Positions 1 to 64,000 of a stretch of DNA of 64,000 nucleotides are shown here, piece after piece. Position 1 is the stretch's first letter. Each line of letters starts with the position of its first letter. The position numbers were made by a program, and so were the translations under genes. Origin of the DNA: Deltaproteobacteria bacterium (GTDB lineage: Bacteria > Desulfobacterota > Syntrophia > Syntrophales > Smithellaceae). The stretch lies in contig JAAYDW010000068.1 of NCBI GenBank assembly GCA_012729055.1, positions 1 through 64,000 of the forward strand, in the 5' to 3' direction. The notes under the pieces are model-generated. The model saw only the letters and a list, made by a program, of their open reading frames with translations, had not been told where the DNA came from and made no database searches.

Positions 1-511
1 CGACCTGGTCGGCCGCAAACTCGGTCAGCGCAAGGGCGCCAATGTCATGAACATGGCCGGCCTGATTCAGAAGGGCATTGCCAAAGCCAAAGCCGTTCCT
101 GAACTTGCCAAAACCGTCGCTTACCTGGAAGAAGCGTCCAACGCGCTTATCGACCTCACCATGTTCTTCGCCGGCGCAGGCAAATCGGGCGACTTTTTGG
201 CACCGATTTACAACGCCTGCAAGTTCCTGGAAATCATGGGCGACGTGTGCGTCGGCTACTTCCTGGTGGATGCGGCCTGCATCGCGAATGAAAAACTAAA
301 CGCCATGTACGAAGAAAAGGGTCTCACGACCATCGGCAAGCAGAAAGGCTTCCAGAGAGAAGACCAGGAAGCCGCCTTCTACGCGGGCAAGATCGCATCG
401 GCCAAGTTCTTCGCCAATGAAAACCTGACCACCGTCAAGGCGCGCTGCCAGGCCATCAAAGACGGCGACAAGAGCGCGTTGGAACTCGTCGACCTGGGCT
501 TCACGATTTAA
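1..511 (+). CDS. acyl-CoA dehydrogenase, C-terminal part (5' end outside window)
   Basis: The reading frame is open from base 2 to the TAA at 509-511, so this is the tail of a longer gene. The visible residues are a helical segment rich in Ala, Lys and aromatic residues, of the kind found in the C-terminal extension of the long (about 600-residue) acyl-CoA dehydrogenases of fatty-acid and aromatic-acid degraders. The flavin-binding core lies outside the window, so substrate cannot be judged. The first ATG (47) is internal. A heptad repeat array starts 3 bases after the stop, followed by a strong terminator. The family call rests on recognising the C-terminal domain only. Confidence 0.65.
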   Translation, partial: DLVGRKLGQRKGANVMNMAGLIQKGIAKAKAVPELAKTVAYLEEASNALIDLTMFFAGAGKSGDFLAPIYNACKFLEIMGDVCVGYFLVDAACIANEKLNAMYEEKGLTTIGKQKGFQREDQEAAFYAGKIASAKFFANENLTTVKARCQAIKDGDKSALELVDLGFTI

Positions 512-514
512 CTG

Positions 515-556
515 AAGGTACAAGGTACAAGGTTCAAGGAACAAGGTAAAAGGTAA
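515..556 (+). repeat. heptad repeat array a (AAGGTAC type), 6 units
   Basis: Six tandem 7-base units: AAGGTAC, AAGGTAC, AAGGTTC, AAGGAAC, AAGGTAA, AAGGTAA. They begin 3 bases after the stop codon of the acyl-CoA dehydrogenase, in the same sense as that gene. Related arrays lie at 631-658, 7016-7059, 20802-20823 and 21384-21433. Confidence 0.85.
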
Positions 557-565
557 AAATTAGAG

Positions 566-605
566 CGGCCGCCCGATATGCACCGGGCGGCCGTTTTCAT
601 TTTTC
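566..605. terminator. bidirectional rho-independent terminator
   Basis: Perfect 10-bp stem (566-575 with 584-593, CGGCCGCCCG) and an 8-base loop, followed on the + strand by TTTTCATTTTT. Read on the - strand the stem is followed by CTCTAATTTTT. It separates the convergent acyl-CoA dehydrogenase and ferredoxin genes and probably serves both. Confidence 0.9.
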
Positions 606-630
606 CCTAACAGTCTTCAGTGTTCGGTCT

Positions 631-658
631 CTACCTTGAACCTTTATCCTTGTCCCTT
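631..658 (-). repeat. heptad repeat array b, 4 units, inside the ferredoxin 3' end
   Basis: On the - strand four units run AAGGGAC, AAGGATA, AAGGTTC, AAGGTAG. The last unit contains the TAG stop of the ferredoxin gene, so the repeat encodes that protein's last residues. Same family and same gene-sense orientation as the other arrays. Confidence 0.75.
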
Positions 659-1068
659 TTTTTCATCGTCAGCGCATCCGCAGGGCATTCCCGGCTGCAA
701 AAACCGCAGCCAATGCAGGCCCTGGTGTCCTTCAGATAAGGAAAAGCGTCAACGCCGTTATTCCGGGGCAGCTCCGACATCGCCAGGCATCCGACAGGGC
801 AGGCATCTACACAGATGGAGCAGGCCATGCAGGCCTCCATGATGAGTTCCGGCTTGAGCCATTCCGATCGTTTGATCATCAGACATCCGGAGCCTCCGGC
901 ATCGAGCAGGGCTGATTGAGGACATACCCTGCCGCAAGCGCCGCATTCGATACACAAAGACCCGTTAATCGCATGACGTTTCTTCTTTTCTCCGGAAATG
1001 GCGCCGGATGGACAAATCCGGGCGCAGGCGCCGCAACCGTTGCATTTTTCCGTAATCGCGTAGGGCAT
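631..1068 (-). CDS. polyferredoxin with four [4Fe-4S] motifs, AOR partner
   Basis: A 145-residue protein with four CxxCxxCxxxCP-type motifs: CNGCGACARICP near residue 9, CIECGACGRVCP near 39, CMACSICVDACP near 80 and CIGCGFCSRECP near 117. It should bind four [4Fe-4S] clusters and pass electrons to or from the aldehyde oxidoreductase whose stop codon lies 10 bases upstream. No signal peptide, so cytoplasmic. RBS AGAGGT sits 5 bases before the ATG. The last codons, reading RDKDKGSR, are made of heptad repeat units and are therefore probably not needed for cluster binding. AOR genes paired with a ferredoxin-like subunit are known; the exact redox partner here is inferred. Confidence 0.9.
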   Translation of the reverse strand: MPYAITEKCNGCGACARICPSGAISGEKKKRHAINGSLCIECGACGRVCPQSALLDAGGSGCLMIKRSEWLKPELIMEACMACSICVDACPVGCLAMSELPRNNGVDAFPYLKDTRACIGCGFCSRECPADALTMKKRDKDKGSR

Positions 1069-1078
1069 ATTTTACCTC

Positions 1079-3028
1079 TTACTTGATATCCAGTTTGTGC
1101 AGAGTTTCTTCTTTGGGTTTGCCGGTATTTTTGTCCCAGCCGAATTGGTCCCAGTAACCGGGCGCCAGTTTCTCAATATCCACCGACCGGCCTTTGTTGG
1201 CGCCTTCCTTCTGGGGTATCTTCCCCAGAGCCCGGCTGCTCATAAAGTTGTCTTTGGGTTCAATGCCGTGTTTGACGTTGAAAGCCTGCTTCAACGTCTG
1301 AATCCGTTCGCCGATAAGCATATAGTCCTCGGGCTGCAACTTCCAGCCCGTCGCGGCATTGAGCCAGTCAAATGTCGGAATTCTTTTGGCGCCCAGGAAA
1401 AGACCGAACATGCACATGCCGGCGCCGTTGGAGAGACTCATGAATTTGCTGCACGCGGCGGCGACGCGGGCTTTTTCCTCGTCGATTTTATACTTGCTGT
1501 CTTTGGTGAAAAGCAGGCTGGGTTTGGGCAGATCCTTCAAACGTTTCCAAAGCTGAAACATTTCATAATACAAATGAGCGCCCAGGGTGTGACGGCCCGG
1601 AGAAGGCTCCAGACTGTAATGAACATTGAATCCCGGATCATTGCGGCCGTCATGCATGGCCGGCTCCTGGCCTCCGGCCTGAATGGCAAATTCGATGCTT
1701 CCTTTGCCGATTTTGCCGGCGGCGACTTTCACCCCGTCGGCCAGAAGATCGCCAATTCCTTCCCGGCTGATCATCTTCTTAATCAGGGCGACCATCGCCT
1801 CCGTATTGCCCCATTTCAGCTCCAGGCCATCTGTGTCTTTTTGGGTGAGAATGCCCTTTTCGTAGCACTCGATGGCAAAGGCCGCCGTTGCTCCCGCGGA
1901 AATGGTATCCATGCCGGCCCTGTTCAGCAGGTCGTTGAGATAGAAAATACTGTCGAGGTCTTCATTCATGCAAAGGCCGCCCAACGCCAGAATACTTTCA
2001 TATTCCGGTTTATGGGTATGCGAATATTTTCCTTTCGTGGCGCAGATACCGCCACACCCCAGCGGGCAGGAATAACAATGGTACTTGACGATTTCCGTAT
2101 CCTTGATGAGATCGGGATTGATTTTTTTAGACTTCTCCAGCGGGAAATCACGATTCGATCCGTTCCAGTTTTTCAGGGGAGAATCGCCCATTTCGATCGA
2201 CAGCTGGTTCATGCCCCCCGTTCCCCACTTGCGCAGAATGGACTTGTAGAGAAGACCGTCCTGGGGAAACACAACAGGCGTTACCCGCATGAAAGTGCCC
2301 ACGCGGGCAAAAATACCGCCGGGCGTAAGAGGCAGGGGGAAGTTGACCCACTTGTTGCAGTGCCGGCTCAGACGCTTCATGGCTGCCGGATCATGGGCGC
2401 CGATGCGCTTCACACCCTCGAGAACGACCGCTTTGAGTTTTTTAATTCCCATCACGGCGCCCAGACCGGATCGGGCGGCGATTCGGCCCTTGTCGCTGCA
2501 CACTCCGGAAATGAGCGACACTTTTTCGCCTGACGTGCCGATGACGGCGACGGCAGCTTTCGGACCATGCTGTTTTTTGAGAATTTCTTCCGTTTCAATG
2601 GCATCGTGTCCCCAAAGATGAGCGGCATCGTGCAGCGTCGTTTTTCCGTTTTTGACATGCAGGTAAACGGGACTGGAACTGATGCCCTTAAAGAAAATGG
2701 CATCAAAGCCGCAATGCTTGATCGCCGGCGAAAAGGTTCCGCCGCAATTGGCGTCTCCCCAGCAGCCGGTAAGCGGCGATTTGCCGACAAGCGTCCACCT
2801 TCCGGAAAATAAACTGCCCGTTCCCGTCAGGAATCCCGAACAGAACCCCAGGATGTTTTCCGGTCCCAGGGGATCTGCGTCCGCGGGCATGCGGTTGTAC
2901 AGCACGTACGCGCCCAGTCCCATCCCGGAAAGATACTGTTTATAGACGGAGTCGGGGATCGCTTCCTCTGTCATGGTCTGATTCGACAAATCCACCATGA
3001 GGATTTTGCCCATATAAGGTTTATTCAT
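1079..3028 (-). CDS. aldehyde:ferredoxin oxidoreductase (tungsten/molybdopterin AOR family)
   Basis: A 649-residue AOR family protein. This family oxidises aldehydes to acids, or reduces activated acids, using a tungsto- or molybdo-bispterin and one [4Fe-4S] cluster. The N-terminal AOR domain (about residues 5-210) includes the conserved GRIAARSGLGAVMG segment. The cluster motif CYSCPLGC is at 318-325, with a candidate fourth Cys near 528. The length is slightly above that of classical AOR (about 605). Start ATG with AAGGA 8 bases upstream. It lies between an Fe-alcohol dehydrogenase and a polyferredoxin, suggesting alcohol-aldehyde-acid conversion coupled to ferredoxin. The aromatic-CoA reductase subunit BamB is a distant relative; without bam neighbours I prefer aldehyde oxidoreductase. 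Metal and substrate are unknown. Confidence 0.92.
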   Translation of the reverse strand: MNKPYMGKILMVDLSNQTMTEEAIPDSVYKQYLSGMGLGAYVLYNRMPADADPLGPENILGFCSGFLTGTGSLFSGRWTLVGKSPLTGCWGDANCGGTFSPAIKHCGFDAIFFKGISSSPVYLHVKNGKTTLHDAAHLWGHDAIETEEILKKQHGPKAAVAVIGTSGEKVSLISGVCSDKGRIAARSGLGAVMGIKKLKAVVLEGVKRIGAHDPAAMKRLSRHCNKWVNFPLPLTPGGIFARVGTFMRVTPVVFPQDGLLYKSILRKWGTGGMNQLSIEMGDSPLKNWNGSNRDFPLEKSKKINPDLIKDTEIVKYHCYSCPLGCGGICATKGKYSHTHKPEYESILALGGLCMNEDLDSIFYLNDLLNRAGMDTISAGATAAFAIECYEKGILTQKDTDGLELKWGNTEAMVALIKKMISREGIGDLLADGVKVAAGKIGKGSIEFAIQAGGQEPAMHDGRNDPGFNVHYSLEPSPGRHTLGAHLYYEMFQLWKRLKDLPKPSLLFTKDSKYKIDEEKARVAAACSKFMSLSNGAGMCMFGLFLGAKRIPTFDWLNAATGWKLQPEDYMLIGERIQTLKQAFNVKHGIEPKDNFMSSRALGKIPQKEGANKGRSVDIEKLAPGYWDQFGWDKNTGKPKEETLHKLDIK

Positions 3029-3052
3029 GGCAATATTCCTTTTCGTTTTTTT

Positions 3053-4300
3053 TCAGCCCCTTTTTATTTTATTCCGATCCAGCGGAATCCCCTCCCAGGC
3101 CGCTTCCAGCACCATCAGATTATCTTCATAATCCGTATCTTCCGGATTGTATATGGATGCGCCGTCGGACAGCGCCGCCCTCGCGATCTGGGGCAGAACT
3201 TCCCTGGGCACCAGCGGCTTCCCCTCGCGGTCTTTGACCTCCTTAAAAAACCGGGCATGCCGACCGCCGGTTATCGTGTTGAGATCGGCATTCAACTGCC
3301 GGATCAGGGAAACAACCTTGTCGGCCCTTTGTGCAGGCGGTGTTTCGCGGTAAATCGCCTCGCCGGCCATGGGCAAAAGGAGACCGGCGATAGCTTCCTC
3401 GCGTTTATGCATATTGTATTCTAGACCGTAAGGCAGCATAATGGCCATGCATATGCCGTGCGGAACGCCGCAGACCGATCCCGTTGCATGACCCAGATTG
3501 TGTACCAGTCCGACCATGGAATTGGAGAAGGCAATGCCGGCCAGACAGGCGCCGACGGCCATGGACAGGCGGGCATTCCGGTCGGAAGGATTTTCAGCAA
3601 CGATCGGCAGATAGTGATAAATCATCCTGACGGCAGCCAGAGAGTGGGCATCGCTCAAGGGGTTCTTCTGCAGGCAATAATAAGCCTCCACGGCATGGCT
3701 CAAGGCGTCCATGCCGGTCATGGCCGTGATCAACGGCGGCATGGTCATCGTCATCCGGGAATCCAGCACGGAGATGTCCGGCAGCAGAAAATAACTGCCG
3801 AAGGCCATTTTTAAATGTTTTTCATGATCTTTGATAACGGCCACCTGGGTAACTTCCGATCCGGTTCCCGCCGTTGTGGGAACGGCAATCAGCGGTTTCA
3901 GAGGACGTTTGAGCGCGCCCACGCCGCTGAACGCCATCAGATCCTCGGCATTTTCCGAAACAACAATGTTGACGCCCTTGGCCGTATCCATGACGGAACC
4001 GCCGCCGACGGCGATAATGGCATCGCAGTCATTCTCTTTATAAAGTTTCGCCAGTTGATTGACGACGCGGAGATCCGAATCCGGCGGAACGTTGTCGGCA
4101 ATCAAGTCCGCGAAAAGGCGATCCTTCTGCGCCGCAGACACGATGTCGATAAGTCCGGCTGAAGCGACACCCTTGTCCGTGATGATCAGAGGTCTTTTCG
4201 CGCCTCTCTCGGTCAGCAGCTCGGGTATCTTTTCCAAGGCGTCATGACCTGCGACAATTTTCACACGACAGCAAAATTCATAATAATCTGGCAAGAGCAT
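3053..4300 (-). CDS. iron-containing alcohol dehydrogenase
   Basis: A 415-residue group III (Fe-dependent) alcohol dehydrogenase, alcohol + NAD(P)+ to aldehyde. The dinucleotide loop GGGSVMDTAKG and the phosphate loop TTAGTGSE are present. The metal ligands expected from E. coli FucO are intact: Asp and His in GMDALSHAVE, then His in VHNLGHATG and in VPHGI. The frame stays open to 4402, but the ATG at 4300 has a good RBS (AAGGTGA, about 6 bases upstream) and avoids overlapping the upstream gene, which ends at 4338. It lies 24 bases before AOR, so the aldehyde is probably handed to or taken from AOR. Substrate chain length is unknown. Confidence 0.93.
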   Translation of the reverse strand: MLLPDYYEFCCRVKIVAGHDALEKIPELLTERGAKRPLIITDKGVASAGLIDIVSAAQKDRLFADLIADNVPPDSDLRVVNQLAKLYKENDCDAIIAVGGGSVMDTAKGVNIVVSENAEDLMAFSGVGALKRPLKPLIAVPTTAGTGSEVTQVAVIKDHEKHLKMAFGSYFLLPDISVLDSRMTMTMPPLITAMTGMDALSHAVEAYYCLQKNPLSDAHSLAAVRMIYHYLPIVAENPSDRNARLSMAVGACLAGIAFSNSMVGLVHNLGHATGSVCGVPHGICMAIMLPYGLEYNMHKREEAIAGLLLPMAGEAIYRETPPAQRADKVVSLIRQLNADLNTITGGRHARFFKEVKDREGKPLVPREVLPQIARAALSDGASIYNPEDTDYEDNLMVLEAAWEGIPLDRNKIKRG

Positions 4301-4337
4301 AGGAATCACCTTTTCCTTTTTTTTAGTCCGGCGTTTG

Positions 4338-5483
4338 TCATTCCGCGATCCGTTCGACAACCGTACGCAAGTAAGGCCCCTCGTTGTCCTTATCCAGGAC
4401 ATCCAGAATATCTTCCATTATATAGCCGGGAACTCCGGCCTCCCTGAGATTGCGCGGCAGATCCTTTCCCAGTGCGCCGTAAAGATCGGCAAGGAAACGG
4501 CCAAGAACGGCCAGGGCGGCATCGGCCCGCTTTGCCGCCGGCGTCCGCGAGAATTCATCTTCTCCCACAAGCGGCAGAAGAAGGGATGCAAGGTCGTTTA
4601 TGCCTTCCTGCAGATAATCACCAAGGACATGCGGCAGACACATCCCCATGATGACTCCCTGGGGAATGTGTTGCATCTCGTAAAATACCTGCCCGAGTTT
4701 ATGGAGCCGCGCCGAATTCGCGTCGGATGCGGCGCAACCGGACATGGACGCGGCATTAAGAATGGCGAGCGACGCCTTCTTGTCCGCGGGCTTGATGACG
4801 GCGGCGGGGAGATTTTCTTTGACGAACCGGATAGCGGCAAAAGAGTAAGCGTCCCGAAACGGATTCGCATCGGCGCTGATATGGGACTCGGCGGCCCGCC
4901 CCAAAGCGGCAAGACCCGTTGCGGCGATCGTTTTTCCGTCGGCTGCCCTTGTCAGGCGGGGATCAATAACCACCAGATTGGGCGCAAGATATTCTGAAGA
5001 ATAGATCCTTCTGCTGAAATGAGCAAATTTCGATGTTTCCAAACCGGACGCCGCGGCCGTCGGCACAACCACAAGGGGAGACAAATGCCGGCGAACAGGC
5101 GTTTCCGGAGAAAGCTTATGCGCGTCGGCCGTATCGAGCGAGACGGCCAGATTCAACACTTTGGCCGCATCGACGATGTCGTATCCCCCCAACGCAATAA
5201 TGGCATCATACTTTTTTTCCAGACAGATGTTTTTCAGATGTTCGATAAGGCCGAGATCGGCCGTTTTCGTCACTCCATCGAAAAGCCCCAGGGTCATACC
5301 CGAATCGCCGAAGGCGTTTTGCAGTGTCCGGACGGCTTTCCGGCCGACGGCCTTCGCGCTTGTGATAATCAAGGGACGGCAGGCATTAAGACCGGCCAGT
5401 TCCACCGGCAGATGCTCAAGCGCCTTATTCCCCGAATTCGTTTTCACCGGACAGGTAAATGCAAAAACAGGCACTGAATTCAT
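4338..5483 (-). CDS. degenerate iron-ADH paralogue, probable pseudoenzyme
   Basis: A 381-residue full-length Fe-ADH fold with no stops or frameshift, but key sites differ from the paralogue just downstream. The NAD loop GGGSVMD reads GGYDIVD. The phosphate loop TAGTGSE reads AAASGLE. The metal ligands in GMDALSHAVE read GLAALGRAAE (Asp to Ala, His to Arg). VHNLGHATG reads LHKLGQVFY and VPHG reads IPQG. Only one of the usual ligand histidines remains. I infer loss of Fe-dependent catalysis, with a possible role as structural or regulatory partner of the active ADH. RBS AAGGA lies 7 bases before the ATG. It sits in the ADH-AOR-ferredoxin operon, second after the SCP2-like gene. Confidence 0.85.
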   Translation of the reverse strand: MNSVPVFAFTCPVKTNSGNKALEHLPVELAGLNACRPLIITSAKAVGRKAVRTLQNAFGDSGMTLGLFDGVTKTADLGLIEHLKNICLEKKYDAIIALGGYDIVDAAKVLNLAVSLDTADAHKLSPETPVRRHLSPLVVVPTAAASGLETSKFAHFSRRIYSSEYLAPNLVVIDPRLTRAADGKTIAATGLAALGRAAESHISADANPFRDAYSFAAIRFVKENLPAAVIKPADKKASLAILNAASMSGCAASDANSARLHKLGQVFYEMQHIPQGVIMGMCLPHVLGDYLQEGINDLASLLLPLVGEDEFSRTPAAKRADAALAVLGRFLADLYGALGKDLPRNLREAGVPGYIMEDILDVLDKDNEGPYLRTVVERIAE

Positions 5484-5498
5484 GATGTATTCCTTTCC

Positions 5499-6029
5499 TC
5501 AGATTCCCAGGATTGTGCGCGCATAGATGCCGATTCGTCCCCCGAGCTTGCGTCCCGCGGACCACTGCTTTGGATAACGCTTCACGGCCAGACCGGCGAT
5601 GATCTTGGGAAGGAGGTAAACTTCCACGATATCGAGAATCCTGATCACCGCCAGGGCATAAGGGACTTCGCCATCCGTAATCAGGCGATTGCGGGCAGTC
5701 GCGAGCGCGGTGCTTTCCTGGAAGGACAGAATCAGAAAAGCCGCGTCCACACTTTTAATCGCCAGACGGACATGGACTTTATGTTGACTGGGATTGCCGC
5801 CCAGATACTTCACGGCGCCGTTGCGCTTGCCGATCACCATCCAGGGACCATTGGGCAGGCAGCCCAGAGAAAACGTAAAATCATCGGGGAGATTGTCGAA
5901 TTCTTTTTTGACCTCTTTGTCCACCTTGGCCGCAGCCTGGATGGCGCGGCCGGTAAACCACAAAAAAATTCCGACGTACGCCCGCTTAAGCGGTTTTTTC
6001 GCAGATGGGATGTCCTTCACGATACTCAT
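5499..6029 (-). CDS. conserved hypothetical, possible SCP2-like lipid-binding domain
   Basis: A 176-residue protein with a strong RBS (AAGGAGG, 8 bases before ATG), the first gene of the ADH-AOR-ferredoxin run and 15 bases from the next. The central segment (about residues 45-145, FTFSLGCLPNGPWMVIGK onward) resembles the open alpha/beta pattern of SCP2 sterol-carrier domains. The N-terminus is basic with one moderately hydrophobic stretch; no clear signal peptide. SCP2 domains bind fatty acyl chains, which would suit a module handling hydrophobic aldehydes, but the assignment is by general resemblance only. Confidence 0.55.
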   Translation of the reverse strand: MSIVKDIPSAKKPLKRAYVGIFLWFTGRAIQAAAKVDKEVKKEFDNLPDDFTFSLGCLPNGPWMVIGKRNGAVKYLGGNPSQHKVHVRLAIKSVDAAFLILSFQESTALATARNRLITDGEVPYALAVIRILDIVEVYLLPKIIAGLAVKRYPKQWSAGRKLGGRIGIYARTILGI

Positions 6030-6170
6030 GAATGATCCTCCTTTGTTTCAAATGTCTTCCACTGGTCGGCATCCGCAGGCGATCGCGACAGAAATCTGCC
6101 TCGCCTCAAACAGATATTTTTTGACTATCGATGATCCTTGTGACTGTATAGGCTTTAAAATGTTACCATA

Positions 6171-6977
6171 ATGCAACCGAAAGATAAAGCCCGCCATGCC
6201 CTTCTCTCCGCCTTCCCGACACCAACGGCCTGGACGGCGTTTTCCCAAAACAGCGACAATGCCCTGATCACGGACACATTCGTCCACTATGCCGCCCGCG
6301 AGGGACTGATTGCAGCGTCGGATCTGCATGGCCTGGAAAATTTTATCCTGAAGCCGATGATTTTGCGGCCTGCCTTCAAACTTCCCGAACGTATGAACTT
6401 TGCAGAGCTGCCGGATAAAAAAGATGAACTGCTGAAGATCAACCTGTCGCTTTGGGCGATGACCGAACGCATCAACAGGCTGTTGGCCGAAAAACACATT
6501 GCGCTGCCCAAAGTGACCAATTCCATGTTGACCCGCCTCAAGAAAGAGCCTGTGGGCACTGCATACAAACAGAATGTTTTACGAAGCATGGCTTTCTGGC
6601 TGGGCCACGAACGGCCGGAAATTGCCGCCGACTGGCATTATGAAACCCCGCTTGCCGTCTGCCGCGAGGGGAGGCAGAGCGAAAATTACCGCGAAGGCGC
6701 GCGCATCGGTTTTACGCTTCACAGCCGCGGCGATGTCATGGCTCATGAAATCCTGGGATGGCTTCGCAACACCGTCAAGACCTGCATTGATCAGTCCATC
6801 AGCCAGTTTTTCCACGGGCGCTGGGGCAACGTGCGGGCGCGTGACATCACCACACTGTACGTGGATCTTCCCAAGGAACCCTCCGCAAGGGATCTGACCG
6901 CCTACCAGCTGCTGGAGAAGGATGCGGAAAAAAGAAAGGCACACCCGCTGCGGATAAATCCCTCCGGACCAGCCTGA
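6171..6977 (+). CDS. hypothetical protein, no recognised domain
   Basis: A 268-residue soluble protein with ordinary codon use for the region. I do not recognise it. There is no signal peptide, membrane segment or cofactor motif. It has a mixed N-terminal half with several Phe/Leu helices and a basic C-terminus ending RINPSGPA. An in-frame extension upstream is limited, and the preceding ATG at 6160 meets a stop after three codons, so ATG 6171 is used; no convincing RBS is visible. It is divergent from the SCP2-like gene and convergent with the beta-CASP RNase. The 141-base divergent spacer contains TTGACT (6121-6126), but no good -10 box follows. Confidence 0.6.
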   Translation: MQPKDKARHALLSAFPTPTAWTAFSQNSDNALITDTFVHYAAREGLIAASDLHGLENFILKPMILRPAFKLPERMNFAELPDKKDELLKINLSLWAMTERINRLLAEKHIALPKVTNSMLTRLKKEPVGTAYKQNVLRSMAFWLGHERPEIAADWHYETPLAVCREGRQSENYREGARIGFTLHSRGDVMAHEILGWLRNTVKTCIDQSISQFFHGRWGNVRARDITTLYVDLPKEPSARDLTAYQLLEKDAEKRKAHPLRINPSGPA

Positions 6978-7015
6978 TGCCCCTGAATTTCTGAAGGCCC
7001 TGCGCCGCCGCCCCT

Positions 7016-7059
7016 GAACCCCTGCACCCCTGCACCTCGAACCTCGAACCTTGAACCTT
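7016..7059 (-). repeat. heptad repeat array c, 6 units
   Basis: Read on the - strand directly after the TAG of the beta-CASP gene: AAGGTTC, AAGGTTC, GAGGTTC, GAGGTGC, then two 8-base variants AGGGGTGC and AGGGGTTC. The units decay with distance from the stop codon. Gene-sense orientation as in the other arrays. Confidence 0.8.
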
Positions 7060-8670
7060 CTAAGACCCGTCTCTTATCTCCCCGATATTGGCCGCGGCCC
7101 GCCGCAGAAGTTCGGCGATCCGGGCCTGCTGATCCGCGGGAAGGCGGCGAAGGTCATCCATCCGGCCGCCCACGTCCTCGAGTTCGTTTTGCAAATCGGC
7201 GATCAGCCGGTCCAGTCTGACCGGACCGGCGGCGACAGCCGCCGGTTTGATTTCTTCTGCGGGGGCGCCGGCTTTCAAAATGATTTCTTCGAGATATTCG
7301 GGAATCGTTACGGGAAAACCGAATTTTTCGCGAATCAAGCCTGCCAGATGCTCTTGGGCGGAAAATTCTCCGTGAACGAGGAACACTTGCAGGCTATCGG
7401 TTTTAAAATCGGCCAGCCAGTCGAGAAGCTGGTCCTGTCCGGCGTGGGCGGAAAATCCGTTGATGGTGAAGATCCTGGCCCCGACGGCGATGTCTTCGTT
7501 GAATATGCGGATTTTTTTTGCGCCGTCCACGATTCTCCGCCCCGGCGTGCCTTCCGCCTGAAACCCGACAAAGACAATACTGGCGCCCGGACGCCACAGG
7601 TTGTGGCGCAGATGATGCTTGATGCGCCCGGCGTTGGCCATGCCGCTCGCGGAAATCACGACGGCCGGCTCCTCGGTTTCGTTGATCCGGACGGAATCCT
7701 GTGTGCTGACGGACAGTTTCAGGTTGGGAAGCCTGAGCGGGTCTTCGCCGTTCTTAAGGAACTCCTGGGTATCGCCGTCGAGGTAGCTGTGATAGCGGCG
7801 GAAGATATCCGTCGCCTTGATGGCGAGCGGACTGTCCAGATAGACCGGCATGTCTTTGGGCAGCCGGCCGTCGCGCAGCAGCAGATGCAGGGAATAGAGA
7901 ATTTCCTGCGTTCTTTCCACGGCAAACGCGGGAATCACGACCTTTCCTCCGCTGCGGTAACTGTAGCGGATGGCTTCGGCCAGTTCGTCAAGGCTTTCAC
8001 TTTCGCCTTTGTGGTTGCGGTTGCCGTAAGTCGATTCCATGAAAAGATAATCCGCCTGGTGGACGGAGCTGGGATCCTGCATCAGAAGCTGGTTGGGGCG
8101 GCCGATGTCGCCGGAAAAGACCAGCTTGGCGGCAGACCCGTTTTCCTCGATGAACAGTTCTATAATGGCGGCGCCCAGAATGTGGCCGGCGTCCTGAAAA
8201 CGGACGCGAATGCCCGGCGCGGGGCTGAAAAATTCGTCGTATTTGCGGGGCTTCAAAAAAGGTGCGACCGCTTCCGCGTCCACAAGCGTGTACAGGGGAA
8301 GGGCGTCGGATTTGAGGCCGCTCCGCGCCAGCCTCTTGTTTTTTCCGGCGGTTTCCACCTCCTGAATGTGGGCGCTGTCCAAAAGCAGAATTTTAACCAG
8401 ATCGGCGGAAGGCTCGGTGAGATAAATCGGTCCGGCAAAGCCGTGCTGCACCATCCGGGGCAAAAGTCCGGAATGATCGATGTGCGCATGGGTGATGAGG
8501 AAGAAATCCAGGCGCGCCGGGTCATAGGGGCCGATGTCCCGGTTGCGTTTTTCTATCGCATCGGAACCCTGGTGCATGCCGCAGTCGACGGCAAAGCGGG
8601 TCCGGTCCGTTTCGATAATAAAACAGGAGCCCGTGACGGTTCGCGCCGCCCCGAGAAATTTAATTTTCAT
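7060..8670 (-). CDS. beta-CASP metallo-beta-lactamase RNase (YSH1/CPSF73-like)
   Basis: A 536-residue MBL-fold protein. The zinc motif HAHIDH lies near residue 60, further ligand regions include GHILG and SGDIG, and the beta-CASP and C-terminal metal parts (SASGMA, FSAHAG, VHGE) are present. This family cleaves RNA or DNA with two zinc ions; bacterial members of this subtype are thought to act in RNA processing. The C-terminal 80 residues are a helical tail. The open frame includes a TTG six bases further upstream, but ATG 8670 has AGGA at the right distance. It follows a 34-residue lysine-rich ORF by 17 bases. The specific RNA target is unknown. Confidence 0.9.
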   Translation of the reverse strand: MKIKFLGAARTVTGSCFIIETDRTRFAVDCGMHQGSDAIEKRNRDIGPYDPARLDFFLITHAHIDHSGLLPRMVQHGFAGPIYLTEPSADLVKILLLDSAHIQEVETAGKNKRLARSGLKSDALPLYTLVDAEAVAPFLKPRKYDEFFSPAPGIRVRFQDAGHILGAAIIELFIEENGSAAKLVFSGDIGRPNQLLMQDPSSVHQADYLFMESTYGNRNHKGESESLDELAEAIRYSYRSGGKVVIPAFAVERTQEILYSLHLLLRDGRLPKDMPVYLDSPLAIKATDIFRRYHSYLDGDTQEFLKNGEDPLRLPNLKLSVSTQDSVRINETEEPAVVISASGMANAGRIKHHLRHNLWRPGASIVFVGFQAEGTPGRRIVDGAKKIRIFNEDIAVGARIFTINGFSAHAGQDQLLDWLADFKTDSLQVFLVHGEFSAQEHLAGLIREKFGFPVTIPEYLEEIILKAGAPAEEIKPAAVAAGPVRLDRLIADLQNELEDVGGRMDDLRRLPADQQARIAELLRRAAANIGEIRDGS

Positions 8671-8687
8671 GAGCAATCCTTTTTTGT

Positions 8688-8792
8688 TTATTCTTTCCCG
8701 GCTTTTTTCAGTTTTTTTGCTTCTTTTTTCTCTTTGGCGGTCTTGGACGGTTTTTTCTTGTTATCTTTGATCTTATCTTTGGATTTTGACAT
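8688..8792 (-). CDS. 34-residue lysine-rich small protein
   Basis: A small ORF of 34 residues with 16 lysines, starting MSKSKDKIKDNKKK and ending KKAGKE. It has one of the best RBSs in the window (AGGAGG, 8 bases before ATG). The frame is open to 8921, but upstream residues look random and lack an RBS. It ends 17 bases before the beta-CASP RNase gene, so the two are probably cotranscribed. The highly basic composition suggests binding to RNA or ribosomes; that is inference. No homologue is recognised. Confidence 0.6.
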   Translation of the reverse strand: MSKSKDKIKDNKKKPSKTAKEKKEAKKLKKAGKE

Positions 8793-9540
8793 GATGAGAG
8801 CCTCCTGGTTTTGGTAGTCTGGTTTTTGAATTATCAACGGTTTACACCGCTTCCCTGCTGAGCAGGCTTCTTTCAATGTCCACGGTCGCCCTGCCCGAGC
8901 GCAGCGTCCGATTTTTCTCACCCTTAAAAGGAATGGCGTTCCTTGGCTTCATACCAGAATATCATCGGATTGACTATATGAAAAACGGGCCGGAGAGGAA
9001 AGGCGTCAGGCGTCGGATAATCCGTTTTAACCCGGCATTTCTTGCCGGGGCGCCTCGGTTTTTCTTCTGAGTGTGTTAAAAACAACACAAAAACCAGCTT
9101 CGCGGCGACACTTTAAATGAGTTTGTCGCTTCCGTCACCCGGTTTGTGGTGAATATTGACACAGAAGGGTGCTCCCACCGGAAACTGGTGCGCGGGGGAG
9201 ATTATCTCCATATCTTAAATTAATTCAGGGACAACCGCGTATCCAGCCGGTTGATCATCGGGGCGGCTCTGAATGTGATCGACCGTCCGGTCCCGGTAAA
9301 TGCCGCAGTGACGGAAAGTCAATGGAATATGGCATCGAATTTGCTAAAAGAAAAAGCAGCGCGAAGCGCCGGGAAATTCATCTTGACAAGCCCGGCTGGG
9401 CGGTGTTACCTTCGCGCCGCGGATGTGACGGGCGACACGTAAGCCGTGCATGCGCGCAGGAGGTAAGGGGTTGCCTTTTTCAAGAAATGCCCGTTTTGCG
9501 AAAAAGGCGGAAACGTTTTGACTCTAAGTTTGTTTTAGGA
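8793..9540. other. long intergenic region before the porin genes
   Basis: About 750 bases without a convincing gene. The ORFs at 8876-9070 and 9251-9442 lack RBS and coding character. Visible structure: inverted repeat TGTGTT/AACACA at 9072-9089, inverted repeat GCGACA/TGTCGC at 9105-9129, a G+C-rich self-complementary stretch around 9165-9205, and a TTGACA at 9383-9388. The end nearest the porin holds its promoter candidate and RBS. Confidence 0.5.
9383..9411 (+). promoter_or_regulatory. possible sigma70 promoter for porin 1
   Basis: A consensus TTGACA (9383-9388) is followed after 17 bases by a poor -10 (TTACCT). It would give a leader of about 130 bases. The AGGAGG RBS at 9538-9543, 5 bases before the porin ATG, is strong. 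Confidence 0.35.
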
Positions 9541-9547
9541 GGAAAAA

Positions 9548-10963
9548 ATGAAGAGATTTTGGTTAGTTTTGCTGTCACTGGGGTTGATCGTGGCCTTCAG
9601 CACGTCAGCGATGGCCGTTGACGTGAAGTTCAGCGGCGAGTTTTATGCGGCCGGCGTCTATGTAGACAAAGGCGAAATGGTTAAAAACAATATTTTTACA
9701 ACCGGCGCCGAAGCGGCCAACACCAGCACCGCTTTTTACTATCAGAGACTGCGCCTCAACACGACGTTCGTCGTCCATCCGGGCCTGATGCTGATCACCC
9801 GCGCCGACATCATGGAAAGAGCGTGGGGCAATACCCGCTCATCGTCAACGGTTTTGGTTGGTGGTGTTCCCGTAAGCGCTCCGCTGGACACGATGTCCGC
9901 CGGCACGCGGGCTGAAAATGAAAACATCGCTTTTGATCTGCTCTATGCGATGTACATCTCCCCGATCGGTGTTTTCACGGCCGGTTATCAGATCGACGGC
10001 GCGTGGGGCACCGTGTTCGGCGATACCTCCCTGCCGACCGGCAAGGTGACCTACCTGTTCCGTAAAGGTCCCGTCATGATAGGCCTCCAGACCGGTAAAA
10101 ACACGGAAAACAGCCGCAACGCGATCAACAACACGATTAAAGTGGACCGCGATTCGAGCTTCTACACCGCGTGGGTCAGATACAACTGGAAGAGCGGCAA
10201 TGCCGGTTTCCTGACCAAATACATCCGCAACGCTATCCCGAGAGGCACTCCCGGCGATACGCTGGCACCCACTTTCCTGGAAGACCTGGGCGTGAAGGCG
10301 GATGTTTGGGTCTTCATTCCTTACGTGAAAGCCCAGTTGGGTCCTGTGGCTCTGCAGGCTGAATTTTATTATCTGTGGGGAAAACAGACGTGGGAAGGCG
10401 TTCATGACCTGATCGGCATGACGGATCATGTTAACATGAACCAGATGACCGGCTGGATTGACGCACTGGGCGATTTCGGCATGTTCTATGTCGGCGGTAC
10501 GTTCGCCTATGTCTCCGGCGATGACCCCGCAACGGACCAGGCCGAAGGCGGCACGCTCAGCGGCGGTCTCGACTGGAATCCCTGCTTGATTTTGTGGAAC
10601 AGCGACATGACCTACTGGACGAGAATGGCCCGCGGTTTCGACGGAACCACCACGGCCGGCCCGATGAACAACGCCTATTTCCTGCAGGCGCGCGCCGGCG
10701 TTCGCCCGGTTGAAAAACTCGACATCATGGCGTCCGTTTCCTGGGCGCATGCCGACAAGACTTTGTCCGCTCAGTGGAACGGCAGAGACATCGGCTATGA
10801 AATCGATTTGACTGCGACGTACAAAATCACCAACAACCTGTCCTACATGCTGGGCGGCGGTTATCTGATTGCCGGCGACTGGTTCAAAGGCACGGATGTT
10901 GCCGGTATTGCCGAGCCGCAGAACAATTTCCTGGTGCTCAACAAGCTGACCCTGACTTTCTAG
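9548..10963 (+). CDS. outer-membrane beta-barrel porin-like protein 1
   Basis: A 471-residue protein with a clear signal peptide (MKRFWLVLLSLGLIVAFSTSAMA, cut before VDVKF). It has alternating amphipathic strands rich in Tyr, Trp and Gly and ends in Phe (LNKLTLTF), the usual signal for BAM-dependent barrel insertion. It should form an outer-membrane channel of unknown substrate. It is clearly related along its length to the next gene: shared segments include DTMSAGTRAENENIAFD, WNPCLI and NNLSYMLG. A strong terminator follows at 10991-11021, so it can be expressed separately from porin 2. Confidence 0.85.
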   Translation: MKRFWLVLLSLGLIVAFSTSAMAVDVKFSGEFYAAGVYVDKGEMVKNNIFTTGAEAANTSTAFYYQRLRLNTTFVVHPGLMLITRADIMERAWGNTRSSSTVLVGGVPVSAPLDTMSAGTRAENENIAFDLLYAMYISPIGVFTAGYQIDGAWGTVFGDTSLPTGKVTYLFRKGPVMIGLQTGKNTENSRNAINNTIKVDRDSSFYTAWVRYNWKSGNAGFLTKYIRNAIPRGTPGDTLAPTFLEDLGVKADVWVFIPYVKAQLGPVALQAEFYYLWGKQTWEGVHDLIGMTDHVNMNQMTGWIDALGDFGMFYVGGTFAYVSGDDPATDQAEGGTLSGGLDWNPCLILWNSDMTYWTRMARGFDGTTTAGPMNNAYFLQARAGVRPVEKLDIMASVSWAHADKTLSAQWNGRDIGYEIDLTATYKITNNLSYMLGGGYLIAGDWFKGTDVAGIAEPQNNFLVLNKLTLTF

Positions 10964-10990
10964 GCTGAAGCCTGAAGGCCAACAACGAGA

Positions 10991-11021
10991 CCCGGCGGGG
11001 AAACCCGCCGGGTTTTTTTTT
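10991..11021 (+). terminator. rho-independent terminator after porin 1
   Basis: Perfect 9-bp stem CCCGGCGGG (10991-10999) with CCCGCCGGG (11004-11012), GAAA loop, then nine T. Confidence 0.95.
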
Positions 11022-11120
11022 GACGAACGGCATGAAAATGTGGTAGGAAGCTCTCGCTTTCGGGCGCCCTGCGCCGCTTTCTCTGAAAACAAAATCGTCA
11101 TGTAACGCGAAGGGGAAACC

Positions 11121-12464
11121 ATGAAACGATGCGGATTGATCCTGGGAATTCTGGCGCTCGGCCTGATCTTCTGTTTGCCGGCTCGGGCGGTGGATTTGAA
11201 GCTGAGCGGGGTGTATTACGCCGGCGGTTTGTACCTGGACAAGACGACCGTGAAAAAGGGCGCGGCGTCCGACGGTCCGTCCACCGCGTTTTATTTTCAG
11301 CGCCTGCGGACGCACGCTGAACTGGTCGTCGCCCCCGGCCTGTCCCTGATCACCCGTTTCGATGTGATGGAACGCTCCTGGGGCGCGCCCCGCGCGACGC
11401 CGGGAACGGCGCTGGATACGATGTCCGCCGGCACGCGGGCCGAAAACGAAAATATTGCGTTTGACTGGGCGTATCTCCACTACAAGTCACCCGTGGGCCA
11501 GTGGCGCGCGGGTTATCTCAACGACGGCGCCTGGGGAACGGTATTCATGGATACCTCCACACCCAGGGGCAAAATGGCCTGGAGCTGGAACAGGCCGAAC
11601 TGGATGTACACGATTCAAATTGTGAAGATGGCGGAAAACAGCCGCACGGCCCTCAATCCCAGAACCGCCGCGGATCTGGACGGAGACAAGTACTGCACGG
11701 CTTTTCGTTACTCCTGGAAAAACGCCGAAGCCGGCATTCTGATCGGTCTGGGGCGCGACGCGGCAAGGAAACCCGCGCCGGATTCCTACAAGGGACTCTA
11801 CAACAACGTCATGCCTTTCGCGAGGGTCCGCCTCGGGCCGGTGAAACTGCAGACGGAAGTGATTTATTTTATCGGCAAGCTGCGGGATTATGAAGATGAC
11901 GCGGCCAAAACGGACGTGCAGCTTTCGGCCTGGTCCGGCTGGATCGACGCGACGGCGGATTTCGGCCGGTTTTATGCGGGCGGGACGGTGGCCTACGTGG
12001 CGGGCGATGATCCCGGAACGGCGGACAAGGCTGAAGGCGATGCCCTGCGCAACAACGGCGGGCGCGACTGGAACCCCTGCCTGATCATGTGGAACGAAGA
12101 GCTGACTTACTGGGCCGGCAATGTGAACGGTTACGCGGACGGCGCCGCGACGGCGCGCCAGTCGGGTCCCATGTACAACGCCTGGTTTTTCCAGCTGCGC
12201 GGCGGTGTGCGTCCCTGCGAAGGACTGGATATCGCGGCCGTTGTTTCCTACGCCAACGCCGACAAGAAGCCCACCGCGGCCTGGCTGTACAACGACTACG
12301 GCTATGAAGTCGATCTGACCGCCATGGTTAAAATCACCGACAACCTGTCCTACATGCTGGGCGCCGGCTATCTGTTCACCGGCAAATATTACAAGGGAGC
12401 CTCCGATTTCAACACGGTGCGCGATAACTATCTGCTTCTCAGCAAACTGACGCTGACGTTCTAG
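11121..12464 (+). CDS. outer-membrane beta-barrel porin-like protein 2
   Basis: A 447-residue tandem paralogue of the preceding porin with its own signal peptide (MKRCGLILGILALGLIFCLPARA, cut before VDLKL) and a C-terminal Phe (LSKLTLTF). The main differences from porin 1 are short loop deletions near residues 40-60 and 100. RBS AAGGGG precedes the ATG. It starts 100 bases after the porin 1 terminator, so it needs its own promoter, which I could not identify. It may be cotranscribed with the GGDEF gene 83 bases downstream, since I see no terminator between them. Confidence 0.85.
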   Translation: MKRCGLILGILALGLIFCLPARAVDLKLSGVYYAGGLYLDKTTVKKGAASDGPSTAFYFQRLRTHAELVVAPGLSLITRFDVMERSWGAPRATPGTALDTMSAGTRAENENIAFDWAYLHYKSPVGQWRAGYLNDGAWGTVFMDTSTPRGKMAWSWNRPNWMYTIQIVKMAENSRTALNPRTAADLDGDKYCTAFRYSWKNAEAGILIGLGRDAARKPAPDSYKGLYNNVMPFARVRLGPVKLQTEVIYFIGKLRDYEDDAAKTDVQLSAWSGWIDATADFGRFYAGGTVAYVAGDDPGTADKAEGDALRNNGGRDWNPCLIMWNEELTYWAGNVNGYADGAATARQSGPMYNAWFFQLRGGVRPCEGLDIAAVVSYANADKKPTAAWLYNDYGYEVDLTAMVKITDNLSYMLGAGYLFTGKYYKGASDFNTVRDNYLLLSKLTLTF

Positions 12465-12547
12465 TTTGCCGCCTGCAAGCGGGAAGGCCGAAAGACCGCC
12501 GCCTGCAACGCCGGTAAAGCTTTTCTGTCTGCAAGCGAGGGAATTGT

Positions 12548-14155
12548 ATGACGGCCGAAACGATCAGAATCGCCTATGGCGTGCTTCTTCTCCTCACTGT
12601 AATTATCGCCACATGGATCGTCGCGGTGACCTGGAGGTGGCGGCGTGTGCCCGGCTCAACGGCTCTGATGATTCAGATGATCGGAGAGGGCTGGTGGACG
12701 CTTTGTTACGCCTTGCAGCTTTTTTCTTTTTTTCATCCCTCCTCCGAACCTTTCTTCTGGTCCAAGATGATGTTTTGGGGCGTGGTGATGATTCCGGCCG
12801 GTTTTCTCGTGTGGACGTCGCACTACACCGGGAAGAACCGATGGATTACACCCTGGACGATTGCGCTGTTGTGCATCGAGCCGGTGGTCTTCAATCTGAT
12901 CGTCTGGACGGATTCCCATCACGGTTTGTTTTCCGGCGCTTTTTTGCAGACCGGAAGGCTGGGCATTGCTTTCTATCTGCATACACTATACTCCTACCTG
13001 CTTCTGCTGGCCGGCGCCGTCCTGCTGGTTCTTCACTGGCTGCGGCTTCCGCCTTCCTACAAGAAACAGGCGCTGCTTGTACTTGCCGGTCTTGTCGGAT
13101 CGAGCCTTTTTAATGTGATGTCGGTTCTGGTGACGGGACCGCTGCTGCGGCTCGATATCTCTCCACAGGGCTTTATGATCGCGGGCGTCGTTTTCACCTA
13201 CGCGCAGCTGCGCCACCGGCTGTTCGACATTATGCCGGTCGCGCGCCACGCGGTCGTGGAGGGGATGCGTGACGGCGTCGTGGTTCTGGACAACGACAAC
13301 CGGATTGTCGATATGAATCCGGCGGCGCAGGAAATGCTGCACGTTCGCATGGATGCGTCTCTGGGAAAAATGGCCGGAGCGGTTTTGCCGTTCTGGGCGA
13401 ATGTCGAACGCGAAGCGGCCGGCAGGGAGGAGACCGTCATCGACTACCGCCTCGACGACTCCGCACACCGTCAAATTGACCTGCACCTGACACAAATGCG
13501 CGACAAACGCAACCAGCCGGGCGGCAAATTGATTTTATTGCGGGATGTCACCCACCTCAAGAATATCGAACGGGCCCTGCGTGAAACCAACACGGCGCTG
13601 CTTTTGAAAATTGAGGAAATTGAGGCGCTGCAGGCCAAGTTAAAGGAACAGGCGATTCGCGATCCGCTGACGGGTCTGTACAACCGGCGGTTTCTGGAAG
13701 AAACGCTGAGCCGCGAACTGGCGCAGGCAGTCCGTTCCCAGAGGCCGCTCAGCCTCGCGATGATCGACCTGGATCATTTCAAAAACATCAACGACACGTA
13801 CGGACACGAGGCGGGCGATCGGTTTTTGAAGGCGCTGGGCGACCTGCTTTTGGAGCTGACTCGCTTCGGCGATGTCGCCTGCCGCTTCGGCGGCGAAGAG
13901 TTTGTCGTCGTTCTGCCGGGCGCGCCGCTGGAAATTGCCGCCATCCGCGTCAATTCCATGCGCCAGGCCTTTGCCTCCCGGAAAATCGAGATTGCGGGGG
14001 CGTCTCTCGGCGTGACGTTTTCCGCCGGCGTGGCCGGTTTTCCGCTGCACGGGTCGGATGACGCGGAGCTTCTTGCCGAGGCGGACCGCGCTTTGTACGC
14101 GGCCAAGGCGGCCGGCCGCGACCGCGTCATCGCGGCGGATAAAGTTTATCGATGA
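12548..14155 (+). CDS. 7TM-PAS-GGDEF diguanylate cyclase
   Basis: A 535-residue membrane sensor. Residues 5-225 hold about seven hydrophobic helices of the 7TM histidine-kinase N-terminal type. A PAS domain follows (about 235-345), then a short coiled coil and a GGDEF domain (about 375-530). The active-site motif is GGEEF, a functional variant, in CRFGGEEFVV. An RxxD inhibitory site (RFGD) lies five residues before it, so the enzyme should make c-di-GMP from two GTP with product inhibition. Its position after the porins hints at envelope sensing. A c-di-GMP phosphodiesterase (REC-HD-GYP) lies at 55062. Confidence 0.9.
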   Translation: MTAETIRIAYGVLLLLTVIIATWIVAVTWRWRRVPGSTALMIQMIGEGWWTLCYALQLFSFFHPSSEPFFWSKMMFWGVVMIPAGFLVWTSHYTGKNRWITPWTIALLCIEPVVFNLIVWTDSHHGLFSGAFLQTGRLGIAFYLHTLYSYLLLLAGAVLLVLHWLRLPPSYKKQALLVLAGLVGSSLFNVMSVLVTGPLLRLDISPQGFMIAGVVFTYAQLRHRLFDIMPVARHAVVEGMRDGVVVLDNDNRIVDMNPAAQEMLHVRMDASLGKMAGAVLPFWANVEREAAGREETVIDYRLDDSAHRQIDLHLTQMRDKRNQPGGKLILLRDVTHLKNIERALRETNTALLLKIEEIEALQAKLKEQAIRDPLTGLYNRRFLEETLSRELAQAVRSQRPLSLAMIDLDHFKNINDTYGHEAGDRFLKALGDLLLELTRFGDVACRFGGEEFVVVLPGAPLEIAAIRVNSMRQAFASRKIEIAGASLGVTFSAGVAGFPLHGSDDAELLAEADRALYAAKAAGRDRVIAADKVYR

Positions 14156-14167
14156 GCGCGTCTTTGG

Positions 14168-16264
14168 TCAGGCGTCGTTTTTCATTCGCCTGACCACCGT
14201 CGCATCGACCGCCACCGGCCGACCTTTGCAGACGACCAGCGGATTGACGTCGAGCTGTTCGATATCCGGGCAGGCGGCCGCGAGACGTCCCACGGCCGTT
14301 AAAATTTCGGCCATGACTTTCCGGTCCAGCGGCTTTTGGCCGCGGTACCCCTGCAGCAGTTTTTTTCCGGCCAGACGGTCGGGAAGCTCCCGCGCGATGG
14401 AAGCGGAAAGCGGCGCAGGCGCGAAGACGACGTCTTTTTGCAGTTCGGCAAAGATTCCGCCCAGGCCGAGCATCACGCAGGGGCCGAACTGCGCATCGCG
14501 CGCCAGGCCGACGATCAGTTCGTATTCGACAGGCAGCTGCCGCTGCAAAAGCATTCTGCCCCGGCCCTTCATCCGGCGCGCCAGATCCGCAAAAGCCTTT
14601 TCGAGCGCGGCGGGTCCGGAAATATTCAAAACCACCAGGCCGGCTTCCGTTTTGTGAACGTTGTCCGGCGCCAATCCCTTCAAGACAACGGGGTATCCGA
14701 TTTGGCGCGCAGCCGCGACCGCGGCGGCCGCCGTGGCGACGATTTTTTCCACGACGACGGGAACGCCCAGCGCCTTCAGGAGACGCTTGCCGTCGAATTC
14801 ATCCCAGATGCGCCCGCGGTTTTCGCCGAGGAGAGCCGCGGCCCGGGGCGGCAGCCGGTATGCGCCGCCGCCGTCAAGAAGCCGCGCGGTTTTCCGGCGG
14901 GGGATGTAGCGGGATGCAAAGGCCAGGCATTCGACCGCGCGGTACAATTCTCCGTGGACGGGGATTGCGGCCTCCTGCGCTTCGCGTTTGAAGATCCTAA
15001 GCGCGTCGCGCCGGCCGATGGCCCAGATGACGAGCAGCTTCCCTTCGCGGTCCGCCATTTCCTTGAAGACCTTGAGCCGTTCGTAATTGGGATAGAGGCC
15101 GACGAAAAAATGCAAAAACAGCACGTCGACGCGGGGATCTTTGACCACGGCGCGAAAAGCGCCGTCATAGGCGGCGATGGGGCCGCGGCGGGCAAAGGCG
15201 GGAAACAGGTCCACCGGATTGGAGGCGGGCATCCAGTCGGGGAAAACGCCCGCCAGCTCCCGCCTCGTTGCGGGAGAAAGGGCCGCCACGCGAAGACCCT
15301 GCGCTTCGAGGAGATCGCACGACAAAATGCCCGCGCCGCCGCTGAAGGTGAGAACCGCCGTGCGGCAGGCCCGCGGCGTTTTTCCGATCATGGCCAGCGC
15401 GCGGGCGACTTCCATCATCTGCTGAAAATCACGCGCCGGCGTAACGCCGGCCAGCGCCAGAAGAGCGTCCTGCAGCCGCGCGTTGCCGGCCAGACTCGAG
15501 GTGTGCGACAGCGCCGCTTTCGCGCCGGCGCTGCTCTTGCCGCCCTTGAGCAAAACGATCGGCTTTTTCGAACGGCAGGCGAGCTCAAGAAACCTGCGCC
15601 CCCGGCCGATGGATTCCAGATACAGCGCGATGGCGTCCGTTTCGTCGTCCTCCATGAGGTACTCCAGAACGTCGCATTCGTCGATGTCCATTTTGTTGCC
15701 GATGGAGCAGGCCTTGCCCACGCCCACGGCGCGCTCGCTCATCAGGTCGGCCAGAAATCCGGCCGACAGCATGCCGCTTTGCACGATCATGGAAATGCGG
15801 CCGGGCACCAGGCCGTCGACGTAAAGCTTGGGATGCATGAAGGTGAAGAAAAATTTCCGGGGAATGTCCACCAGGCCCATGCAGTTGGGGCCCCACAGGC
15901 GGATGCCCGCTCTGCGGGCCGCGGACAGACATCGTTCCTGGAGCGCGCGGCCGGCGGGGCCGGTCTCGGCGAATCCCGCGCTTTCAATGATGATGCGCCG
16001 GATGCCCTTGCGCCCGCAGGCTTCAATCTGATCGGGGACGGAAGGGGCGGGGACGATCATCAGGGCGAGGTCCACCGGGCCGGGGATGTCCTCCACGGAC
16101 GGAAAGGCGCTGAGGCCCGCAATTTCGGAGTGGTTGGGATTCACGGGATAAATCTTTCCCGTATAGCCGTAAAGCAGGTTGGCGATCATCTGGGCGCCCA
16201 GGCTGCCCTCGCGGGGGCTGGCGCCGATCACGGCAATAGACGCAGGAGAAAAAAATGTTTTCAT
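14168..16264 (-). CDS. acyl-CoA synthetase, ADP/NDP-forming, fused alpha-beta
   Basis: A 698-residue single-chain acetate/acyl-CoA ligase (ADP-forming): acyl-CoA + ADP + Pi to acid + CoA + ATP, an energy-conserving step in anaerobes. Order: CoA-binding Rossmann domain (1-130, IAVIGASPREGSLG), succinyl-CoA-ligase-like domains with the phospho-His motif ALSHTSSLAGN near residue 250, then a C-terminal ATP-grasp domain (about 475-695) with VVLKGLAPDNVHKTEAG and GLGGIFAELQKD. The open frame extends 53 codons upstream, but MKTFFSP is the conserved family start, with GAGG just before it. Divergent from the HD gene. The acid used is unknown. Confidence 0.9.
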   Translation of the reverse strand: MKTFFSPASIAVIGASPREGSLGAQMIANLLYGYTGKIYPVNPNHSEIAGLSAFPSVEDIPGPVDLALMIVPAPSVPDQIEACGRKGIRRIIIESAGFAETGPAGRALQERCLSAARRAGIRLWGPNCMGLVDIPRKFFFTFMHPKLYVDGLVPGRISMIVQSGMLSAGFLADLMSERAVGVGKACSIGNKMDIDECDVLEYLMEDDETDAIALYLESIGRGRRFLELACRSKKPIVLLKGGKSSAGAKAALSHTSSLAGNARLQDALLALAGVTPARDFQQMMEVARALAMIGKTPRACRTAVLTFSGGAGILSCDLLEAQGLRVAALSPATRRELAGVFPDWMPASNPVDLFPAFARRGPIAAYDGAFRAVVKDPRVDVLFLHFFVGLYPNYERLKVFKEMADREGKLLVIWAIGRRDALRIFKREAQEAAIPVHGELYRAVECLAFASRYIPRRKTARLLDGGGAYRLPPRAAALLGENRGRIWDEFDGKRLLKALGVPVVVEKIVATAAAAVAAARQIGYPVVLKGLAPDNVHKTEAGLVVLNISGPAALEKAFADLARRMKGRGRMLLQRQLPVEYELIVGLARDAQFGPCVMLGLGGIFAELQKDVVFAPAPLSASIARELPDRLAGKKLLQGYRGQKPLDRKVMAEILTAVGRLAAACPDIEQLDVNPLVVCKGRPVAVDATVVRRMKNDA

Positions 16265-16421
16265 GAGGCCTCGCTTAAAAATAAAGTTGAATCCGGTGAA
16301 GCGGCACTTTGTTACCATATTGAGGAAATCTGTCAATGCGTTTGTCTTTTTGCGTGCGCGGGCGGCGCGGCGGGTCATCAATCGGTTTGATCTTTTAGGG
16401 AGAATATTGTACATCTTCGCC

Positions 16422-17840
16422 ATGAAGAAAAAAATCGTTTCTCCGACCGCCTATGCCGGAATGGCGCTGATTGCCGACCCGATTCACTCGTACGCTGTTT
16501 TCACGGTGCCCGAGGACCGGAACCCGGCGGAAAAAACGGAAAAGGATCTGATCGATTCCCCCTGGCTGCAGCGGCTGCGCCGCATTTACCAGCTCCAGAG
16601 CGCCCGCTGGGTGTATCCTGCGGCGGAGCACACCCGCTTTCAGCATTCGCTGGGAACGATGCACGTTGCGGGGGAATTTGCCCGCCATCTGTACCCCAGC
16701 TTAAAAAGCGTCTGCCGCGACGCTCCCTCTCCGAACTTTTTGGAAGAGACGCTGCGCCTGGCCGGACTGCTCCACGATGTCGGCCACGGCCCGTTCGGCC
16801 ATTTTTTCGACGAGCATTACCTTTCCGCGTGGGGGCTGACGCATGAAGACCTCGGCCGGCAGATCATCGTGAAAAAACTGGGCCCGGTCATTGCGCGCAT
16901 CACCCGCAGTCCGTCGGGTCCGTTTGCCCGCGGTGAAAAAATCGATCCGCGGCAGGTGGCCTATCTCATCAAGATGCCGGATGCGGCAAAGCCGGAAACC
17001 CAGCCGCGCTGGCTTGTCCTGCTCCGACAGTTGTTTTCCGGCATCTACACGGTCGATAACCTCGACTACGTCCAGCGCGACGCATACATGACGGGCTTTT
17101 CGCTCGATATGGTGGACATGCCGCGCCTGCGCTACTACACGTTTTTTACTCCGGAAGGCCTGGCGCTTCACCAGTCTGGCATTTCGGCGCTTCGGCGCTT
17201 TCTCAACGCCCGCCTGAATCTTTACAGCAACGTGTATTTTCACCGCACGACGCGCGCGCTCGATTTGCACCTCCAGGAGATCTTTTCCGACACGCTTCAA
17301 CTGATCTTCCCGGAAAACCCCGTCTCGCATCTCGACGCGTATCTGGGTTGCGACGAATGGTCGCTCTTCAGCGAAGTGCGGGCCTGGCTTACCGCCCGGG
17401 ACGCCCGCCGGCGCGCCCTGGCCCGTGAATGGCAGAAGATTCACGCCCGCGAACTCAAATGGAAGATGGCCTTTGCCGCCGAGATTTCCGTCGATCGGTT
17501 TCAGCGCGGCACCGAATTCGTCGGCGCCGGCCAATACGAGGCGAAAATCCGCGAGCGCCTGCCGGCCCGGCTTAAGACCCCGGCGTTTCGGGTGGATGTC
17601 GCGACCCAGGATCCCCGCCCGCTCAATCCCATGGCCGAGCCGGGCAAGCAGATCAATATCTTCAATCCCGTCACGGGACGCACCTCTCCGGAGCCGCTGG
17701 CGGAGATTTACCGGTTTATTCCCGCGCGCGTCCGCCATTTTCGCGTCTTTGCGCTCAATCACGCCTGCGACGAAGAACTCGGCCGGGCGGCGGAAGCGGC
17801 GCTGGGCCATCTCGAGAAAGCCGTGACGACGAACGTATGA
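16422..17840 (+). CDS. HD-superfamily phosphohydrolase (dNTPase / SAMHD1-like)
   Basis: A 472-residue HD-domain enzyme. HTRFQHSLGTMHVAGEF and LLHDVGHGPFGHFFDEH supply the metal-binding H..HD..D set, and DNLDYVQRDAYMTG is the conserved downstream segment of the SAMHD1/YwfO group, which hydrolyse dNTPs to nucleoside and triphosphate. Start choice: ATG 16422 has no RBS at normal distance, whereas an in-frame TTG at 16407 has AGGGAG 4 bases before it and would add five residues; the TTG may be the true start. Its stop overlaps the nrdD start (ATGA), giving translational coupling between a dNTP-degrading and a dNTP-making enzyme. Confidence 0.9.
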   Translation: MKKKIVSPTAYAGMALIADPIHSYAVFTVPEDRNPAEKTEKDLIDSPWLQRLRRIYQLQSARWVYPAAEHTRFQHSLGTMHVAGEFARHLYPSLKSVCRDAPSPNFLEETLRLAGLLHDVGHGPFGHFFDEHYLSAWGLTHEDLGRQIIVKKLGPVIARITRSPSGPFARGEKIDPRQVAYLIKMPDAAKPETQPRWLVLLRQLFSGIYTVDNLDYVQRDAYMTGFSLDMVDMPRLRYYTFFTPEGLALHQSGISALRRFLNARLNLYSNVYFHRTTRALDLHLQEIFSDTLQLIFPENPVSHLDAYLGCDEWSLFSEVRAWLTARDARRRALAREWQKIHARELKWKMAFAAEISVDRFQRGTEFVGAGQYEAKIRERLPARLKTPAFRVDVATQDPRPLNPMAEPGKQINIFNPVTGRTSPEPLAEIYRFIPARVRHFRVFALNHACDEELGRAAEAALGHLEKAVTTNV

Positions 17841-19903
17841 CCGACGCCTCAGAAACCACCGATTTGACCCTGTTCATCCGCACGTCCGGCGAAGAGATCG
17901 CGCCCTGGAACCGTCAGCGCATCGTCGACGCGCTGCTGCGCGAGGCGGGCGTGGACTATCTGCTGGCCGCCGAAATTTCCAAGGACGTGGAAAAGCAGAT
18001 CGTCGCCTCCGGCATCGGCCATCTGACGACGTCGCTGGTGCGCGAACTGGTCAACGCCAAGCTGACCGAGCGCGGCCTGGAAAAGGAGCGCCGGCTGCAC
18101 GGGCGCATGGGATTTCCGCTCTATGACGTCCGCCGTCTCATTTTGCACCCGAACAAGGAAAACGCCAGCACGCCCCACTCGCCGGAAGGAACGAACCTTC
18201 TGTTTGCCGAGGGCATCAAAAAGGAATTCGCGCTCTACGACGTTTTTTCTTTCGACGTCGGCGAAGCGCACACGGCGGGCGATCTGCACATCCACGGCCT
18301 GGGCTACATCGACCGTCCTTACAGCTGTCGCCAGTCGCTCGAATACCTCAAACGCTTCGGCCTGGCGCTGCCGCACGCGATCAATTCCGCCGGACCCGCC
18401 AAACACGCGGAAGTGCTGCTCGCCCACATGGTGCGGTTCAGCGCTGTCCTGCAGGGGCACTTTACCGGCATGATCGGCTGGGACGCCCTCAACATTTCTT
18501 TCGCTCCGTACCTGTGCGGAAAAAGCGACGGGGAAATCCGCCAGTTTGCGCAGATGCTGGTGTATGAGTTTTCGCAGCTTTCCGCCACGCGCGGCGGCCA
18601 GGCGCTCTATACGGATATTCACCTGTACTACAACATTCCGGCGGCCTGGGCGGATTTGCCCGCTGTGGGACCGGCGGGTCAGCCGACGGGAAAAACCTAC
18701 CGCGATTACGCCTCTGAGGCGCAACGCTTCACGCGGGCGATCTTTGAAATTTTTCAAATGGGCGACGCGGCGGGAAGGCCTTTTATTTTGCCGCGTCCGC
18801 TCTTGCATCTCACCGACGCCTTCTGGCGGGAGCCGGGCGCGGAGGAACTGCTCGCGCTGGCCTGCGATGTGGCGACAACGCGGGGCAACCTCTGCTTCGT
18901 GTTCGACCGCGCAGGCGCGCCTCCGACCGTCGGCTGCTTCAACAATCTTTTTCTTGCCGATGCGGCAGCGCGGGGGGAAGGGGACAAGCCCTGGCTTCAG
19001 CGCCAGGCGGCCGTGCATAGCGTGACGCTGAACCTGCCGCGGCTGGGCTACGGGGCCGTCGGCGACGAAGCAAAACTGTTTGACGATCTTCGGGCGCTTG
19101 CGGCGACGGCCGTCCGCGCGCACGTCCAGAAGAAGGACTTTCTGGAAAAACTTCTCTCCCACGCGGAAGCGGGGCCGCTCGCGCTTCTGGCGATGAACGC
19201 CGACGGCTCTCCATTTTTACGGATGAACCGCTCCTACTACATCATCGGTCTGGCGGGCCTGAACGAACTGGCCCGGATCATGACGGGAAGCCAACTGCAC
19301 GAATCCGGCGCGGCGATGAATTTCGGTCTTCGGGTCGTGGATTTTCTGCGCGGGGAAGCCGGGCGTCTGGGCGGCAAGCTCGGCATGACGTTCGTTCTGG
19401 AGCAGTCGCCCGCGGAAACGACGGCCTACCGCTTTGCCAGGCTGGATCTGAAATACCATTCGCCCGCCGCCGGCCGCATGGTCCAGGGCGACATTGCCAG
19501 CGGCTCCGTTTACTATACCAATTCGACGCATCTGCACACGGCGGCGGACATCGGGCCGTTTACGCGGGTCCAGGAAGAAGGCCGTTTTCATCCTTTCCTG
19601 GCGGGCGATGTCGTCACGCATCTGCAGCTCGGAGACGCCCGTCCCGATCCGGCCGCGCTTGTGGGATTTGTCAAAGCCGTCTTCGAGCGGTCGTCGAACC
19701 GTCAGATTGATTTCACGCCGGAGTTTACGGCCTGTCCGGCCTGCGGCAAAACCTCGCGCGGCTTGTCCGGGTCCTGTCCTTTTTGCGGGTCGGCGGACGT
19801 GGAGGGCATTGCACAATTGACGCGCTGCTACAGCAGGATTTCCGGCTGGAACAAGGGCAAACTGGCCGAGCTTGCGAATCGCCGGGTTAACCGCAATTTT
19901 TAA
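17837..19903 (+). CDS. nrdD: anaerobic (class III) ribonucleoside-triphosphate reductase
   Basis: A 688-residue glycyl-radical enzyme that reduces ribonucleotides to deoxyribonucleotides without oxygen. N-terminal ATP-cone (about residues 10-85), catalytic barrel with a candidate active-site Cys in VGCFNNLF, a zinc ribbon CPACG...CPFCG near residue 633-650, and a C-terminal radical loop RISGWNKGK, where the Gly is the expected radical site. The usual variant is RVxGY, so the Trp is a subfamily difference. It overlaps the HD gene by 4 bases. No nrdG activase lies beside it; activation must come from elsewhere. It ends overlapping the ubiE stop on the other strand. Confidence 0.93.
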   Translation: MTDASETTDLTLFIRTSGEEIAPWNRQRIVDALLREAGVDYLLAAEISKDVEKQIVASGIGHLTTSLVRELVNAKLTERGLEKERRLHGRMGFPLYDVRRLILHPNKENASTPHSPEGTNLLFAEGIKKEFALYDVFSFDVGEAHTAGDLHIHGLGYIDRPYSCRQSLEYLKRFGLALPHAINSAGPAKHAEVLLAHMVRFSAVLQGHFTGMIGWDALNISFAPYLCGKSDGEIRQFAQMLVYEFSQLSATRGGQALYTDIHLYYNIPAAWADLPAVGPAGQPTGKTYRDYASEAQRFTRAIFEIFQMGDAAGRPFILPRPLLHLTDAFWREPGAEELLALACDVATTRGNLCFVFDRAGAPPTVGCFNNLFLADAAARGEGDKPWLQRQAAVHSVTLNLPRLGYGAVGDEAKLFDDLRALAATAVRAHVQKKDFLEKLLSHAEAGPLALLAMNADGSPFLRMNRSYYIIGLAGLNELARIMTGSQLHESGAAMNFGLRVVDFLRGEAGRLGGKLGMTFVLEQSPAETTAYRFARLDLKYHSPAAGRMVQGDIASGSVYYTNSTHLHTAADIGPFTRVQEEGRFHPFLAGDVVTHLQLGDARPDPAALVGFVKAVFERSSNRQIDFTPEFTACPACGKTSRGLSGSCPFCGSADVEGIAQLTRCYSRISGWNKGKLAELANRRVNRNF

Positions 19904-20652
19904 GTCGCTTTTTTGCCGATGTGCAGCCACGCGATGCCGAACGTCAGGGGATATTTTTCCACGTCGACCATTCCTTCGCCGGCGAGAATTTTTGAAAATT
20001 CATCGGGATCGGGAAAATTCATGATCGAGTCGGCCAGGTAATAGTACGCTGCCGGATTTTTCGAAAACGCTTTGGCGAAAACGGGCAGCAGGTGGTTTAA
20101 ATACAGGTAATAAAGGCCTTTGAACAGGCGATTCCGGACAAATGTCATTTCCAGAACCATCACCTGTCCGCCGGGAACCGTGACGCGCAGCATTTCGGAA
20201 AGGGCGCGCGACCGGTCGGGGATGTTGCGGATGCCGAAGGCGATTCCCGTGACGTCGAACGACGCGTCGGAAAAAGGCAGGCAAAGCGCGTCGGCCTGCG
20301 CAAGCGAAATTCTGTCGGCAAGCTTTTCCTTCAGCACTTTACGCTTGGCCGCGGCGACCATCGCTTCGACAAAATCGACGCCGGTGACCGTGATGTGCGG
20401 ATGCCTTCTGGCGGCGGCAATCGACAGGTCGCCCGTGCCGCAGGCGACATCGAGATAGCGGTGCGTCCGGAAGAAAATCATCTTGGCCGCGGCAAATTTC
20501 CGCCAGTACACATCGCGCCTCAGGCTTAAAAAGCGGTTTAAGAAATCGTACTTGCCGGTGATGGTGGAAAAGATTTCCTGCACCACGCGGATGCGTTCCG
20601 AATCTGTGATCGTCCTGACCTGTGGATATTTTTCGGGGGATGCTTTCCCCAT
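19900..20652 (-). CDS. ubiE: demethylmenaquinone methyltransferase UbiE/MenG
   Basis: A 250-residue class I SAM-dependent methyltransferase with the family blocks YDFLNRFLSLRRDVYWR, DVACGTGDLSIAAA (SAM motif I), GVDFVEAM, GIRNIPDRSRALSEMLRV and the C-terminal IAWLHIGKK. It catalyses the last C-methylation in menaquinone synthesis, implying a quinone for membrane electron transfer. It is transcribed alone, convergent with nrdD (stops overlap by 4 bases). No other men genes are in the window. Confidence 0.93.
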   Translation of the reverse strand: MGKASPEKYPQVRTITDSERIRVVQEIFSTITGKYDFLNRFLSLRRDVYWRKFAAAKMIFFRTHRYLDVACGTGDLSIAAARRHPHITVTGVDFVEAMVAAAKRKVLKEKLADRISLAQADALCLPFSDASFDVTGIAFGIRNIPDRSRALSEMLRVTVPGGQVMVLEMTFVRNRLFKGLYYLYLNHLLPVFAKAFSKNPAAYYYLADSIMNFPDPDEFSKILAGEGMVDVEKYPLTFGIAWLHIGKKAT

Positions 20653-20712
20653 CTCTTCTGCCCGCCTTTTTTTGCTCGTGCGGATTTAGCAGGCCGGGGG
20701 GGCAAACGCAAG

Positions 20713-20748
20713 CTTTTTAACCGGCGCGGATCCGCGCCGGTTAAAAAG
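20713..20748. terminator. perfect 36-base palindrome, likely bidirectional terminator
   Basis: Symmetric around 20730/20731: CTTTTTAACCGGCGCG, GATC, CGCGCCGGTTAAAAAG. The G+C-rich core flanked by A-tracts and T-tracts gives a hairpin with U-run on either strand. It lies upstream of ubiE and downstream of the small heat-shock operon, both on the - strand. Confidence 0.8.
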
Positions 20749-20749
20749 A

Positions 20750-20777
20750 CCGCCGTCCTTCCTGCGAAGGACGGCGG
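20750..20777 (-). terminator. rho-independent terminator of the hsp20 operon
   Basis: 11-bp perfect stem CCGCCGTCCTT (750-760) with AAGGACGGCGG (767-777) and a 6-base loop. On the - strand it runs into TCTTTTT, which is the left edge of the adjoining palindrome. Confidence 0.85.
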
Positions 20778-20801
20778 CTGTGCTCGTCAAATACTCGTCT
20801 T

Positions 20802-20823
20802 GAACCGCGAGCCTTGAACCTCC
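20802..20823 (-). repeat. heptad repeat array d, 3 degenerate units
   Basis: On the - strand, directly after the TAA of the last hsp20 gene: GGAGGTTC, AAGGCTC, GCGGTTC, then AAGACG. Shortest and most degenerate of the five arrays, in gene sense. Confidence 0.6.
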
Positions 20824-21318
20824 TTACGCCGCTTTGATCGACACTTTGGTCCCTTTGGCCTTGGCGGTAGGGCTCTTGGGCAGCGTGATGTGGAGCACGC
20901 CGTTTTTAAAGCTGGCCTCGGCCTTCTCGGCTTGCGTTTCCGCGCCGAGGGGAATGGTGCGGTTGAAGGAACCGTAGGATCTTTCCATATAGTAGTAGTT
21001 TTTTCCCTTGTCCTCCTTTTCTTCCTTTTTCTCACCTTTGATGGTTACCGCATCGGAAGTGACGGTGATGTCGATATCCTTCTCCTCCACGCCGGGAAGC
21101 TCCGCGCGAATGACAAATTCCTTGTCGCCTTCCTTGACGTCGATCGACGGCGAGAAAGCGCCGAATCCGTCGGCCGCCGGACGACGCGGCAACGCGTCAA
21201 ACCCGGAGAAAAAATCGTCGAACAGACTGTTCATCTGACGCTGTATGGCATAGAAGGGATGATCGTCATCTCTCACCAGAGGGCGGTTGACCGCCGGCAA
21301 CAGATTTCGAAGTCTCAT
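20824..21318 (-). CDS. small heat-shock protein (Hsp20) C
   Basis: A 164-residue Hsp20 chaperone. Alpha-crystallin domain about residues 55-150, with the core ELPGVEEKDIDITV and the end FKNGVLHITLPK. The N-terminal arm contains FYAIQRQMNSLFDDFFSGF, and a basic C-terminal tail ends VSIKAA. ATP-independent holdase for unfolding proteins. Two ATGs are close: 21324 is only 2 bases from AGGAGG, while 21318 is 8 bases away, so 21318 is chosen. Last of three hsp20 genes in a row. Confidence 0.92.
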   Translation of the reverse strand: MRLRNLLPAVNRPLVRDDDHPFYAIQRQMNSLFDDFFSGFDALPRRPAADGFGAFSPSIDVKEGDKEFVIRAELPGVEEKDIDITVTSDAVTIKGEKKEEKEDKGKNYYYMERSYGSFNRTIPLGAETQAEKAEASFKNGVLHITLPKSPTAKAKGTKVSIKAA

Positions 21319-21383
21319 GATCATATCCTCCTTAAAAAAATTTATCCTGTTAAAATTACCCCGCCCAGGCGGGACATAGCCTT

Positions 21384-21433
21384 AAACCTTGGTTCTTGAC
21401 CCTCGTACCTTGTACCTTAAACCTTGAATCTTT
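21384..21433 (-). repeat. heptad repeat array e, 7 units
   Basis: On the - strand after the TAG of the middle hsp20 gene: AAAGATTC, AAGGTTT, AAGGTAC, AAGGTAC, GAGGGTC, AAGAACC, AAGGTTT. It fills most of the gap to the next hsp20 gene and begins 3 bases after the stop. Confidence 0.8.
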
Positions 21434-21436
21434 CTG

Positions 21437-21829
21437 CTACGCCGCCGTGATGGCGATTTTTTTCGGTTTCACCTGTTCCGCTTTCGGCAGTTCCAGCCGC
21501 AGGACGCCGTTTCTGACGGTGGCGACAATCTTGCCGCGGTCGATTTCATCCGAAAGCGTAAAGACTCTTTCGTAATCGCCGATTTCATATTCCGAATACA
21601 TCAAGGCGCCTCCCGCAACCCGGCCGTTTTCCACCCGTCCGGTGATGGTTAAAATATTCTTCTCAAGTTCAATGTCCACTGTTTTTTCATCGACGCCGGG
21701 CATATCGGCGACCAAAAACAGCGCATCCTTATTCTCATAAATATCGACGCGCGGCACGAACGTCTTGACATTGCGGACGCGTTCCGTGGCCGACACGTTT
21801 TCGGTCTTCTGCAGATCTTTTTCTACCAT
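21437..21829 (-). CDS. small heat-shock protein (Hsp20) B
   Basis: A 130-residue Hsp20 with little N-terminal arm, the alpha-crystallin domain covering residues 22-125 (VDIYENKDALFLVADMPGV, ending VRNGVLRLELPK). It shares the domain but is quite different in sequence from its neighbours, so the three genes are old paralogues rather than a recent duplication. RBS GGAGG precedes the ATG. The gap to the next gene is filled by heptad repeats. Confidence 0.92.
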   Translation of the reverse strand: MVEKDLQKTENVSATERVRNVKTFVPRVDIYENKDALFLVADMPGVDEKTVDIELEKNILTITGRVENGRVAGGALMYSEYEIGDYERVFTLSDEIDRGKIVATVRNGVLRLELPKAEQVKPKKIAITAA

Positions 21830-21850
21830 GGAAACGAACCTCCTTTCCGC

Positions 21851-22288
21851 TTACGAAATTTTTATTTTTTTTGGCAAATCTTCCTTGGCCCGCGGCAGGG
21901 TGATTCTTAAAACACCCTTTTCGTATTTGGCTTCCACCGCCTGCGCATCCACCTGAAACGGCAGCGTCAGATTGCGTTTGAAATTTCCGATGCCTCTTTC
22001 CTGCCGCAGATAGGTTCCGCCTTCGGAAAAAGCCTGGCTTTCAGCCGTTCCCGAAATCGCGAGGATGTCTCCGGACACGGAGATATCCATTTTTTCCGGA
22101 TCCATGCCCGGCAATTCCGCCGTCATCACAGCCGCCCCGTCTTTTTCCCAGATATTCACTGCCGGGTAATCCTGCGGCGCCTTTTGTCCTACCGCGGAAA
22201 AAAGTCGGTTCATTTCCCGCTGCAGATTTAACATTTCCGGCATGACGTCGGCAAATCTCCGAAATCTCCATAACGTGGGGTTGAACAT
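21851..22288 (-). CDS. small heat-shock protein (Hsp20) A, first gene of the operon
   Basis: A 145-residue Hsp20: N-terminal arm with MLNLQREMNRLFSAVG, alpha-crystallin domain about 38-140 (AELPGMDPEKMDISV, ending YEKGVLRITLPR). The frame is open to 22465, but the ATG at 22288 has AAGGAGG 7-8 bases upstream, and the extension would cross the promoter. Expressed from a near-consensus promoter at 22360-22387, divergent from gmhA-grpE-dnaK. Confidence 0.93.
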   Translation of the reverse strand: MFNPTLWRFRRFADVMPEMLNLQREMNRLFSAVGQKAPQDYPAVNIWEKDGAAVMTAELPGMDPEKMDISVSGDILAISGTAESQAFSEGGTYLRQERGIGNFKRNLTLPFQVDAQAVEAKYEKGVLRITLPRAKEDLPKKIKIS

Positions 22289-22316
22289 AAACTTTCCTCC
22301 TTTCTTCTCTTTTTTT

Positions 22317-22355
22317 TTGTAAGCACTTGCTCTTATTGATATTTTTTTCTTACAA
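22317..22355. promoter_or_regulatory. inverted repeat over the hsp20 start site
   Basis: TTGTAAG (22317-22323) and CTTACAA (22349-22355), 25 bases apart. The right arm covers the predicted transcription start of the hsp20 operon. It could be an operator or, if fully transcribed, a leader hairpin. It does not match CIRCE. Confidence 0.35.
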
Positions 22356-22359
22356 CCCA

Positions 22360-22387
22360 AATATATGAATGAAAATCGCCTTGTCAA
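22360..22387 (-). promoter_or_regulatory. sigma70-type promoter of the hsp20 operon
   Basis: On the - strand TTGACA (22382-22387), 16-base spacer, TATATT (22360-22365). The leader to the first hsp20 ATG is about 65 bases. A housekeeping-like promoter, with no sigma32-type motif evident. Confidence 0.75.
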
Positions 22388-22458
22388 GAGGAGCGGCACG
22401 ACGCCCCTGCGCGGCGCGGTATCCAAGGGAAAAAGCGAGAAAAAACCGCCTTCCTCCC

Positions 22459-22487
22459 TTGACACCCGATGCCGCCGTTCTTATATT
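22459..22487 (+). promoter_or_regulatory. sigma70 promoter of gmhA-grpE-dnaK
   Basis: TTGACA (22459-22464), 17-base spacer, TATATT (22482-22487), with about 45 bases of leader to the gmhA ATG. It lies back to back with the hsp20 promoter, 72 bases between the -35 boxes. No CIRCE element is seen nearby. Confidence 0.8.
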
Positions 22488-22537
22488 AGGCGCGCTTTAA
22501 GCAGCGGTTTTTAAAAGGAACTGAAGGACATTCGCCC

Positions 22538-23122
22538 ATGAAAGATCATCTCGTCAAACTGTTTCGGGAGAGTTGTCAGGTCAAGGAAGCTTTTCTCAAC
22601 GACAATCTCGGCAAACTGGCGAATGTTATCGACGTGATAACGGCCGCGCTCAAGGCGGGAAACAAGATCATGCTTTTCGGCAACGGCGGTTCGGCTGCGG
22701 ATGCCCAGCATATCGCAGCGGAATTTGTCAATCGTTTTATCATCGAGCGCCCGCCGCTGCCGGCGGTTGCCTTGACAACCGACACGTCCATCATTACCAG
22801 TATAGGCAACGATTACGATTTTTCGGAAATCTTCGCCAAGCAGATCCGGGCGCTGGGCCAGGAAGGCGACATTGCCTGGGGTATCAGCACCAGCGGCAAT
22901 TCGCAAAATGTGCTCAAAGGGCTGGAACTGGCCAAAAAGATGGGACTGGTTACGGTGGCTTTCACCGGCAAGGACGGAGGCGCAATTGCCGGACTCGCGG
23001 ATTACGCGTTGAATGTGGCGTCCAAAAGCACGGCGCGCATTCAGGAGACGCACATCACGGCGGGGCATGCGATTTGCGAGCTGGTGGACATTCGATTGTT
23101 TCAGAAACCGGATTTGAAATAA
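22538..23122 (+). CDS. gmhA: phosphoheptose isomerase (sedoheptulose-7-phosphate isomerase)
   Basis: A 194-residue SIS-domain isomerase. It converts D-sedoheptulose 7-phosphate to D-glycero-manno-heptose 7-phosphate, the first step to LPS core heptose, in the cytoplasm. Family blocks: FGNGGSAADAQHIAAEFVNRF, ALTTDTSIITSIGNDY, GISTSGNSQNVL and the C-terminal QETHITAGHAICELVD, which carries the metal and catalytic Glu/His. Length matches the family (about 192). It is the first gene of an operon with grpE (19-base gap) and dnaK, an unusual pairing that puts LPS synthesis and chaperones under one promoter. Confidence 0.95.
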   Translation: MKDHLVKLFRESCQVKEAFLNDNLGKLANVIDVITAALKAGNKIMLFGNGGSAADAQHIAAEFVNRFIIERPPLPAVALTTDTSIITSIGNDYDFSEIFAKQIRALGQEGDIAWGISTSGNSQNVLKGLELAKKMGLVTVAFTGKDGGAIAGLADYALNVASKSTARIQETHITAGHAICELVDIRLFQKPDLK

Positions 23123-23141
23123 ACAGGCGTCAGGAGAAGCA

Positions 23142-23726
23142 GTGAAAACAAAAAAAGATCATTTGGATAAGCAGACGGCGGAAACGACGGACGGCGCCGC
23201 GGGACAGGCGGCGGACGAAACAACGCAGCAATTGCAGGAGGCGCTTTCGGCCAGAGAGAAGGAAGCAAAGGAAAACCAAGAAAAATATCTGCGGGCGGCA
23301 GCCGAACTGGATAACTACCGGAAGCGGGCGGCCCGGGAAAAGGCCGATACGATCAAGTACGGCAAGGAAGAAATTATCAAGGATATCCTGCCGTTTCTGG
23401 ACAGTCTGGACCGCGCCCTGGAACATGCGGACAGTTCCGACGCGGAGACCTTCAAGGAAGGGATCGCCCTGATGCAGGACCAGCTTTTATGCTGCCTGAA
23501 AAAGCACGGCGTGGAAAGGATCGAATGCGCGGGAGCGGCGTTTGATCCTAATTTTCATGAAGCGCTGATGCAGGTGGAAAGCGCGGATCACGAAAACAAC
23601 CAGATCGTCAGCGAAATGGAGAAAGGCTATCTGCTCAACGGAAGACTGATTCGGCCGTCGAGAGTCTGCGTGTGCAAGAAGGCACAGGATAAGAGATGTG
23701 AAATTAATGAGGCCAATGGAGAATAA
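23142..23726 (+). CDS. grpE: GrpE, nucleotide exchange factor for DnaK
   Basis: A 194-residue GrpE. Long N-terminal helix, charged (residues 15-75), then the conserved [18 protein letters not shown] and [14 protein letters not shown], and the beta-domain signature [12 protein letters not shown] with [17 protein letters not shown]. It starts at GTG 23142 with AGGAG 6 bases upstream; no ATG fits. It exchanges ADP for ATP on DnaK, the next gene, 11 bases downstream. No hrcA or dnaJ is in the operon. Confidence 0.95.
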
Positions 23727-23737
23727 GGAGGAATAAA

Positions 23738-25651
23738 ATGGGAAAGATTATCGGAATCGATTTAGGGACGACCAACTCGTGCGTGGCAATCATGGATGGA
23801 GGCGACCCGACGGTTATCGCCAATCAGGAAGGCAATCGCACCACGCCGTCCGTTGTCGCCATCACGGAAAGCGGCGAGCGGCTGGTGGGGCAGGTGGCCA
23901 AGCGGCAGGCGATTACCAATTCGGAAAATACCGTGTATGCCGTGAAGCGGCTGATCGGTCGGAAATATAATTCGAAAGAAGTGCAGTATGACGTGAAGAT
24001 TTCGCCGTACAAGATCACCGAGGCGGCAAACGGCGACGCGCAGGTGACGGTGCGGGACAAGAATTATTCACCGGCGGAAATTTCGGCGATGATTCTGACG
24101 AAGATGAAGCAGACCGCCGAAGATTTTCTGGGCGAGAAGGTCCAGGACGCCGTGATCACCGTTCCGGCGTACTTCAACGACTCGCAGCGCCAGGCGACAA
24201 AGGACGCGGGCCGCATCTCGGGGCTCAACGTGCTGCGCATCATCAACGAGCCGACGGCCGCGGCCCTGGCTTACGGACTGGACAAAAAGAAAGACGAAAA
24301 AATCGCCGTGTTCGACCTGGGCGGCGGAACCTTCGATATTTCCATTCTGGAACTGGGCGACGGCGTGTTTGAAGTGAAATCGACCAACGGCGACACCCAC
24401 CTGGGGGGCGAAGACTTTGATCAGCGCGTGATGGACTATCTGGTGAATGAATTCAAAAAGGACCAGGGCATCGATTTGCGCAACGATAAAATGGCGCTCC
24501 AGCGGCTGAAGGAAGCGGCGGAAAAGGCCAAGATGGAACTGTCCACCACGATGGAAACGGACATCAACCTGCCGTTTATTACGGCCGATGCCTCGGGTCC
24601 CAAGCACCTGAACATCAAACTGTCGCGCGCCAAGCTCGAATCGCTGGTGGAGGATCTGATCGATAAAGTGACCGGGCCCTGCCAGACCGCGATCAAAGAC
24701 GCAGGCATGACGGCCAAAGATATCGACGAAGTGATCCTGGTCGGCGGAATGACCCGCATGCCGCGGGTCCAGCAGAAGGTCAAGGACCTTTTCGGCAAGG
24801 AACCCCACCGGGGCGTGAATCCGGACGAAGTTGTGGCGGTCGGCGCGGCCATTCAGGGCGGCGTGCTCTCGGGCGACGTCAAGGACGTGCTGCTTCTGGA
24901 TGTGACCCCGCTTTCGCTGGGCATTGAAACGCTGGGCGGCGTAATGACCCGGCTGATTGAAAAGAATACGACGATTCCGACGAAGAAGAGCCAGATCTTT
25001 TCCACCGCCGCCGACAACCAGCCGGCCGTGAGCATCCATGTGCTCCAGGGCGAACGCCAGATGGCTGCGGACAACCGGACGCTGGGGCGCTTTGAGCTGG
25101 TGGGCATTCCCCCCGCGCCGCGCGGCGTGCCGCAGATTGAAGTGACTTTCGATATCGACGCCAACGGCATTGTCCATGTCGGCGCCAAGGATCTCGGCAC
25201 CGGCAAGGAGCAGAGCATCAAGATCACCGCGTCAAGCGGCTTGTCCGAAGCGGAAATTGAAAAGCTGGTCAAGGATGCGGAAGTGCACGCGGAAGAAGAC
25301 AAGCGCCGCAAGGAGTTGATCGAAGCCAGAAACCAGGCCGACTCCCTGGTGTATTCCGTGGAAAAGAACATCAAGGAATTCGGCGACAAGGTGGATGCGG
25401 CGGAAAAAACGAAGATTGAAGAAGCGATCGCCCGGGTGAAAAAAGCCATCGAGGGCGACGATCTCGACGAGATCAAGAAAGCTCAGGATGAACTGATGAA
25501 CGTGTCGCACAAACTGGCGGAAGCCATGTACGCGAAGACGGCCGGCGGCCCCGGCGCGGGAGCGGGCGGGCCGCAGCCCGGTGCGGAGGCGCCTTCCGGC
25601 AAGAAGGATGACGATGTCGTAGACGCGGATTTTGAAGAAGTGAAAAAGTAA
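23738..25651 (+). CDS. dnaK: DnaK (Hsp70) chaperone
   Basis: A 637-residue Hsp70 with all family signatures: [13 protein letters not shown] at the N-terminus, the ATPase phosphate loops [16 protein letters not shown] and [11 protein letters not shown], linker [15 protein letters not shown], substrate-binding domain (about 390-505) and helical lid ending in the conserved acidic tail [22 protein letters not shown] precedes the ATG. It folds proteins in the cytoplasm with GrpE and a DnaJ encoded elsewhere. A terminator follows at 25666-25702. Confidence 0.98.
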
Positions 25652-25665
25652 ACAGCAACGTGTCG

Positions 25666-25702
25666 AGGCCCGAAGCCGCCAGACGGTTTCGGGCCTTTTT
25701 TT
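25666..25702 (+). terminator. rho-independent terminator after dnaK
   Basis: 13-bp stem (666-678 with 684-696) with a single G-U pair and a 5-base loop, ending in a run of seven or more T. Confidence 0.92.
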
Positions 25703-25755
25703 GTGTTGCCCCGGCCGGAAATATGCGGTAGGTTTTCTCTCACCAAGGAGGCCCC

Positions 25756-27072
25756 ATGAAACGACATGTTCTTTTGGTTGCAATTCTTTTGTCCGTTTTG
25801 CTGGTCGGGTCGGCGGGCTGTGTGAAGCGCGCGCCGGCGCCGCAACCTCCGGGTGCGCCGCCCGCGGACAAGACGGTGGAAGAGCCCCGGCCGGCCGCCG
25901 CGGTTCCGCCTCCCGAGGTCCGTCCGCCGGAGGCGAAGCCTCCGGCGGTCCAGCCTCCTCCTCCGGCGACGCGAGTGCAGCGCGACACCCTCGGTTGTAT
26001 TTTACCCCTCACCGGCCGCTTTGCCGATGCGGGAACGAAGGCGCTGGAAGCGGCGCTGCTGTCGGCCGGGATTTTTCGGCAGGGCTCCGCTTCGCCCTGG
26101 AAAATCGTTGTGACCGACTCCGGCGATACGCCGGAAGCGATGCGCAAGGCGGTCGCCTATCTGGCGGACGAGGCGCAGGTCATGGCGATCATCGCCGTTT
26201 CGGGCAGCGGCGAGGCGGCCGATGCCGCCGCCGAAGCCCAGCAACGGAAGGTTCCGCTGCTGCTCATCACTTCCAGGGAGGGAGTGACCGACGCCGGCGG
26301 TTATGTTTTTCAGCATTTTCTGACGCCGGCCCAGCAAATGGAAGCCATGGCGCACTATGCGCTAAATACGCTCAATGTCGCGATCTTTGCCGTTTTGTAT
26401 CCCAAGGACGATTACGGAAAAGAAATGCTTTCCCTTTTCCAAAACGAACTTGCGAAAGTCGGCGGCAAGGTGATCCGGGCCGTGGGTTATGAGAAGACAC
26501 AGACGGATTTCGCCCGGGAGATTAAAGAAATCGCGGGCGGTAAATTCAGTTCGCAGGACAAGGTCTATGCCGCTTCTTCTGCCGCCCGGCAGAAATTGTC
26601 CGCCGATTTTGAAGCGTTGTTCATACCGGATTCCCCGCTGCGCGTTAAAATGATTGCGTCGCAGCTGGCGTTTTATGACATTCGGGACGTCAAGCTGCTG
26701 GGGACCAGCCTGTGGCATTCGCCGGACCTGTTGAAGCGGGGCACGGAATATCTGGAAGGCGCAATTTTTGTCGACAGCTTTCTTGCGAACGGTTTTTACC
26801 CGGAAACAAACGACTTTGTGGATATTTACTATTCCGCCTATCGCCGCGAACCGGGCAACATCGAAGCTCTGGCGTATGATACGACGGAAATCGTCCTGGC
26901 GGTCCTGGAGGACCCGCGGATTACATCGCGGGAAGCCTTCGTCGAAGGCCTGCTGGCGGTCCAGGGATTCCGGGGCGCGACGGGCAGCACGACGTTTCGC
27001 GGCAGCCGGGCGGCGCGGAAAACCGCCTTCATCCTGAAAGTTCAGAACGGAAAAGTCGTGCAGGTAAAATAG
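25756..27072 (+). CDS. lipoprotein with periplasmic-binding fold (LppC / PBP-activator-like)
   Basis: A 438-residue probable lipoprotein. Signal sequence MKRHVLLVAILLSVLLVGSAGC, with the lipidated Cys near residue 22, then a linker to about residue 75 very rich in Pro and Ala (envelope spacer), then a type I periplasmic-binding fold beginning LGCILPLTGRFADAGTKALEAA. This arrangement fits LppC/LpoA-type outer-membrane lipoproteins that activate penicillin-binding proteins; the same fold is used by amino-acid ABC receptors, but no transporter genes are nearby and the long linker argues for the envelope role. RBS AAGGAGG precedes the ATG. surE follows 22 bases later. Confidence 0.75.
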   Translation: MKRHVLLVAILLSVLLVGSAGCVKRAPAPQPPGAPPADKTVEEPRPAAAVPPPEVRPPEAKPPAVQPPPPATRVQRDTLGCILPLTGRFADAGTKALEAALLSAGIFRQGSASPWKIVVTDSGDTPEAMRKAVAYLADEAQVMAIIAVSGSGEAADAAAEAQQRKVPLLLITSREGVTDAGGYVFQHFLTPAQQMEAMAHYALNTLNVAIFAVLYPKDDYGKEMLSLFQNELAKVGGKVIRAVGYEKTQTDFAREIKEIAGGKFSSQDKVYAASSAARQKLSADFEALFIPDSPLRVKMIASQLAFYDIRDVKLLGTSLWHSPDLLKRGTEYLEGAIFVDSFLANGFYPETNDFVDIYYSAYRREPGNIEALAYDTTEIVLAVLEDPRITSREAFVEGLLAVQGFRGATGSTTFRGSRAARKTAFILKVQNGKVVQVK

Positions 27073-27094
27073 CGTTGCGGGGCGAGGGGATCGG

Positions 27095-27856
27095 ATGAGA
27101 ATTTTACTGACCAATGACGACGGGATTTACGCGCGCGGTTTGGCCGCGCTTTATGAAGCGTTGTCCGCAGAAGCGGATTGCCTGATCGTTGCGCCGGAAA
27201 TCGAGCAGAGCGCCGTGGGCCACGCCATTACGCTTTCCCGTCCGCTGATGGTGCGCAGCGCCGCCAAGGGTGGAAAGTTCCTGGGCTACGCCGTTTGCGG
27301 GACGCCGGCGGACTGTGTGAAGATCGGCATCAAGGAACTGGCCGGCCCGACGCCGGACCTGGTCGTTTCCGGCATCAATCGCGGCGCCAACTGCGGGAAT
27401 AATGTGATTTATTCAGGAACGGTATCCGCCGCCACGGAAGCCGCAATGATGGGTGTGACGTCGCTTGCCGTTTCGCTCGATACGCACCAGGATGCGGATT
27501 ATTCCTTTGCGGCGCGCGCGGCGCGCCGGCTCGTGCGCTATCTGGCCGCCCATCCTTCTCTGTCCGGCGCCGCGTTCAACGTCAACGTGCCGTTTCTTCC
27601 GGAAAACGAGGTTCGGGGAATTCGGCTGGTGCGCCAGGGCCGCAGCCGGACCATTGAAACGTTTGAAAAACGCATGGACCCGCGCGGCAACGTGTACTAC
27701 TGGATGTCGGGGGAAAAAGCGACGGGCCCGCACGATATGGAAACGGACATCGGCGCGCTGGCCGCGGGCTATATCACCGTCACGCCCATTTGCTACGATC
27801 TGACCCGCTATGCCATGCTGGACGCCCTGAAAAACCTGGCGGATGACCTTCTTTGA
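27095..27856 (+). CDS. surE: 5'/3'-nucleotidase SurE
   Basis: A 253-residue SurE: MRILLTNDDGIYARGLAAL with the metal-binding NDD motif, VVAPE-type segment IVAPEIEQSAVGHAIT, GTPADCVKIGIKEL and GINRGANCGNNVIYSGTVSAA. It removes phosphate from nucleoside monophosphates and short polyphosphates; stress-survival role in the family. Length is typical. It lies 22 bases after the lipoprotein gene and is convergent with the universal stress gene. Confidence 0.95.
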   Translation: MRILLTNDDGIYARGLAALYEALSAEADCLIVAPEIEQSAVGHAITLSRPLMVRSAAKGGKFLGYAVCGTPADCVKIGIKELAGPTPDLVVSGINRGANCGNNVIYSGTVSAATEAAMMGVTSLAVSLDTHQDADYSFAARAARRLVRYLAAHPSLSGAAFNVNVPFLPENEVRGIRLVRQGRSRTIETFEKRMDPRGNVYYWMSGEKATGPHDMETDIGALAAGYITVTPICYDLTRYAMLDALKNLADDLL

Positions 27857-27888
27857 CCGGGCAACGGGATTTCGCGTTTCTTCAAACT

Positions 27889-28728
27889 CTACCGTATCAG
27901 CAGGACCGGAAGAGGACTTTTGGAAAGGATGTGCGAGGTGGTGCTTCCCAGGAGCCATTCGCGCAGACGGTTGTGGCCGTAAGCGCCCATGACCATCAAT
28001 TCCACCGCTTCTTCCTTGATGAAGTTCAGGATCTCGTCCGCCTCTTTTCCGGTGGAGACAATGACTTCGCAGTCCGCCTTTCCTTCCTGGGCTTTTTCTT
28101 CGACCTCGGCCGACAGGGCCGCCGCCCGGGCCGCATCCGCGCTCACAATCAGGACGGTGATCGGCCATTTGGCCTCTTCGGAGAGACCAAGAGACAGATC
28201 CAGCGCTTTTTTCGCGGGGGCGCTGCCGTCATAGGCGAGCCCCATGCTTTCAATTTCGCGGAACGTTTCCGGAATGACCAGGACGGGCCTGCCGGAACGG
28301 CGAATCACGGCTTCGGCCACGGATCCGATCAGGCCGCCTTCCTTCAGATGAAAGTGTTCGCCCTTCCTGGCCATGCAGACGAGGTCGGCGTTTTCCGCTT
28401 CTTCGATGATCGTATCGCTGATTTTGCCGATGTTTTTCCGGGTTTCGCAGGCGACGCCCGCGCGGCGGCAGCGCTCTTCGAAAGAAGCGAGCACACCGGC
28501 GGCTTTTTCCTTGAGCGAGGTTTCGACCGCGTCCAGATAGCCGTCATAGGGCGGCATGCCGACCGTTGCGGTCACGTCCGTCATCATCGGGCCCTGGATC
28601 AGATAAATGTCGAGAACGTGCAGGCCTCTTAACGACGCTCCGAATTTCGGCGCGATGTAAAGGCCGTAGTCGAGCGCGATGCCGCTGTTGGCCGATCCGT
28701 CCACCGGGATCAGTATGGTTTGAATCAT
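27889..28728 (-). CDS. universal stress protein, tandem UspA domains
   Basis: A 279-residue protein with two UspA domains. Domain 1 (about 1-150) begins IQTILIPVDGSANSGIALDYG. Domain 2 (155-279) ends VMGAYGHNRLREWLLGSTTSHIL, the ATP-binding GxxGHxxxxxxxxGS pattern, while domain 1 has a weaker version. The frame is open to 28851, but ATG 28728 has GGGAGG 8 bases upstream and is the conserved start. It follows the MORN protein gene by 34 bases. Cytoplasmic; probable ATP binder in stress or low-energy states. Confidence 0.9.
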   Translation of the reverse strand: MIQTILIPVDGSANSGIALDYGLYIAPKFGASLRGLHVLDIYLIQGPMMTDVTATVGMPPYDGYLDAVETSLKEKAAGVLASFEERCRRAGVACETRKNIGKISDTIIEEAENADLVCMARKGEHFHLKEGGLIGSVAEAVIRRSGRPVLVIPETFREIESMGLAYDGSAPAKKALDLSLGLSEEAKWPITVLIVSADAARAAALSAEVEEKAQEGKADCEVIVSTGKEADEILNFIKEEAVELMVMGAYGHNRLREWLLGSTTSHILSKSPLPVLLIR

Positions 28729-28762
28729 GCTATGCGCCTCCCGTCCGAAGGTTTTTTTTACG

Positions 28763-29416
28763 CTATTTCTGTTTTTTATCGAAATGTGCAAGATCGTGCA
28801 GCAGGCCGGCCACTTCCTTTTCGTTCCAGGCGCGGCGCGACCCTGCCTCATCGCTTGCGTCTTCGGCCTGGGAAGCGCCGTCTTCGGTGAAACTCAGAAA
28901 CCGGCCGACCAGTTTGCCGTTTTTATAAGTCGCTTTTTCCCGGATCTGTCCGTTTTTAAAATAGCAGACGTAGTCGCCGTCGCGCTTGTCGTTTTTGAAG
29001 GCGCCTTTTTCCTTGATTTGCCCGCTTTTATAATAACTGGCGTAGTCGCCGTCGAACTTTCCGTTGGTGAAGTGTTCTTCTTCGCGCAATTCCCCGCTTT
29101 TGTAATAGCGGCGGTAGGCGCCGTGCAGCTTCCCGTGAACATACTCTTCCTCTTCGCGCACATGGCCGTTTTCATGGTAGGAAGTGTAGGGGCCGTGCAT
29201 TTTGTCGTTCTCGAAACGCACGTTTTCCCGGATCTGTCCGTTGGCGTAATAGCTCACGGCGGGGCCGTGGCGCTTGCCGCGCAGGAAATGCAGGTGCGCC
29301 ATAATCTGGCCGCTCGGGAAAAACGTTTTGTATTCTCCGGAGAGACGTCCCTCAATCAGGATTTTCTTTTCCTTGACCGCCCCGTTCGGGTAATAAACAA
29401 TGCTTTCGTCAGCCAT
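28763..29416 (-). CDS. MORN-repeat (YwqK-like) protein
   Basis: A 217-residue protein built of about eight tandem repeats of roughly 23 residues of the form YYxNGQIREKxxFKNxKxDGDY, the MORN-2 type found in bacterial toxin-antitoxin and surface proteins. The last 45 residues are a charged non-repeat tail. The start is uncertain: ATG 29416 begins the repeats, but an in-frame TTG at 29494 would add 26 residues and neither has a strong RBS. No signal peptide. Function unknown; the repeats usually mediate protein or lipid contact. Confidence 0.8.
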   Translation of the reverse strand: MADESIVYYPNGAVKEKKILIEGRLSGEYKTFFPSGQIMAHLHFLRGKRHGPAVSYYANGQIRENVRFENDKMHGPYTSYHENGHVREEEEYVHGKLHGAYRRYYKSGELREEEHFTNGKFDGDYASYYKSGQIKEKGAFKNDKRDGDYVCYFKNGQIREKATYKNGKLVGRFLSFTEDGASQAEDASDEAGSRRAWNEKEVAGLLHDLAHFDKKQK

Positions 29417-29555
29417 AGGATCGCTGTTGCCTCGAAGGTCTTGCTGCGTCGCGAGAGTTTTTAATTTTCTAAACAATCCGCGGGGAGAATGCAACTAAAA
29501 ACCGTCCGGAAAGCGCAAATTTTGTTTTGCTTTTCGTTAAAAAGGCTAATAGGGT

Positions 29556-29583
29556 TTGACAGCCGGGCAACTTTTCCTATAAT
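29556..29583 (+). promoter_or_regulatory. near-perfect sigma70 promoter of the GpsA-like gene
   Basis: TTGACA (29556-29561), 16-base spacer, TATAAT (29578-29583). Both hexamers are full consensus, the only such case found in the window. The leader is about 25 bases. Confidence 0.88.
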
Positions 29584-29615
29584 AAGCCAATTCTGGAAAA
29601 CGATAGCGGGCAGGA

Positions 29616-30809
29616 ATGATTGTTTCCAATTTAGATACAACAAGAATCGCGATCATCGGGCCGGGACGCCTGGGAACGGCGTTTGCCTATAAATTCGGGC
29701 GCGACAACAAGCGCGTCGCCGTTTATTATCACAATTCCGATGTCTGCAAGGCGATCAACCGGGACCGTTTGAATCCGATCCACCTCACGGAGGATCTGGC
29801 CGACCGGCTGGGCGGCCTGGATCAGGTTCCCCGGCTGGGGCCGAAAGTCTACGCGACCAACGACCTCGAGCACATCATCGAGAACAACGATTTTATTCTG
29901 CTGTGCGTGACGATGAACCGTCTGCCGGAGCTTCTCAACTATCTCAAGCCGATGATCGACCGGAAAGCGGGGGATACCTGCCTCATCTCGCCGATCAAGG
30001 GATTGATCTCCGATGAAAGATCGACCGAACTGATCACGCCGTCCCAGTTGATCCACGATCATCTGTACAACCTGGAGCACAAGTACCAGGTGGCGTGCCT
30101 CGGCGGGCCGTTTTTTGACGTCGATATTGCCCTGGGCAGGCCCGTGTGCCTGACCGTGGCGGGAAAAAGGCGCACCGCCGGTATTATCCGGGATCATCTG
30201 CTGATGTTCAACCGCAAGGAGCTCAACGCCTATTACAATTTCGACAAGATCGGCGTGGAAGCCTGCGGCGCATTGAAAAACATTGTGGCCAATATCAAGG
30301 GGCTCACGGATTCGCTCGATCTGGGCGATTCGATACCGGGCACGATTTTCGCCCGCTCCGGCGTGGAAATCCGTTCGCTCACCCGTCTTCTGGGCGGCAG
30401 CTTTCAGGCGTTTCATTCCCAGGCCGGCGTGGGCGACATGTATGTGACCGTTTCTTCCCTGGCCAGCAAGAATTACCGCTACGGGAAATATTTTTACGAA
30501 CTCTACACCGGCAATCCCATCGAAACCAATCTGAAGGTTCTGGGCAAGATCGACGGCACGCCGGAAGGACCCAGCACGATCCGCAATGTCTACAAGTATC
30601 TGGAAAAGAAAAATATGTACTCTCCGCTGTTTTCCTGCGCCTACACCATCTTTAACAAAGTCGGCAGCAAAAACGCGATTCAGGACATGGTCATCCATGC
30701 CTGCCAGTTTGACAAAAGGAAGAACGAATACATCGGCCCCTTTTCCCGATTCATGTATCGGATTTTCCCGGATTACTGGTACCGGCGGGACAAGGAAATC
30801 TTTGATTGA
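29616..30809 (+). CDS. glycerol-3-phosphate dehydrogenase-like protein (GpsA superfamily)
   Basis: A 397-residue NAD(P)-dependent dehydrogenase. N-terminal Rossmann fold IAIIGPGRLGTAFAYKF, a segment DFILLCVTMNRLPELLNYL as in GpsA, and GVEACGALKNIVANIKG, with the catalytic Lys of the GpsA family. It would reduce dihydroxyacetone phosphate to glycerol 3-phosphate for lipids. It is about 60 residues longer than typical GpsA, and the last 70 residues (from KYLEKKNMYSPLF) are not typical. GPGRLGT replaces GxGxWGT. I place it in the superfamily; the substrate may differ. Weak RBS but a strong promoter. Confidence 0.7.
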   Translation: MIVSNLDTTRIAIIGPGRLGTAFAYKFGRDNKRVAVYYHNSDVCKAINRDRLNPIHLTEDLADRLGGLDQVPRLGPKVYATNDLEHIIENNDFILLCVTMNRLPELLNYLKPMIDRKAGDTCLISPIKGLISDERSTELITPSQLIHDHLYNLEHKYQVACLGGPFFDVDIALGRPVCLTVAGKRRTAGIIRDHLLMFNRKELNAYYNFDKIGVEACGALKNIVANIKGLTDSLDLGDSIPGTIFARSGVEIRSLTRLLGGSFQAFHSQAGVGDMYVTVSSLASKNYRYGKYFYELYTGNPIETNLKVLGKIDGTPEGPSTIRNVYKYLEKKNMYSPLFSCAYTIFNKVGSKNAIQDMVIHACQFDKRKNEYIGPFSRFMYRIFPDYWYRRDKEIFD

Positions 30810-30871
30810 CGGAGGCCTTGGGGCGCCGTCGTTCGGCCGTCCGCCGGGATGAAAAAAGAAATGTGGGCAAG

Positions 30872-32836
30872 ATGTCTGATAAAAAGGTAAGGTCGCTGTG
30901 CCGGAGGCTGAACGAGAAGCTGCATGGTCGAAGGAAAACTGAACAGGCGGACAACGATTCCGGAGAGGCGTGTTCTCCGGACAATGGACGGGAAATGATG
31001 TGGAAACAAAAATTAGTCTCACCCGCGGAGATGCTGGCGAAGATTGAACCGGGCATGAGTATTTTTCTCGGGACCGGCATGGCCGAGCCGCGCACACTGG
31101 TCAAGCACCTGATGGAGTCGGAACAGTTCAATCTGCAGGACCTGGAACTGATTCAGCTTGTCAGCCTGGGCGACGCGGTGGCCATCGACGAGCGCTACGC
31201 GCGGAAGTTCCGCTTAAAGACGTTCTTTTCCGGATGGATCGCTTCCGACGCCATCAGCCAGGGCCGGGTAGATCTGATTCCCAGCCGCTTTTCGCGCGTT
31301 CCCTGGCTCTTCAAGAGCGGCGTCATCAGCATCGACGTGGCGTTCATTCAGGTGTCGCCTCCCGATGAAAACGGCTACGCTTACATGGCGGGGGCGTCCG
31401 TCGAACGCCAGGCCATGGAAATGGCCAAGATCGTGGTGGGCGAGATCAACGCCCAGATTCCCCGGACGATGGGCGATACGCTGGTCAACATGGACGACTT
31501 CCATTATCTCGTCGAGGCGACCGAACCGCCCTACTATGTCGGGCGCTGGCCGTTGCAGGACGTGTATCTGAAGATCGCCGAAAACGTGGCCTCCTGCATC
31601 CAGGACGGCAACTGCATTTCCTACGGCATCGGGCCGCTTTACGAGGCGCTCGCCAAGACGCTGGCGACGAAAAAAAATCTGGGCATCCATTCTCCCTTCT
31701 TCACCGACGCTCTGATGGATCTGGTGAAAAGCGGCGCCGTCACCAACCGCTACAAGGGCGTTTTCCGCGGCAAGTCCTGCGCGTCTTACGTCATCGGAAC
31801 CAAGGAACTGATGGACTGGCTGGATCTCAACCCCCTGGTGGAGTTTCAGCCGCAGGATATCGTCATGGATCCCCGGACCATCGGCCTCAACGACAACATG
31901 GTGGCCCTGTTCCCGGCCCGGAAAGTGGATTTAACCGGCGATATCGCGCTCCACACCGGCAAGGGCAACGTCACCGCCGGTCCCGGGAATGTCCAGGAGC
32001 TGTTCTGGGGAGCGGCTCTGTCCAAAAACGGCCGGACGATTTTCGCCCTGCCCAGCCGCAACCGCAAGGGCCAGCCCAACATTCTCCTGTCGCTGGATAA
32101 GTATCCCTTCCAGTTCACCAACCGCGAATCCATGGATCGGGTGGTGACGGAGTACGGCGTGGCGAATCTGATGGGTAAGACCCTGCGCGAACGCGCGCAG
32201 GCGCTCATTGAGATTGCCCATCCCGACGATCGCCCGGAACTGATCCGGCAGGCCAAGGAAGCCCGGATGATTTACGCCGATCAGATTTACTTTGCCGAAT
32301 CCGGCCATCTGTATCCGGATAAGATCGCCTGTTCCCACAAGTTTCGGGATAATCTGACCGTCCGCTTCCGGGCGATCAAGCCGTCCGACGAAGAGGAAAT
32401 GCGGCGGTTGTTTTACCGGTTTTCCGATCAGGCCGTGTATTACCGCTATTTCAGCCCGATCAAAACCATGCCCCACCGCAAAATGCAGGAATACGTCAAC
32501 GTGGATTACCGCAAAACCATGTCCATCGTGGCGCTGATCGACGAGTCCGGCGTCGAGAAGATCATCGGCGAGGCCCGTTATGTGCGCACGCAGGACGATC
32601 CTTTTGCCGATACCGCCTTCATTGTCGACGAGCAGTATCAGGGCATGGGCATCTCCACGTATCTGTTCAACCTGCTCATCCGGGCCGCCCGCGAGCGGGG
32701 TATTACCGGACTGAAAGCCGACGTTCTGGAAAACAACCGGGCCATGCTGAAGGTTTACGAAAAGGCGATTTACCCGGTGCAGACGGTCCTGTCCGGCGGC
32801 GTTTACAAAATCACCATTCCCTTCACGGCGGCGTAA
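30872..32836 (+). CDS. acetyl-CoA hydrolase/CoA-transferase-like domain fused to GNAT
   Basis: A 654-residue fusion. Residues about 40-480 form an acetyl-CoA hydrolase/4-hydroxybutyrate CoA-transferase-type domain (SPAEMLAKIEPGMSIFLGTG; SYGIGPLYEAL). Residues about 495-654 form a GNAT acyltransferase with the acetyl-CoA motif QYQGMGIST. In characterised CoA-transferases of this family the catalytic Glu lies in GIHTE; here the matching segment reads GIHSPFF, with Pro at that place. Catalysis may differ. The start is uncertain: the frame opens at TTG 30806 next to the previous stop, ATG 30872 is taken, and ATG 30995 is possible. Fusions of this kind may link acyl-CoA supply to protein acylation; that is inference. 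Confidence 0.85.
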   Translation: MSDKKVRSLCRRLNEKLHGRRKTEQADNDSGEACSPDNGREMMWKQKLVSPAEMLAKIEPGMSIFLGTGMAEPRTLVKHLMESEQFNLQDLELIQLVSLGDAVAIDERYARKFRLKTFFSGWIASDAISQGRVDLIPSRFSRVPWLFKSGVISIDVAFIQVSPPDENGYAYMAGASVERQAMEMAKIVVGEINAQIPRTMGDTLVNMDDFHYLVEATEPPYYVGRWPLQDVYLKIAENVASCIQDGNCISYGIGPLYEALAKTLATKKNLGIHSPFFTDALMDLVKSGAVTNRYKGVFRGKSCASYVIGTKELMDWLDLNPLVEFQPQDIVMDPRTIGLNDNMVALFPARKVDLTGDIALHTGKGNVTAGPGNVQELFWGAALSKNGRTIFALPSRNRKGQPNILLSLDKYPFQFTNRESMDRVVTEYGVANLMGKTLRERAQALIEIAHPDDRPELIRQAKEARMIYADQIYFAESGHLYPDKIACSHKFRDNLTVRFRAIKPSDEEEMRRLFYRFSDQAVYYRYFSPIKTMPHRKMQEYVNVDYRKTMSIVALIDESGVEKIIGEARYVRTQDDPFADTAFIVDEQYQGMGISTYLFNLLIRAARERGITGLKADVLENNRAMLKVYEKAIYPVQTVLSGGVYKITIPFTAA

Positions 32837-32842
32837 CTCCCG

Positions 32843-34342
32843 TTACTTCCGGTTGCGGCTGTGTCCGGTCGCGAGGTCGTCGCGAATTCTCGCCTTGTCC
32901 GCCGCGAGCTTCATCGTCAGTTTGTACGCCACGAAGTATTTGAAGATGTTGCGGACATACGCGACGGTTTCAAAACCGATGTGCTGGGCGACAACGCGTT
33001 CGACGTTATTGAACCACTGATCCGGATCGAGTCCGCGCTTTTCGGCCAGTTTGCGCATGGCGGCAATTTTTCCCGGACCGGCGTTGTAGCCCGCGAAAGC
33101 GAAGAGCGACCGGTCCTGATCGCTGAACCGGACGTCCGCAAAATAGCCGGCAACCAGCTGGTCCAGGTATTTGACGCCTGCGTGGATATTGTGTTCGGCG
33201 ACGCGGATGTCGCCGACTTTCATCGCCTTTCCCGTGGCCGGCATAACCTGCATGATGCCGATGGCGCCGGCGCGGCTGCGCCTTCTCTGATCCAGGCCGG
33301 ATTCCTGATACCCCTGGGCAGCCAGCATGATCGGATCGAATCCGTACTGCCCGCCGTATTTTTCAAACAGCGAAAGCGTTTCCTTGAAGCGTTTCCATTC
33401 CGGCGTCCGGGTCGGGTCTTCGATCCGGGCGATCTGCCGATGGTACCGGGCCAGACGGCGGGCGGCCTCGCCCTGCGTACGCTGAAAATGACGGCAGAAG
33501 CCGCGAATCTCTTCCGCGAGTTTGGGGCTTTCCTTGCGGATCGCCCAGCCGGTTGCGCCGCCGCTGCGCAGGACAATATCCCTGCGAACGCGGACAGCGG
33601 GCAGAATGTCTTCCCAAATTTCAGCCATCCAGTCGTCCACCACCAGAAAGTCGAAGATGCCCGCATTGAGCATTTCCAGCAGATCCTCATCCTCCAGTGT
33701 ATCGGGAACAGCCACGATGTCGACCGGATTTTTTCCTTCGCGCTCGAACCGTTTGTTTAAAGAAGAAAGGCTTTCGGCATAGCTGGTTGCCGGGCGCACA
33801 TGCACGGTTTTTCCGGAAAGATCGTCGAGCGTCCGGATTTCGGGTGACGCCGCCTGATGAACGAGAATTTCCGCCGTGCCGGGCAGGACCGCGGGGGCGA
33901 CAAAGTCCACGGTTTTCAGGCGTTCTTCGGTGACAGTGATGTCGCCCGCGGCAATGTCGCCCAGGCCGGCCGCCACATCGGAAAGCAGTCGATCGCGGGG
34001 GGTGGGTACGAGAAACACGGTGAGCGGGCGACGGTTGAGCGCGCCCGCGTATTTCCGGTTCAGATACCGTTCAAATTCATGCACGGCATCGGCGGTGAGA
34101 CCGCGCAGGAGGCCCCGGTCATTGAAGCAAAGGGTGCGGCTGTAGGGTACGAGAATCCGGATCCGCCGGTTTTCCAGCATAGAATCGAAGTCCCCCGTCC
34201 AGGCGTCGCGCAAAAGCTCCAGGCTGACGGTCGGCGGCCGGTTCTCCTCAGCCGCCGCCGGACGGACCAAATCGGTCGCCGCCCCGACGACGAAAACCGC
34301 GAGCGAGAGCGCAAAGATCCAGGCGGAGATTTTTTCTTTCAT
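32843..34342 (-). CDS. membrane-bound lytic murein transglycosylase, MltF-like
   Basis: A 499-residue envelope enzyme: signal peptide or anchor (1-31), SBP_bac_3-type amino-acid-binding domain (about 60-290) and SLT lytic transglycosylase domain (about 325-480) with the catalytic Glu347 in QGYQESGLD and GIMQVMPATG, AGYNAG. It cleaves peptidoglycan glycosidic bonds to 1,6-anhydro-MurNAc ends; MltF architecture is exactly this pairing. No lipobox is seen, so anchoring is by the N-terminal helix or it is periplasmic. RBS GGGAGG is 12 bases from ATG, longer than usual. Last gene of the amino-sugar block. Confidence 0.9.
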   Translation of the reverse strand: MKEKISAWIFALSLAVFVVGAATDLVRPAAAEENRPPTVSLELLRDAWTGDFDSMLENRRIRILVPYSRTLCFNDRGLLRGLTADAVHEFERYLNRKYAGALNRRPLTVFLVPTPRDRLLSDVAAGLGDIAAGDITVTEERLKTVDFVAPAVLPGTAEILVHQAASPEIRTLDDLSGKTVHVRPATSYAESLSSLNKRFEREGKNPVDIVAVPDTLEDEDLLEMLNAGIFDFLVVDDWMAEIWEDILPAVRVRRDIVLRSGGATGWAIRKESPKLAEEIRGFCRHFQRTQGEAARRLARYHRQIARIEDPTRTPEWKRFKETLSLFEKYGGQYGFDPIMLAAQGYQESGLDQRRRSRAGAIGIMQVMPATGKAMKVGDIRVAEHNIHAGVKYLDQLVAGYFADVRFSDQDRSLFAFAGYNAGPGKIAAMRKLAEKRGLDPDQWFNNVERVVAQHIGFETVAYVRNIFKYFVAYKLTMKLAADKARIRDDLATGHSRNRK

Positions 34343-34430
34343 GGCTGCTTGTTACCTCCCTTTGAAAAAGTTCGGGCGCCAAGCTTGCATCGCGGGGCAT
34401 GTGTCGGGATGCCGTCGGTGGAAAACGCTT

Positions 34431-37042
<2,612 letters not shown>

Positions 37043-37062
37043 AGGGCGTTTCCTTTCTCAGT

Positions 37063-38412
37063 TTATCCCAGTTCGGCTTTGACGACATCAGCAATCTGTC
37101 GGCAGTATTTTTCCGTCACGCTGTCGGTCGGGCCCTCCACCATGACGCGGCACATATTCTGCGTCCCGGAATAGCGCACCAGGACGCGCCCCTCTTCCCG
37201 GAGCTCCGATTCCGTCTGCCGGATGACCTCCATCAGCCGCGGGATCGTGCTGATTTCCGGCTTCCGCGCGACGTCCACGTTGATCAGCTTCTGCGGGAAA
37301 ATATCCATCATCTGCGCCAGTTCGGAAAGCGGTTTTCCTTCCCGGATCATGGCGGCCACGAGCTGCAGGGCAGCGATGATGCCGTCGCCCGTGGTGTGAT
37401 GCCTGAGAAAGATCATGTGTCCTGCCTCTTCGCCGCCGATTACGCCTCCCAGCCGCTTCATGTCTTCCAGAACGTAGCGGTCTCCGACCTTGGACGCGTG
37501 GTGCTTGAAACCGTACTTTTTGCAGGCGACCGTGAGGCCGAGATTGCTCATCACGGTGCTGACCAGGAGGTCGTTTTTCAATTTGCCGTCCTTCTTCAGA
37601 ATATTGGCGCAGATGACCAGAATCTGGTCTCCGGTGATTTCGCGGCCTTTTTCGTCCACCGCGATGAGGCGGTCACCGTCGCCGTCAAAGGCGAGGCCGA
37701 TGGCAGCCCCGGTTTCGAGAACCCGCGCCTTCAGTCGCTCCGTGTGCTGGGAGCCGCACTGGTCGTTGATGTTTGTGCCGTTGGGCGTTTTGTGAATAAC
37801 GTCGACATTGGCGCCCAGTTCGTTGAAGGTGTCCGGCGCAACCCGGTAGGTGGCGCCGTTGGCCGTGTCCAGAACGATTTTCATTCCCTCCATGGAGAGG
37901 CTGCGGGGAAACGTGTTTTTGACGAAGACGATGTAGCGGCCGTTTACGCCTTCCAGACGAAAAGCCCGTCCGATGTCCTGCGCGGTGGGCAGCAGGTCTT
38001 TGAGCTTTCCGTTGAGGATCAGATCTTCGATCATGTCTTCCTGTTCGTCGGTCAGCTTGTAGCCGTCGCCGCCGAAGATTTTGAGGCCGTTGTCCTGAAA
38101 GGGATTGTGCGAGGCGGAGATGACGACGCCCGCGTCGGCGCGCATGCTCTGTGTGACGAACGCGATGCCCGGCGTGGGCATGACGCCGACGAGGTAGGAA
38201 TATCCGCCCATGGAGGTGATGCCCGCCTCCAGGGAACTTTCCAGCATGTAACCGGAAAGGCGGGTGTCCTTGCCGATGATGACCACGGAGCGATGATTTT
38301 CCTTTTTAAACACGTGGGCAATCGCCCGTCCGACGCCAAAGGCGATTTCCGGCGTCATAGGGTAGAGGTTGGCTTCACCGCGAATTCCGTCTGTTCCAAA
38401 TAAATTACCCAT
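37063..38412 (-). CDS. glmM: phosphoglucosamine mutase
   Basis: A 449-residue alpha-phosphohexomutase. N-terminus GNLFGTDGIRGEAN, phospho-Ser loop VVISASHNPFQDNGLK, metal loop AFDGDGDRLIAVDE, sugar-specificity loop GGEEAGHMIF and phosphate loop RYSGTQNMCRVMVEG. It converts glucosamine 6-phosphate to glucosamine 1-phosphate on the way to UDP-GlcNAc for wall and LPS. The DGIRG and GEEAGH forms point to GlmM rather than phosphomannomutase. RBS AAGGAG lies 7 bases before ATG. Between a hexapeptide gene and a NagB-like gene. Confidence 0.95.
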   Translation of the reverse strand: MGNLFGTDGIRGEANLYPMTPEIAFGVGRAIAHVFKKENHRSVVIIGKDTRLSGYMLESSLEAGITSMGGYSYLVGVMPTPGIAFVTQSMRADAGVVISASHNPFQDNGLKIFGGDGYKLTDEQEDMIEDLILNGKLKDLLPTAQDIGRAFRLEGVNGRYIVFVKNTFPRSLSMEGMKIVLDTANGATYRVAPDTFNELGANVDVIHKTPNGTNINDQCGSQHTERLKARVLETGAAIGLAFDGDGDRLIAVDEKGREITGDQILVICANILKKDGKLKNDLLVSTVMSNLGLTVACKKYGFKHHASKVGDRYVLEDMKRLGGVIGGEEAGHMIFLRHHTTGDGIIAALQLVAAMIREGKPLSELAQMMDIFPQKLINVDVARKPEISTIPRLMEVIRQTESELREEGRVLVRYSGTQNMCRVMVEGPTDSVTEKYCRQIADVVKAELG

Positions 38413-38481
38413 TGCTGATCTCCTTTTTTTAACGCAAGCGATCGTCAGGGATCGCTTCGTCTTGCTGTCTCTGAAAAAAAC

Positions 38482-39735
38482 TCAATTTCCGAATACGCCC
38501 GACGCCGGCAGCGCTTTTTTGACCCGGTCGCAAACCGCATCCACCAGCGTGTTGAGCCAGCGGCTTCCTTTTGCGGACACGTCCGCGGGCAGGCCTTGAA
38601 TCGTTTCAATGTAGGCGGCCTGTCTGTTTCCCGCTGCTTTTTCGAAGTCATTGAGAAAGACGTCGCGGGACATCCGGACGGCCGGCGGCTCATCCGGCAG
38701 CTGGCCGCTGAAAAGGTCCGCGAGGTAGTCCATCCGGTCGTGGAGCTCCTGTCTTGCCTCGGACGAGGACGAGGCGCGCTCGCTGCCGGCCGCCGCGGCT
38801 TTTTGCGCCATGGCTTTGAGGCGTTTGATCCGTTCTTTTTTGGCCGCGCCGATCTGCTCCAGAACGCCGGCGTAGAGCAGGCGGCCGAAAGGCTTGGCTT
38901 CCAGAAAAGGTTTGCGGACATCCGCGTACCAGGCTTCCAGCGCCGCCAGATTCGCCAGGTAGAGAATATTGTTTTCGACAATCCGCGCGAGGCCGGGATA
39001 ATGCGCCGGTATAAAGTCTCTGACCGAATCCGCCGGCGGCGCAGCAAAGATGAGCCGGCCGTCGTCGGAATAATTCCGCCGTAAAACGGAGCCGGCCGCC
39101 ACCACGTTGCCGTACCCCAGGCGCACGGGGCCGATGATGCCGCCCTGTCCGCCCAGAAAAATGGGGGGCTCTTTGAGCATGACCCCCCGGGGAACGTCGC
39201 CGAGAAGCGACGGCGTGCTTTTGTCCGCATCCGGCGTAAAATTGAAATGAATGTAGGAGCTCCCCACTTCCGAGTGGTTGCTGCGGCTGGTGCCGCCGGC
39301 CATCAGGCAGTCGCAGAAGTTGATCAGACTGCCCAGGGTGACGAACGGAAAAAGAATGGTCTGCTTCAAACCGACGCAGTGTGCCCCGCCTGCCTCCTCT
39401 TCGAGAATAGAGCCTTCGCGGACGTGACCGCCCAGCCCCATATTCGCCTTTTCCAGGAAAACGGATTTGCTGAAAAAACCTCCCTTTAATTCCACTTTTT
39501 CGCCCAGCTGGCAGTTATCGATCGTGACCGGGCCTTCATAGCCCAGCTTGCAGCCGGCGGAAAGAACGGTTTTGGCGCCGTAAATGCGGCAGCCCGGATA
39601 AATTTTCACGCCTTTTTCGGCAATCTGGTCGATGTTCACCTCATCGCCGATATCCAGTGTTGCGGGATTGGGGATGTCCACGCCGCGCGCGAGGAGTTCT
39701 TTGATTTTTTCATGCGCCTTCGGTTGCAAATCCAT
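38482..39735 (-). CDS. left-handed beta-helix (hexapeptide) protein, GlmU-related
   Basis: A 417-residue protein whose residues about 30-255 are hexapeptide-repeat turns (VKIYPGCRIYGAKTVL; NCQLGEKVELKGGFF; GPVRLGYGNVVAAGSVL), as in GlmU acetyltransferase and related sugar-nucleotide enzymes. The pyrophosphorylase N-domain of GlmU is absent. Residues 255-417 form a helical, charged domain. Next to glmM it could acetylate glucosamine 1-phosphate or act in a related step; that is inference. ATG 39735 has GAAGGAG upstream, while the frame opens 11 codons earlier. A short hairpin (AAGCGATC/GATCGCTT) follows near 38437-38460. Confidence 0.75.
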   Translation of the reverse strand: MDLQPKAHEKIKELLARGVDIPNPATLDIGDEVNIDQIAEKGVKIYPGCRIYGAKTVLSAGCKLGYEGPVTIDNCQLGEKVELKGGFFSKSVFLEKANMGLGGHVREGSILEEEAGGAHCVGLKQTILFPFVTLGSLINFCDCLMAGGTSRSNHSEVGSSYIHFNFTPDADKSTPSLLGDVPRGVMLKEPPIFLGGQGGIIGPVRLGYGNVVAAGSVLRRNYSDDGRLIFAAPPADSVRDFIPAHYPGLARIVENNILYLANLAALEAWYADVRKPFLEAKPFGRLLYAGVLEQIGAAKKERIKRLKAMAQKAAAAGSERASSSSEARQELHDRMDYLADLFSGQLPDEPPAVRMSRDVFLNDFEKAAGNRQAAYIETIQGLPADVSAKGSRWLNTLVDAVCDRVKKALPASGVFGN

Positions 39736-39780
39736 GGGATCTCCTTCGTTTTTTAAAAATGGCCCCAACCGCCGTCCAAT

Positions 39781-40782
39781 CTAGAGGGTTTCAATATCCC
39801 GGAGCTTTTCATATTCCATCACGGTGGACATGGCCTTGTTGTCCACCTCCAGCCCCTCTTCAACGACCGCGGCCACCGGATTGAGGCCGCCGATCAGGAT
39901 CATGCCGATTTTGTTTACGTCCACGCGGGTCTGGCAGACGGAATCTCCCATGTTGCCGATGGACAGGACGCCGTGAATGCCGCATTTGGCGAAGTCTTCA
40001 ATCACGCGGTCCACCTGGCCGCGGGACAGGGCCGGTATTTCACGGAAATTGGCGAGGATTTTTCCTTCGCCTTCCCGGACCACCTGCCTCACCGATGTCA
40101 TCTTGCCGCGGATGAAGATTTCCGACGGATCGAGAGAAGAACCGGCGTAGGAAATCAGCTCCACGAAACGCAGCGTTTCTCCCCGGCGCATCTGGAGAAT
40201 TCCGCCGAATTTGGAATCAATGGGAATGCCGTGTTTCAAAAGGACCCCGTTGATGACGATGCTGCATACGGTGGCCAGTCCGATTTTTCCGGGCGGCACC
40301 CGGATGTCGCCCAGAATCTTTCCGGCCGGAGCGACAGCCACCCGGGAACATACGGCCAGCTTTTTCTGGAACACGGGCTTCATGATGGCGAGCGCCTCGG
40401 GAAACTGTTCTTTGGCAAAGAAAGAGATGTTCACCGGCACCAGGCCGTTTTTCTTTTTAATATCGAAGGTGGTCTTGAAGGAAAGGACGTCGATGCGGGC
40501 GATGGACAGGCCGATTTTGTCCTGTACGCGCGCGTCGCTGATTTCGTGGAGCCCCTGCTCGGTGACGATCCGTCCGTCGCGGCGTCCCACCAGGCGCGTC
40601 AGTCCCCGCTCGTCCATGAGTTTGAGATGGTAGCGCACCGTCCGCTCGCTGAGCTTCACGCCCTGCTCGGCCATTTTGCGGGCGATGACGCGCGCCCCCA
40701 CCGGCTCCGCGCTTTCGTGCAGAATTTTCAGAATCAGGAGAACTTTCCGTTCGATATCTTCCGGTTTAAAAAGCTGTTTCAT
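39781..40782 (-). CDS. NrpR-family transcriptional repressor (winged helix + NrpR/DUF128 domain)
   Basis: A 333-residue regulator: winged helix-turn-helix (residues 6-75, ILHESAEPVGARVIARKM... SERTVRYHLKLMDERGL) followed by a single NrpR domain (about 80-330, CSIVINGVLLKHGIPIDSKFGG; GMILIGGLNPVAAVVEEG). In methanogens NrpR represses nitrogen-assimilation genes and is released by 2-oxoglutarate. The frame is open to 41001, but ATG 40782 gives the conserved N-terminus; the RBS is weak. It heads the run to glmM, nagB-like and pyrG and lies downstream of the giant GlmS. Target genes are unknown; local autoregulation is likely. Confidence 0.85.
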   Translation of the reverse strand: MKQLFKPEDIERKVLLILKILHESAEPVGARVIARKMAEQGVKLSERTVRYHLKLMDERGLTRLVGRRDGRIVTEQGLHEISDARVQDKIGLSIARIDVLSFKTTFDIKKKNGLVPVNISFFAKEQFPEALAIMKPVFQKKLAVCSRVAVAPAGKILGDIRVPPGKIGLATVCSIVINGVLLKHGIPIDSKFGGILQMRRGETLRFVELISYAGSSLDPSEIFIRGKMTSVRQVVREGEGKILANFREIPALSRGQVDRVIEDFAKCGIHGVLSIGNMGDSVCQTRVDVNKIGMILIGGLNPVAAVVEEGLEVDNKAMSTVMEYEKLRDIETL

Positions 40783-40819
40783 GCGTGGTTTAAGTTGTAA
40801 TCGGCTATCGTTTGCCGTA

Positions 40820-40848
40820 TTCCTACTTTTAAACCCTTTTTTTGTCAA
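40820..40848 (-). promoter_or_regulatory. possible promoter for the NrpR-glmM run
   Basis: TTGACA on the - strand (40843-40848), 17 bases, then TAGGAA (40820-40825), a poor -10. I did not find the archaeal NrpR operator GGAA-N6-TTCC in this gap. Confidence 0.4.
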
Positions 40849-40906
40849 ATGAAACTTCATGCCGGAGCGTTTTTTTTGAAGCCGGCCCGCGCGGCCGGAC
40901 GCATTT

Positions 40907-43900
40907 TTAAAGGAAGCCCTCCGTCTTTTCGGACGGAGCCGTCCATTCCTGCCGGGCGACCTGCGCTTTGATCCGGCCGGCGATGACCTCGACGGCTTCA
41001 CTGAAGAGAAATTCCAGCGGAAACGCCTCCAGATACCGGTCGGTCCAGATCAGGTTGTACTCATCGATGAGATTGCGGATATCGTTGTACCGGTAGCCCA
41101 GCGCCGTGATTTTCTGCGGCAGGCCGAGCGCCTCGTTGTATGCGATGTGAATCAAAAGCAGGTTGCTGATTTCCGGTCCTTCCGCCCGGTATGGGACGAT
41201 CAGGATGGGGGAGCCGTCCGTCTTCCCCCGGCCCAGATAGGCATGCCCCGTGCTGACGATGGTTCTTTTCACTCCCATCAGCGCCGTCGGCTGATCGGCG
41301 CGTGATTTCATGTGAAGAGCCGCTCCGGCTTTGGCGCAAACGGCAATCGTCGCTTGTTCAGTCGGATGGCCCTGGGCGTCCAGGCCGCGGATATCATACA
41401 CCGTATACCCCCGCACGGCGGCGAGCGCCGGCTGAATGCGGCTGATCATCCGGATGTCGCGGTAGCTCAGGTGCTTGAGGGTGATATTCAGGGAACCCAT
41501 GAGGTCGAAGATGAGGCCCGCCGCTTCTTTTTCCTTCCGGCTCGTTCCCACGGTCACCGTTTTGGCCTGGTGGCGAATGGCGTCGATGGGCCGGGACAGC
41601 TCATCGATGGCCGTCCCCAGGGTGACGTCAAGCAGGTCAAACGGCGAAAAAAGATCCTTTTCGTCCCGAAAGTCCTCGCGGATGTCCTGCAAAGGCAGTT
41701 TGCCGGCCGTGTATTTCATAAGCAGCAGGAGGTCGGAGAGGGTTTTGCCGCCGAGCACGCCGAAAGCGCCGCTCTGACGCCGTTCGTTGAAGGAACCGTA
41801 AAACGCGGCGATGATCCGGCCCAGCGACGGATCCGCAATGATGTCGAAAACGGACAGGCGCCGCTCTTGGCGCTGCGTGAGTTCCGCCGCCAGCCGTCCC
41901 CGGAACTCGCGGAGGAACTGCGCTTCCTCGTCGATGGCCTGCGCGGCGAAATAGCCCCACAGATGGCCGGCCATCGTGTTGAAGATGACCGGCAGGGGGG
42001 AGGGCGCCCGGGGAAGGGCGATAACCGCGTCGGCCGTGTCGTCGAAGCGCCCATCGCCTTCATCGGCGAAAACAATCACCGTTGACTTATGGGCTTTAAA
42101 GATGGCGACGTCCTTGGCGATATCCTCCTGCACCGCTTCGGGATTGCCCGCGGCGCAGACCAGGATCAGGGGTTCGGCGGATAAATCGATGTGCTTTTTG
42201 TTTTCAACGATGTCGGAGGAGATGGTGCGGTAGCAAAGCTCCGAGAGCTTGATCCGGATTTCATCGGCGGCCGCCTTGTTGGGGCCGCTGCCCACCACCG
42301 CCCAGTATCGTTTTCCGGCGGCTTTTTTCACCGACGCGGCGATCGCGTCGCGGCGCGCGACGATGCGGCTCATCAGCTGAGGCGCCGCTTCCAGATGCCG
42401 GAGCTGCAGGGCGATGGCGTCGTCGCTTTGCGCGCGCGTCAGCTTTGCGAAAAAGAGAGCCAGGATGTGGCCGGCGACGATCTGGGCGTAAAAGGCTTTG
42501 GTCGAGGCCACCGACATCTCGATGTCGCGTCCGTCGCTCGTGTAAAACACGCCGTGCGACTTGGCGGTGATGTCGGACTGCCGGCGGTTGACAATCGAGA
42601 GGATGAAGGCGCCGCGTTTCCGGGCCATGGCGACGGCGCGGTTGGTGTCGGTGGTGGTGCCGGATTGCGTAATTGGAATGACGAGCGCGCCGGAGAGGTC
42701 TTCCTGAAGTCCGAAACCGCTGAGCTCGGATGCCACGCGGGCGGTTACCATGATGCCGGTTCCCTTGAGGTGGTGCGCCATAGCGTCGGCTATCGCCTGG
42801 CCCGCCACTGCCGCTGTTCCGTGGCCGATGACGACGATGTTGCGGATCCGGCCGTTTTGCAGTTCCTCGCGCACCGCGGCGGGAACCATGTCCCCGCCCA
42901 GATTGAACTCTACGCCGACAGATGAAGGATGGTCGGAGATGATGCGGTATTTTCCCCGCAGGGTTCTCCGGACCGACAGAGCGGCTTCGGAGATTTCCTT
43001 GAGAAAGAAATGGGGAAAGCCGCCGCGGTCGATATCCCGGGTGGTGATTTCGGCGGTTTGCAGCGCGTCGTCGGCAAGAGCGAGTCTTTTGCCGTCGTAG
43101 GAAAAAGCGTCGATGCCGCCAAGGCCGCCGCGCGCCGGATCGAGGATGAAAATCTGGCCGGCCGCGGAGCCGTCCCGGGCCTCTCCGTTCATCTTGACGA
43201 AGCGGGGCATCACCTCCACGAGGCCGTACAGCTCCGAGGAAAATACATATTGATCGGGCGAGACGCCCACATAAAGGGACTGGCCGCTGCCTTTGAGCGC
43301 GAGAAACATTTTCCCCGGCTCCAGGCTGCAGTGCATGGCGATGGCATGCGATCCCTCAAAATCGTTTACGGCCAGCCGGAAGGCTTCCGGAAGCGGCGTC
43401 CCCTCCTGCAGGTACTTTTCAATTTGCAGCGGAATGATTTTGGTATCGGTCGTGACGGCGGGCGCAATCAGCTCTCCCCGGGACTCGAGGGCCTGGCGGA
43501 GCGCCGCATAGTTGTCAATGTCCCCGTTCAGCGCCACGCTGATCTGCGCGGCCGCGCCGACCGGCGCTTCTCCGCCTCTGTGATTGTTGACCGGATGACA
43601 ATTTTCTTCGGAGATGGAGCCGACGGAGGCCCAGCGGGTGTGCGTCAGGGCAATTTCGCCTGAGGCGCCGGCCGCGGCGAAAAGCCGCAGCAGGGAATCG
43701 TCCGAGATGGCGCGCCTGAGCGCCGCCACGTTGCGTCCCAGCTCGCCGACGATGGAATAGGTTTTATACGTGAAGGTAACGGAGATTTTTCCCGCGGAGG
43801 CCTGCGGATTCCGGCTGATCGAGACGGACGCGTCGCGCAAGTCCCCGGTTTGTGTGCGGCGCCGGAAATCGGCGGTTAATCCCCGGGCGGAAATTTGCCG

Positions 43901-44647
43901 TTCGATTTCCTGCAGGTTCTGGTCTTCGTCGAGCGCGAAGGCCAGCTGAATACCCGCCGAATCCCGTCCTCTTACTTCCAGGCGATCCAGCGCGTTTAAA
44001 AGCAAATTGAGCTTCCGGTATTTGCCGAATGCCGCCGGCGCCAGCTCTGCCGGGGAGTGCGCTCCGCTGAGGGAGGCGATCTTTTCCAGATTTTCCAGGA
44101 TGTCCTTCTCCAGCATCCAGCGGATGTCTTTGAGCAGGATGAGCCGGCTGTGAATGGTTTCCAGCTCGGCGGAGGAGAGGACCGCGGCCTGATCCTCCAG
44201 GTTTTTTTCCTCATCCGCCAGAAAGGCGCCCATGTCCCCGGCCAGCGACGCCAGGTTTTCCGCACGACCGGGGTGAAAAAAAAGATCTTTCTGGGCGGCT
44301 TCCCGCTTAAGCGACAAAACGGCCGCGTTTAGAGAGACGAGCGTTTCCTCTCCCCCTGCGTAATCGGCCGCCGTGCGGTTCCGGCCGGCAACAACGGCGA
44401 GGCCGGCGCTTTTTGCTTTTTCCCAAAGGCCGGCAAGCGGCATGTCGGCGGCTGTTTTTCCGGATGGTTTCCCGCTCCGGCAGGTCATCAGACCGGCCAG
44501 ACCGCAATTAAGCCGGCCGGGCAGGAAGGGGAAGAAGATGATCGCGGGCGCGCTCACGCAAGCCGGGCGACGACCGATGTGGAGACGGCATCGAATAATG
44601 AAAAGCAGAAAATTGTGCAAACGGCGGGACATTTTTGTATAACGCAT
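40907..44647 (-). CDS. giant GlmS-like amidotransferase/SIS protein
   Basis: A 1246-codon protein, about twice GlmS (about 610). GlmS hallmarks are spread out: CGLAGLM (Cys48, expected glutaminase nucleophile), RGRDSAG at 226-232, LTHTRWASVG at 335-344, VALNGDIDN at 372-380, SIS domain 1 with TQSGTTTDT (661-669) and VASTKAF (714-720), SIS 2 from about 780 with KLSELCY (801-807), and AKTVTV (1029-1034), which matches the usual C-terminus. Extra parts: about 150 helical residues between Cys48 and RGRDSAG, about 100 residues before AKTVTV, and about 210 new residues after it. It should use glutamine to aminate a sugar phosphate. The start is uncertain: ATG 44647 or 44632, or GTG 44557, none with a good RBS and none next to Cys48. 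Confidence 0.82.
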   Translation of the reverse strand: MRYTKMSRRLHNFLLFIIRCRLHIGRRPACVSAPAIIFFPFLPGRLNCGLAGLMTCRSGKPSGKTAADMPLAGLWEKAKSAGLAVVAGRNRTAADYAGGEETLVSLNAAVLSLKREAAQKDLFFHPGRAENLASLAGDMGAFLADEEKNLEDQAAVLSSAELETIHSRLILLKDIRWMLEKDILENLEKIASLSGAHSPAELAPAAFGKYRKLNLLLNALDRLEVRGRDSAGIQLAFALDEDQNLQEIERQISARGLTADFRRRTQTGDLRDASVSISRNPQASAGKISVTFTYKTYSIVGELGRNVAALRRAISDDSLLRLFAAAGASGEIALTHTRWASVGSISEENCHPVNNHRGGEAPVGAAAQISVALNGDIDNYAALRQALESRGELIAPAVTTDTKIIPLQIEKYLQEGTPLPEAFRLAVNDFEGSHAIAMHCSLEPGKMFLALKGSGQSLYVGVSPDQYVFSSELYGLVEVMPRFVKMNGEARDGSAAGQIFILDPARGGLGGIDAFSYDGKRLALADDALQTAEITTRDIDRGGFPHFFLKEISEAALSVRRTLRGKYRIISDHPSSVGVEFNLGGDMVPAAVREELQNGRIRNIVVIGHGTAAVAGQAIADAMAHHLKGTGIMVTARVASELSGFGLQEDLSGALVIPITQSGTTTDTNRAVAMARKRGAFILSIVNRRQSDITAKSHGVFYTSDGRDIEMSVASTKAFYAQIVAGHILALFFAKLTRAQSDDAIALQLRHLEAAPQLMSRIVARRDAIAASVKKAAGKRYWAVVGSGPNKAAADEIRIKLSELCYRTISSDIVENKKHIDLSAEPLILVCAAGNPEAVQEDIAKDVAIFKAHKSTVIVFADEGDGRFDDTADAVIALPRAPSPLPVIFNTMAGHLWGYFAAQAIDEEAQFLREFRGRLAAELTQRQERRLSVFDIIADPSLGRIIAAFYGSFNERRQSGAFGVLGGKTLSDLLLLMKYTAGKLPLQDIREDFRDEKDLFSPFDLLDVTLGTAIDELSRPIDAIRHQAKTVTVGTSRKEKEAAGLIFDLMGSLNITLKHLSYRDIRMISRIQPALAAVRGYTVYDIRGLDAQGHPTEQATIAVCAKAGAALHMKSRADQPTALMGVKRTIVSTGHAYLGRGKTDGSPILIVPYRAEGPEISNLLLIHIAYNEALGLPQKITALGYRYNDIRNLIDEYNLIWTDRYLEAFPLEFLFSEAVEVIAGRIKAQVARQEWTAPSEKTEGFL

Positions 44648-44988
44648 AAAGTCTTTTTATCCCCGGAGGCTTATGTGTGTCGGTTGGCTCTCCCTGTCTT
44701 TTTTTTTCAACAAATTTGTCTTGCGCGAAAGAACAACATTCGGTTCCGGTCCTGACGCGGCGCTGAAACCGGAAACCGCAAAAGTCTTGTGCTCCCGGGG
44801 CGTTGCGGATCCTGTTGAGCCATAACGGCGCCGGGAAGCGTTTCTTTTCCCGACCGGTCTGGAAAGCATCTCCGAAATCCTGCGGGCAATTTTGCAAAAA
44901 ACGTTCCCGATTTTTTTCAGCTGTTTTTTTTCGGCAGGGATCTTTTGTGAAAACCGGTTAAAGACGGATCCGCGGATCCGCAGATGAG
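44648..44988. other. long leader/intergenic region before the giant GlmS
   Basis: 341 bases with no credible gene. It carries several A-tracts and T-tracts (near 44697-44712 and 44910-44935). I see no glmS-ribozyme core and no recognised riboswitch. The - strand end near 44670-44700 is purine-rich. It is long enough for leader regulation of the downstream gene. Confidence 0.5.
44965..44980. repeat. 16-base palindrome after the Fis-like gene
   Basis: CGGATCCGCGGATCCG, fully self-complementary, 9 bases past the Fis-like stop codon. On the - strand it is followed by TCTTTAA, so it may be a weak terminator. Confidence 0.5.
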
Positions 44989-45300
44989 CTATTTCATTTT
45001 TTCGCAGTCGATGCCCAGTTTGGCCATCTTGTCGGTAAAGGTGTTGCGGTTGATGCCCAGATAAGCGGCCGCCGTGCTTTTCACATAACTGGAGCGCCGC
45101 AGCGCGATTTTAAACAAACCCTTTTCCACCATCGCCATGACTTCTTCGTGCAGTTTGCTTTTGCCGTTGTCGGAAACGGCCAGAACCGTCGCCAGGTCAT
45201 CCAGATTTTTTTCCAATATTTCTTCAACGGCCGCGTGACAGGTTTCATGCACGTCCGATACGGCCGCCGGTTTGTCGAATTTTCTTGCCTTGATCGTCAT
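44989..45300 (-). CDS. Fis-family DNA-binding protein
   Basis: A 103-residue protein whose last 45 residues form a Fis-type helix-turn-helix (SSYVKSTAAAYLGINRNTFTDKMAKLGI), the same as the DNA-binding end of NtrC activators and of E. coli Fis. The N-terminal half, with HEEVMAMVEKGLFKIALRR, matches the Fis dimerisation helices. Probable nucleoid-associated or global regulator. RBS GGGAG lies a few bases before ATG. It is transcribed towards the giant GlmS gene, but 341 bases separate them. Confidence 0.82.
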   Translation of the reverse strand: MTIKARKFDKPAAVSDVHETCHAAVEEILEKNLDDLATVLAVSDNGKSKLHEEVMAMVEKGLFKIALRRSSYVKSTAAAYLGINRNTFTDKMAKLGIDCEKMK

Positions 45301-45386
45301 AAAAAAACTCCCACCTTTGATTTCATTGCATTAAATGAAAACATTCGGTTCAATACGGCTGATGCTTTTGACGGCGAAAAAAACCG

Positions 45387-45899
45387 TCAGTTTATCAGTT
45401 TGGTTAAAATGATCGCAACAATGATGCCCACCGCAATCCAGGTCAAGACCATCAGCGAGGCGCGTTCAATGGGCGCTTCCAGATAGTTTTTGACTTCCAC
45501 TTCCACTCTTTCCGCTTCCAATTTTTCCGTCAGGTGACGGATGAGACGCGTGTGGTCCTGCAAGAGGTTTGAAAATATATAGAACCCTTTGGTTGTCGTC
45601 AACAGAAAATACGCCTTGTTGCGCAAAATGACAACGCCCAGGTGCGTGATTTCCGTCCAGGTAAAGGTTTTTGTTCGGAAAAATTTTTTGATGCGCAATC
45701 CGGTTTCGCCGGCGGCAAACTCCCGCTCGGACGCTTCGACCGCGATGATCAGCGTGACGACAAACAAAACGCCCAGCAGAATTTTTTCCCAGGTTTCGCC
45801 GCTTACGCAGCTGATGATGAAGAGAACCAACAACAGGACAACCGCCGCGGTAAAAGGCAGTCGGAAGGATTTTTTGATTTTGTAAATCTGATCCGCCAC
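45387..45899 (-). CDS. membrane protein with bacterial PH-like domain
   Basis: A 170-residue protein: two N-terminal membrane helices (about 14-32 and 39-56), a cytosolic domain of about 75 residues (ETGLRIKKFFRTKTFTWTEITHLGVVIL...) with the strand pattern of bacterial PH (bPH2/YcxB-like) domains, and a C-terminal helix (150-168). Function unknown. It lies 16 bases before moaC's stop in the same direction, so it is probably cotranscribed downstream of moaC. Confidence 0.7.
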   Translation of the reverse strand: MADQIYKIKKSFRLPFTAAVVLLLVLFIISCVSGETWEKILLGVLFVVTLIIAVEASEREFAAGETGLRIKKFFRTKTFTWTEITHLGVVILRNKAYFLLTTTKGFYIFSNLLQDHTRLIRHLTEKLEAERVEVEVKNYLEAPIERASLMVLTWIAVGIIVAIILTKLIN

Positions 45900-45915
45900 G
45901 TTAGGCTCCCGTGTG

Positions 45916-46398
45916 TTAAGGTGTTTTTCTCACAAAGAGGCCGCTTTTGCCGCCGCTTTTTTCAACGAGCAGAATGTCGCCGATGATCATTTCCTTGTCC
46001 ACGGCCTTGCACATGTCATAAACCGTCAGCGCGGCGACGCTGACCGCTGTGAGCGCTTCCATCTCGACGCCGGTGGGCCCCACCGTTCGCGCTTCGGCTT
46101 CAATGATCACCTGGCCCTTGGGACGGTCGACGGTAAAATCGATGTCCACGCCCGTTAACGCCAGCGGATGGCACAGGGGAATGAGGTCGCCGGTTTTTTT
46201 GGCCGCCAGAATGCCGGCGATCTTGGCGGTGGTGAGCACATTGCCTTTGGCCATCCGGCCCGCCTCCAAAAGCGCGAGGGTTTCGCTTTTCATGGTGATG
46301 CGTCCGCGGGCCTTTGCCTTGCGGACCGTCTTGGTCTTTTCCGTGACATCCACCATTTGAACCTGGTCTGCATCATTAATGTGAGATAACTTTTTCAT
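45916..46398 (-). CDS. moaC: cyclic pyranopterin monophosphate synthase
   Basis: A 160-residue MoaC, second step of molybdenum-cofactor synthesis. Family blocks KLSHINDADQVQMVDVTEKT at the start, IPLCHPLALTGVDIDF, VEMEALTAVSVAALTVYDMCKA and the C-terminal KSGGKSG. It supplies the pterin used by the tungsten/molybdenum aldehyde oxidoreductase at 1079. ATG 46398 gives the conserved length (E. coli 161); the frame runs 31 codons further upstream without family resemblance. No clear RBS. Confidence 0.95.
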   Translation of the reverse strand: MKKLSHINDADQVQMVDVTEKTKTVRKAKARGRITMKSETLALLEAGRMAKGNVLTTAKIAGILAAKKTGDLIPLCHPLALTGVDIDFTVDRPKGQVIIEAEARTVGPTGVEMEALTAVSVAALTVYDMCKAVDKEMIIGDILLVEKSGGKSGLFVRKTP

Positions 46399-46508
46399 GG
46401 CGATCGATGGTATCGATGGTATTGGTGCGTTTGAATTTATCCTGACCGAAACAATTGACGAGAACCTAGCACAGTGGTCCGGCCGAGTCAAGAAAGTCAG
46501 ACAAATTT

Positions 46509-46536
46509 TTGCAGCAAATTAAAAACTTGATATAAA
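46509..46536 (+). promoter_or_regulatory. promoter of comM
   Basis: TTGCAG (46509-46514), 16 bases, TATAAA (46531-46536); leader about 50 bases. In the divergent gap between moaC and comM. Confidence 0.6.
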
Positions 46537-46591
46537 TGAATCGATTAGCTAAGATTTTTCCGCTTCCGAAATTTCCGTTCCGGAGAAAAAA

Positions 46592-48121
46592 ATGTTCATT
46601 AAAGTATTCAGCGTGAGTGTGATTGGAATGGATTCCTATCCCATTGCGGTGGAAGTGGACGTGTCCGACGGCCTGCCGCAGTTTGCCACGGTCGGTTTGC
46701 CGGACGCTTCCGTGAAAGAAAGCCGGGACCGGATCCGGGCGGCCATCCGGAATTCCGGCTATCCTTTTCCCCGCTCCCACGTCACGGTTAATCTGGCGCC
46801 GGCCGATCTGCGCAAGGAAGGAACGGGTTTCGATCTCCCGATTGCCGTGGGCATTTTAGCGGCCGAGGAGGTGGTCGATCCCCGGACATTCGACGGTTGT
46901 TCCTTTGTCGGCGAACTGTCCCTCGACGGCGGCATCAAGGGCGTGCGGGGCGCGCTGCCCGCCGCGTTTAAAGCCAGGGAACAAGGCGTCCGGTCCTTTT
47001 TCGTGCCCGGCGACAACGCACCGGAAGCGGCGATGGTCGAAGGCCTTGACGTTTACGGCGTTCGTGCGCTTCCTGATGTAGTGGAATTTCTTGCCGGAAG
47101 GCGGCCGCTGGCGCCCGTCCGTCTGGACCGGGAGGGAGTGTTTGAAAAAAGCCGCCTCTCTGAAATGGACCTATCCGAAATACAGGAACAGCGCCAGGCG
47201 CTGCGCGCCCTGGAAATCGCCGCCGCCGGCAATCACAATCTCCTGCTGGTCGGCCCGCCCGGCTCCGGCAAGAGCATGCTGGCCAGGCGCCTGCCGACGA
47301 TCCTGCCCGACCTGTCCTTTGAGGAAGCCATTGAAGTAACAAAGGTCTTTTCCGTTGCCGGTCTTTTGCATTCCGGCCGGGCGTTGATTGCCGCGCGGCC
47401 TTTCCGCGCGCCGCATCACACGATTTCCGACGTCGGTTTGGTCGGAGGCGGGCAGATGCCGCATCCCGGGGAAATTTCACTGGCGCATCTGGGGGTGCTT
47501 TTTCTCGACGAACTGCCGGAGTTCAAACGCAATGCGCTTGAAGCGCTGCGCCAGCCGCTCGAGGAAGGGACGATCACCGTGACCCGTTCCGCCGTGACCG
47601 CGGACTTTCCCGCAAAATTCATGCTGGTGGCGGCCATGAATCCCTGTCCCTGCGGTTATTTCGGCGACCGGCGGCGCAGTTGCCGCTGTTCCCCCCAGCA
47701 GATCCGCCAGTACCAGGCCAAGATATCCGGGCCTTTGCTGGACCGCATCGACCTGCATATCGAAGTGCCGTCGATCAAGTACCGGGCGCTTGCGGATCGC
47801 CGGACGGGCGAGTCCTCCGCCGCCGTCAAAAAGCGGGTGAACCAGGCGCGGACCGTCCAGAAGCAAAGATTCGGGAATGCGGGAATCACGACCAACGCCC
47901 GGATGACGGAAAAACAGATCCGCGCGTTTTGCGAAATAGATGAAGCGTCGCATCAGCTCATGGAAATGGCCATTGAAAAACTGGGGCTTTCCGCGCGCGC
48001 CATGAATCGCATTTTGAAAGTCTCCCGAACAATTGCCGACCTGGACGGACGGGAGCAAATTGAAGCCGCGCATGTTGCGGAAGCGATTTCCTATCGAAGC
48101 CTTGATCGCAGTCTGGTTTAG
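46592..48121 (+). CDS. comM: ComM/YifB-family AAA+ ATPase
   Basis: A 509-residue protein of the Mg-chelatase-like ComM group. N-terminal Lon-like domain (1-170, KVFSVSVIGMDSYPIAVEVDVSDG), AAA+ core with Walker A VGPPGSGKSMLARRLP, sensor segment RPFRAPHHTISDVGLVGGG, Walker B VLFLDELPEF, a zinc-like MNPCPCGYFGD block, and a C-terminal helical domain. ComM is a hexameric helicase that promotes branch migration during natural transformation; other members are uncharacterised. GGAG before the ATG. Confidence 0.93.
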   Translation: MFIKVFSVSVIGMDSYPIAVEVDVSDGLPQFATVGLPDASVKESRDRIRAAIRNSGYPFPRSHVTVNLAPADLRKEGTGFDLPIAVGILAAEEVVDPRTFDGCSFVGELSLDGGIKGVRGALPAAFKAREQGVRSFFVPGDNAPEAAMVEGLDVYGVRALPDVVEFLAGRRPLAPVRLDREGVFEKSRLSEMDLSEIQEQRQALRALEIAAAGNHNLLLVGPPGSGKSMLARRLPTILPDLSFEEAIEVTKVFSVAGLLHSGRALIAARPFRAPHHTISDVGLVGGGQMPHPGEISLAHLGVLFLDELPEFKRNALEALRQPLEEGTITVTRSAVTADFPAKFMLVAAMNPCPCGYFGDRRRSCRCSPQQIRQYQAKISGPLLDRIDLHIEVPSIKYRALADRRTGESSAAVKKRVNQARTVQKQRFGNAGITTNARMTEKQIRAFCEIDEASHQLMEMAIEKLGLSARAMNRILKVSRTIADLDGREQIEAAHVAEAISYRSLDRSLV

Positions 48122-48186
48122 TGGTATGAAAAAAATATTTTAATCCAAAAGACCGCCAATAACGGACTTTTTATAAAGAGGAAGCC

Positions 48187-49257
48187 ATGGAAATCAAAAT
48201 TATCAAAGCGTTGCCGAAATACCTGAAACCTAAACCCGATGAGACCAAATTGGGATTCGGCCGGCATTTTACGGATCACATGTTTTCGATGAAATACAAA
48301 AACGGAACCGGCTGGCATGATCCCGTCATCGAACCGTACCATCTGCTGCAGCTGGACCCCACCGCCATGTGCCTGCATTACGGGCAGGAAATCTTCGAGG
48401 GGCTCAAGGCGTACCGCGGCAAAAAAGAAGAAATTTATCTGTTTCGGCCGCTGGAGAACATCCGGCGGATGAACACGTCCGCCGAGCGGCTCTGCATGCC
48501 TCCGATCGACGAAACCGTCTTTTTCGATGCGCTCAAGAAATTCGTGCTTTTGGAAAAAGAATGGATTCCCCGGGAAGCCGGCTCTTCGCTGTACATCCGG
48601 CCGACGATGATTGCCACCGAGGCGGCGCTCGGCGTTCATCCCTCCGGCGAATACCTCTTTTTCATCATTGCCGGACCGGTGGGCGCCTATTACCCGCACG
48701 GTTTTTCCCCGACCAAAATTTATGTGTCCGACGAGTATGTGCGGGCGGCGCCGGGCGGCACCGGACAGATCAAGGCGGCGGGTAATTACGCGGCGAGTCT
48801 TTACGCCAGCCGCATCGCCACCAACATGGGCTATACGCAGGTGCTGTGGCTCGACGCGCGGGAAAAGAAGTATGTGGAAGAAGTGGGCACGAGCAATATT
48901 TTCTTTTTGATCGGCGATGAGCTGGTCACGCCGCCTCTGGGCGGGACCATTCTGCCGGGCGTGACCCGCGATTCCGTGCTCAAACTGGCCGTCCATTTCG
49001 GCGTCAAGGTCAGCGAAAGGCCGCTCGCCATCGATGAGGTGATTGCCGCCATCGAAAATGGAACGCTTCAGGAGTCCTTTGCTTCGGGAACCGCCGCGGT
49101 CATTTCACCGGTGGGCCAGATTTTTTACAACAAAAAGGAATATCTCATCAACAACGGGAAGACGGGCGCGCTTGCCCAGAGATTATTCAATGAAATAATG
49201 CACATCCAGTATGGGAACAAACAAGATCCCTTCAACTGGCGCGTGCAGATCGGCTAG
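48187..49257 (+). CDS. ilvE: branched-chain amino-acid aminotransferase
   Basis: A 356-residue fold-type IV PLP aminotransferase of the larger BCAT subgroup (LGFGRHFTDHMFSMKY; HYGQEIFEGLKAYRG; IRPTMIATEAALGV). The PLP Lys is expected in GQIKAAGNYAASL, and EEVGTSNIFF and GTAAVISPVG close the site. It interconverts Val, Leu and Ile with their 2-oxo acids using glutamate. AGAGG before the ATG. A possible terminator follows. Confidence 0.95.
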   Translation: MEIKIIKALPKYLKPKPDETKLGFGRHFTDHMFSMKYKNGTGWHDPVIEPYHLLQLDPTAMCLHYGQEIFEGLKAYRGKKEEIYLFRPLENIRRMNTSAERLCMPPIDETVFFDALKKFVLLEKEWIPREAGSSLYIRPTMIATEAALGVHPSGEYLFFIIAGPVGAYYPHGFSPTKIYVSDEYVRAAPGGTGQIKAAGNYAASLYASRIATNMGYTQVLWLDAREKKYVEEVGTSNIFFLIGDELVTPPLGGTILPGVTRDSVLKLAVHFGVKVSERPLAIDEVIAAIENGTLQESFASGTAAVISPVGQIFYNKKEYLINNGKTGALAQRLFNEIMHIQYGNKQDPFNWRVQIG

Positions 49258-49294
49258 GCCGACGCTTCCGGAAACAGGCGCCGTCCGGCTTTTT
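49257..49294 (+). terminator. possible terminator after ilvE
   Basis: An imperfect G+C stem (GGCCGAC at 49257-49263 with GTCCGGCT at 49283-49290, one bulge), then TTTT. Weaker than the other terminators in the window. Confidence 0.4.
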
Positions 49295-49322
49295 ATGCAC
49301 TGGATACCGACACTTGAAACTG

Positions 49323-49368
49323 TATTCCACAAAGTTGTGGAAAAGTCTGTTGATAACCGTGTGGATAA
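49323..49368. other. cluster of four DnaA-box-like 9-mers
   Basis: Within 46 bases: TATTCCACA (323-331, +, one mismatch to TTWTNCACA), TTTTCCACA (336-344, -, full match), TTATCAACA (348-356, -, one mismatch) and TTATCCACA (360-368, -, perfect). The last three start exactly 12 bases apart on the same strand. An A+T-rich stretch follows at about 49401-49470. It lies in the 312-base gap between ilvE and lolA. Confidence 0.6.
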
Positions 49369-49406
49369 AAGCGGCAAGTCCGCGCTGATCAGGCTTTTGG
49401 ACCAAA

Positions 49407-49425
49407 TTGCTTAAGGTTTAAGCAA
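49407..49425. repeat. inverted repeat in the ilvE-lolA gap
   Basis: TTGCTTAA (407-414), GGT, TTAAGCAA (418-425): perfect 8-base arms. Dyad of operator size, next to the DnaA-box cluster. Confidence 0.6.
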
Positions 49426-49569
49426 GATGATATGCGAGTAATATCAATTATTTATGGAATATGCCCTTTGATCATCGCCACTTATGATGTCCCCGGGCGC
49501 AAGATATAAACGCCTTTGAAAAAAATGTGCCATCTGTGCCGGTTTACGGGATATTTCCGGAAAGAAAAA

Positions 49570-50277
49570 ATGAGCAGATTAAATCTTAAAAAAAATGCGT
49601 CATTTAAGCCGACTGCTTCCGCAGGAGGGCTGCTGGTGTTTTGCTGGCTGATCATTTTTGCCGCAGCAGCCGCTGCCGCCGAGATGCCGCCCCTTGCCGA
49701 AACCGTCGCCCGTCTGCAGCAGATCTATGAGCGGACTGAGGATTTTCAGGCGTCGTTTGTTCAGGAAACGACCGTGAAATCCATCCGCAAAACGGAGGTG
49801 GAAGAAGGGGTCGTTTATTTTAAAAATCCCCGGCAAATGCTGTGGGATTATCAAAAGCCAAAAGCCAAAAAACTCATCATCAACGCGCAAAAAGCCTGGC
49901 TTTATCTGCCGCAGGATAAAACCGTCTACACCCAGGACGCAGACCGGATTTTTAAATCCGAGGCCCTTATCAGGTTTTTGTCCGGTTTGGGCAAACTGAC
50001 CGAGGACTTCACGATTCGCTACGCGGCGCCTGCGGCCACGGACAGGAAAGGTCATTATCTGCTCCAGTTGTATCCGCGGGAAAAGGGAGCTTCCTACGCC
50101 TATCTGCAAATGACGCTCGATAAAAATTCCTTCCAGATCCTTGAGGTCAGTTTCGACGACGTCATGGGCAACACCACCCGCCTGAAATTTTCCGCAATCA
50201 AAATGAATGCCGGACTTTCCGCAAAAATGTTTCAGTTCCAGCCGCCTTCCGGAACGAGCATTTTCAAAATGCCGTAA
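49570..50277 (+). CDS. lolA: outer-membrane lipoprotein carrier LolA
   Basis: A 235-residue periplasmic protein. After an N-terminal hydrophobic signal (GGLLVFCWLIIFAAAAAAAEM) comes the LolA fold: TVARLQQIYERTEDFQASFVQET, EEGVVYFKNPRQMLWDYQKP, VYTQDADRIFKSEALIRFLSGLG and GNTTRLKFSAIKMN. It ferries lipoproteins from LolCDE to the outer membrane. ATG 49570 has GGAAAG nearby; the frame also runs from a TTG at 49516, which would put charged residues before the signal and is less likely. Confidence 0.92.
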   Translation: MSRLNLKKNASFKPTASAGGLLVFCWLIIFAAAAAAAEMPPLAETVARLQQIYERTEDFQASFVQETTVKSIRKTEVEEGVVYFKNPRQMLWDYQKPKAKKLIINAQKAWLYLPQDKTVYTQDADRIFKSEALIRFLSGLGKLTEDFTIRYAAPAATDRKGHYLLQLYPREKGASYAYLQMTLDKNSFQILEVSFDDVMGNTTRLKFSAIKMNAGLSAKMFQFQPPSGTSIFKMP

Positions 50278-50286
50278 CGGGTTTTT

Positions 50287-50901
50287 TCAGGGTTTGGCGA
50301 TCGTCACCCACAAAAATGTTTCCCCTCCGATGTCGCGGTACCGGCAGGCTTCTACGGCAAATCCGGCGGCCGTGAGGACGTCGCGAAGACTCGCGGGCGT
50401 GGTGTGGCTGTAAAAGAGCGCTTCCCCCATGAATTCCTTGTAGCCGCTGAAAACCTCCGCTCCCGTGTATTCCTGCGTGGCGTAAGTGAAAAGCGCCTTC
50501 CCCCCTTTTTTCAGCCAGCGGTACATGTTGGAAAAAAAAGCCGGATGCTGCTCGTGTGCAATGTGAAAAAGACAGTAGACGGCGGAAACGGCGTCAAAGG
50601 ATTCGGCGGGGAAATCCACCTTGCGGATATCGGCTTGCAGCGTTTCCATTTTCGGCTGAAAATGACGGGCCAGTTCGAGCATCCGGAAAGAAAAATCGAC
50701 GCCCACGACCCGCCAGCCCCGGGCGAGAAAGAAGGCGGGAAAAGGTTCGCCCGCGCCGCAGCCCAGATCGAGGAGTCGTCCCGGCTGCTCCGGCAGCCTC
50801 CGGTAAAAATCGTCGATGACCTCGGACATGTCGAACAAACCGCGGTTTTGTTCGGACGTGTCGGCGAGGCGGTCGTAAACCTGTCTTAAGTCGTCGGGCA
50901 T
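50287..50901 (-). CDS. class I SAM-dependent methyltransferase
   Basis: A 204-residue methyltransferase with SAM motif I LLDLGCGAGEPFPAFFL, acidic loop VVGVDFSFRMLELA, and motif FDAVSAVYCLFHI. The substrate cannot be told. The ATG at 50901 lies just after the stop of the radical SAM gene (50906), with GGGTGA as RBS, so the two are translationally linked; the TTG at 50922 inside the upstream gene is less likely. Confidence 0.85.
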   Translation of the reverse strand: MPDDLRQVYDRLADTSEQNRGLFDMSEVIDDFYRRLPEQPGRLLDLGCGAGEPFPAFFLARGWRVVGVDFSFRMLELARHFQPKMETLQADIRKVDFPAESFDAVSAVYCLFHIAHEQHPAFFSNMYRWLKKGGKALFTYATQEYTGAEVFSGYKEFMGEALFYSHTTPASLRDVLTAAGFAVEACRYRDIGGETFLWVTIAKP

Positions 50902-50905
50902 GGCG

Positions 50906-51829
50906 TCACCCGTCTGTGTCAAAAGGATTTTCCCGGTCGAAGTCCGGCGTCAGGGCTCTGTCGTCGACTTCCTGGATAAACAGGTTTTCAAAACCCAGCG
51001 AAAGGGCGAAATCCACTATTTCATTGTATTCCGCGGCGTTAATGCGGCGGCCCAGGAGCGGATGCGACCGCAGGGCGGGAATCGGTGTGTATTGGGACAT
51101 GAGGCTGATCGGCAGCGCGGTCGAAATCTCCCGGCGCAACAGCCGCAGCGCTTCTTTTGAATTGTTGAGCCGTCCGGGCAGAATCAGGTGGCGGACGATG
51201 ATGCCCCGCGCGGCGATGCCGTCCTTCAGCTCCAGATCGTCGCCTACCTGGCGAACCATTTCCCGGATGGCGCGAAGCGCGATTTTCGGGTATTGCGGGG
51301 CGTTGGAGAAGATGAGCGCGTCTTCTTCCAGACCGTACTTGAAATCCGGCAGATAGATGTCCACCATGGCGTCGAGCATCCGGACGACGTCGGGATTTTC
51401 GTAGCCGCTGCAGTTGTAGACGAAGGGAACCGTGAGCCCCTGCATGCGCGCCAGGCACAGGGCTTCCATCACCAGCGGCGTCTGCGGTGTGGGCGTCACC
51501 GGTTCGACGTTGTGGCAGCCTTTTTTCTGCAGGTCGAGCATCACGCGGGCCAGTTCGATTACGGTGAGGCGGCGGCCGTCGACGCTGTGGGAAATCTGAT
51601 AGTTCTGGCAGTAGATGCAGCCGAGATTGCACGACGAAAGGAAAATGGTGCCGGCGCCGTTTTTTCCCGAAAGCGGCGGCTCCTCGCCGCCATGCGCCAG
51701 CGCGCAGTCGAGGACGATGTCGGCGGGCAGCCGGCAGTATCCCAGTTCGCCGCGGGTCCGGTCCACCCGGCAGGCGCGCGGACACAGCGTGCAGGCTCTG
51801 TAAATATCAAGCAACTCCTGGATGATCAT
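50906..51829 (-). CDS. radical SAM protein, PflX-like (PFL-activase homologue)
   Basis: A 307-residue radical SAM enzyme. The [4Fe-4S] motif CNLGCIYC lies near residue 72-79, preceded by a Cys-rich N-terminus CTLCPRACRVDR...GYC that may bind another cluster. C-terminal SPASM-like features are absent. It matches PflX proteins (COG1313), homologues of pyruvate formate-lyase activase with unknown targets. The only glycyl-radical protein in the window is NrdD, 31 kb away. Downstream of a patatin gene (gap 55 bases) and immediately upstream of a methyltransferase. Confidence 0.88.
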   Translation of the reverse strand: MIIQELLDIYRACTLCPRACRVDRTRGELGYCRLPADIVLDCALAHGGEEPPLSGKNGAGTIFLSSCNLGCIYCQNYQISHSVDGRRLTVIELARVMLDLQKKGCHNVEPVTPTPQTPLVMEALCLARMQGLTVPFVYNCSGYENPDVVRMLDAMVDIYLPDFKYGLEEDALIFSNAPQYPKIALRAIREMVRQVGDDLELKDGIAARGIIVRHLILPGRLNNSKEALRLLRREISTALPISLMSQYTPIPALRSHPLLGRRINAAEYNEIVDFALSLGFENLFIQEVDDRALTPDFDRENPFDTDG

Positions 51830-51884
51830 CTTCTTTTCCGCGCAGCGACGGCGATGCGCCGGAGCGTCCGGCGCGGCCGTGCCG

Positions 51885-52952
51885 CTACATTTTCTCCACG
51901 CTTTCCCGGACCTTCCCGCTCTCGATCAACTCCAGGAAGTCCTCGCCCAGCGGCGCGGCCAGATCGACGGCCCGGTTCCACCGGGCGATCCGCTCCCCGG
52001 CGTTGTCCAGGTAAGTCAGAAAATCGTCCCGGTCCGGAATCTTGCCGCCGGGCAGACGGTCCACGAAACTCGGCGACGGAAAAACCATCACCACATTGGC
52101 GAGCGTCTCTTCGTCCGGCGTCCGGCGTTGATTTTCCTTGTCCAGCCAGCCGGGAATGATCCGCTCCTGATGGTGGAAAAAAAGCACCAGGTCGTTTTCC
52201 CGGGCGGCGAACTGATGTGTCAGGTGATAATCGATCAGACCCCCGTCGCGGTAAACGCCGCGCGGCGCGCCGAAAATGTTTTTCACTCCCGCGACCACGA
52301 GCGGGATGGCGCCGGACGCCATGACCGCGAACTTGAAGTTGGCTTCATTGATGGGGACGAAATGACCGCGAAAGCGCGGCTGAAAACAAAAAGGCGGCGG
52401 TTTCGAGCCGTTGTAGAAAACCACGCGGTCGGCAAACGTGTAAATGTTGTTGCGGCTGATCCGATTCAGCAGGTAACAGACGATAAGCGCGCTTTTCTGT
52501 ACAAGAGGGGTTTCGGAAGCGACCAGACCGCGCGCGCGGGCGGTGATCACCGAAAGCCGGTAGCGTTTGCTTGCCAGCGCAAAGGACAGAGCATCGTCCT
52601 CAATATACGCATTGATGATTTCGGTGAATTTCTCAAGGACGGTGGCGGGCGTGTCCTGCCTCGTGAAGCCGACGTTCACGTAAGCGTGCAGAAATTTCCG
52701 GTAGGCTTCCTCGGCCTGGGGCTGAAGCCAGGCGGCAAAGCGCCAGGCGCCTGCGGATGAACCGATCAGATGAACGGGTCGGGCTCGTCCCAGCCGTTTT
52801 TGCGCAAGCAGCGTCTGATCAAAGCCGCTGGCGATAAGCCAGCGCGGTCCGACCGCGGCGCCGAAATAGGCGGATACGGCGTCGAAGGTAAAACCGCCGT
52901 CCTTAATGATTTCATAAGCTTTTTTACCGGCTTTGATGCGTAATCGGCTCAT
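51885..52952 (-). CDS. patatin-like phospholipase
   Basis: A 355-residue patatin-family acyl hydrolase. The nucleophile elbow is LIGSSAGAWRF (Ser in GSSAG) and the Asp of the dyad is in YRDGGLIDYH. The usual oxyanion motif DGGGxRG is replaced by KDGGFTFDAV, so activity may be altered. No signal peptide; it could act on cytoplasmic membrane lipids. Start uncertain: ATG 52952 is used; an in-frame GTG at 52982 with AGGGG just before it is possible. Divergent from proA. Confidence 0.82.
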   Translation of the reverse strand: MSRLRIKAGKKAYEIIKDGGFTFDAVSAYFGAAVGPRWLIASGFDQTLLAQKRLGRARPVHLIGSSAGAWRFAAWLQPQAEEAYRKFLHAYVNVGFTRQDTPATVLEKFTEIINAYIEDDALSFALASKRYRLSVITARARGLVASETPLVQKSALIVCYLLNRISRNNIYTFADRVVFYNGSKPPPFCFQPRFRGHFVPINEANFKFAVMASGAIPLVVAGVKNIFGAPRGVYRDGGLIDYHLTHQFAARENDLVLFFHHQERIIPGWLDKENQRRTPDEETLANVVMVFPSPSFVDRLPGGKIPDRDDFLTYLDNAGERIARWNRAVDLAAPLGEDFLELIESGKVRESVEKM

Positions 52953-52975
52953 CTTCGGCCATCCGGGCAAAGGCC

Positions 52976-53004
52976 TTGACACATCCCCTTTTGTTCTGTA
53001 AATA
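52976..53004 (+). promoter_or_regulatory. possible promoter of proA-nadD
   Basis: TTGACA (52976-52981), 17 bases, TAAATA (52999-53004); leader about 120 bases. It overlaps the alternative start region of the patatin gene on the other strand. Confidence 0.45.
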
Positions 53005-53130
53005 TGGTCCCAACAGTAGGTAAAGCCATCTTTCCCCCAAACGGTTTTCAGAGTGGACAGCTGCTGCGGCTTTTACCAATAATTACAGAAAATGCAAGTC
53101 ATTATTCAAGGATGCAGATAGAGGAGAAAA

Positions 53131-54387
53131 ATGGATATTGCCGGTTCCGTTAAAAAAATTGCCGAAGACGCTCAGGCGGCTTCGCGCCGTCTGGCCCGTA
53201 TGTCCGCGGGCGCCAAAAACGCCGCACTCCTGCGCATGGCCGACGAACTGGTCTGGCACCGGGATCTGATCCTGGCTGAAAACAAAAGAGATGTCGCCGC
53301 CGCCCGCGAAAAGAAAATTTCCCGGGCCATGATCGACCGGCTCACGGTGACGGAGGCGACCGTCGAGGCCATGGCGCAGGGACTGCGCGAGGTCGCCGCG
53401 CTGCCCGATCCGGTGGGCCGCGTTACGTCCATGTGGCGCCGTCCCAACGGCCTTTTGGTCGGGCGCATGCGGATTCCGCTGGGGGTGATCGGCATCATTT
53501 ACGAATCCCGCCCCAATGTCACCGTCGATGCCTCCGCCTTGTGCCTCAAGTCGGGCAATGCCGTCATCCTGCGCGGCGGTTCGGAAGCGATCCACTCCAA
53601 CCTGGCGATCGCCTCGGTGCTGCAGGACGTTTTGCGGGAGAGCCCGCTTCCGGACAAGGCGATTCAGGTTATTCCGTTTACCGACCGCGAAGCCGTATCC
53701 ACACTCCTCACGCTCGAGGAGTTTATCGACCTGATCATTCCGCGCGGCGGCGAAGAACTGATCCGCGCCGTGGTGGCCCAGTCCAGGATTCCGGTGATCA
53801 AACACTACAAGGGCGTCTGCCACATCTTTGTGGACGCGTCCGCCGATTCGGAGATGGCGGTAAACATCTGCGCCAATGCCAAGGCGCAGCGGCCCGGCGT
53901 CTGCAACGCGCTGGAAACGCTTCTGGTGCATGACAGCATCGCTTCCGCGTTTCTGCCCCGGGTTGCCGAGAGGCTGCAAAAGGCGGGTGTCGTGCTGCGG
54001 GGCTGTCCGGCCACCCGCGAGATCGTGAAGAATGCCGAAGCGGCCGCCGAAGAAGACTGGTACGCGGAATACCTGGATCTGATTCTGGCGGTGCGGGTGG
54101 TGCCGTCGCTCGACGAGGCCATGGCCCACATTGAAAAATACGGGTCGCTGCACACGGAATCCATCGTTACCAAGGATTACGCCAACGCGCAGCGGTTTTT
54201 GAATGAAGTGAATTCTTCCACGGTGCTGGTCAACGCCTCCACGCGCTTTTCCGACGGCTTCGAACTGGGCCTGGGCGCGGAAATCGGCATTTCCACCACC
54301 AAGCTCCACGCCTTCGGACCGATGGGGCTCGAAGAACTCACCACGTCCAAGTTCATCATTTACGGCGACGGTCAGGTCCGCGGATGA
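53131..54387 (+). CDS. proA: gamma-glutamyl phosphate reductase
   Basis: A 418-residue aldehyde-dehydrogenase-fold enzyme: glutamyl 5-phosphate + NADPH to glutamate semialdehyde, second step of proline synthesis. Family blocks [56 protein letters not shown] with the catalytic Cys, [20 protein letters not shown] and [13 protein letters not shown]. Typical length (417 in E. coli). RBS AGGAG. The stop overlaps the nadD start (ATGA). No proB adjacent. Confidence 0.97.
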
Positions 54388-55043
54388 AGTGGGGGCTTTT
54401 CGGCGGAACATTCGATCCGGTGCATTTCGGACATTTGCGGGCCGCCCAGGAGCTTGCAGCCATTCTCGGGCTGGAACGGGTGATCTTTCTTCCCGCCGGA
54501 GAGCCGCCGCACAAGACGTCCCGCGACATCACGCCGTTCGAACATCGTCTGCGCATGGTGCGGCTCGCGATCGCCGGAAACGACCGCTTTGACGTCTCCG
54601 ATCTCGAATCCCGCCGTCGGGGAAAATCCTATTCGGTGGATACGGTCCGGTCTTTTCTCGCAGCGCCGGACTCCCCGCCGGAACTGTATTTCATTACCGG
54701 GCAGGACGCGTTTGATGCGATTGCCACCTGGCGGCAGTGGGAAGATCTCCTGGGGCTTTGCCACTTTGCCGTGATGACCCGTCCCGGATATGAAAACGGG
54801 GGCCTGCACAGCATTCTGCCGGCGGACCTCGCAACCCGCTACGTTTACGATGAAAAGCAAGACGGTTTCATTGCTCCTTCGGGACGGGGAATTTTTTTTC
54901 GCCGGACCACCTTTCTGGATATTTCCGCCTCCGCCATCCGGGAATCCGTCCGTGCCGGGCGCTCCATTTCGTACCTGACGCCGGACGCGGTGATCGCTTA
55001 CATCGCGTCCAAGCGGCTGTATGGTTTTTCCGGAAATCCCTGA
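54384..55043 (+). CDS. nadD: nicotinate-mononucleotide adenylyltransferase
   Basis: A 219-residue nucleotidyltransferase making NaAD in NAD synthesis. [17 protein letters not shown] carries the HxGH motif, [19 protein letters not shown] the dinucleotide-binding segment, and [14 protein letters not shown] the ISxTxIR motif. Coupled to proA by a 4-base overlap, an arrangement often seen in Gram-negative genomes. Confidence 0.96.
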
Positions 55044-55061
55044 CGCCGCGCCGGCGGCTCT

Positions 55062-56207
55062 TCAGGCCTGCAACTCAAGGAATCCTTTTTGTCCTTCACA
55101 TCTGTAAATATCGAGGCAGGCGTCGACGACCGCCGGGTCGTAAAGAATGCCCCGGCACGCGGCGAGTTCTTCAATGGCGGTCTCAATGCCCATCGCGGGC
55201 CGGTAGGGCCGGTGCGAGGACATGGCCTCGATCACGTCGGCGATGCCGAGAATGCGCGCTTCCAGCAGGATTTCCCGGCCCCGGAGTCCCTGCGGGTAGC
55301 CGGAGCCGTCCATCCGCTCATGATGCTGCAGGATGATCTGGGCGATCGGATAGGGAAACTCGATCGTCTTCAGAATATCGTAGGCGTTTTGCGAATGGGT
55401 TTTCACCATCTCCATTTCCAGGCGGCTTAGCTGTCCGGGCTTGGTCAGAATTTCAGAAGGGACGGCGATCTTGCCGATGTCGTGCAGCGCGGCGGAAATC
55501 CGGATGGCGTCGACCGCGTTTTGCGGCAGAGACATTTTTTGCGCGATGACGCCGGCAATGCGCGCCACCTGCTGCTGATGGCCGGCTGTGTAAGGATCCC
55601 GGCTTTCCACGATCTTGGACATGGCCAGCACCGTTCCTTCCAGGATCATCCGGATGGTCTCATAGCTGGCCTTCAGTTCGGAGGCCCGCTGGTCCAGATG
55701 CAGCGTTTTGAGGTGCACCTTTTCTTCCAGGCTCCTGTTGAGCCGGAGCAGCTCGGCGTTTTGTTTCCGGACCAGCTCATCGAGCCGCCGGTTTTCCATG
55801 AGCAGATCGGCTTTGGCCAGGAGCTGGTTGATCGAATGAAGCAGATCGTCTTTTTGCCAGGGTTTGGTCAGGTACAGGTGAATGCCGCCCGAATTGATCG
55901 CATCGATCACGGCGTCCGTGTCGGTGTAGCCGGTGAGCAGGACGCGCAGGGCGCCGGGACAGATTTTCCGGGCCTGCGCGAGAAACTGCACGCCGGTCAT
56001 GCCCGGCATCATCTGATCGGAAATGATGAGCGAAAAATCGGAATGCGCCTTGAGGATTGCAATCCCCTGTTCCCCGGACACAGCCGTGTGGAGGTCATAG
56101 CCTTCATGGGCGAGCATCAGCGTCATAATGTCGAGGATCGCCGGTTCATCGTCGATCAAAAGGATCGAATGCCTGTATTTCAGCGGCGTCAGCGGCAATG
56201 CGTTCAT
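55062..56207 (-). CDS. response regulator REC-HD-GYP (c-di-GMP phosphodiesterase)
   Basis: A 381-residue RpfG-type regulator. Receiver domain (about 10-130: ILLIDDEPAILD, phospho-acceptor Asp in LIISDQMMPGM, LLTGYTD, Lys in LTKPW), coiled-coil linker (135-190), then HD-GYP (about 200-370) with HDIGKIAVPSEIL and HHERMDGSGYPQG. It should degrade c-di-GMP to GMP when phosphorylated. ATG 56207 has GAGGG upstream; longer starts at 56264 and 56318 are possible. No kinase is adjacent. 125 bases after uvrA in the same direction. Confidence 0.93.
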   Translation of the reverse strand: MNALPLTPLKYRHSILLIDDEPAILDIMTLMLAHEGYDLHTAVSGEQGIAILKAHSDFSLIISDQMMPGMTGVQFLAQARKICPGALRVLLTGYTDTDAVIDAINSGGIHLYLTKPWQKDDLLHSINQLLAKADLLMENRRLDELVRKQNAELLRLNRSLEEKVHLKTLHLDQRASELKASYETIRMILEGTVLAMSKIVESRDPYTAGHQQQVARIAGVIAQKMSLPQNAVDAIRISAALHDIGKIAVPSEILTKPGQLSRLEMEMVKTHSQNAYDILKTIEFPYPIAQIILQHHERMDGSGYPQGLRGREILLEARILGIADVIEAMSSHRPYRPAMGIETAIEELAACRGILYDPAVVDACLDIYRCEGQKGFLELQA

Positions 56208-56331
56208 CGGCTGTTTTCCCTCGGGATGACCGGTCCTTCTGATCAGTTGGTTTTGAATCCGCATTTTACTCTGTATCCGTAAGGCTAGCACAAAAAATAA
56301 AAAAGAGAAACCGCGCATTTCCCCCGGGCGG

Positions 56332-59190
<2,859 letters not shown>

Positions 59191-59205
59191 ACCCGATACC
59201 GAAGG

Positions 59206-60186
59206 CTACAGCCGGACGTCGATGAAGGATTTTTTGCGGATGCCGTCGATCCATTCGTCGAATTTTTTAACGATCATTTCTTCTTCGATTTTGGCCTTGA
59301 TTTCATTGCGCACTATGGCGAGCGGCTTGAGCCCCGCCCCGCGCTTGTCGACCACGGCAATGATGTGAAAGCCCAGCTCCGATTCGATGACGTCGCTGAC
59401 CTGTCCCACAGGCAGGCTGAAAGCCGCTTTTTCCACTTCGGGCACAATGACGCCCCGCTCCACAAATCCGATGTCGCCGCCCGCGGCCGCTTCCGGACCT
59501 TTGGAATACCGGGCCGCCAGCAGGTCGAAAGGTTCGCCTTTGGCGATGCGCTCGTAGAGCTGACGGGCCTGCTGCCGGACGGCTTCCCGCGCCGCCGGGT
59601 CCAGCGCTGCCGGCGCCGGCAGCAGAATCTGCCGCAGATGCACGGCTTCCTTGCCTTCATAGTCCTGGCGGTGCCGGTTGTAGTATTCGCCGATGGCTTC
59701 GTCGGGAACCAGCACTTTGGACTGGACTTCCCGGCGCAAAAGCCGCATCCGCAGGATCTGGCCCTTGATTTCCTTTTTGACGGATTCGAGGGAGCCGCCC
59801 TCCTCCGCCAGCTGGCGCAAATAGGCGTCCATGGTCAGATTGTTTTTGTCCAGCGTACTTTTCAGCACGTTCATGATTTCTTCTTCCGTGACGACGGCCA
59901 GCGGTCCGCCCGCTTTTTTCGCTTCATGTTCGATGAGCATCTGATCGATCATCCGCTGCAACAGGGCCGCCCTGTTCTGCTTCAGAACTTCCTCGGGATT
60001 GGGGCCCTTGTATTTTTTCTCGATGTTCATGGCGTACGGTTCAAAAGCCCGGTTGAGCTCCGCAAGCGTGATCACCTCGTCGTTGACGACGGCGACGATG
60101 CGGTCCGCCACGTCGGCGCGCAGCGCTGCCGTCGCCAAGAGCATGATTAAAACGGCCGCCAGGCCTGTTTTCAAAACCTTTGCCAT
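59206..60186 (-). CDS. surA: periplasmic peptidyl-prolyl isomerase SurA-like
   Basis: A 326-residue chaperone. Signal peptide [24 protein letters not shown], then the SurA N-terminal domain [24 protein letters not shown], and one parvulin domain (about 180-280, LRQILLPAP... [23 protein letters not shown]... [11 protein letters not shown]). It assists outer-membrane protein folding. One parvulin domain, where E. coli SurA has two. Between a PpiC-type lipoprotein gene and uvrA. Confidence 0.9.
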
Positions 60187-60207
60187 GTGTTCCCCCCTGT
60201 TGCGAAT

Positions 60208-61191
60208 TCAGTTTCGTTCTTTTGCCCGAAGGACCTGCCGGTCCTTTTTGACAACCGCCCTGACCTTCAGATCGTTAAGCCAGACATTGAAAGCCGCATC
60301 TTCCTTGCGGGCGCGGATGTCGGCCATCAGATCGTTGCGGCATTCGGGAAAATCCCTCATCCGGCCCGGCAGTTTTTCCGTCACTTTCACAATATGATAG
60401 CCGTAGTCGCTTCTGACGATCGGACTGATTTTTCCGGCCGGCAGCGTAAAAAGAATCCGGTCCAGCGGGTCCGGCATGGTCCGGCGCGCGACCAGTCCCA
60501 GATCTCCGCCTTGCGCGGCTTCCGGACCGATGGACATTTCGGTCGCCACTTGCTCAAAAGCTTCGCCCTTTGTGAGCCGGGCCTGGACTTCCTTGGCCCG
60601 ATCCGGATCCCGGACGACGATCTGCGCCGCCCGGACGCGCGCCTCGGTTTTGCAAAACGCCGGATTTTCTTCGTAGGCGTCCCGGGCTTCATCTTCCGAA
60701 ACGCGGATGGAGGCGTTCACGTCCGCGTCCACCAGTTTGTCAAACAGCATTTCCTTGCGCAGTTCCTCGCGCCATTCTTCGTATCGCACATTTTGCGCGG
60801 CGAGCAAATCAAAAAAATTTTCGCCGTAGTCCTTGCTGAGCTCGAGCAGTTTCCGTTCGAGTTCGGTGTTGCTGACCGACAGGCGGAGCGTCCGGGCGCG
60901 CTGCAGGACGATTTTTTCGGTGATCATGGACTCGAGAATTTCTTCTTCGAGGAGCTCCCGTTTGTCGGGCGATTCCGGCGCTCCCTGGGGGAAAAACGTT
61001 TTTTTCTGCACGGTCAGACGCTTTTCAAATTCGTCGAGGTAAATCTTTTCCCCGTTGACCGTGGCAATTACCGCGCGCTCCGGAAATCCTTCCCGGTTGC
61101 AGGCGGCGCACAGGCATACGACGCCCACGAAAACGAGGAAAAGCAGAGGTTGGCGGTACGCGGTCATAGTTTTATATTTCAGCGGTTGCAT
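60208..61191 (-). CDS. PpiC/SurA-type peptidyl-prolyl isomerase lipoprotein
   Basis: A 327-residue lipoprotein. Signal sequence with lipobox LCAAC (Cys about residue 31 from this start), SurA-like helical arms (ATVNGEKIYLDEFEKRL; EILESMITEKIVLQRA) and a parvulin domain (about 195-290, VRAAQIVVRDPD... GGDLGLVARRTMPDPLDRILFTL... GYHIVKVTEK). Related to, but clearly distinct from, the next gene. Two ATGs are possible (61191 and 61167), neither with a good RBS. It begins 31 bases after mfd. Confidence 0.88.
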   Translation of the reverse strand: MQPLKYKTMTAYRQPLLFLVFVGVVCLCAACNREGFPERAVIATVNGEKIYLDEFEKRLTVQKKTFFPQGAPESPDKRELLEEEILESMITEKIVLQRARTLRLSVSNTELERKLLELSKDYGENFFDLLAAQNVRYEEWREELRKEMLFDKLVDADVNASIRVSEDEARDAYEENPAFCKTEARVRAAQIVVRDPDRAKEVQARLTKGEAFEQVATEMSIGPEAAQGGDLGLVARRTMPDPLDRILFTLPAGKISPIVRSDYGYHIVKVTEKLPGRMRDFPECRNDLMADIRARKEDAAFNVWLNDLKVRAVVKKDRQVLRAKERN

Positions 61192-61222
61192 GATATTTCG
61201 GGCCTGTATATCGCGATAATGA

Positions 61223-64000
61223 TTATTGGGCAAGCATCTTTAAGAGATCTTCGGCCCGGTCCAGAAGGTCCGAAGCGCCGGCGGTACGGACGGGCCAAAA
61301 CAGTTTGAAATCGGGTGTAAAGCGTAAGTCTTTGATTTTCTTGCGGCCAAGCGCGGTGATGCGGGCCGGGTCCAGCGGGGAGGATTCCTTGAAGTACAGG
61401 TAGAGAAATTTGCCGTCTGCGCCCATTTTCCTGGCCGCGAGCGGTTTAAGCGTGTTGCGCAGCCCGATGACGCGCAGCAGATTCCGCGCCGCCTCGGGCA
61501 GGGGGCCGTAGCAGTCGGCCAGTTCGTCGCGGATCTCCGCAAGATCGCCGGCCGTCCCGGCGTGCGATATTCGCTTGTACAGGATCAGCCGCTGGTGGAC
61601 ATCCTCCACGTAATCTTCGGGAAGGAAGGCGGAAACGCCAAGCGAGATTTCCGGCTGTTCTTCCTCCGCCGGCGCGGGCTGGCCCTGAATCTCGCGTACC
61701 GTTCTTTCCATCAACTCGGTGTACAGTTCGTATCCGACCGCGGAAATGTGCCCCGCCTGTGACAGGCCCAACAGATTGCCGCCCCCGCGGATTTCCAGAT
61801 CGTTGTAGGCGATGCGGAAGCCCGATCCCGGATCGGAAAATTCCTTGATGGCCTGGAGCCGGCGCATGGCGTCGCGGGAAAAAAGCGCGCCCCGGGGCAA
61901 AAGCAGGTAAGCCGAGGCTTCTTCGCTGCCGCGTCCCACGCGGCCGCGGATCTGGTAGAGCTGCGCCAGACCGAAGCGGTCGGCCCGGTTGATGAAGATC
62001 GTGTTGGCCGACGGAATATCGAGACCGGAGCCGATGATGGTCGTGCAGACCAGCACGTCGCATTCGCGGCGGATGAATCCGGCCATGGTTTTCTCGATCT
62101 CGGCGGGTTTCATCTGGCCGTGCACCACGCCCACCCGGGCGTTCGGAACCAGCCGCTGCACCAGGCGCGCGACGGAATAAATGGAGCGCACCCGGTCGTG
62201 GACGAAAAAGACCTGGCCGCCCCGGTGGAGCTCCGCGTCCACGGCGGTCCGGATCGTGTCCTCGTCGAATTCCAGAACGTAGGTTTTGATCGGCCGGCGG
62301 TCCTGGGGCGGCGTGTTGATGATGGACAGGTCGCGGATGCCGACCAGCGACAGGTGCAGCGTGCGCGGTATCGGCGTAGCCGAGAGCGTCAGCACGTCCA
62401 CCAGCGTCCGCAGTTTTTTCAGTTTTTCCTTGTGCGTGACGCCGAAGCGCTGTTCTTCATCGATGATCACCAGGCCCAGGTTGTTGAACTCCACATCCTT
62501 CGAAAGCAGCCGGTGTGTGCCGACGACGATGTCGACCCGACCCAGACGCAGATCCGCGAGCGTTTTTTTGACGTCGGCCGCGCTTTTAAAGCGGTTGAGC
62601 GCTTCCACGCGGACGGGAAAGTCGGCCAGCCGTCGGGAAAACGTCGCGTAGTGCTGCTCGGCGAGAATCGTCGTGGGCGCCAGGAGCGCTGCCTGCCGGC
62701 CGTCCAGAACCGCGCGGAACGCGGCCCGGAGCGCGACTTCGGTTTTGCCGAATCCCGCGTCTCCGCAGATGAGCCGGTCCATGGGCTTGGCGTCGTCCAT
62801 GTCGGCGTGGATGTCTTCAATGGCGCGGGCCTGGTCGGGGGTTTCTTCAAACTCGAACGTGGCGCAGAATTCCTCGTAGAGGCGATCCGGCGGAGCGAAG
62901 GCTTTGCGCTCCAGCGCCTCCCGCGCGGCGTAAATCGCCACCAGTTCCTCGGCCACGTCGCGGACGGATTTCCTGACGCGTTCCTTGACGGCGTCCCAGG
63001 ACGTTCCGCCCATCTTGTCGATTTTCGGCGGATGGCCGTCCGGTCCCAGATAGCGCTGGATTCTATCGAGCGCGTTTACCGGCAGGTAGAGCTTGTCTCC
63101 CTCCGCATATTCGATGACCATGAAGTCGTTTTCAATTTTAACGACGGATATTTTCTTGAGGCCGCGGTACCGGCCGATGCCGAAATCCCTGTGCACGACA
63201 AAGTCCCCCTCGGCCAGGTCGCCGAAGGATTTGAGAAAGTAGCCTTCGCGCTGCGGGCGGGAGCGACGGCGGACGGTTTTCCGGACAAAGAGTTCTTCTT
63301 CGCTTACAAACGCCAGCCCCAGGGCCTCCAGGCTGAAGCCGCCGGAGATTTTTCCTTCCCGCAGGAAAAGGCCGGTATCGCCGGCCCCGTCGCGGAGGGC
63401 GGACAGAAGCGGCGCATCGGCGGGAAGCAGCCGCACCGGCAGGGCGCAGCCCTCCAGCAGATGCTTCATCCGGGCCGCGTCTTCCGGCGTGGGGGAAAAA
63501 AAGAACACGGTCTGGCCGGCCGCCAGGCGGGCTTGAATTTTCTGTGCCGTATGCCTGAGCAGCGCTTCTTCCCGCACTTCACCGGTCGGCGTTTCTCCGC
63601 CCGTTGTTTCCGCCGGCGCGGCAATCGTTACAAAGGGAACTGCGCTTGCAGCGTCATCGAGCGCCAGTCCGATCAGGCGTATTTGCTGAAAGCCGGCCAG
63701 GCGCGCGGCGAGGGTTTCGCGGGACAGATACAGGTTTGCGCTCTCCAGGTAAAACCGGCCGGCGGCCCTGGCCTTGTACAGCAGTTTGTCGATGGCCGCG
63801 GCGGCGCTTTGGGCGGTCTGGTCGATCGCCAGCGGATCGCTCAAGAAAAAAAGCGCGTCGGACGGCAGATAGTCGAAAACGCAGGAAAGCGTCTCCGCGC
63901 CGGCCGGATCGTCCGCGTCCTCGTAAAACAGGGGCAGAAAAATCGGATTAACGAAGGTGGCGGACTCGCGCCGCAGGGTTTCCACGAGCCGGTTGCGCAA
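61223..64000 (-). CDS. mfd: transcription-repair coupling factor Mfd (5' end outside window)
   Basis: About 925 C-terminal residues of Mfd; the start lies beyond 64000. It removes RNA polymerase stalled at lesions and recruits UvrA. Visible domains: UvrB-like N-part remnant, CarD/RID domain ([20 protein letters not shown]) that binds RNA polymerase, RecG-like helicase with Walker [29 protein letters not shown], the translocation motif region [13 protein letters not shown] and RIGR-like QIRGRVGRG, and the C-terminal TRCF domain. First gene seen in a run mfd, PpiC lipoprotein, surA, uvrA. Confidence 0.97.

Follow-up and report, generated by a model that had tools for sequence, protein, structure and literature searches.

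The window analysed here, a stretch of 64,000 nucleotides, carries on its reverse strand a single stop-free reading frame for a protein of 1246 aa, in which a core resembling glucosamine-6-phosphate synthase (GlmS) is combined with five extra parts: a leader, two inserts in the glutaminase domain (insert 1 and insert 2), a further insert ahead of the C-tail and a C-terminal domain. On the same strand, the gene is followed by genes for an NrpR-like regulator, a left-handed beta-helix protein, GlmM and a NagB-like protein, and then by a gene that we take, from our own reading of its translation, to be pyrG. The coordinates of these features are collected in Table 1.

Table 1. Features of the giant GlmS gene and of the genes that follow it in the window.
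Feature	Position	Strand	Basis
Giant GlmS reading frame, 1246 aa	40907..44647	-	Full length conserved in 31 named loci
N-terminal extension (propeptide candidate), residues 1-47	44507..44647	-	Pro at -8 in 58/58; codon-position bias; no start codon beside Cys
Cys48, predicted glutaminase nucleophile (E. coli Cys1)	44504..44506	-	Invariant in full-length alignments
Insert 1, helical, ~150 residues (58-205); lies after the first strand and before the first helix of the glutaminase domain	44033..44476	-	Alignment and model
Rest of glutaminase (class II amidotransferase) domain, residues 206-535	43043..44032	-	PF13522; fold match to 1xff_B
Insert 2 inside glutaminase domain, ~66 extra residues within 237-330	43658..43939	-	Arg26-Arg73 distance 112 vs 46
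Tandem SIS isomerase domain, residues 536-905	41933..43042	-	PF01380; fold match to 2poc_A
Helical insert before C-tail, residues 906-1016, ~111 extra	41600..41932	-	Glu488-Lys603 distance 226 vs 115; model
GlmS C-tail motif IRHQAKTVTV with predicted catalytic Lys1029 (E. coli Lys603)	41549..41578	-	Lys invariant in 60/60
C-terminal domain, residues 1034-1246, PAS/GAF-like predicted fold	40910..41548	-	pLDDT 92.6; best VIA match 7jsr_A, Z 9.4
NrpR-like regulator	39781..41001	-	PF01995, E 1e-82; not conserved across the whole family
Left-handed beta-helix protein, acetyltransferase half of GlmU only	38482..39768	-	Most conserved pathway neighbour
glmM, phosphoglucosamine mutase	37063..38412	-	TIGR01455, 577 bits, over cut-off
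NagB-like relative of glucosamine-6-phosphate deaminase	36083..37042	-	PF01182; below NagB equivalog cut-offs

In Pfam searches the protein matched the class II glutaminase family PF13522 at residues 329-472 and one SIS domain (PF01380) at residues 602-730. The NCBIfam GlmS models aligned from residue 319 or 323 to 904 and over a second stretch, scoring 234-259 bits where the cut-offs are 381 and 418; for the GlmS equivalog TIGR01135, whose curated cut-off is 418 bits, the score was 234 bits with the protein and 222 bits in the genome search. Among solved structures, those of E. coli GlmS and human GFAT-1 are the closest, and core identity to canonical GlmS amounts to ~27-30% in an alignment of 67 sequences. 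By alignment to canonical GlmS, the equivalents of Arg26, Arg73, Trp74, Asn98, Gly99 and Asp123 of the glutaminase site and of Thr302, Gln348, Ser349, Thr352, Lys485, Glu488, His504 and Lys603 are kept in all 60 giants and in all three short relatives, as is Cys1, a column that was partly selected by trimming sequences at the CG motif, Cys48 being invariant in the full-length alignments as well. Constant departures in the giants are Thr76 to Ser, His77 to Val (58/60), Ser303 to Ala and Glu351 to Thr, and Ser347 is mostly replaced by Thr. An AlphaFold model of residues 48-1246 (mean pLDDT 76.9, pTM 0.69) could be superposed on GlmS structures, with 237 of 239 residues of the predicted glutaminase domain aligning to 1xff_B at 1.8 A (VIA Z 28.7) and 298 residues of the predicted isomerase domain aligning to 2poc_A at 2.7 A (VIA Z 27.3); model confidence is low at residues 740-792, where the equivalents of Lys485, Glu488 and His504 lie. 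The GlmS landmarks that a sequence-only reading had seen in this frame are thus borne out by the kept residues and by the predicted fold. Judged by sequence, active-site residues and predicted fold, the core is that of a GlmS, and in all likelihood the protein acts as a glucosamine-6-phosphate synthase. Since its score, the position of its Cys and the end of its C-tail all depart from the GlmS equivalog as defined, we call it a predicted new subfamily, GlmS-like in its working but outside that equivalog.

The doubled size, 1246 aa compared to ~610 aa, could be traced to defined segments by comparing the window protein with four canonical GlmS sequences in the 67-sequence alignment. The nucleophile is preceded by a leader of 47 residues compared to none; the distance from Cys1 to Arg26 (RGxDSAG) is 178 residues compared to 25, that from Arg26 to Arg73 (HTRWA) 112 compared to 46, and that from Glu488 to Lys603 226 compared to 115; and ~218 residues follow Lys603 (Lys1029) instead of six, so that the C-tail is not the end of the protein. 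These lengths are almost constant throughout the giant family. The sequence-only reading had described ~150 helical residues between the Cys motif and RGRDSAG, ~100 extra residues before AKTVTV and ~210 residues after it; all three segments are real, and the first is entirely helical in the predicted structure, but the leader and insert 2 had been overlooked. When searched separately as profiles, as that reading had advised, neither insert 1 nor the C-terminal domain gave a convincing match in Pfam or the PDB.

When the single sequence was used to scan 84,980 species genomes at the DNA level, 39 named relatives were retrieved, assigned to Syntrophaceae, Smithella, Smithellaceae, Syntrophobacterales, Deltaproteobacteria, one Pseudomonadota and others. 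Full length, 1225-1261 aa, was found in 31 of these, and identity to the window protein ranged from 53 to 68% among the 30 full-length relatives aligned; most full-length giants overall measure 1195-1261 aa. The systematic survey of their distribution covered 395 genomes from across one phylum and 149 genomes of the window's order, with the C-terminal domain as probe; order and phylum follow the labels of the genome collection, and judging by the named relatives we take them to be Syntrophales and Desulfobacterota. This domain was found in 129 of the 149 order genomes and in 46 of the 395 phylum-wide genomes, nearly always within reading frames of ~1200-1300 aa, and its presence is patchy, as the family labels f54, f69, f70, f76 and f88 each mix giant-bearing genomes with genomes carrying canonical GlmS. 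An assembly fusion of glmS with unrelated genes, which has nothing but the size of the frame in its favour, is therefore vanishingly improbable: the same architecture recurs in the 39 named loci and in those 129 order genomes, it is present in two single-contig genomes (G036 and G305), and the full-length relatives rule out a joining of two genes. As no named subfamily of such length turned up either, the earlier suggestion of an undescribed GlmS form holds.

The giant appears to have taken the place of canonical GlmS. The genome from which the window comes, 100% complete with 1.15% contamination, contained no match above the GlmS cut-off; its two other matches to the GlmS models are a 349-aa SIS protein and a 484-aa reading frame that by our reading has the size of a PurF. 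Among the 149 order genomes, none contains a canonical GlmS over cut-off. In one of them (G121), a truncated piece of 118 aa at a contig end resembles canonical GlmS (model positions 486-606, E 1e-42) and may be contamination. Phylum-wide, canonical GlmS is present in 311 of 395 genomes, yet in just one of the 46 giant carriers (G327) compared to 310 of the 349 non-carriers (Fisher p ~1e-34 for 1/45 vs 310/39, a value that treats related genomes as if they were independent). Twenty order genomes contained neither form, and a full-profile rescue search of these, run without a positive control, came back empty; gaps in draft genomes (MAGs) are the simplest reason. We consider it very likely that the giant is the sole and essential GlmS of its lineage.

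The neighbourhood agrees with such a role. The beta-helix gene adjoins the giant gene in most loci from Syntrophales and also in four from outside this order. Several loci include glmM and the NagB-like gene as well, and fewer include NrpR. The uridylyltransferase half of GlmU is encoded by a separate gene elsewhere in the window's genome, and no bifunctional GlmU over cut-off was found in 60 order genomes. With glmM, the acetyltransferase half and a split GlmU, the setting of the giant thus points to UDP-GlcNAc synthesis. No glmS ribozyme or other Rfam RNA was found near the gene at gathering score, and a viral fold library gave no match with E <= 0.001. Against this background, we do not favour the earlier guess of a different sugar. 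An enzyme aminating another ketose phosphate for a secondary amino-sugar pathway would account for the changes of Ser303 to Ala and Glu351 to Thr near the sugar phosphate, but Ala at 303 and Thr at 347 each occur in one of the four canonical GlmS compared, the neighbours are glmM and a relative of one GlmU half, and the giant is the only GlmS found in its own genome and in the order, where UDP-GlcNAc is needed for peptidoglycan. We regard this alternative as quite unlikely.

The leader ahead of the nucleophile is conserved, measures 42-55 aa and follows the motif I..G..P..V..P(A/S)II(F/L)FP.....L.CG; of 58 sequences, all have Pro at -8 and 53 have Gly at -23. An alternative start at the Cys is excluded for nearly all members, as 58 of the 61 sequences examined have a codon for Asn, Cys, Phe, Ser, Pro, Ala or Gly, and therefore no start codon, immediately before it. 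Among close relatives, substitutions per codon position were 0.33, 0.25 and 0.52 within the leader compared to 0.69, 0.72 and 0.72 in the DNA upstream, and this excess at third positions, unlike the upstream pattern, indicates that the leader is translated. A lipoprotein signal was excluded as well, since inspection by eye revealed no lipobox in the residues before the Cys, and profile searches with the leader returned no convincing Pfam or PDB match. Just three proteins have a start codon directly before the Cys: L107 and L117 begin with MCG, and L116 begins with VCG from a GTG start. L107 is nested inside a leader-bearing clade and looks like a case of leader loss with a return to plain removal of Met.

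In class II amidotransferases the N-terminal Cys serves as nucleophile (PMC7948480), and PurF and glutamate synthase are known to be made as precursors that process themselves (PMC5753285). We therefore think that the leader is probably a propeptide whose cleavage would expose Cys48. For a discarded piece it is unusually well conserved, which counts against this reading and suggests an added part in folding or self-cleavage. The same conservation, beyond the need of a throw-away leader, would be expected if the extension stayed in place, leaving the glutaminase site inactive or working without a free amino-terminal Cys and the enzyme dependent on free ammonia or an outside glutaminase. However, the glutaminase residues are all kept in 60 of 60 giants, with Thr76 as Ser, and the leaderless proteins place the Cys at the N-terminus by another route, making a retained extension improbable.

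Beyond the motif QAK(T/S)VTV, ~200 residues follow in every full-length protein examined, short relatives included, with the exception of one masked locus (L038). Modelled alone, this C-terminal domain reached a pLDDT of 92.6. Its best whole-domain fold match was to the large M. smegmatis glutamate dehydrogenase (7jsr_A, residues 171-361), with 167 residues at 4.8 A and a Z of 9.4, modestly above the typical background of 7-8, and many PAS/GAF chains matched with Z 6.4-8.0 over 76-120 residues. At the sequence level, the window's domain had no Pfam match and 18 members had no listed family at E 0.001; PAS/GAF families gave nothing at E <= 1 in the Pfam profile search, and the best PDB sequence was a lipoprotein at E 0.22. 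Common descent with the large dehydrogenase found no support by hhalign (probability ~1%, no sequence similarity), and for this reason we take the predicted fold likeness as a lead to function only. The matching N-terminal segment of L-GDH180 is a sensor segment (PMC8175468). The C-tail has a role in catalysis, and tags at either end of human GFAT disturb it (PMC8041777); in the giant, both ends are occupied, by the leader and by the C-terminal domain. A sensor fused to this lid could control the closing of the active sites and the transfer of ammonia.

That the C-terminal domain is indeed regulatory appears to us about as likely as not. PAS/GAF-like folds mediate dimers too. The domain and the inserts might accordingly serve assembly or docking, through oligomer contacts or a tether to GlmM and the acetyltransferase, without sensing a ligand; in favour of this stand the helical make-up of both insert 1 and the pre-tail insert, and the pathway genes adjoining the giant gene. 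Direct fusion to the catalytic C-tail, on the other hand, would be a poor site for a passive tether, given the sensitivity of human GFAT to terminal tags (PMC8041777), and we consider assembly or docking somewhat unlikely, though the strongest of the alternatives.

Taken together, we propose that the giant is the housekeeping glutamine:fructose-6-phosphate amidotransferase of its lineage, translated as a precursor. The leader of ~47 aa would be cut off, probably autocatalytically like those of the PurF and glutamate synthase precursors, to leave Cys48 as N-terminal nucleophile. The glutaminase domain would then hydrolyse glutamine and pass the ammonia to the SIS domain, which would use it to make glucosamine-6-phosphate from fructose-6-phosphate and so supply GlmM and the split GlmU. 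In normal GlmS, the lid, that is the C-tail with Lys603, closes both sites; in the giant it would run on into the PAS/GAF-like domain, whose most likely role would be to set lid mobility upon binding a metabolite and so exert allosteric control. To our knowledge, such control is not known for normal bacterial GlmS. We assign a probability of roughly 60% to this reading as a whole, that of a housekeeping, precursor-cleaved and sensor-controlled enzyme, its cleavage, activity, ligand sensing and lid control being predicted from the features described above. More tentatively, the giant may represent a self-activating precursor GlmS, in which cleavage of the leader exposes the nucleophile and a ligand-binding domain from a new PAS/GAF-like family on the lid gates ammonia transfer; if true, amino-sugar synthesis would here be controlled in a way that the literature we searched does not describe for any GlmS.

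The product of GlmS is the first committed precursor on the way to peptidoglycan and lipopolysaccharide, and in its normal form the enzyme works with both ends free. A protein with both ends occupied that is the only GlmS found across a whole order should show how an N-terminal-Cys enzyme tolerates extra parts, and also what these parts regulate. The literature searched yielded no description of a GlmS of this giant form, nor of a leader or a sensor domain on any GlmS. For annotation, the family carries a warning: under standard cut-offs, giant-bearing genomes look as if they had neither GlmS nor bifunctional GlmU.

Compared to known systems, the giant shares with GlmS and GFAT (TIGR01135; E. 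coli 2j6h, human GFAT-1 6r4e) the glutaminase and tandem SIS domains, the main catalytic residues and the AKTVTV C-tail, but differs by four added segments and a leader, by its roughly doubled length and by a C-tail that does not lie at the C-terminus. While canonical GlmS has its Cys directly after the initiator Met, 47 residues come first in the giant, and the Met-Cys type is restricted to L107, L116 and L117. A leader before the Cys nucleophile is shared with the precursors of PurF and glutamate synthase (MEROPS C44, PMC5753285); in the giant, it is conserved and sits on a GlmS core, has no PDB sequence match and is presumed to be cleaved. The predicted fold of the C-terminal domain aligns with the sensor segment of L-GDH180 (7jsr, PMC8175468) over 167 of 200 residues (Z 9.4), but there is no sequence similarity, the segment is N-terminal there and C-terminal here, and the enzymes are unrelated. 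Eukaryotic GFAT, with its UDP-GlcNAc feedback and regulatory loop (PMC8041777, PMC7948480), is likewise an amidotransferase with added regulation, as we suppose for the giant; unlike the giant, it achieves this via the loop and an interdomain linker, without a C-terminal domain.

GlmU appears to be divided into two separate proteins in the genome from which the window derives (see table), and a bifunctional GlmU scoring over the cut-off was found in none of 60 genomes of the order. The NagB-like protein scores below every equivalog cut-off; its gene shows conserved synteny with glmM and the gene for the GlmU half, and this arrangement extends to loci outside the order (L104, L124, L126).

Features around the giant GlmS gene and in its source genome
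Feature	Position	Strand	Remark
NagB-like protein, 319 aa	36083-37042	-	two stretches match NagB models
GlmU acetyltransferase-half protein	38482-39768	-	window protein matching only that half
NrpR-like regulator	39781-41001	-	NRD1_2 domain; after giant GlmS gene
Fis/NtrC-type helix-turn-helix protein, 103 aa	44989-45300	-	upstream of giant GlmS gene
GlmU uridylyltransferase half, 274-aa ORF	contig C30:58843-59562 of same genome	-	separate, away from window protein

On its 5' side, the giant GlmS gene is accompanied by the Fis/NtrC-type gene at nearly all Syntrophales loci with sufficient flanking sequence. The NrpR-like gene, whose NRD1_2 domain is known from an archaeal nitrogen regulator, lies 3' in only part of the family; the two genes are so close that, should its ORF begin at the first listed start, it would overlap the end of the giant GlmS gene.

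Three loci (L116, L117, L118) encode a shorter relative of about 1137-1163 aa. Compared with the giant GlmS, its inserts are smaller and its C-terminal domain has diverged. The leader is missing from L117, which begins with MCG, and from L116, which begins with VCG from a GTG start codon; L118 lacks a clear start motif. This shorter relative may display the ancestral state. For asking what role each GlmS form has, genome G327 (locus L113) should be of use: of the 46 genomes that carry the giant GlmS, it alone has a canonical GlmS scoring over the cut-off as well.

Follow-up and report, generated by a model that had tools for sequence, protein, structure and literature searches.

A conserved module of DnaA boxes with predicted Fis and IHF sites in the ilvE-lolA spacer of Syntrophales, a candidate DARS-type DnaA control element

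The spacer between ilvE and lolA in the window, the 64,000-nucleotide stretch of DNA analyzed here, contains a compact module that fits three ingredients, a core of DnaA boxes, a Fis dyad, and an IHF-like site, into about 130 bp (Table 1). Judged from its sequence features, the site is moderately likely to be a DARS-type chromosomal control element of DnaA that recharges ADP-DnaA. We observe the boxes and their geometry, the conservation of the block as a whole, its independence of particular neighboring genes, its position away from oriC, and a fit of the flanking DNA to the Fis and IHF consensus sequences.

Table 1. Features of the module and its surroundings (positions in the window)
Feature	Position	Strand	Remarks
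Fis-family protein, 103 aa, candidate dyad ligand	44989-45300	-	PF02954, E 2.3e-9; aligns with PDB Fis residues 46-97
ilvE, branched-chain aminotransferase	48187-49257	+	upstream neighbor
Conserved stretch of ilvE-lolA spacer	49292-49533		conserved as DNA in relatives
DnaA box I	49323-49331	+	TATTCCACA; 1 mismatch to TTWTNCACA; orientation opposite to boxes II-IV
DnaA box II	49336-49344	-	TTTTCCACA; 0 mismatches to TTWTNCACA; gap to box I 4 bp
DnaA box III	49348-49356	-	TTATCAACA; 1 mismatch to TTWTNCACA; gap to box II 3 bp
DnaA box IV	49360-49368	-	TTATCCACA; 0 mismatches to TTWTNCACA; gap to box III 3 bp
Dyad TTGCTTAAGGTTTAAGCAA	49407-49425		Fis consensus GnnYAnnnnnTRnnC matched by its 15-bp core, 49409-49423
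IHF-like site TATCAATTATTTA	49442-49454	+	0 mismatches to WATCAANNNNTTR
lolA, lipoprotein chaperone	49567-50277	+	downstream neighbor

The initial annotation had described four near-consensus DnaA boxes, the last three on the same strand with 12-bp spacing, and we confirmed both points. The four-box array lies within the ilvE-lolA spacer at 49323-49368, each box has at most one mismatch to TTWTNCACA, and boxes II-IV, all on the minus strand, follow an exact 12-bp period. The number of single boxes in the window shows no enrichment (TTATNCACA with at most one mismatch, 20 found versus 17.5 expected), and an exact search of the 3.36-Mb genome for the three-box pattern with its 12-bp period finds the present array only. 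The unusual feature is the array, not the number of single boxes. The TCCACA of box I is invariant in all 40 aligned relatives, which were chosen by a pattern containing TCCACA.

The module is conserved well beyond the window. Of 40 relatives (their labels include Smithella, Smithellaceae, and Syntrophaceae), 32 have DNA that matches the spacer at E <= 0.1; the strong matches mostly span the conserved stretch given in Table 1, and the weakest are short and may be due to chance. Oriented alignments of relatives show the box core, the dyad TTGCnnAnnnnnTnnGCA, and TATCAAnnnnTTA within an A+T-rich block. A sequence-only model, R1, was made from 40 ilvE-lolA spacers, and its matches lean toward the dyad because the training sequences contain it. 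At E <= 0.01, R1 matches 148 of 155 Syntrophales genomes, with one copy in 63 of the matching genomes, two copies in 64, three in 17, and four in 4. Boxes not conserved in relatives had been named beforehand as an outcome that would refute the initial interpretation, and the boxes turn out to be strongly conserved. A profile of the R1 alignment, run on 1.69 Mb of DNA, scores true sites at 87 bits or more and reversed DNA at 9.8 bits or less. The window's own genome has one convincing copy of the module, which counts against the DARS reading. A match on contig C29 of genome G022 was rejected as a copy because it failed to align as a module.

An A+T-rich segment had also been reported to follow the boxes. 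This holds for 49409-49470 (68% A+T; window mean, 42%) and does not hold for 49369-49408 (47%), so that the enrichment begins about 40 bp past the boxes, at 49409. For the A+T-rich part, the conserved IHF-like site is a better explanation than an unwinding element. Compared with published consensus sequences (Fis, PMC8682772; IHF, PMC4585315; both in excerpt), the DNA beside the core has predicted Fis and IHF sites, that is, consensus matches, at fixed offsets. For the site statistics, 3 modules without a recognizable core were removed beforehand, and 115 modules were reduced to 71 representatives sharing less than 80% identity. Of these 71, 43 carry an exact Fis consensus at one fixed offset (1 in 10,000 mononucleotide shuffles), and 25 have an IHF consensus with at most one mismatch no more than four bases from the usual location (about 1.2% of shuffles). 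The conservation of the IHF site is only moderate, which weighs against the DARS reading. TTGC stands at its normal position in 52 representatives; of these, 51 have C or T at Y, and all 52 have A or G at R.

A less biased test of the linkage between core and dyad than the R1-based sets comes from running only the box pattern over named genomes, which gave 105 stretches, 80 of them inspected. The correctly placed TTGCn11GCA is present in 59 of 65 loci with Desulfobacterota-type titles versus 1 of 14 loci with other titles, that one being an ilvE-lolA locus; the count covers 79 of the 80 loci, with L097 left out as too near its end. With R1 at E <= 0.001, 96 of 297 Desulfobacterota genomes match, 11 of them Syntrophales, and about seven of the listed R1 rows outside Syntrophales (counted by eye) stop before model position 120, the others spanning the dyad. 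The search of the phylum of genome G444, presumably Pseudomonadota because the locus of G444 is titled Rhodospirillales, gave R1 matches in 112 of 299 genomes. Of 20 loci belonging to other Desulfobacterota families, 16 match the Fis consensus exactly (0.6 expected) and 13 match the IHF consensus with at most one mismatch (1.0 expected). Of 10 loci taken from the G444-phylum search, 9 have such a Fis match (0.25 expected) and 6 such an IHF match (0.7 expected); both sets consist of the better-scoring R1 matches and are therefore biased toward the dyad. Among 14 genomes of other groups that were picked for bearing the core, 12 have a best R1 match confined to the core, reaching no further than model position 81. 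The other two are G445 (model positions 4-130) and G443, with a weak match (72-151). The G444-phylum search also returned a pair of modules 465 bp apart, close to a hemE-like gene (G624:C1:5094450 and 5094915), with a third, partial match elsewhere.

We compared the module with the E. coli elements that act on DnaA. In the core of DARS1 and DARS2, a plus-strand box is followed after 5 bp by a minus-strand box and after 3 bp by another minus-strand box; the opposite orientation of box I to boxes II and III is associated with head-to-head DnaA contact (PMC5742627 and PMC8682772, in excerpt). The window has the same three-box core with box I inverted, plus a fourth box, and its gaps are 4, 3, and 3 bp. 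The 4-bp gap in place of 5 bp and the fourth box both speak against the DARS reading; most other Desulfobacterota loci separate boxes I and II by 5 bp, and the exact 5/3 spacing is found in 8 of 10 loci from the G444-phylum search. According to the available parts of the same two papers, DARS2 requires IHF and Fis, and DnaA molecules positioned head to head at DARS boxes I and II, aided at DARS2 by these two proteins, bring about ADP release from ADP-DnaA; HU is no substitute for IHF at DARS2 (PMC5742627, in excerpt). The module resembles DARS2 in its inverted box I followed by tandem boxes, in having the Fis and IHF sites on one side, in being intergenic, and in lying off oriC, whereas it is much shorter, the similarity is one of layout and not of demonstrated sequence homology, and the order by consensus matches is core-Fis-IHF in the module and core-IHF-Fis in DARS2. 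The box order and orientation are also those of DARS1, but DARS1 is active without protein factors (PMC4585315, in excerpt), whereas the module has conserved extra sites.

From this comparison we infer binding by DnaA, a Fis-like protein, and IHF, and a DnaA-recharging effect. DnaA would bind the four-box core, and the facing boxes I and II would place two DnaA molecules head to head; a Fis-family dimer would bind the dyad, and IHF or a relative would bend the DNA just beyond it. The complex may then help ADP-DnaA to lose ADP and reload ATP, and the recharged DnaA would support the next round of initiation at the true origin, which lies by dnaA. The DnaA of the lineage retains residues matching E. 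coli D269, R285, and L290, which are general AAA+ residues.

The candidate ligand of the dyad is encoded about 4 kb from the module in the window, and relatives retain a similar Fis-like gene, no more than about 5 kb from the module in several of them and 36 kb away in G020. The predicted structure of the 103-aa protein has a mean pLDDT of 76, and its top Foldseek match is E. coli Fis at E 6e-3, which is above 0.001. The protein scores 22.9 bits versus the NCBI curated Fis cut-off of 99, which counts against the DARS reading. The C-terminal domains of NtrC-type regulators are related to Fis. In the 297-genome sample of the phylum, 36 genomes have both the module and a Fis-like match in a frame shorter than 350 aa, 60 have the module only, 11 the Fis-like match only, and 190 neither, an overlap above chance by statistics that ignore shared ancestry. 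Four protein families of the phylum (f28, f31, f40, and f59) comprise proteins of about 255-345 aa in which one segment resembles the small Fis-like protein, so that fusions of the Fis-like part with another domain may exist. A search for HU/IHF in six genomes gave no match at the IhfB cut-off, a further point against the DARS reading. The window also holds, at 40907-44647 on the minus strand, an unusually long frame of 1246 aa that seems to combine a glutamine amidotransferase with a sugar isomerase (GlmS-like).

If the module is DARS-like, it would be a new and much older variant of an element described as confined to E. coli relatives. The conservation of Fis and the DARS2 core is described as specific to E. 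coli-related gamma-proteobacteria (PMC4245941, in excerpt), and DARS loci are described as absent from B. subtilis (PMC13220808, in excerpt); our literature search, which mostly excluded subscription papers, found no report of DARS in Desulfobacterota. We tentatively suggest that DARS-type recharging with a Fis-family protein and IHF could be an ancient system, already at work in the ancestor shared by Desulfobacterota and Pseudomonadota, and not an invention of the E. coli relatives, and that the window site could be among its commonest surviving forms. The module bears on the largely open question of how DnaA is reset between rounds outside E. coli. The motif predicts candidate sites from sequence in hundreds of genomes, which makes this question testable in culturable Syntrophus and other Desulfobacterota, and comparison of modules offers a route to learning which parts of DARS are essential.

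A different role would be that of a datA-like or titrating site, in which tandem boxes on IHF-bent DNA take up ATP-DnaA or speed ATP hydrolysis and so block re-initiation. Boxes II-IV are indeed in tandem, in one direction and 3 bp apart, and are followed by the IHF-like site, and datA is likewise non-coding and IHF-dependent (PMC5742627 and PMC4585315, in excerpt). The window's own genome has a single PF00308 match, and hence no Hda-like protein is seen, which also suits this role. However, the essential datA boxes share one direction (PMC5742627, in excerpt), whereas box I of the module is inverted and the inverted pair belongs to the conserved core, and the conserved Fis dyad is a feature of DARS2 and not of datA. 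We therefore regard a datA-like or titrating role as unlikely, and recharging is favored over it because the three ingredients are present and the equivalents of D269, R285, and L290 are kept in DnaA.

A DnaA-regulated promoter region of lolA or ilvE is improbable as the chief function of the module, given that its neighboring genes differ from locus to locus. Box IV ends 198 bp upstream of lolA, and in most relatives the block sits at ilvE-lolA; among the 80 inspected loci of the box-pattern scan, 50 are at ilvE and/or lolA and 30 are elsewhere. Yet the same three-part module lies by unrelated genes, as second copies within genomes and across the phylum. Three genomes (G007, G009, and G015) have the ilvE-lolA copy and a second copy adjoining an AOR-family gene, the AOR-side copy is found alone in G004, and a copy lies near a fusA-like gene in G006, the identities of these genes being read from sequence. 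Flanks of 20 loci elsewhere in the phylum gave no match to the neighbors of the window's spacer. Two or three box-pattern stretches occur in the assemblies JAUSPK, JASEHT, DJVN, JAFGQS, and JAGGSD, among others. In these four congeners, the extra modules on contigs C9 of G009, C63 of G007, and C84 of G015 and the one on C99 of G004 (L023, L024, L025, and L022, respectively) lie between the AOR-family gene and FabK-like or ABC-F-like genes.

The initial annotation had kept a replication origin as a possibility beside a DnaA-titrating site. The part of that interpretation concerning DnaA binding or DnaA control stands, as the boxes are strongly conserved. The origin part is not borne out, since a skew minimum elsewhere, named beforehand as an outcome against it, is what we observe. 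As had been noted, dnaA is absent nearby: the only Bac_DnaA match of the genome is on contig C9, where the frames read as parA-parB-dnaA-dnaN-gyrB-gyrA (dnaA by Pfam, the order from the frames). On C9 the GC skew is negative to about 170 kb and positive beyond 180 kb, with dnaA at 168.9-170.3 kb, so that the skew minimum is at dnaA. On the window's own contig, C51, the skew is positive on either side of the module, and on contig C6 of G020 it is mostly negative on either side over 396 kb; the sign is unchanged across the boxes. The one-contig relative G081, which we take to be Syntrophus aciditrophicus (3,179,300 bases), reaches its lowest cumulative skew within the sampled region at dnaA and its highest near 1.8 Mb. 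Its modules are at 0.859 and 1.906 Mb, the first 0.86 Mb from dnaA and the second near the terminus; the module is intergenic and by these positions between origin and terminus, as a DARS is, and it lies off the skew minimum that marks oriC. A second origin in two-copy genomes was rejected, since the G081 copies are mid-replichore and near the terminus, off the skew minimum. In four further one-contig Desulfobacterota genomes with a dnaA match, all six modules are at least 0.5 Mb from dnaA, and the same holds for each of the eight modules when G081 is included as a fifth genome. Relative to the replication fork, the modules of C51, G020 C6, and both G081 copies are oriented alike by skew sign; a fixed orientation was dropped, as three of the six modules in the four other one-contig genomes fail by the nearer side of dnaA. 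A further one-contig Desulfobacterota genome, G266 (C1, 1,094,262 bases, 80% complete), has a weak module match and no Bac_DnaA match.

The dnaA-dnaN spacers of the lineage contain a DnaA box, a G+C-rich bit, and then a TTACTAnTACT-like run that resembles the DnaA-trio element, and we take this spacer to be the origin. This oriC shares DnaA boxes and A+T-rich DNA with the module, but it lies at the skew minimum, has a box followed by the trio-like run, and has no Fis dyad that we noticed. It is thus highly improbable that the module is a replication origin or a second origin, even though its boxes are clustered, its DNA is A+T-rich with an IHF-like site, and a similar box array lies in the dnaA-dnaN spacer of Desulfurobacteriaceae. 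In that family, TGTGGATAA arrays beside dnaA and/or dnaN (L088, L089, L090, L096, L097, and L098) have a module-like inverted start and no dyad, and they are probably its oriC. The occurrence of the core geometry alone beside dnaN in Desulfurobacteriaceae counts against the DARS reading. In Holosporales/Alphaproteobacteria, two loci (L049 and L100) have the box core and further boxes between glmU-like and fabI-like genes, which could be an origin or another control site.
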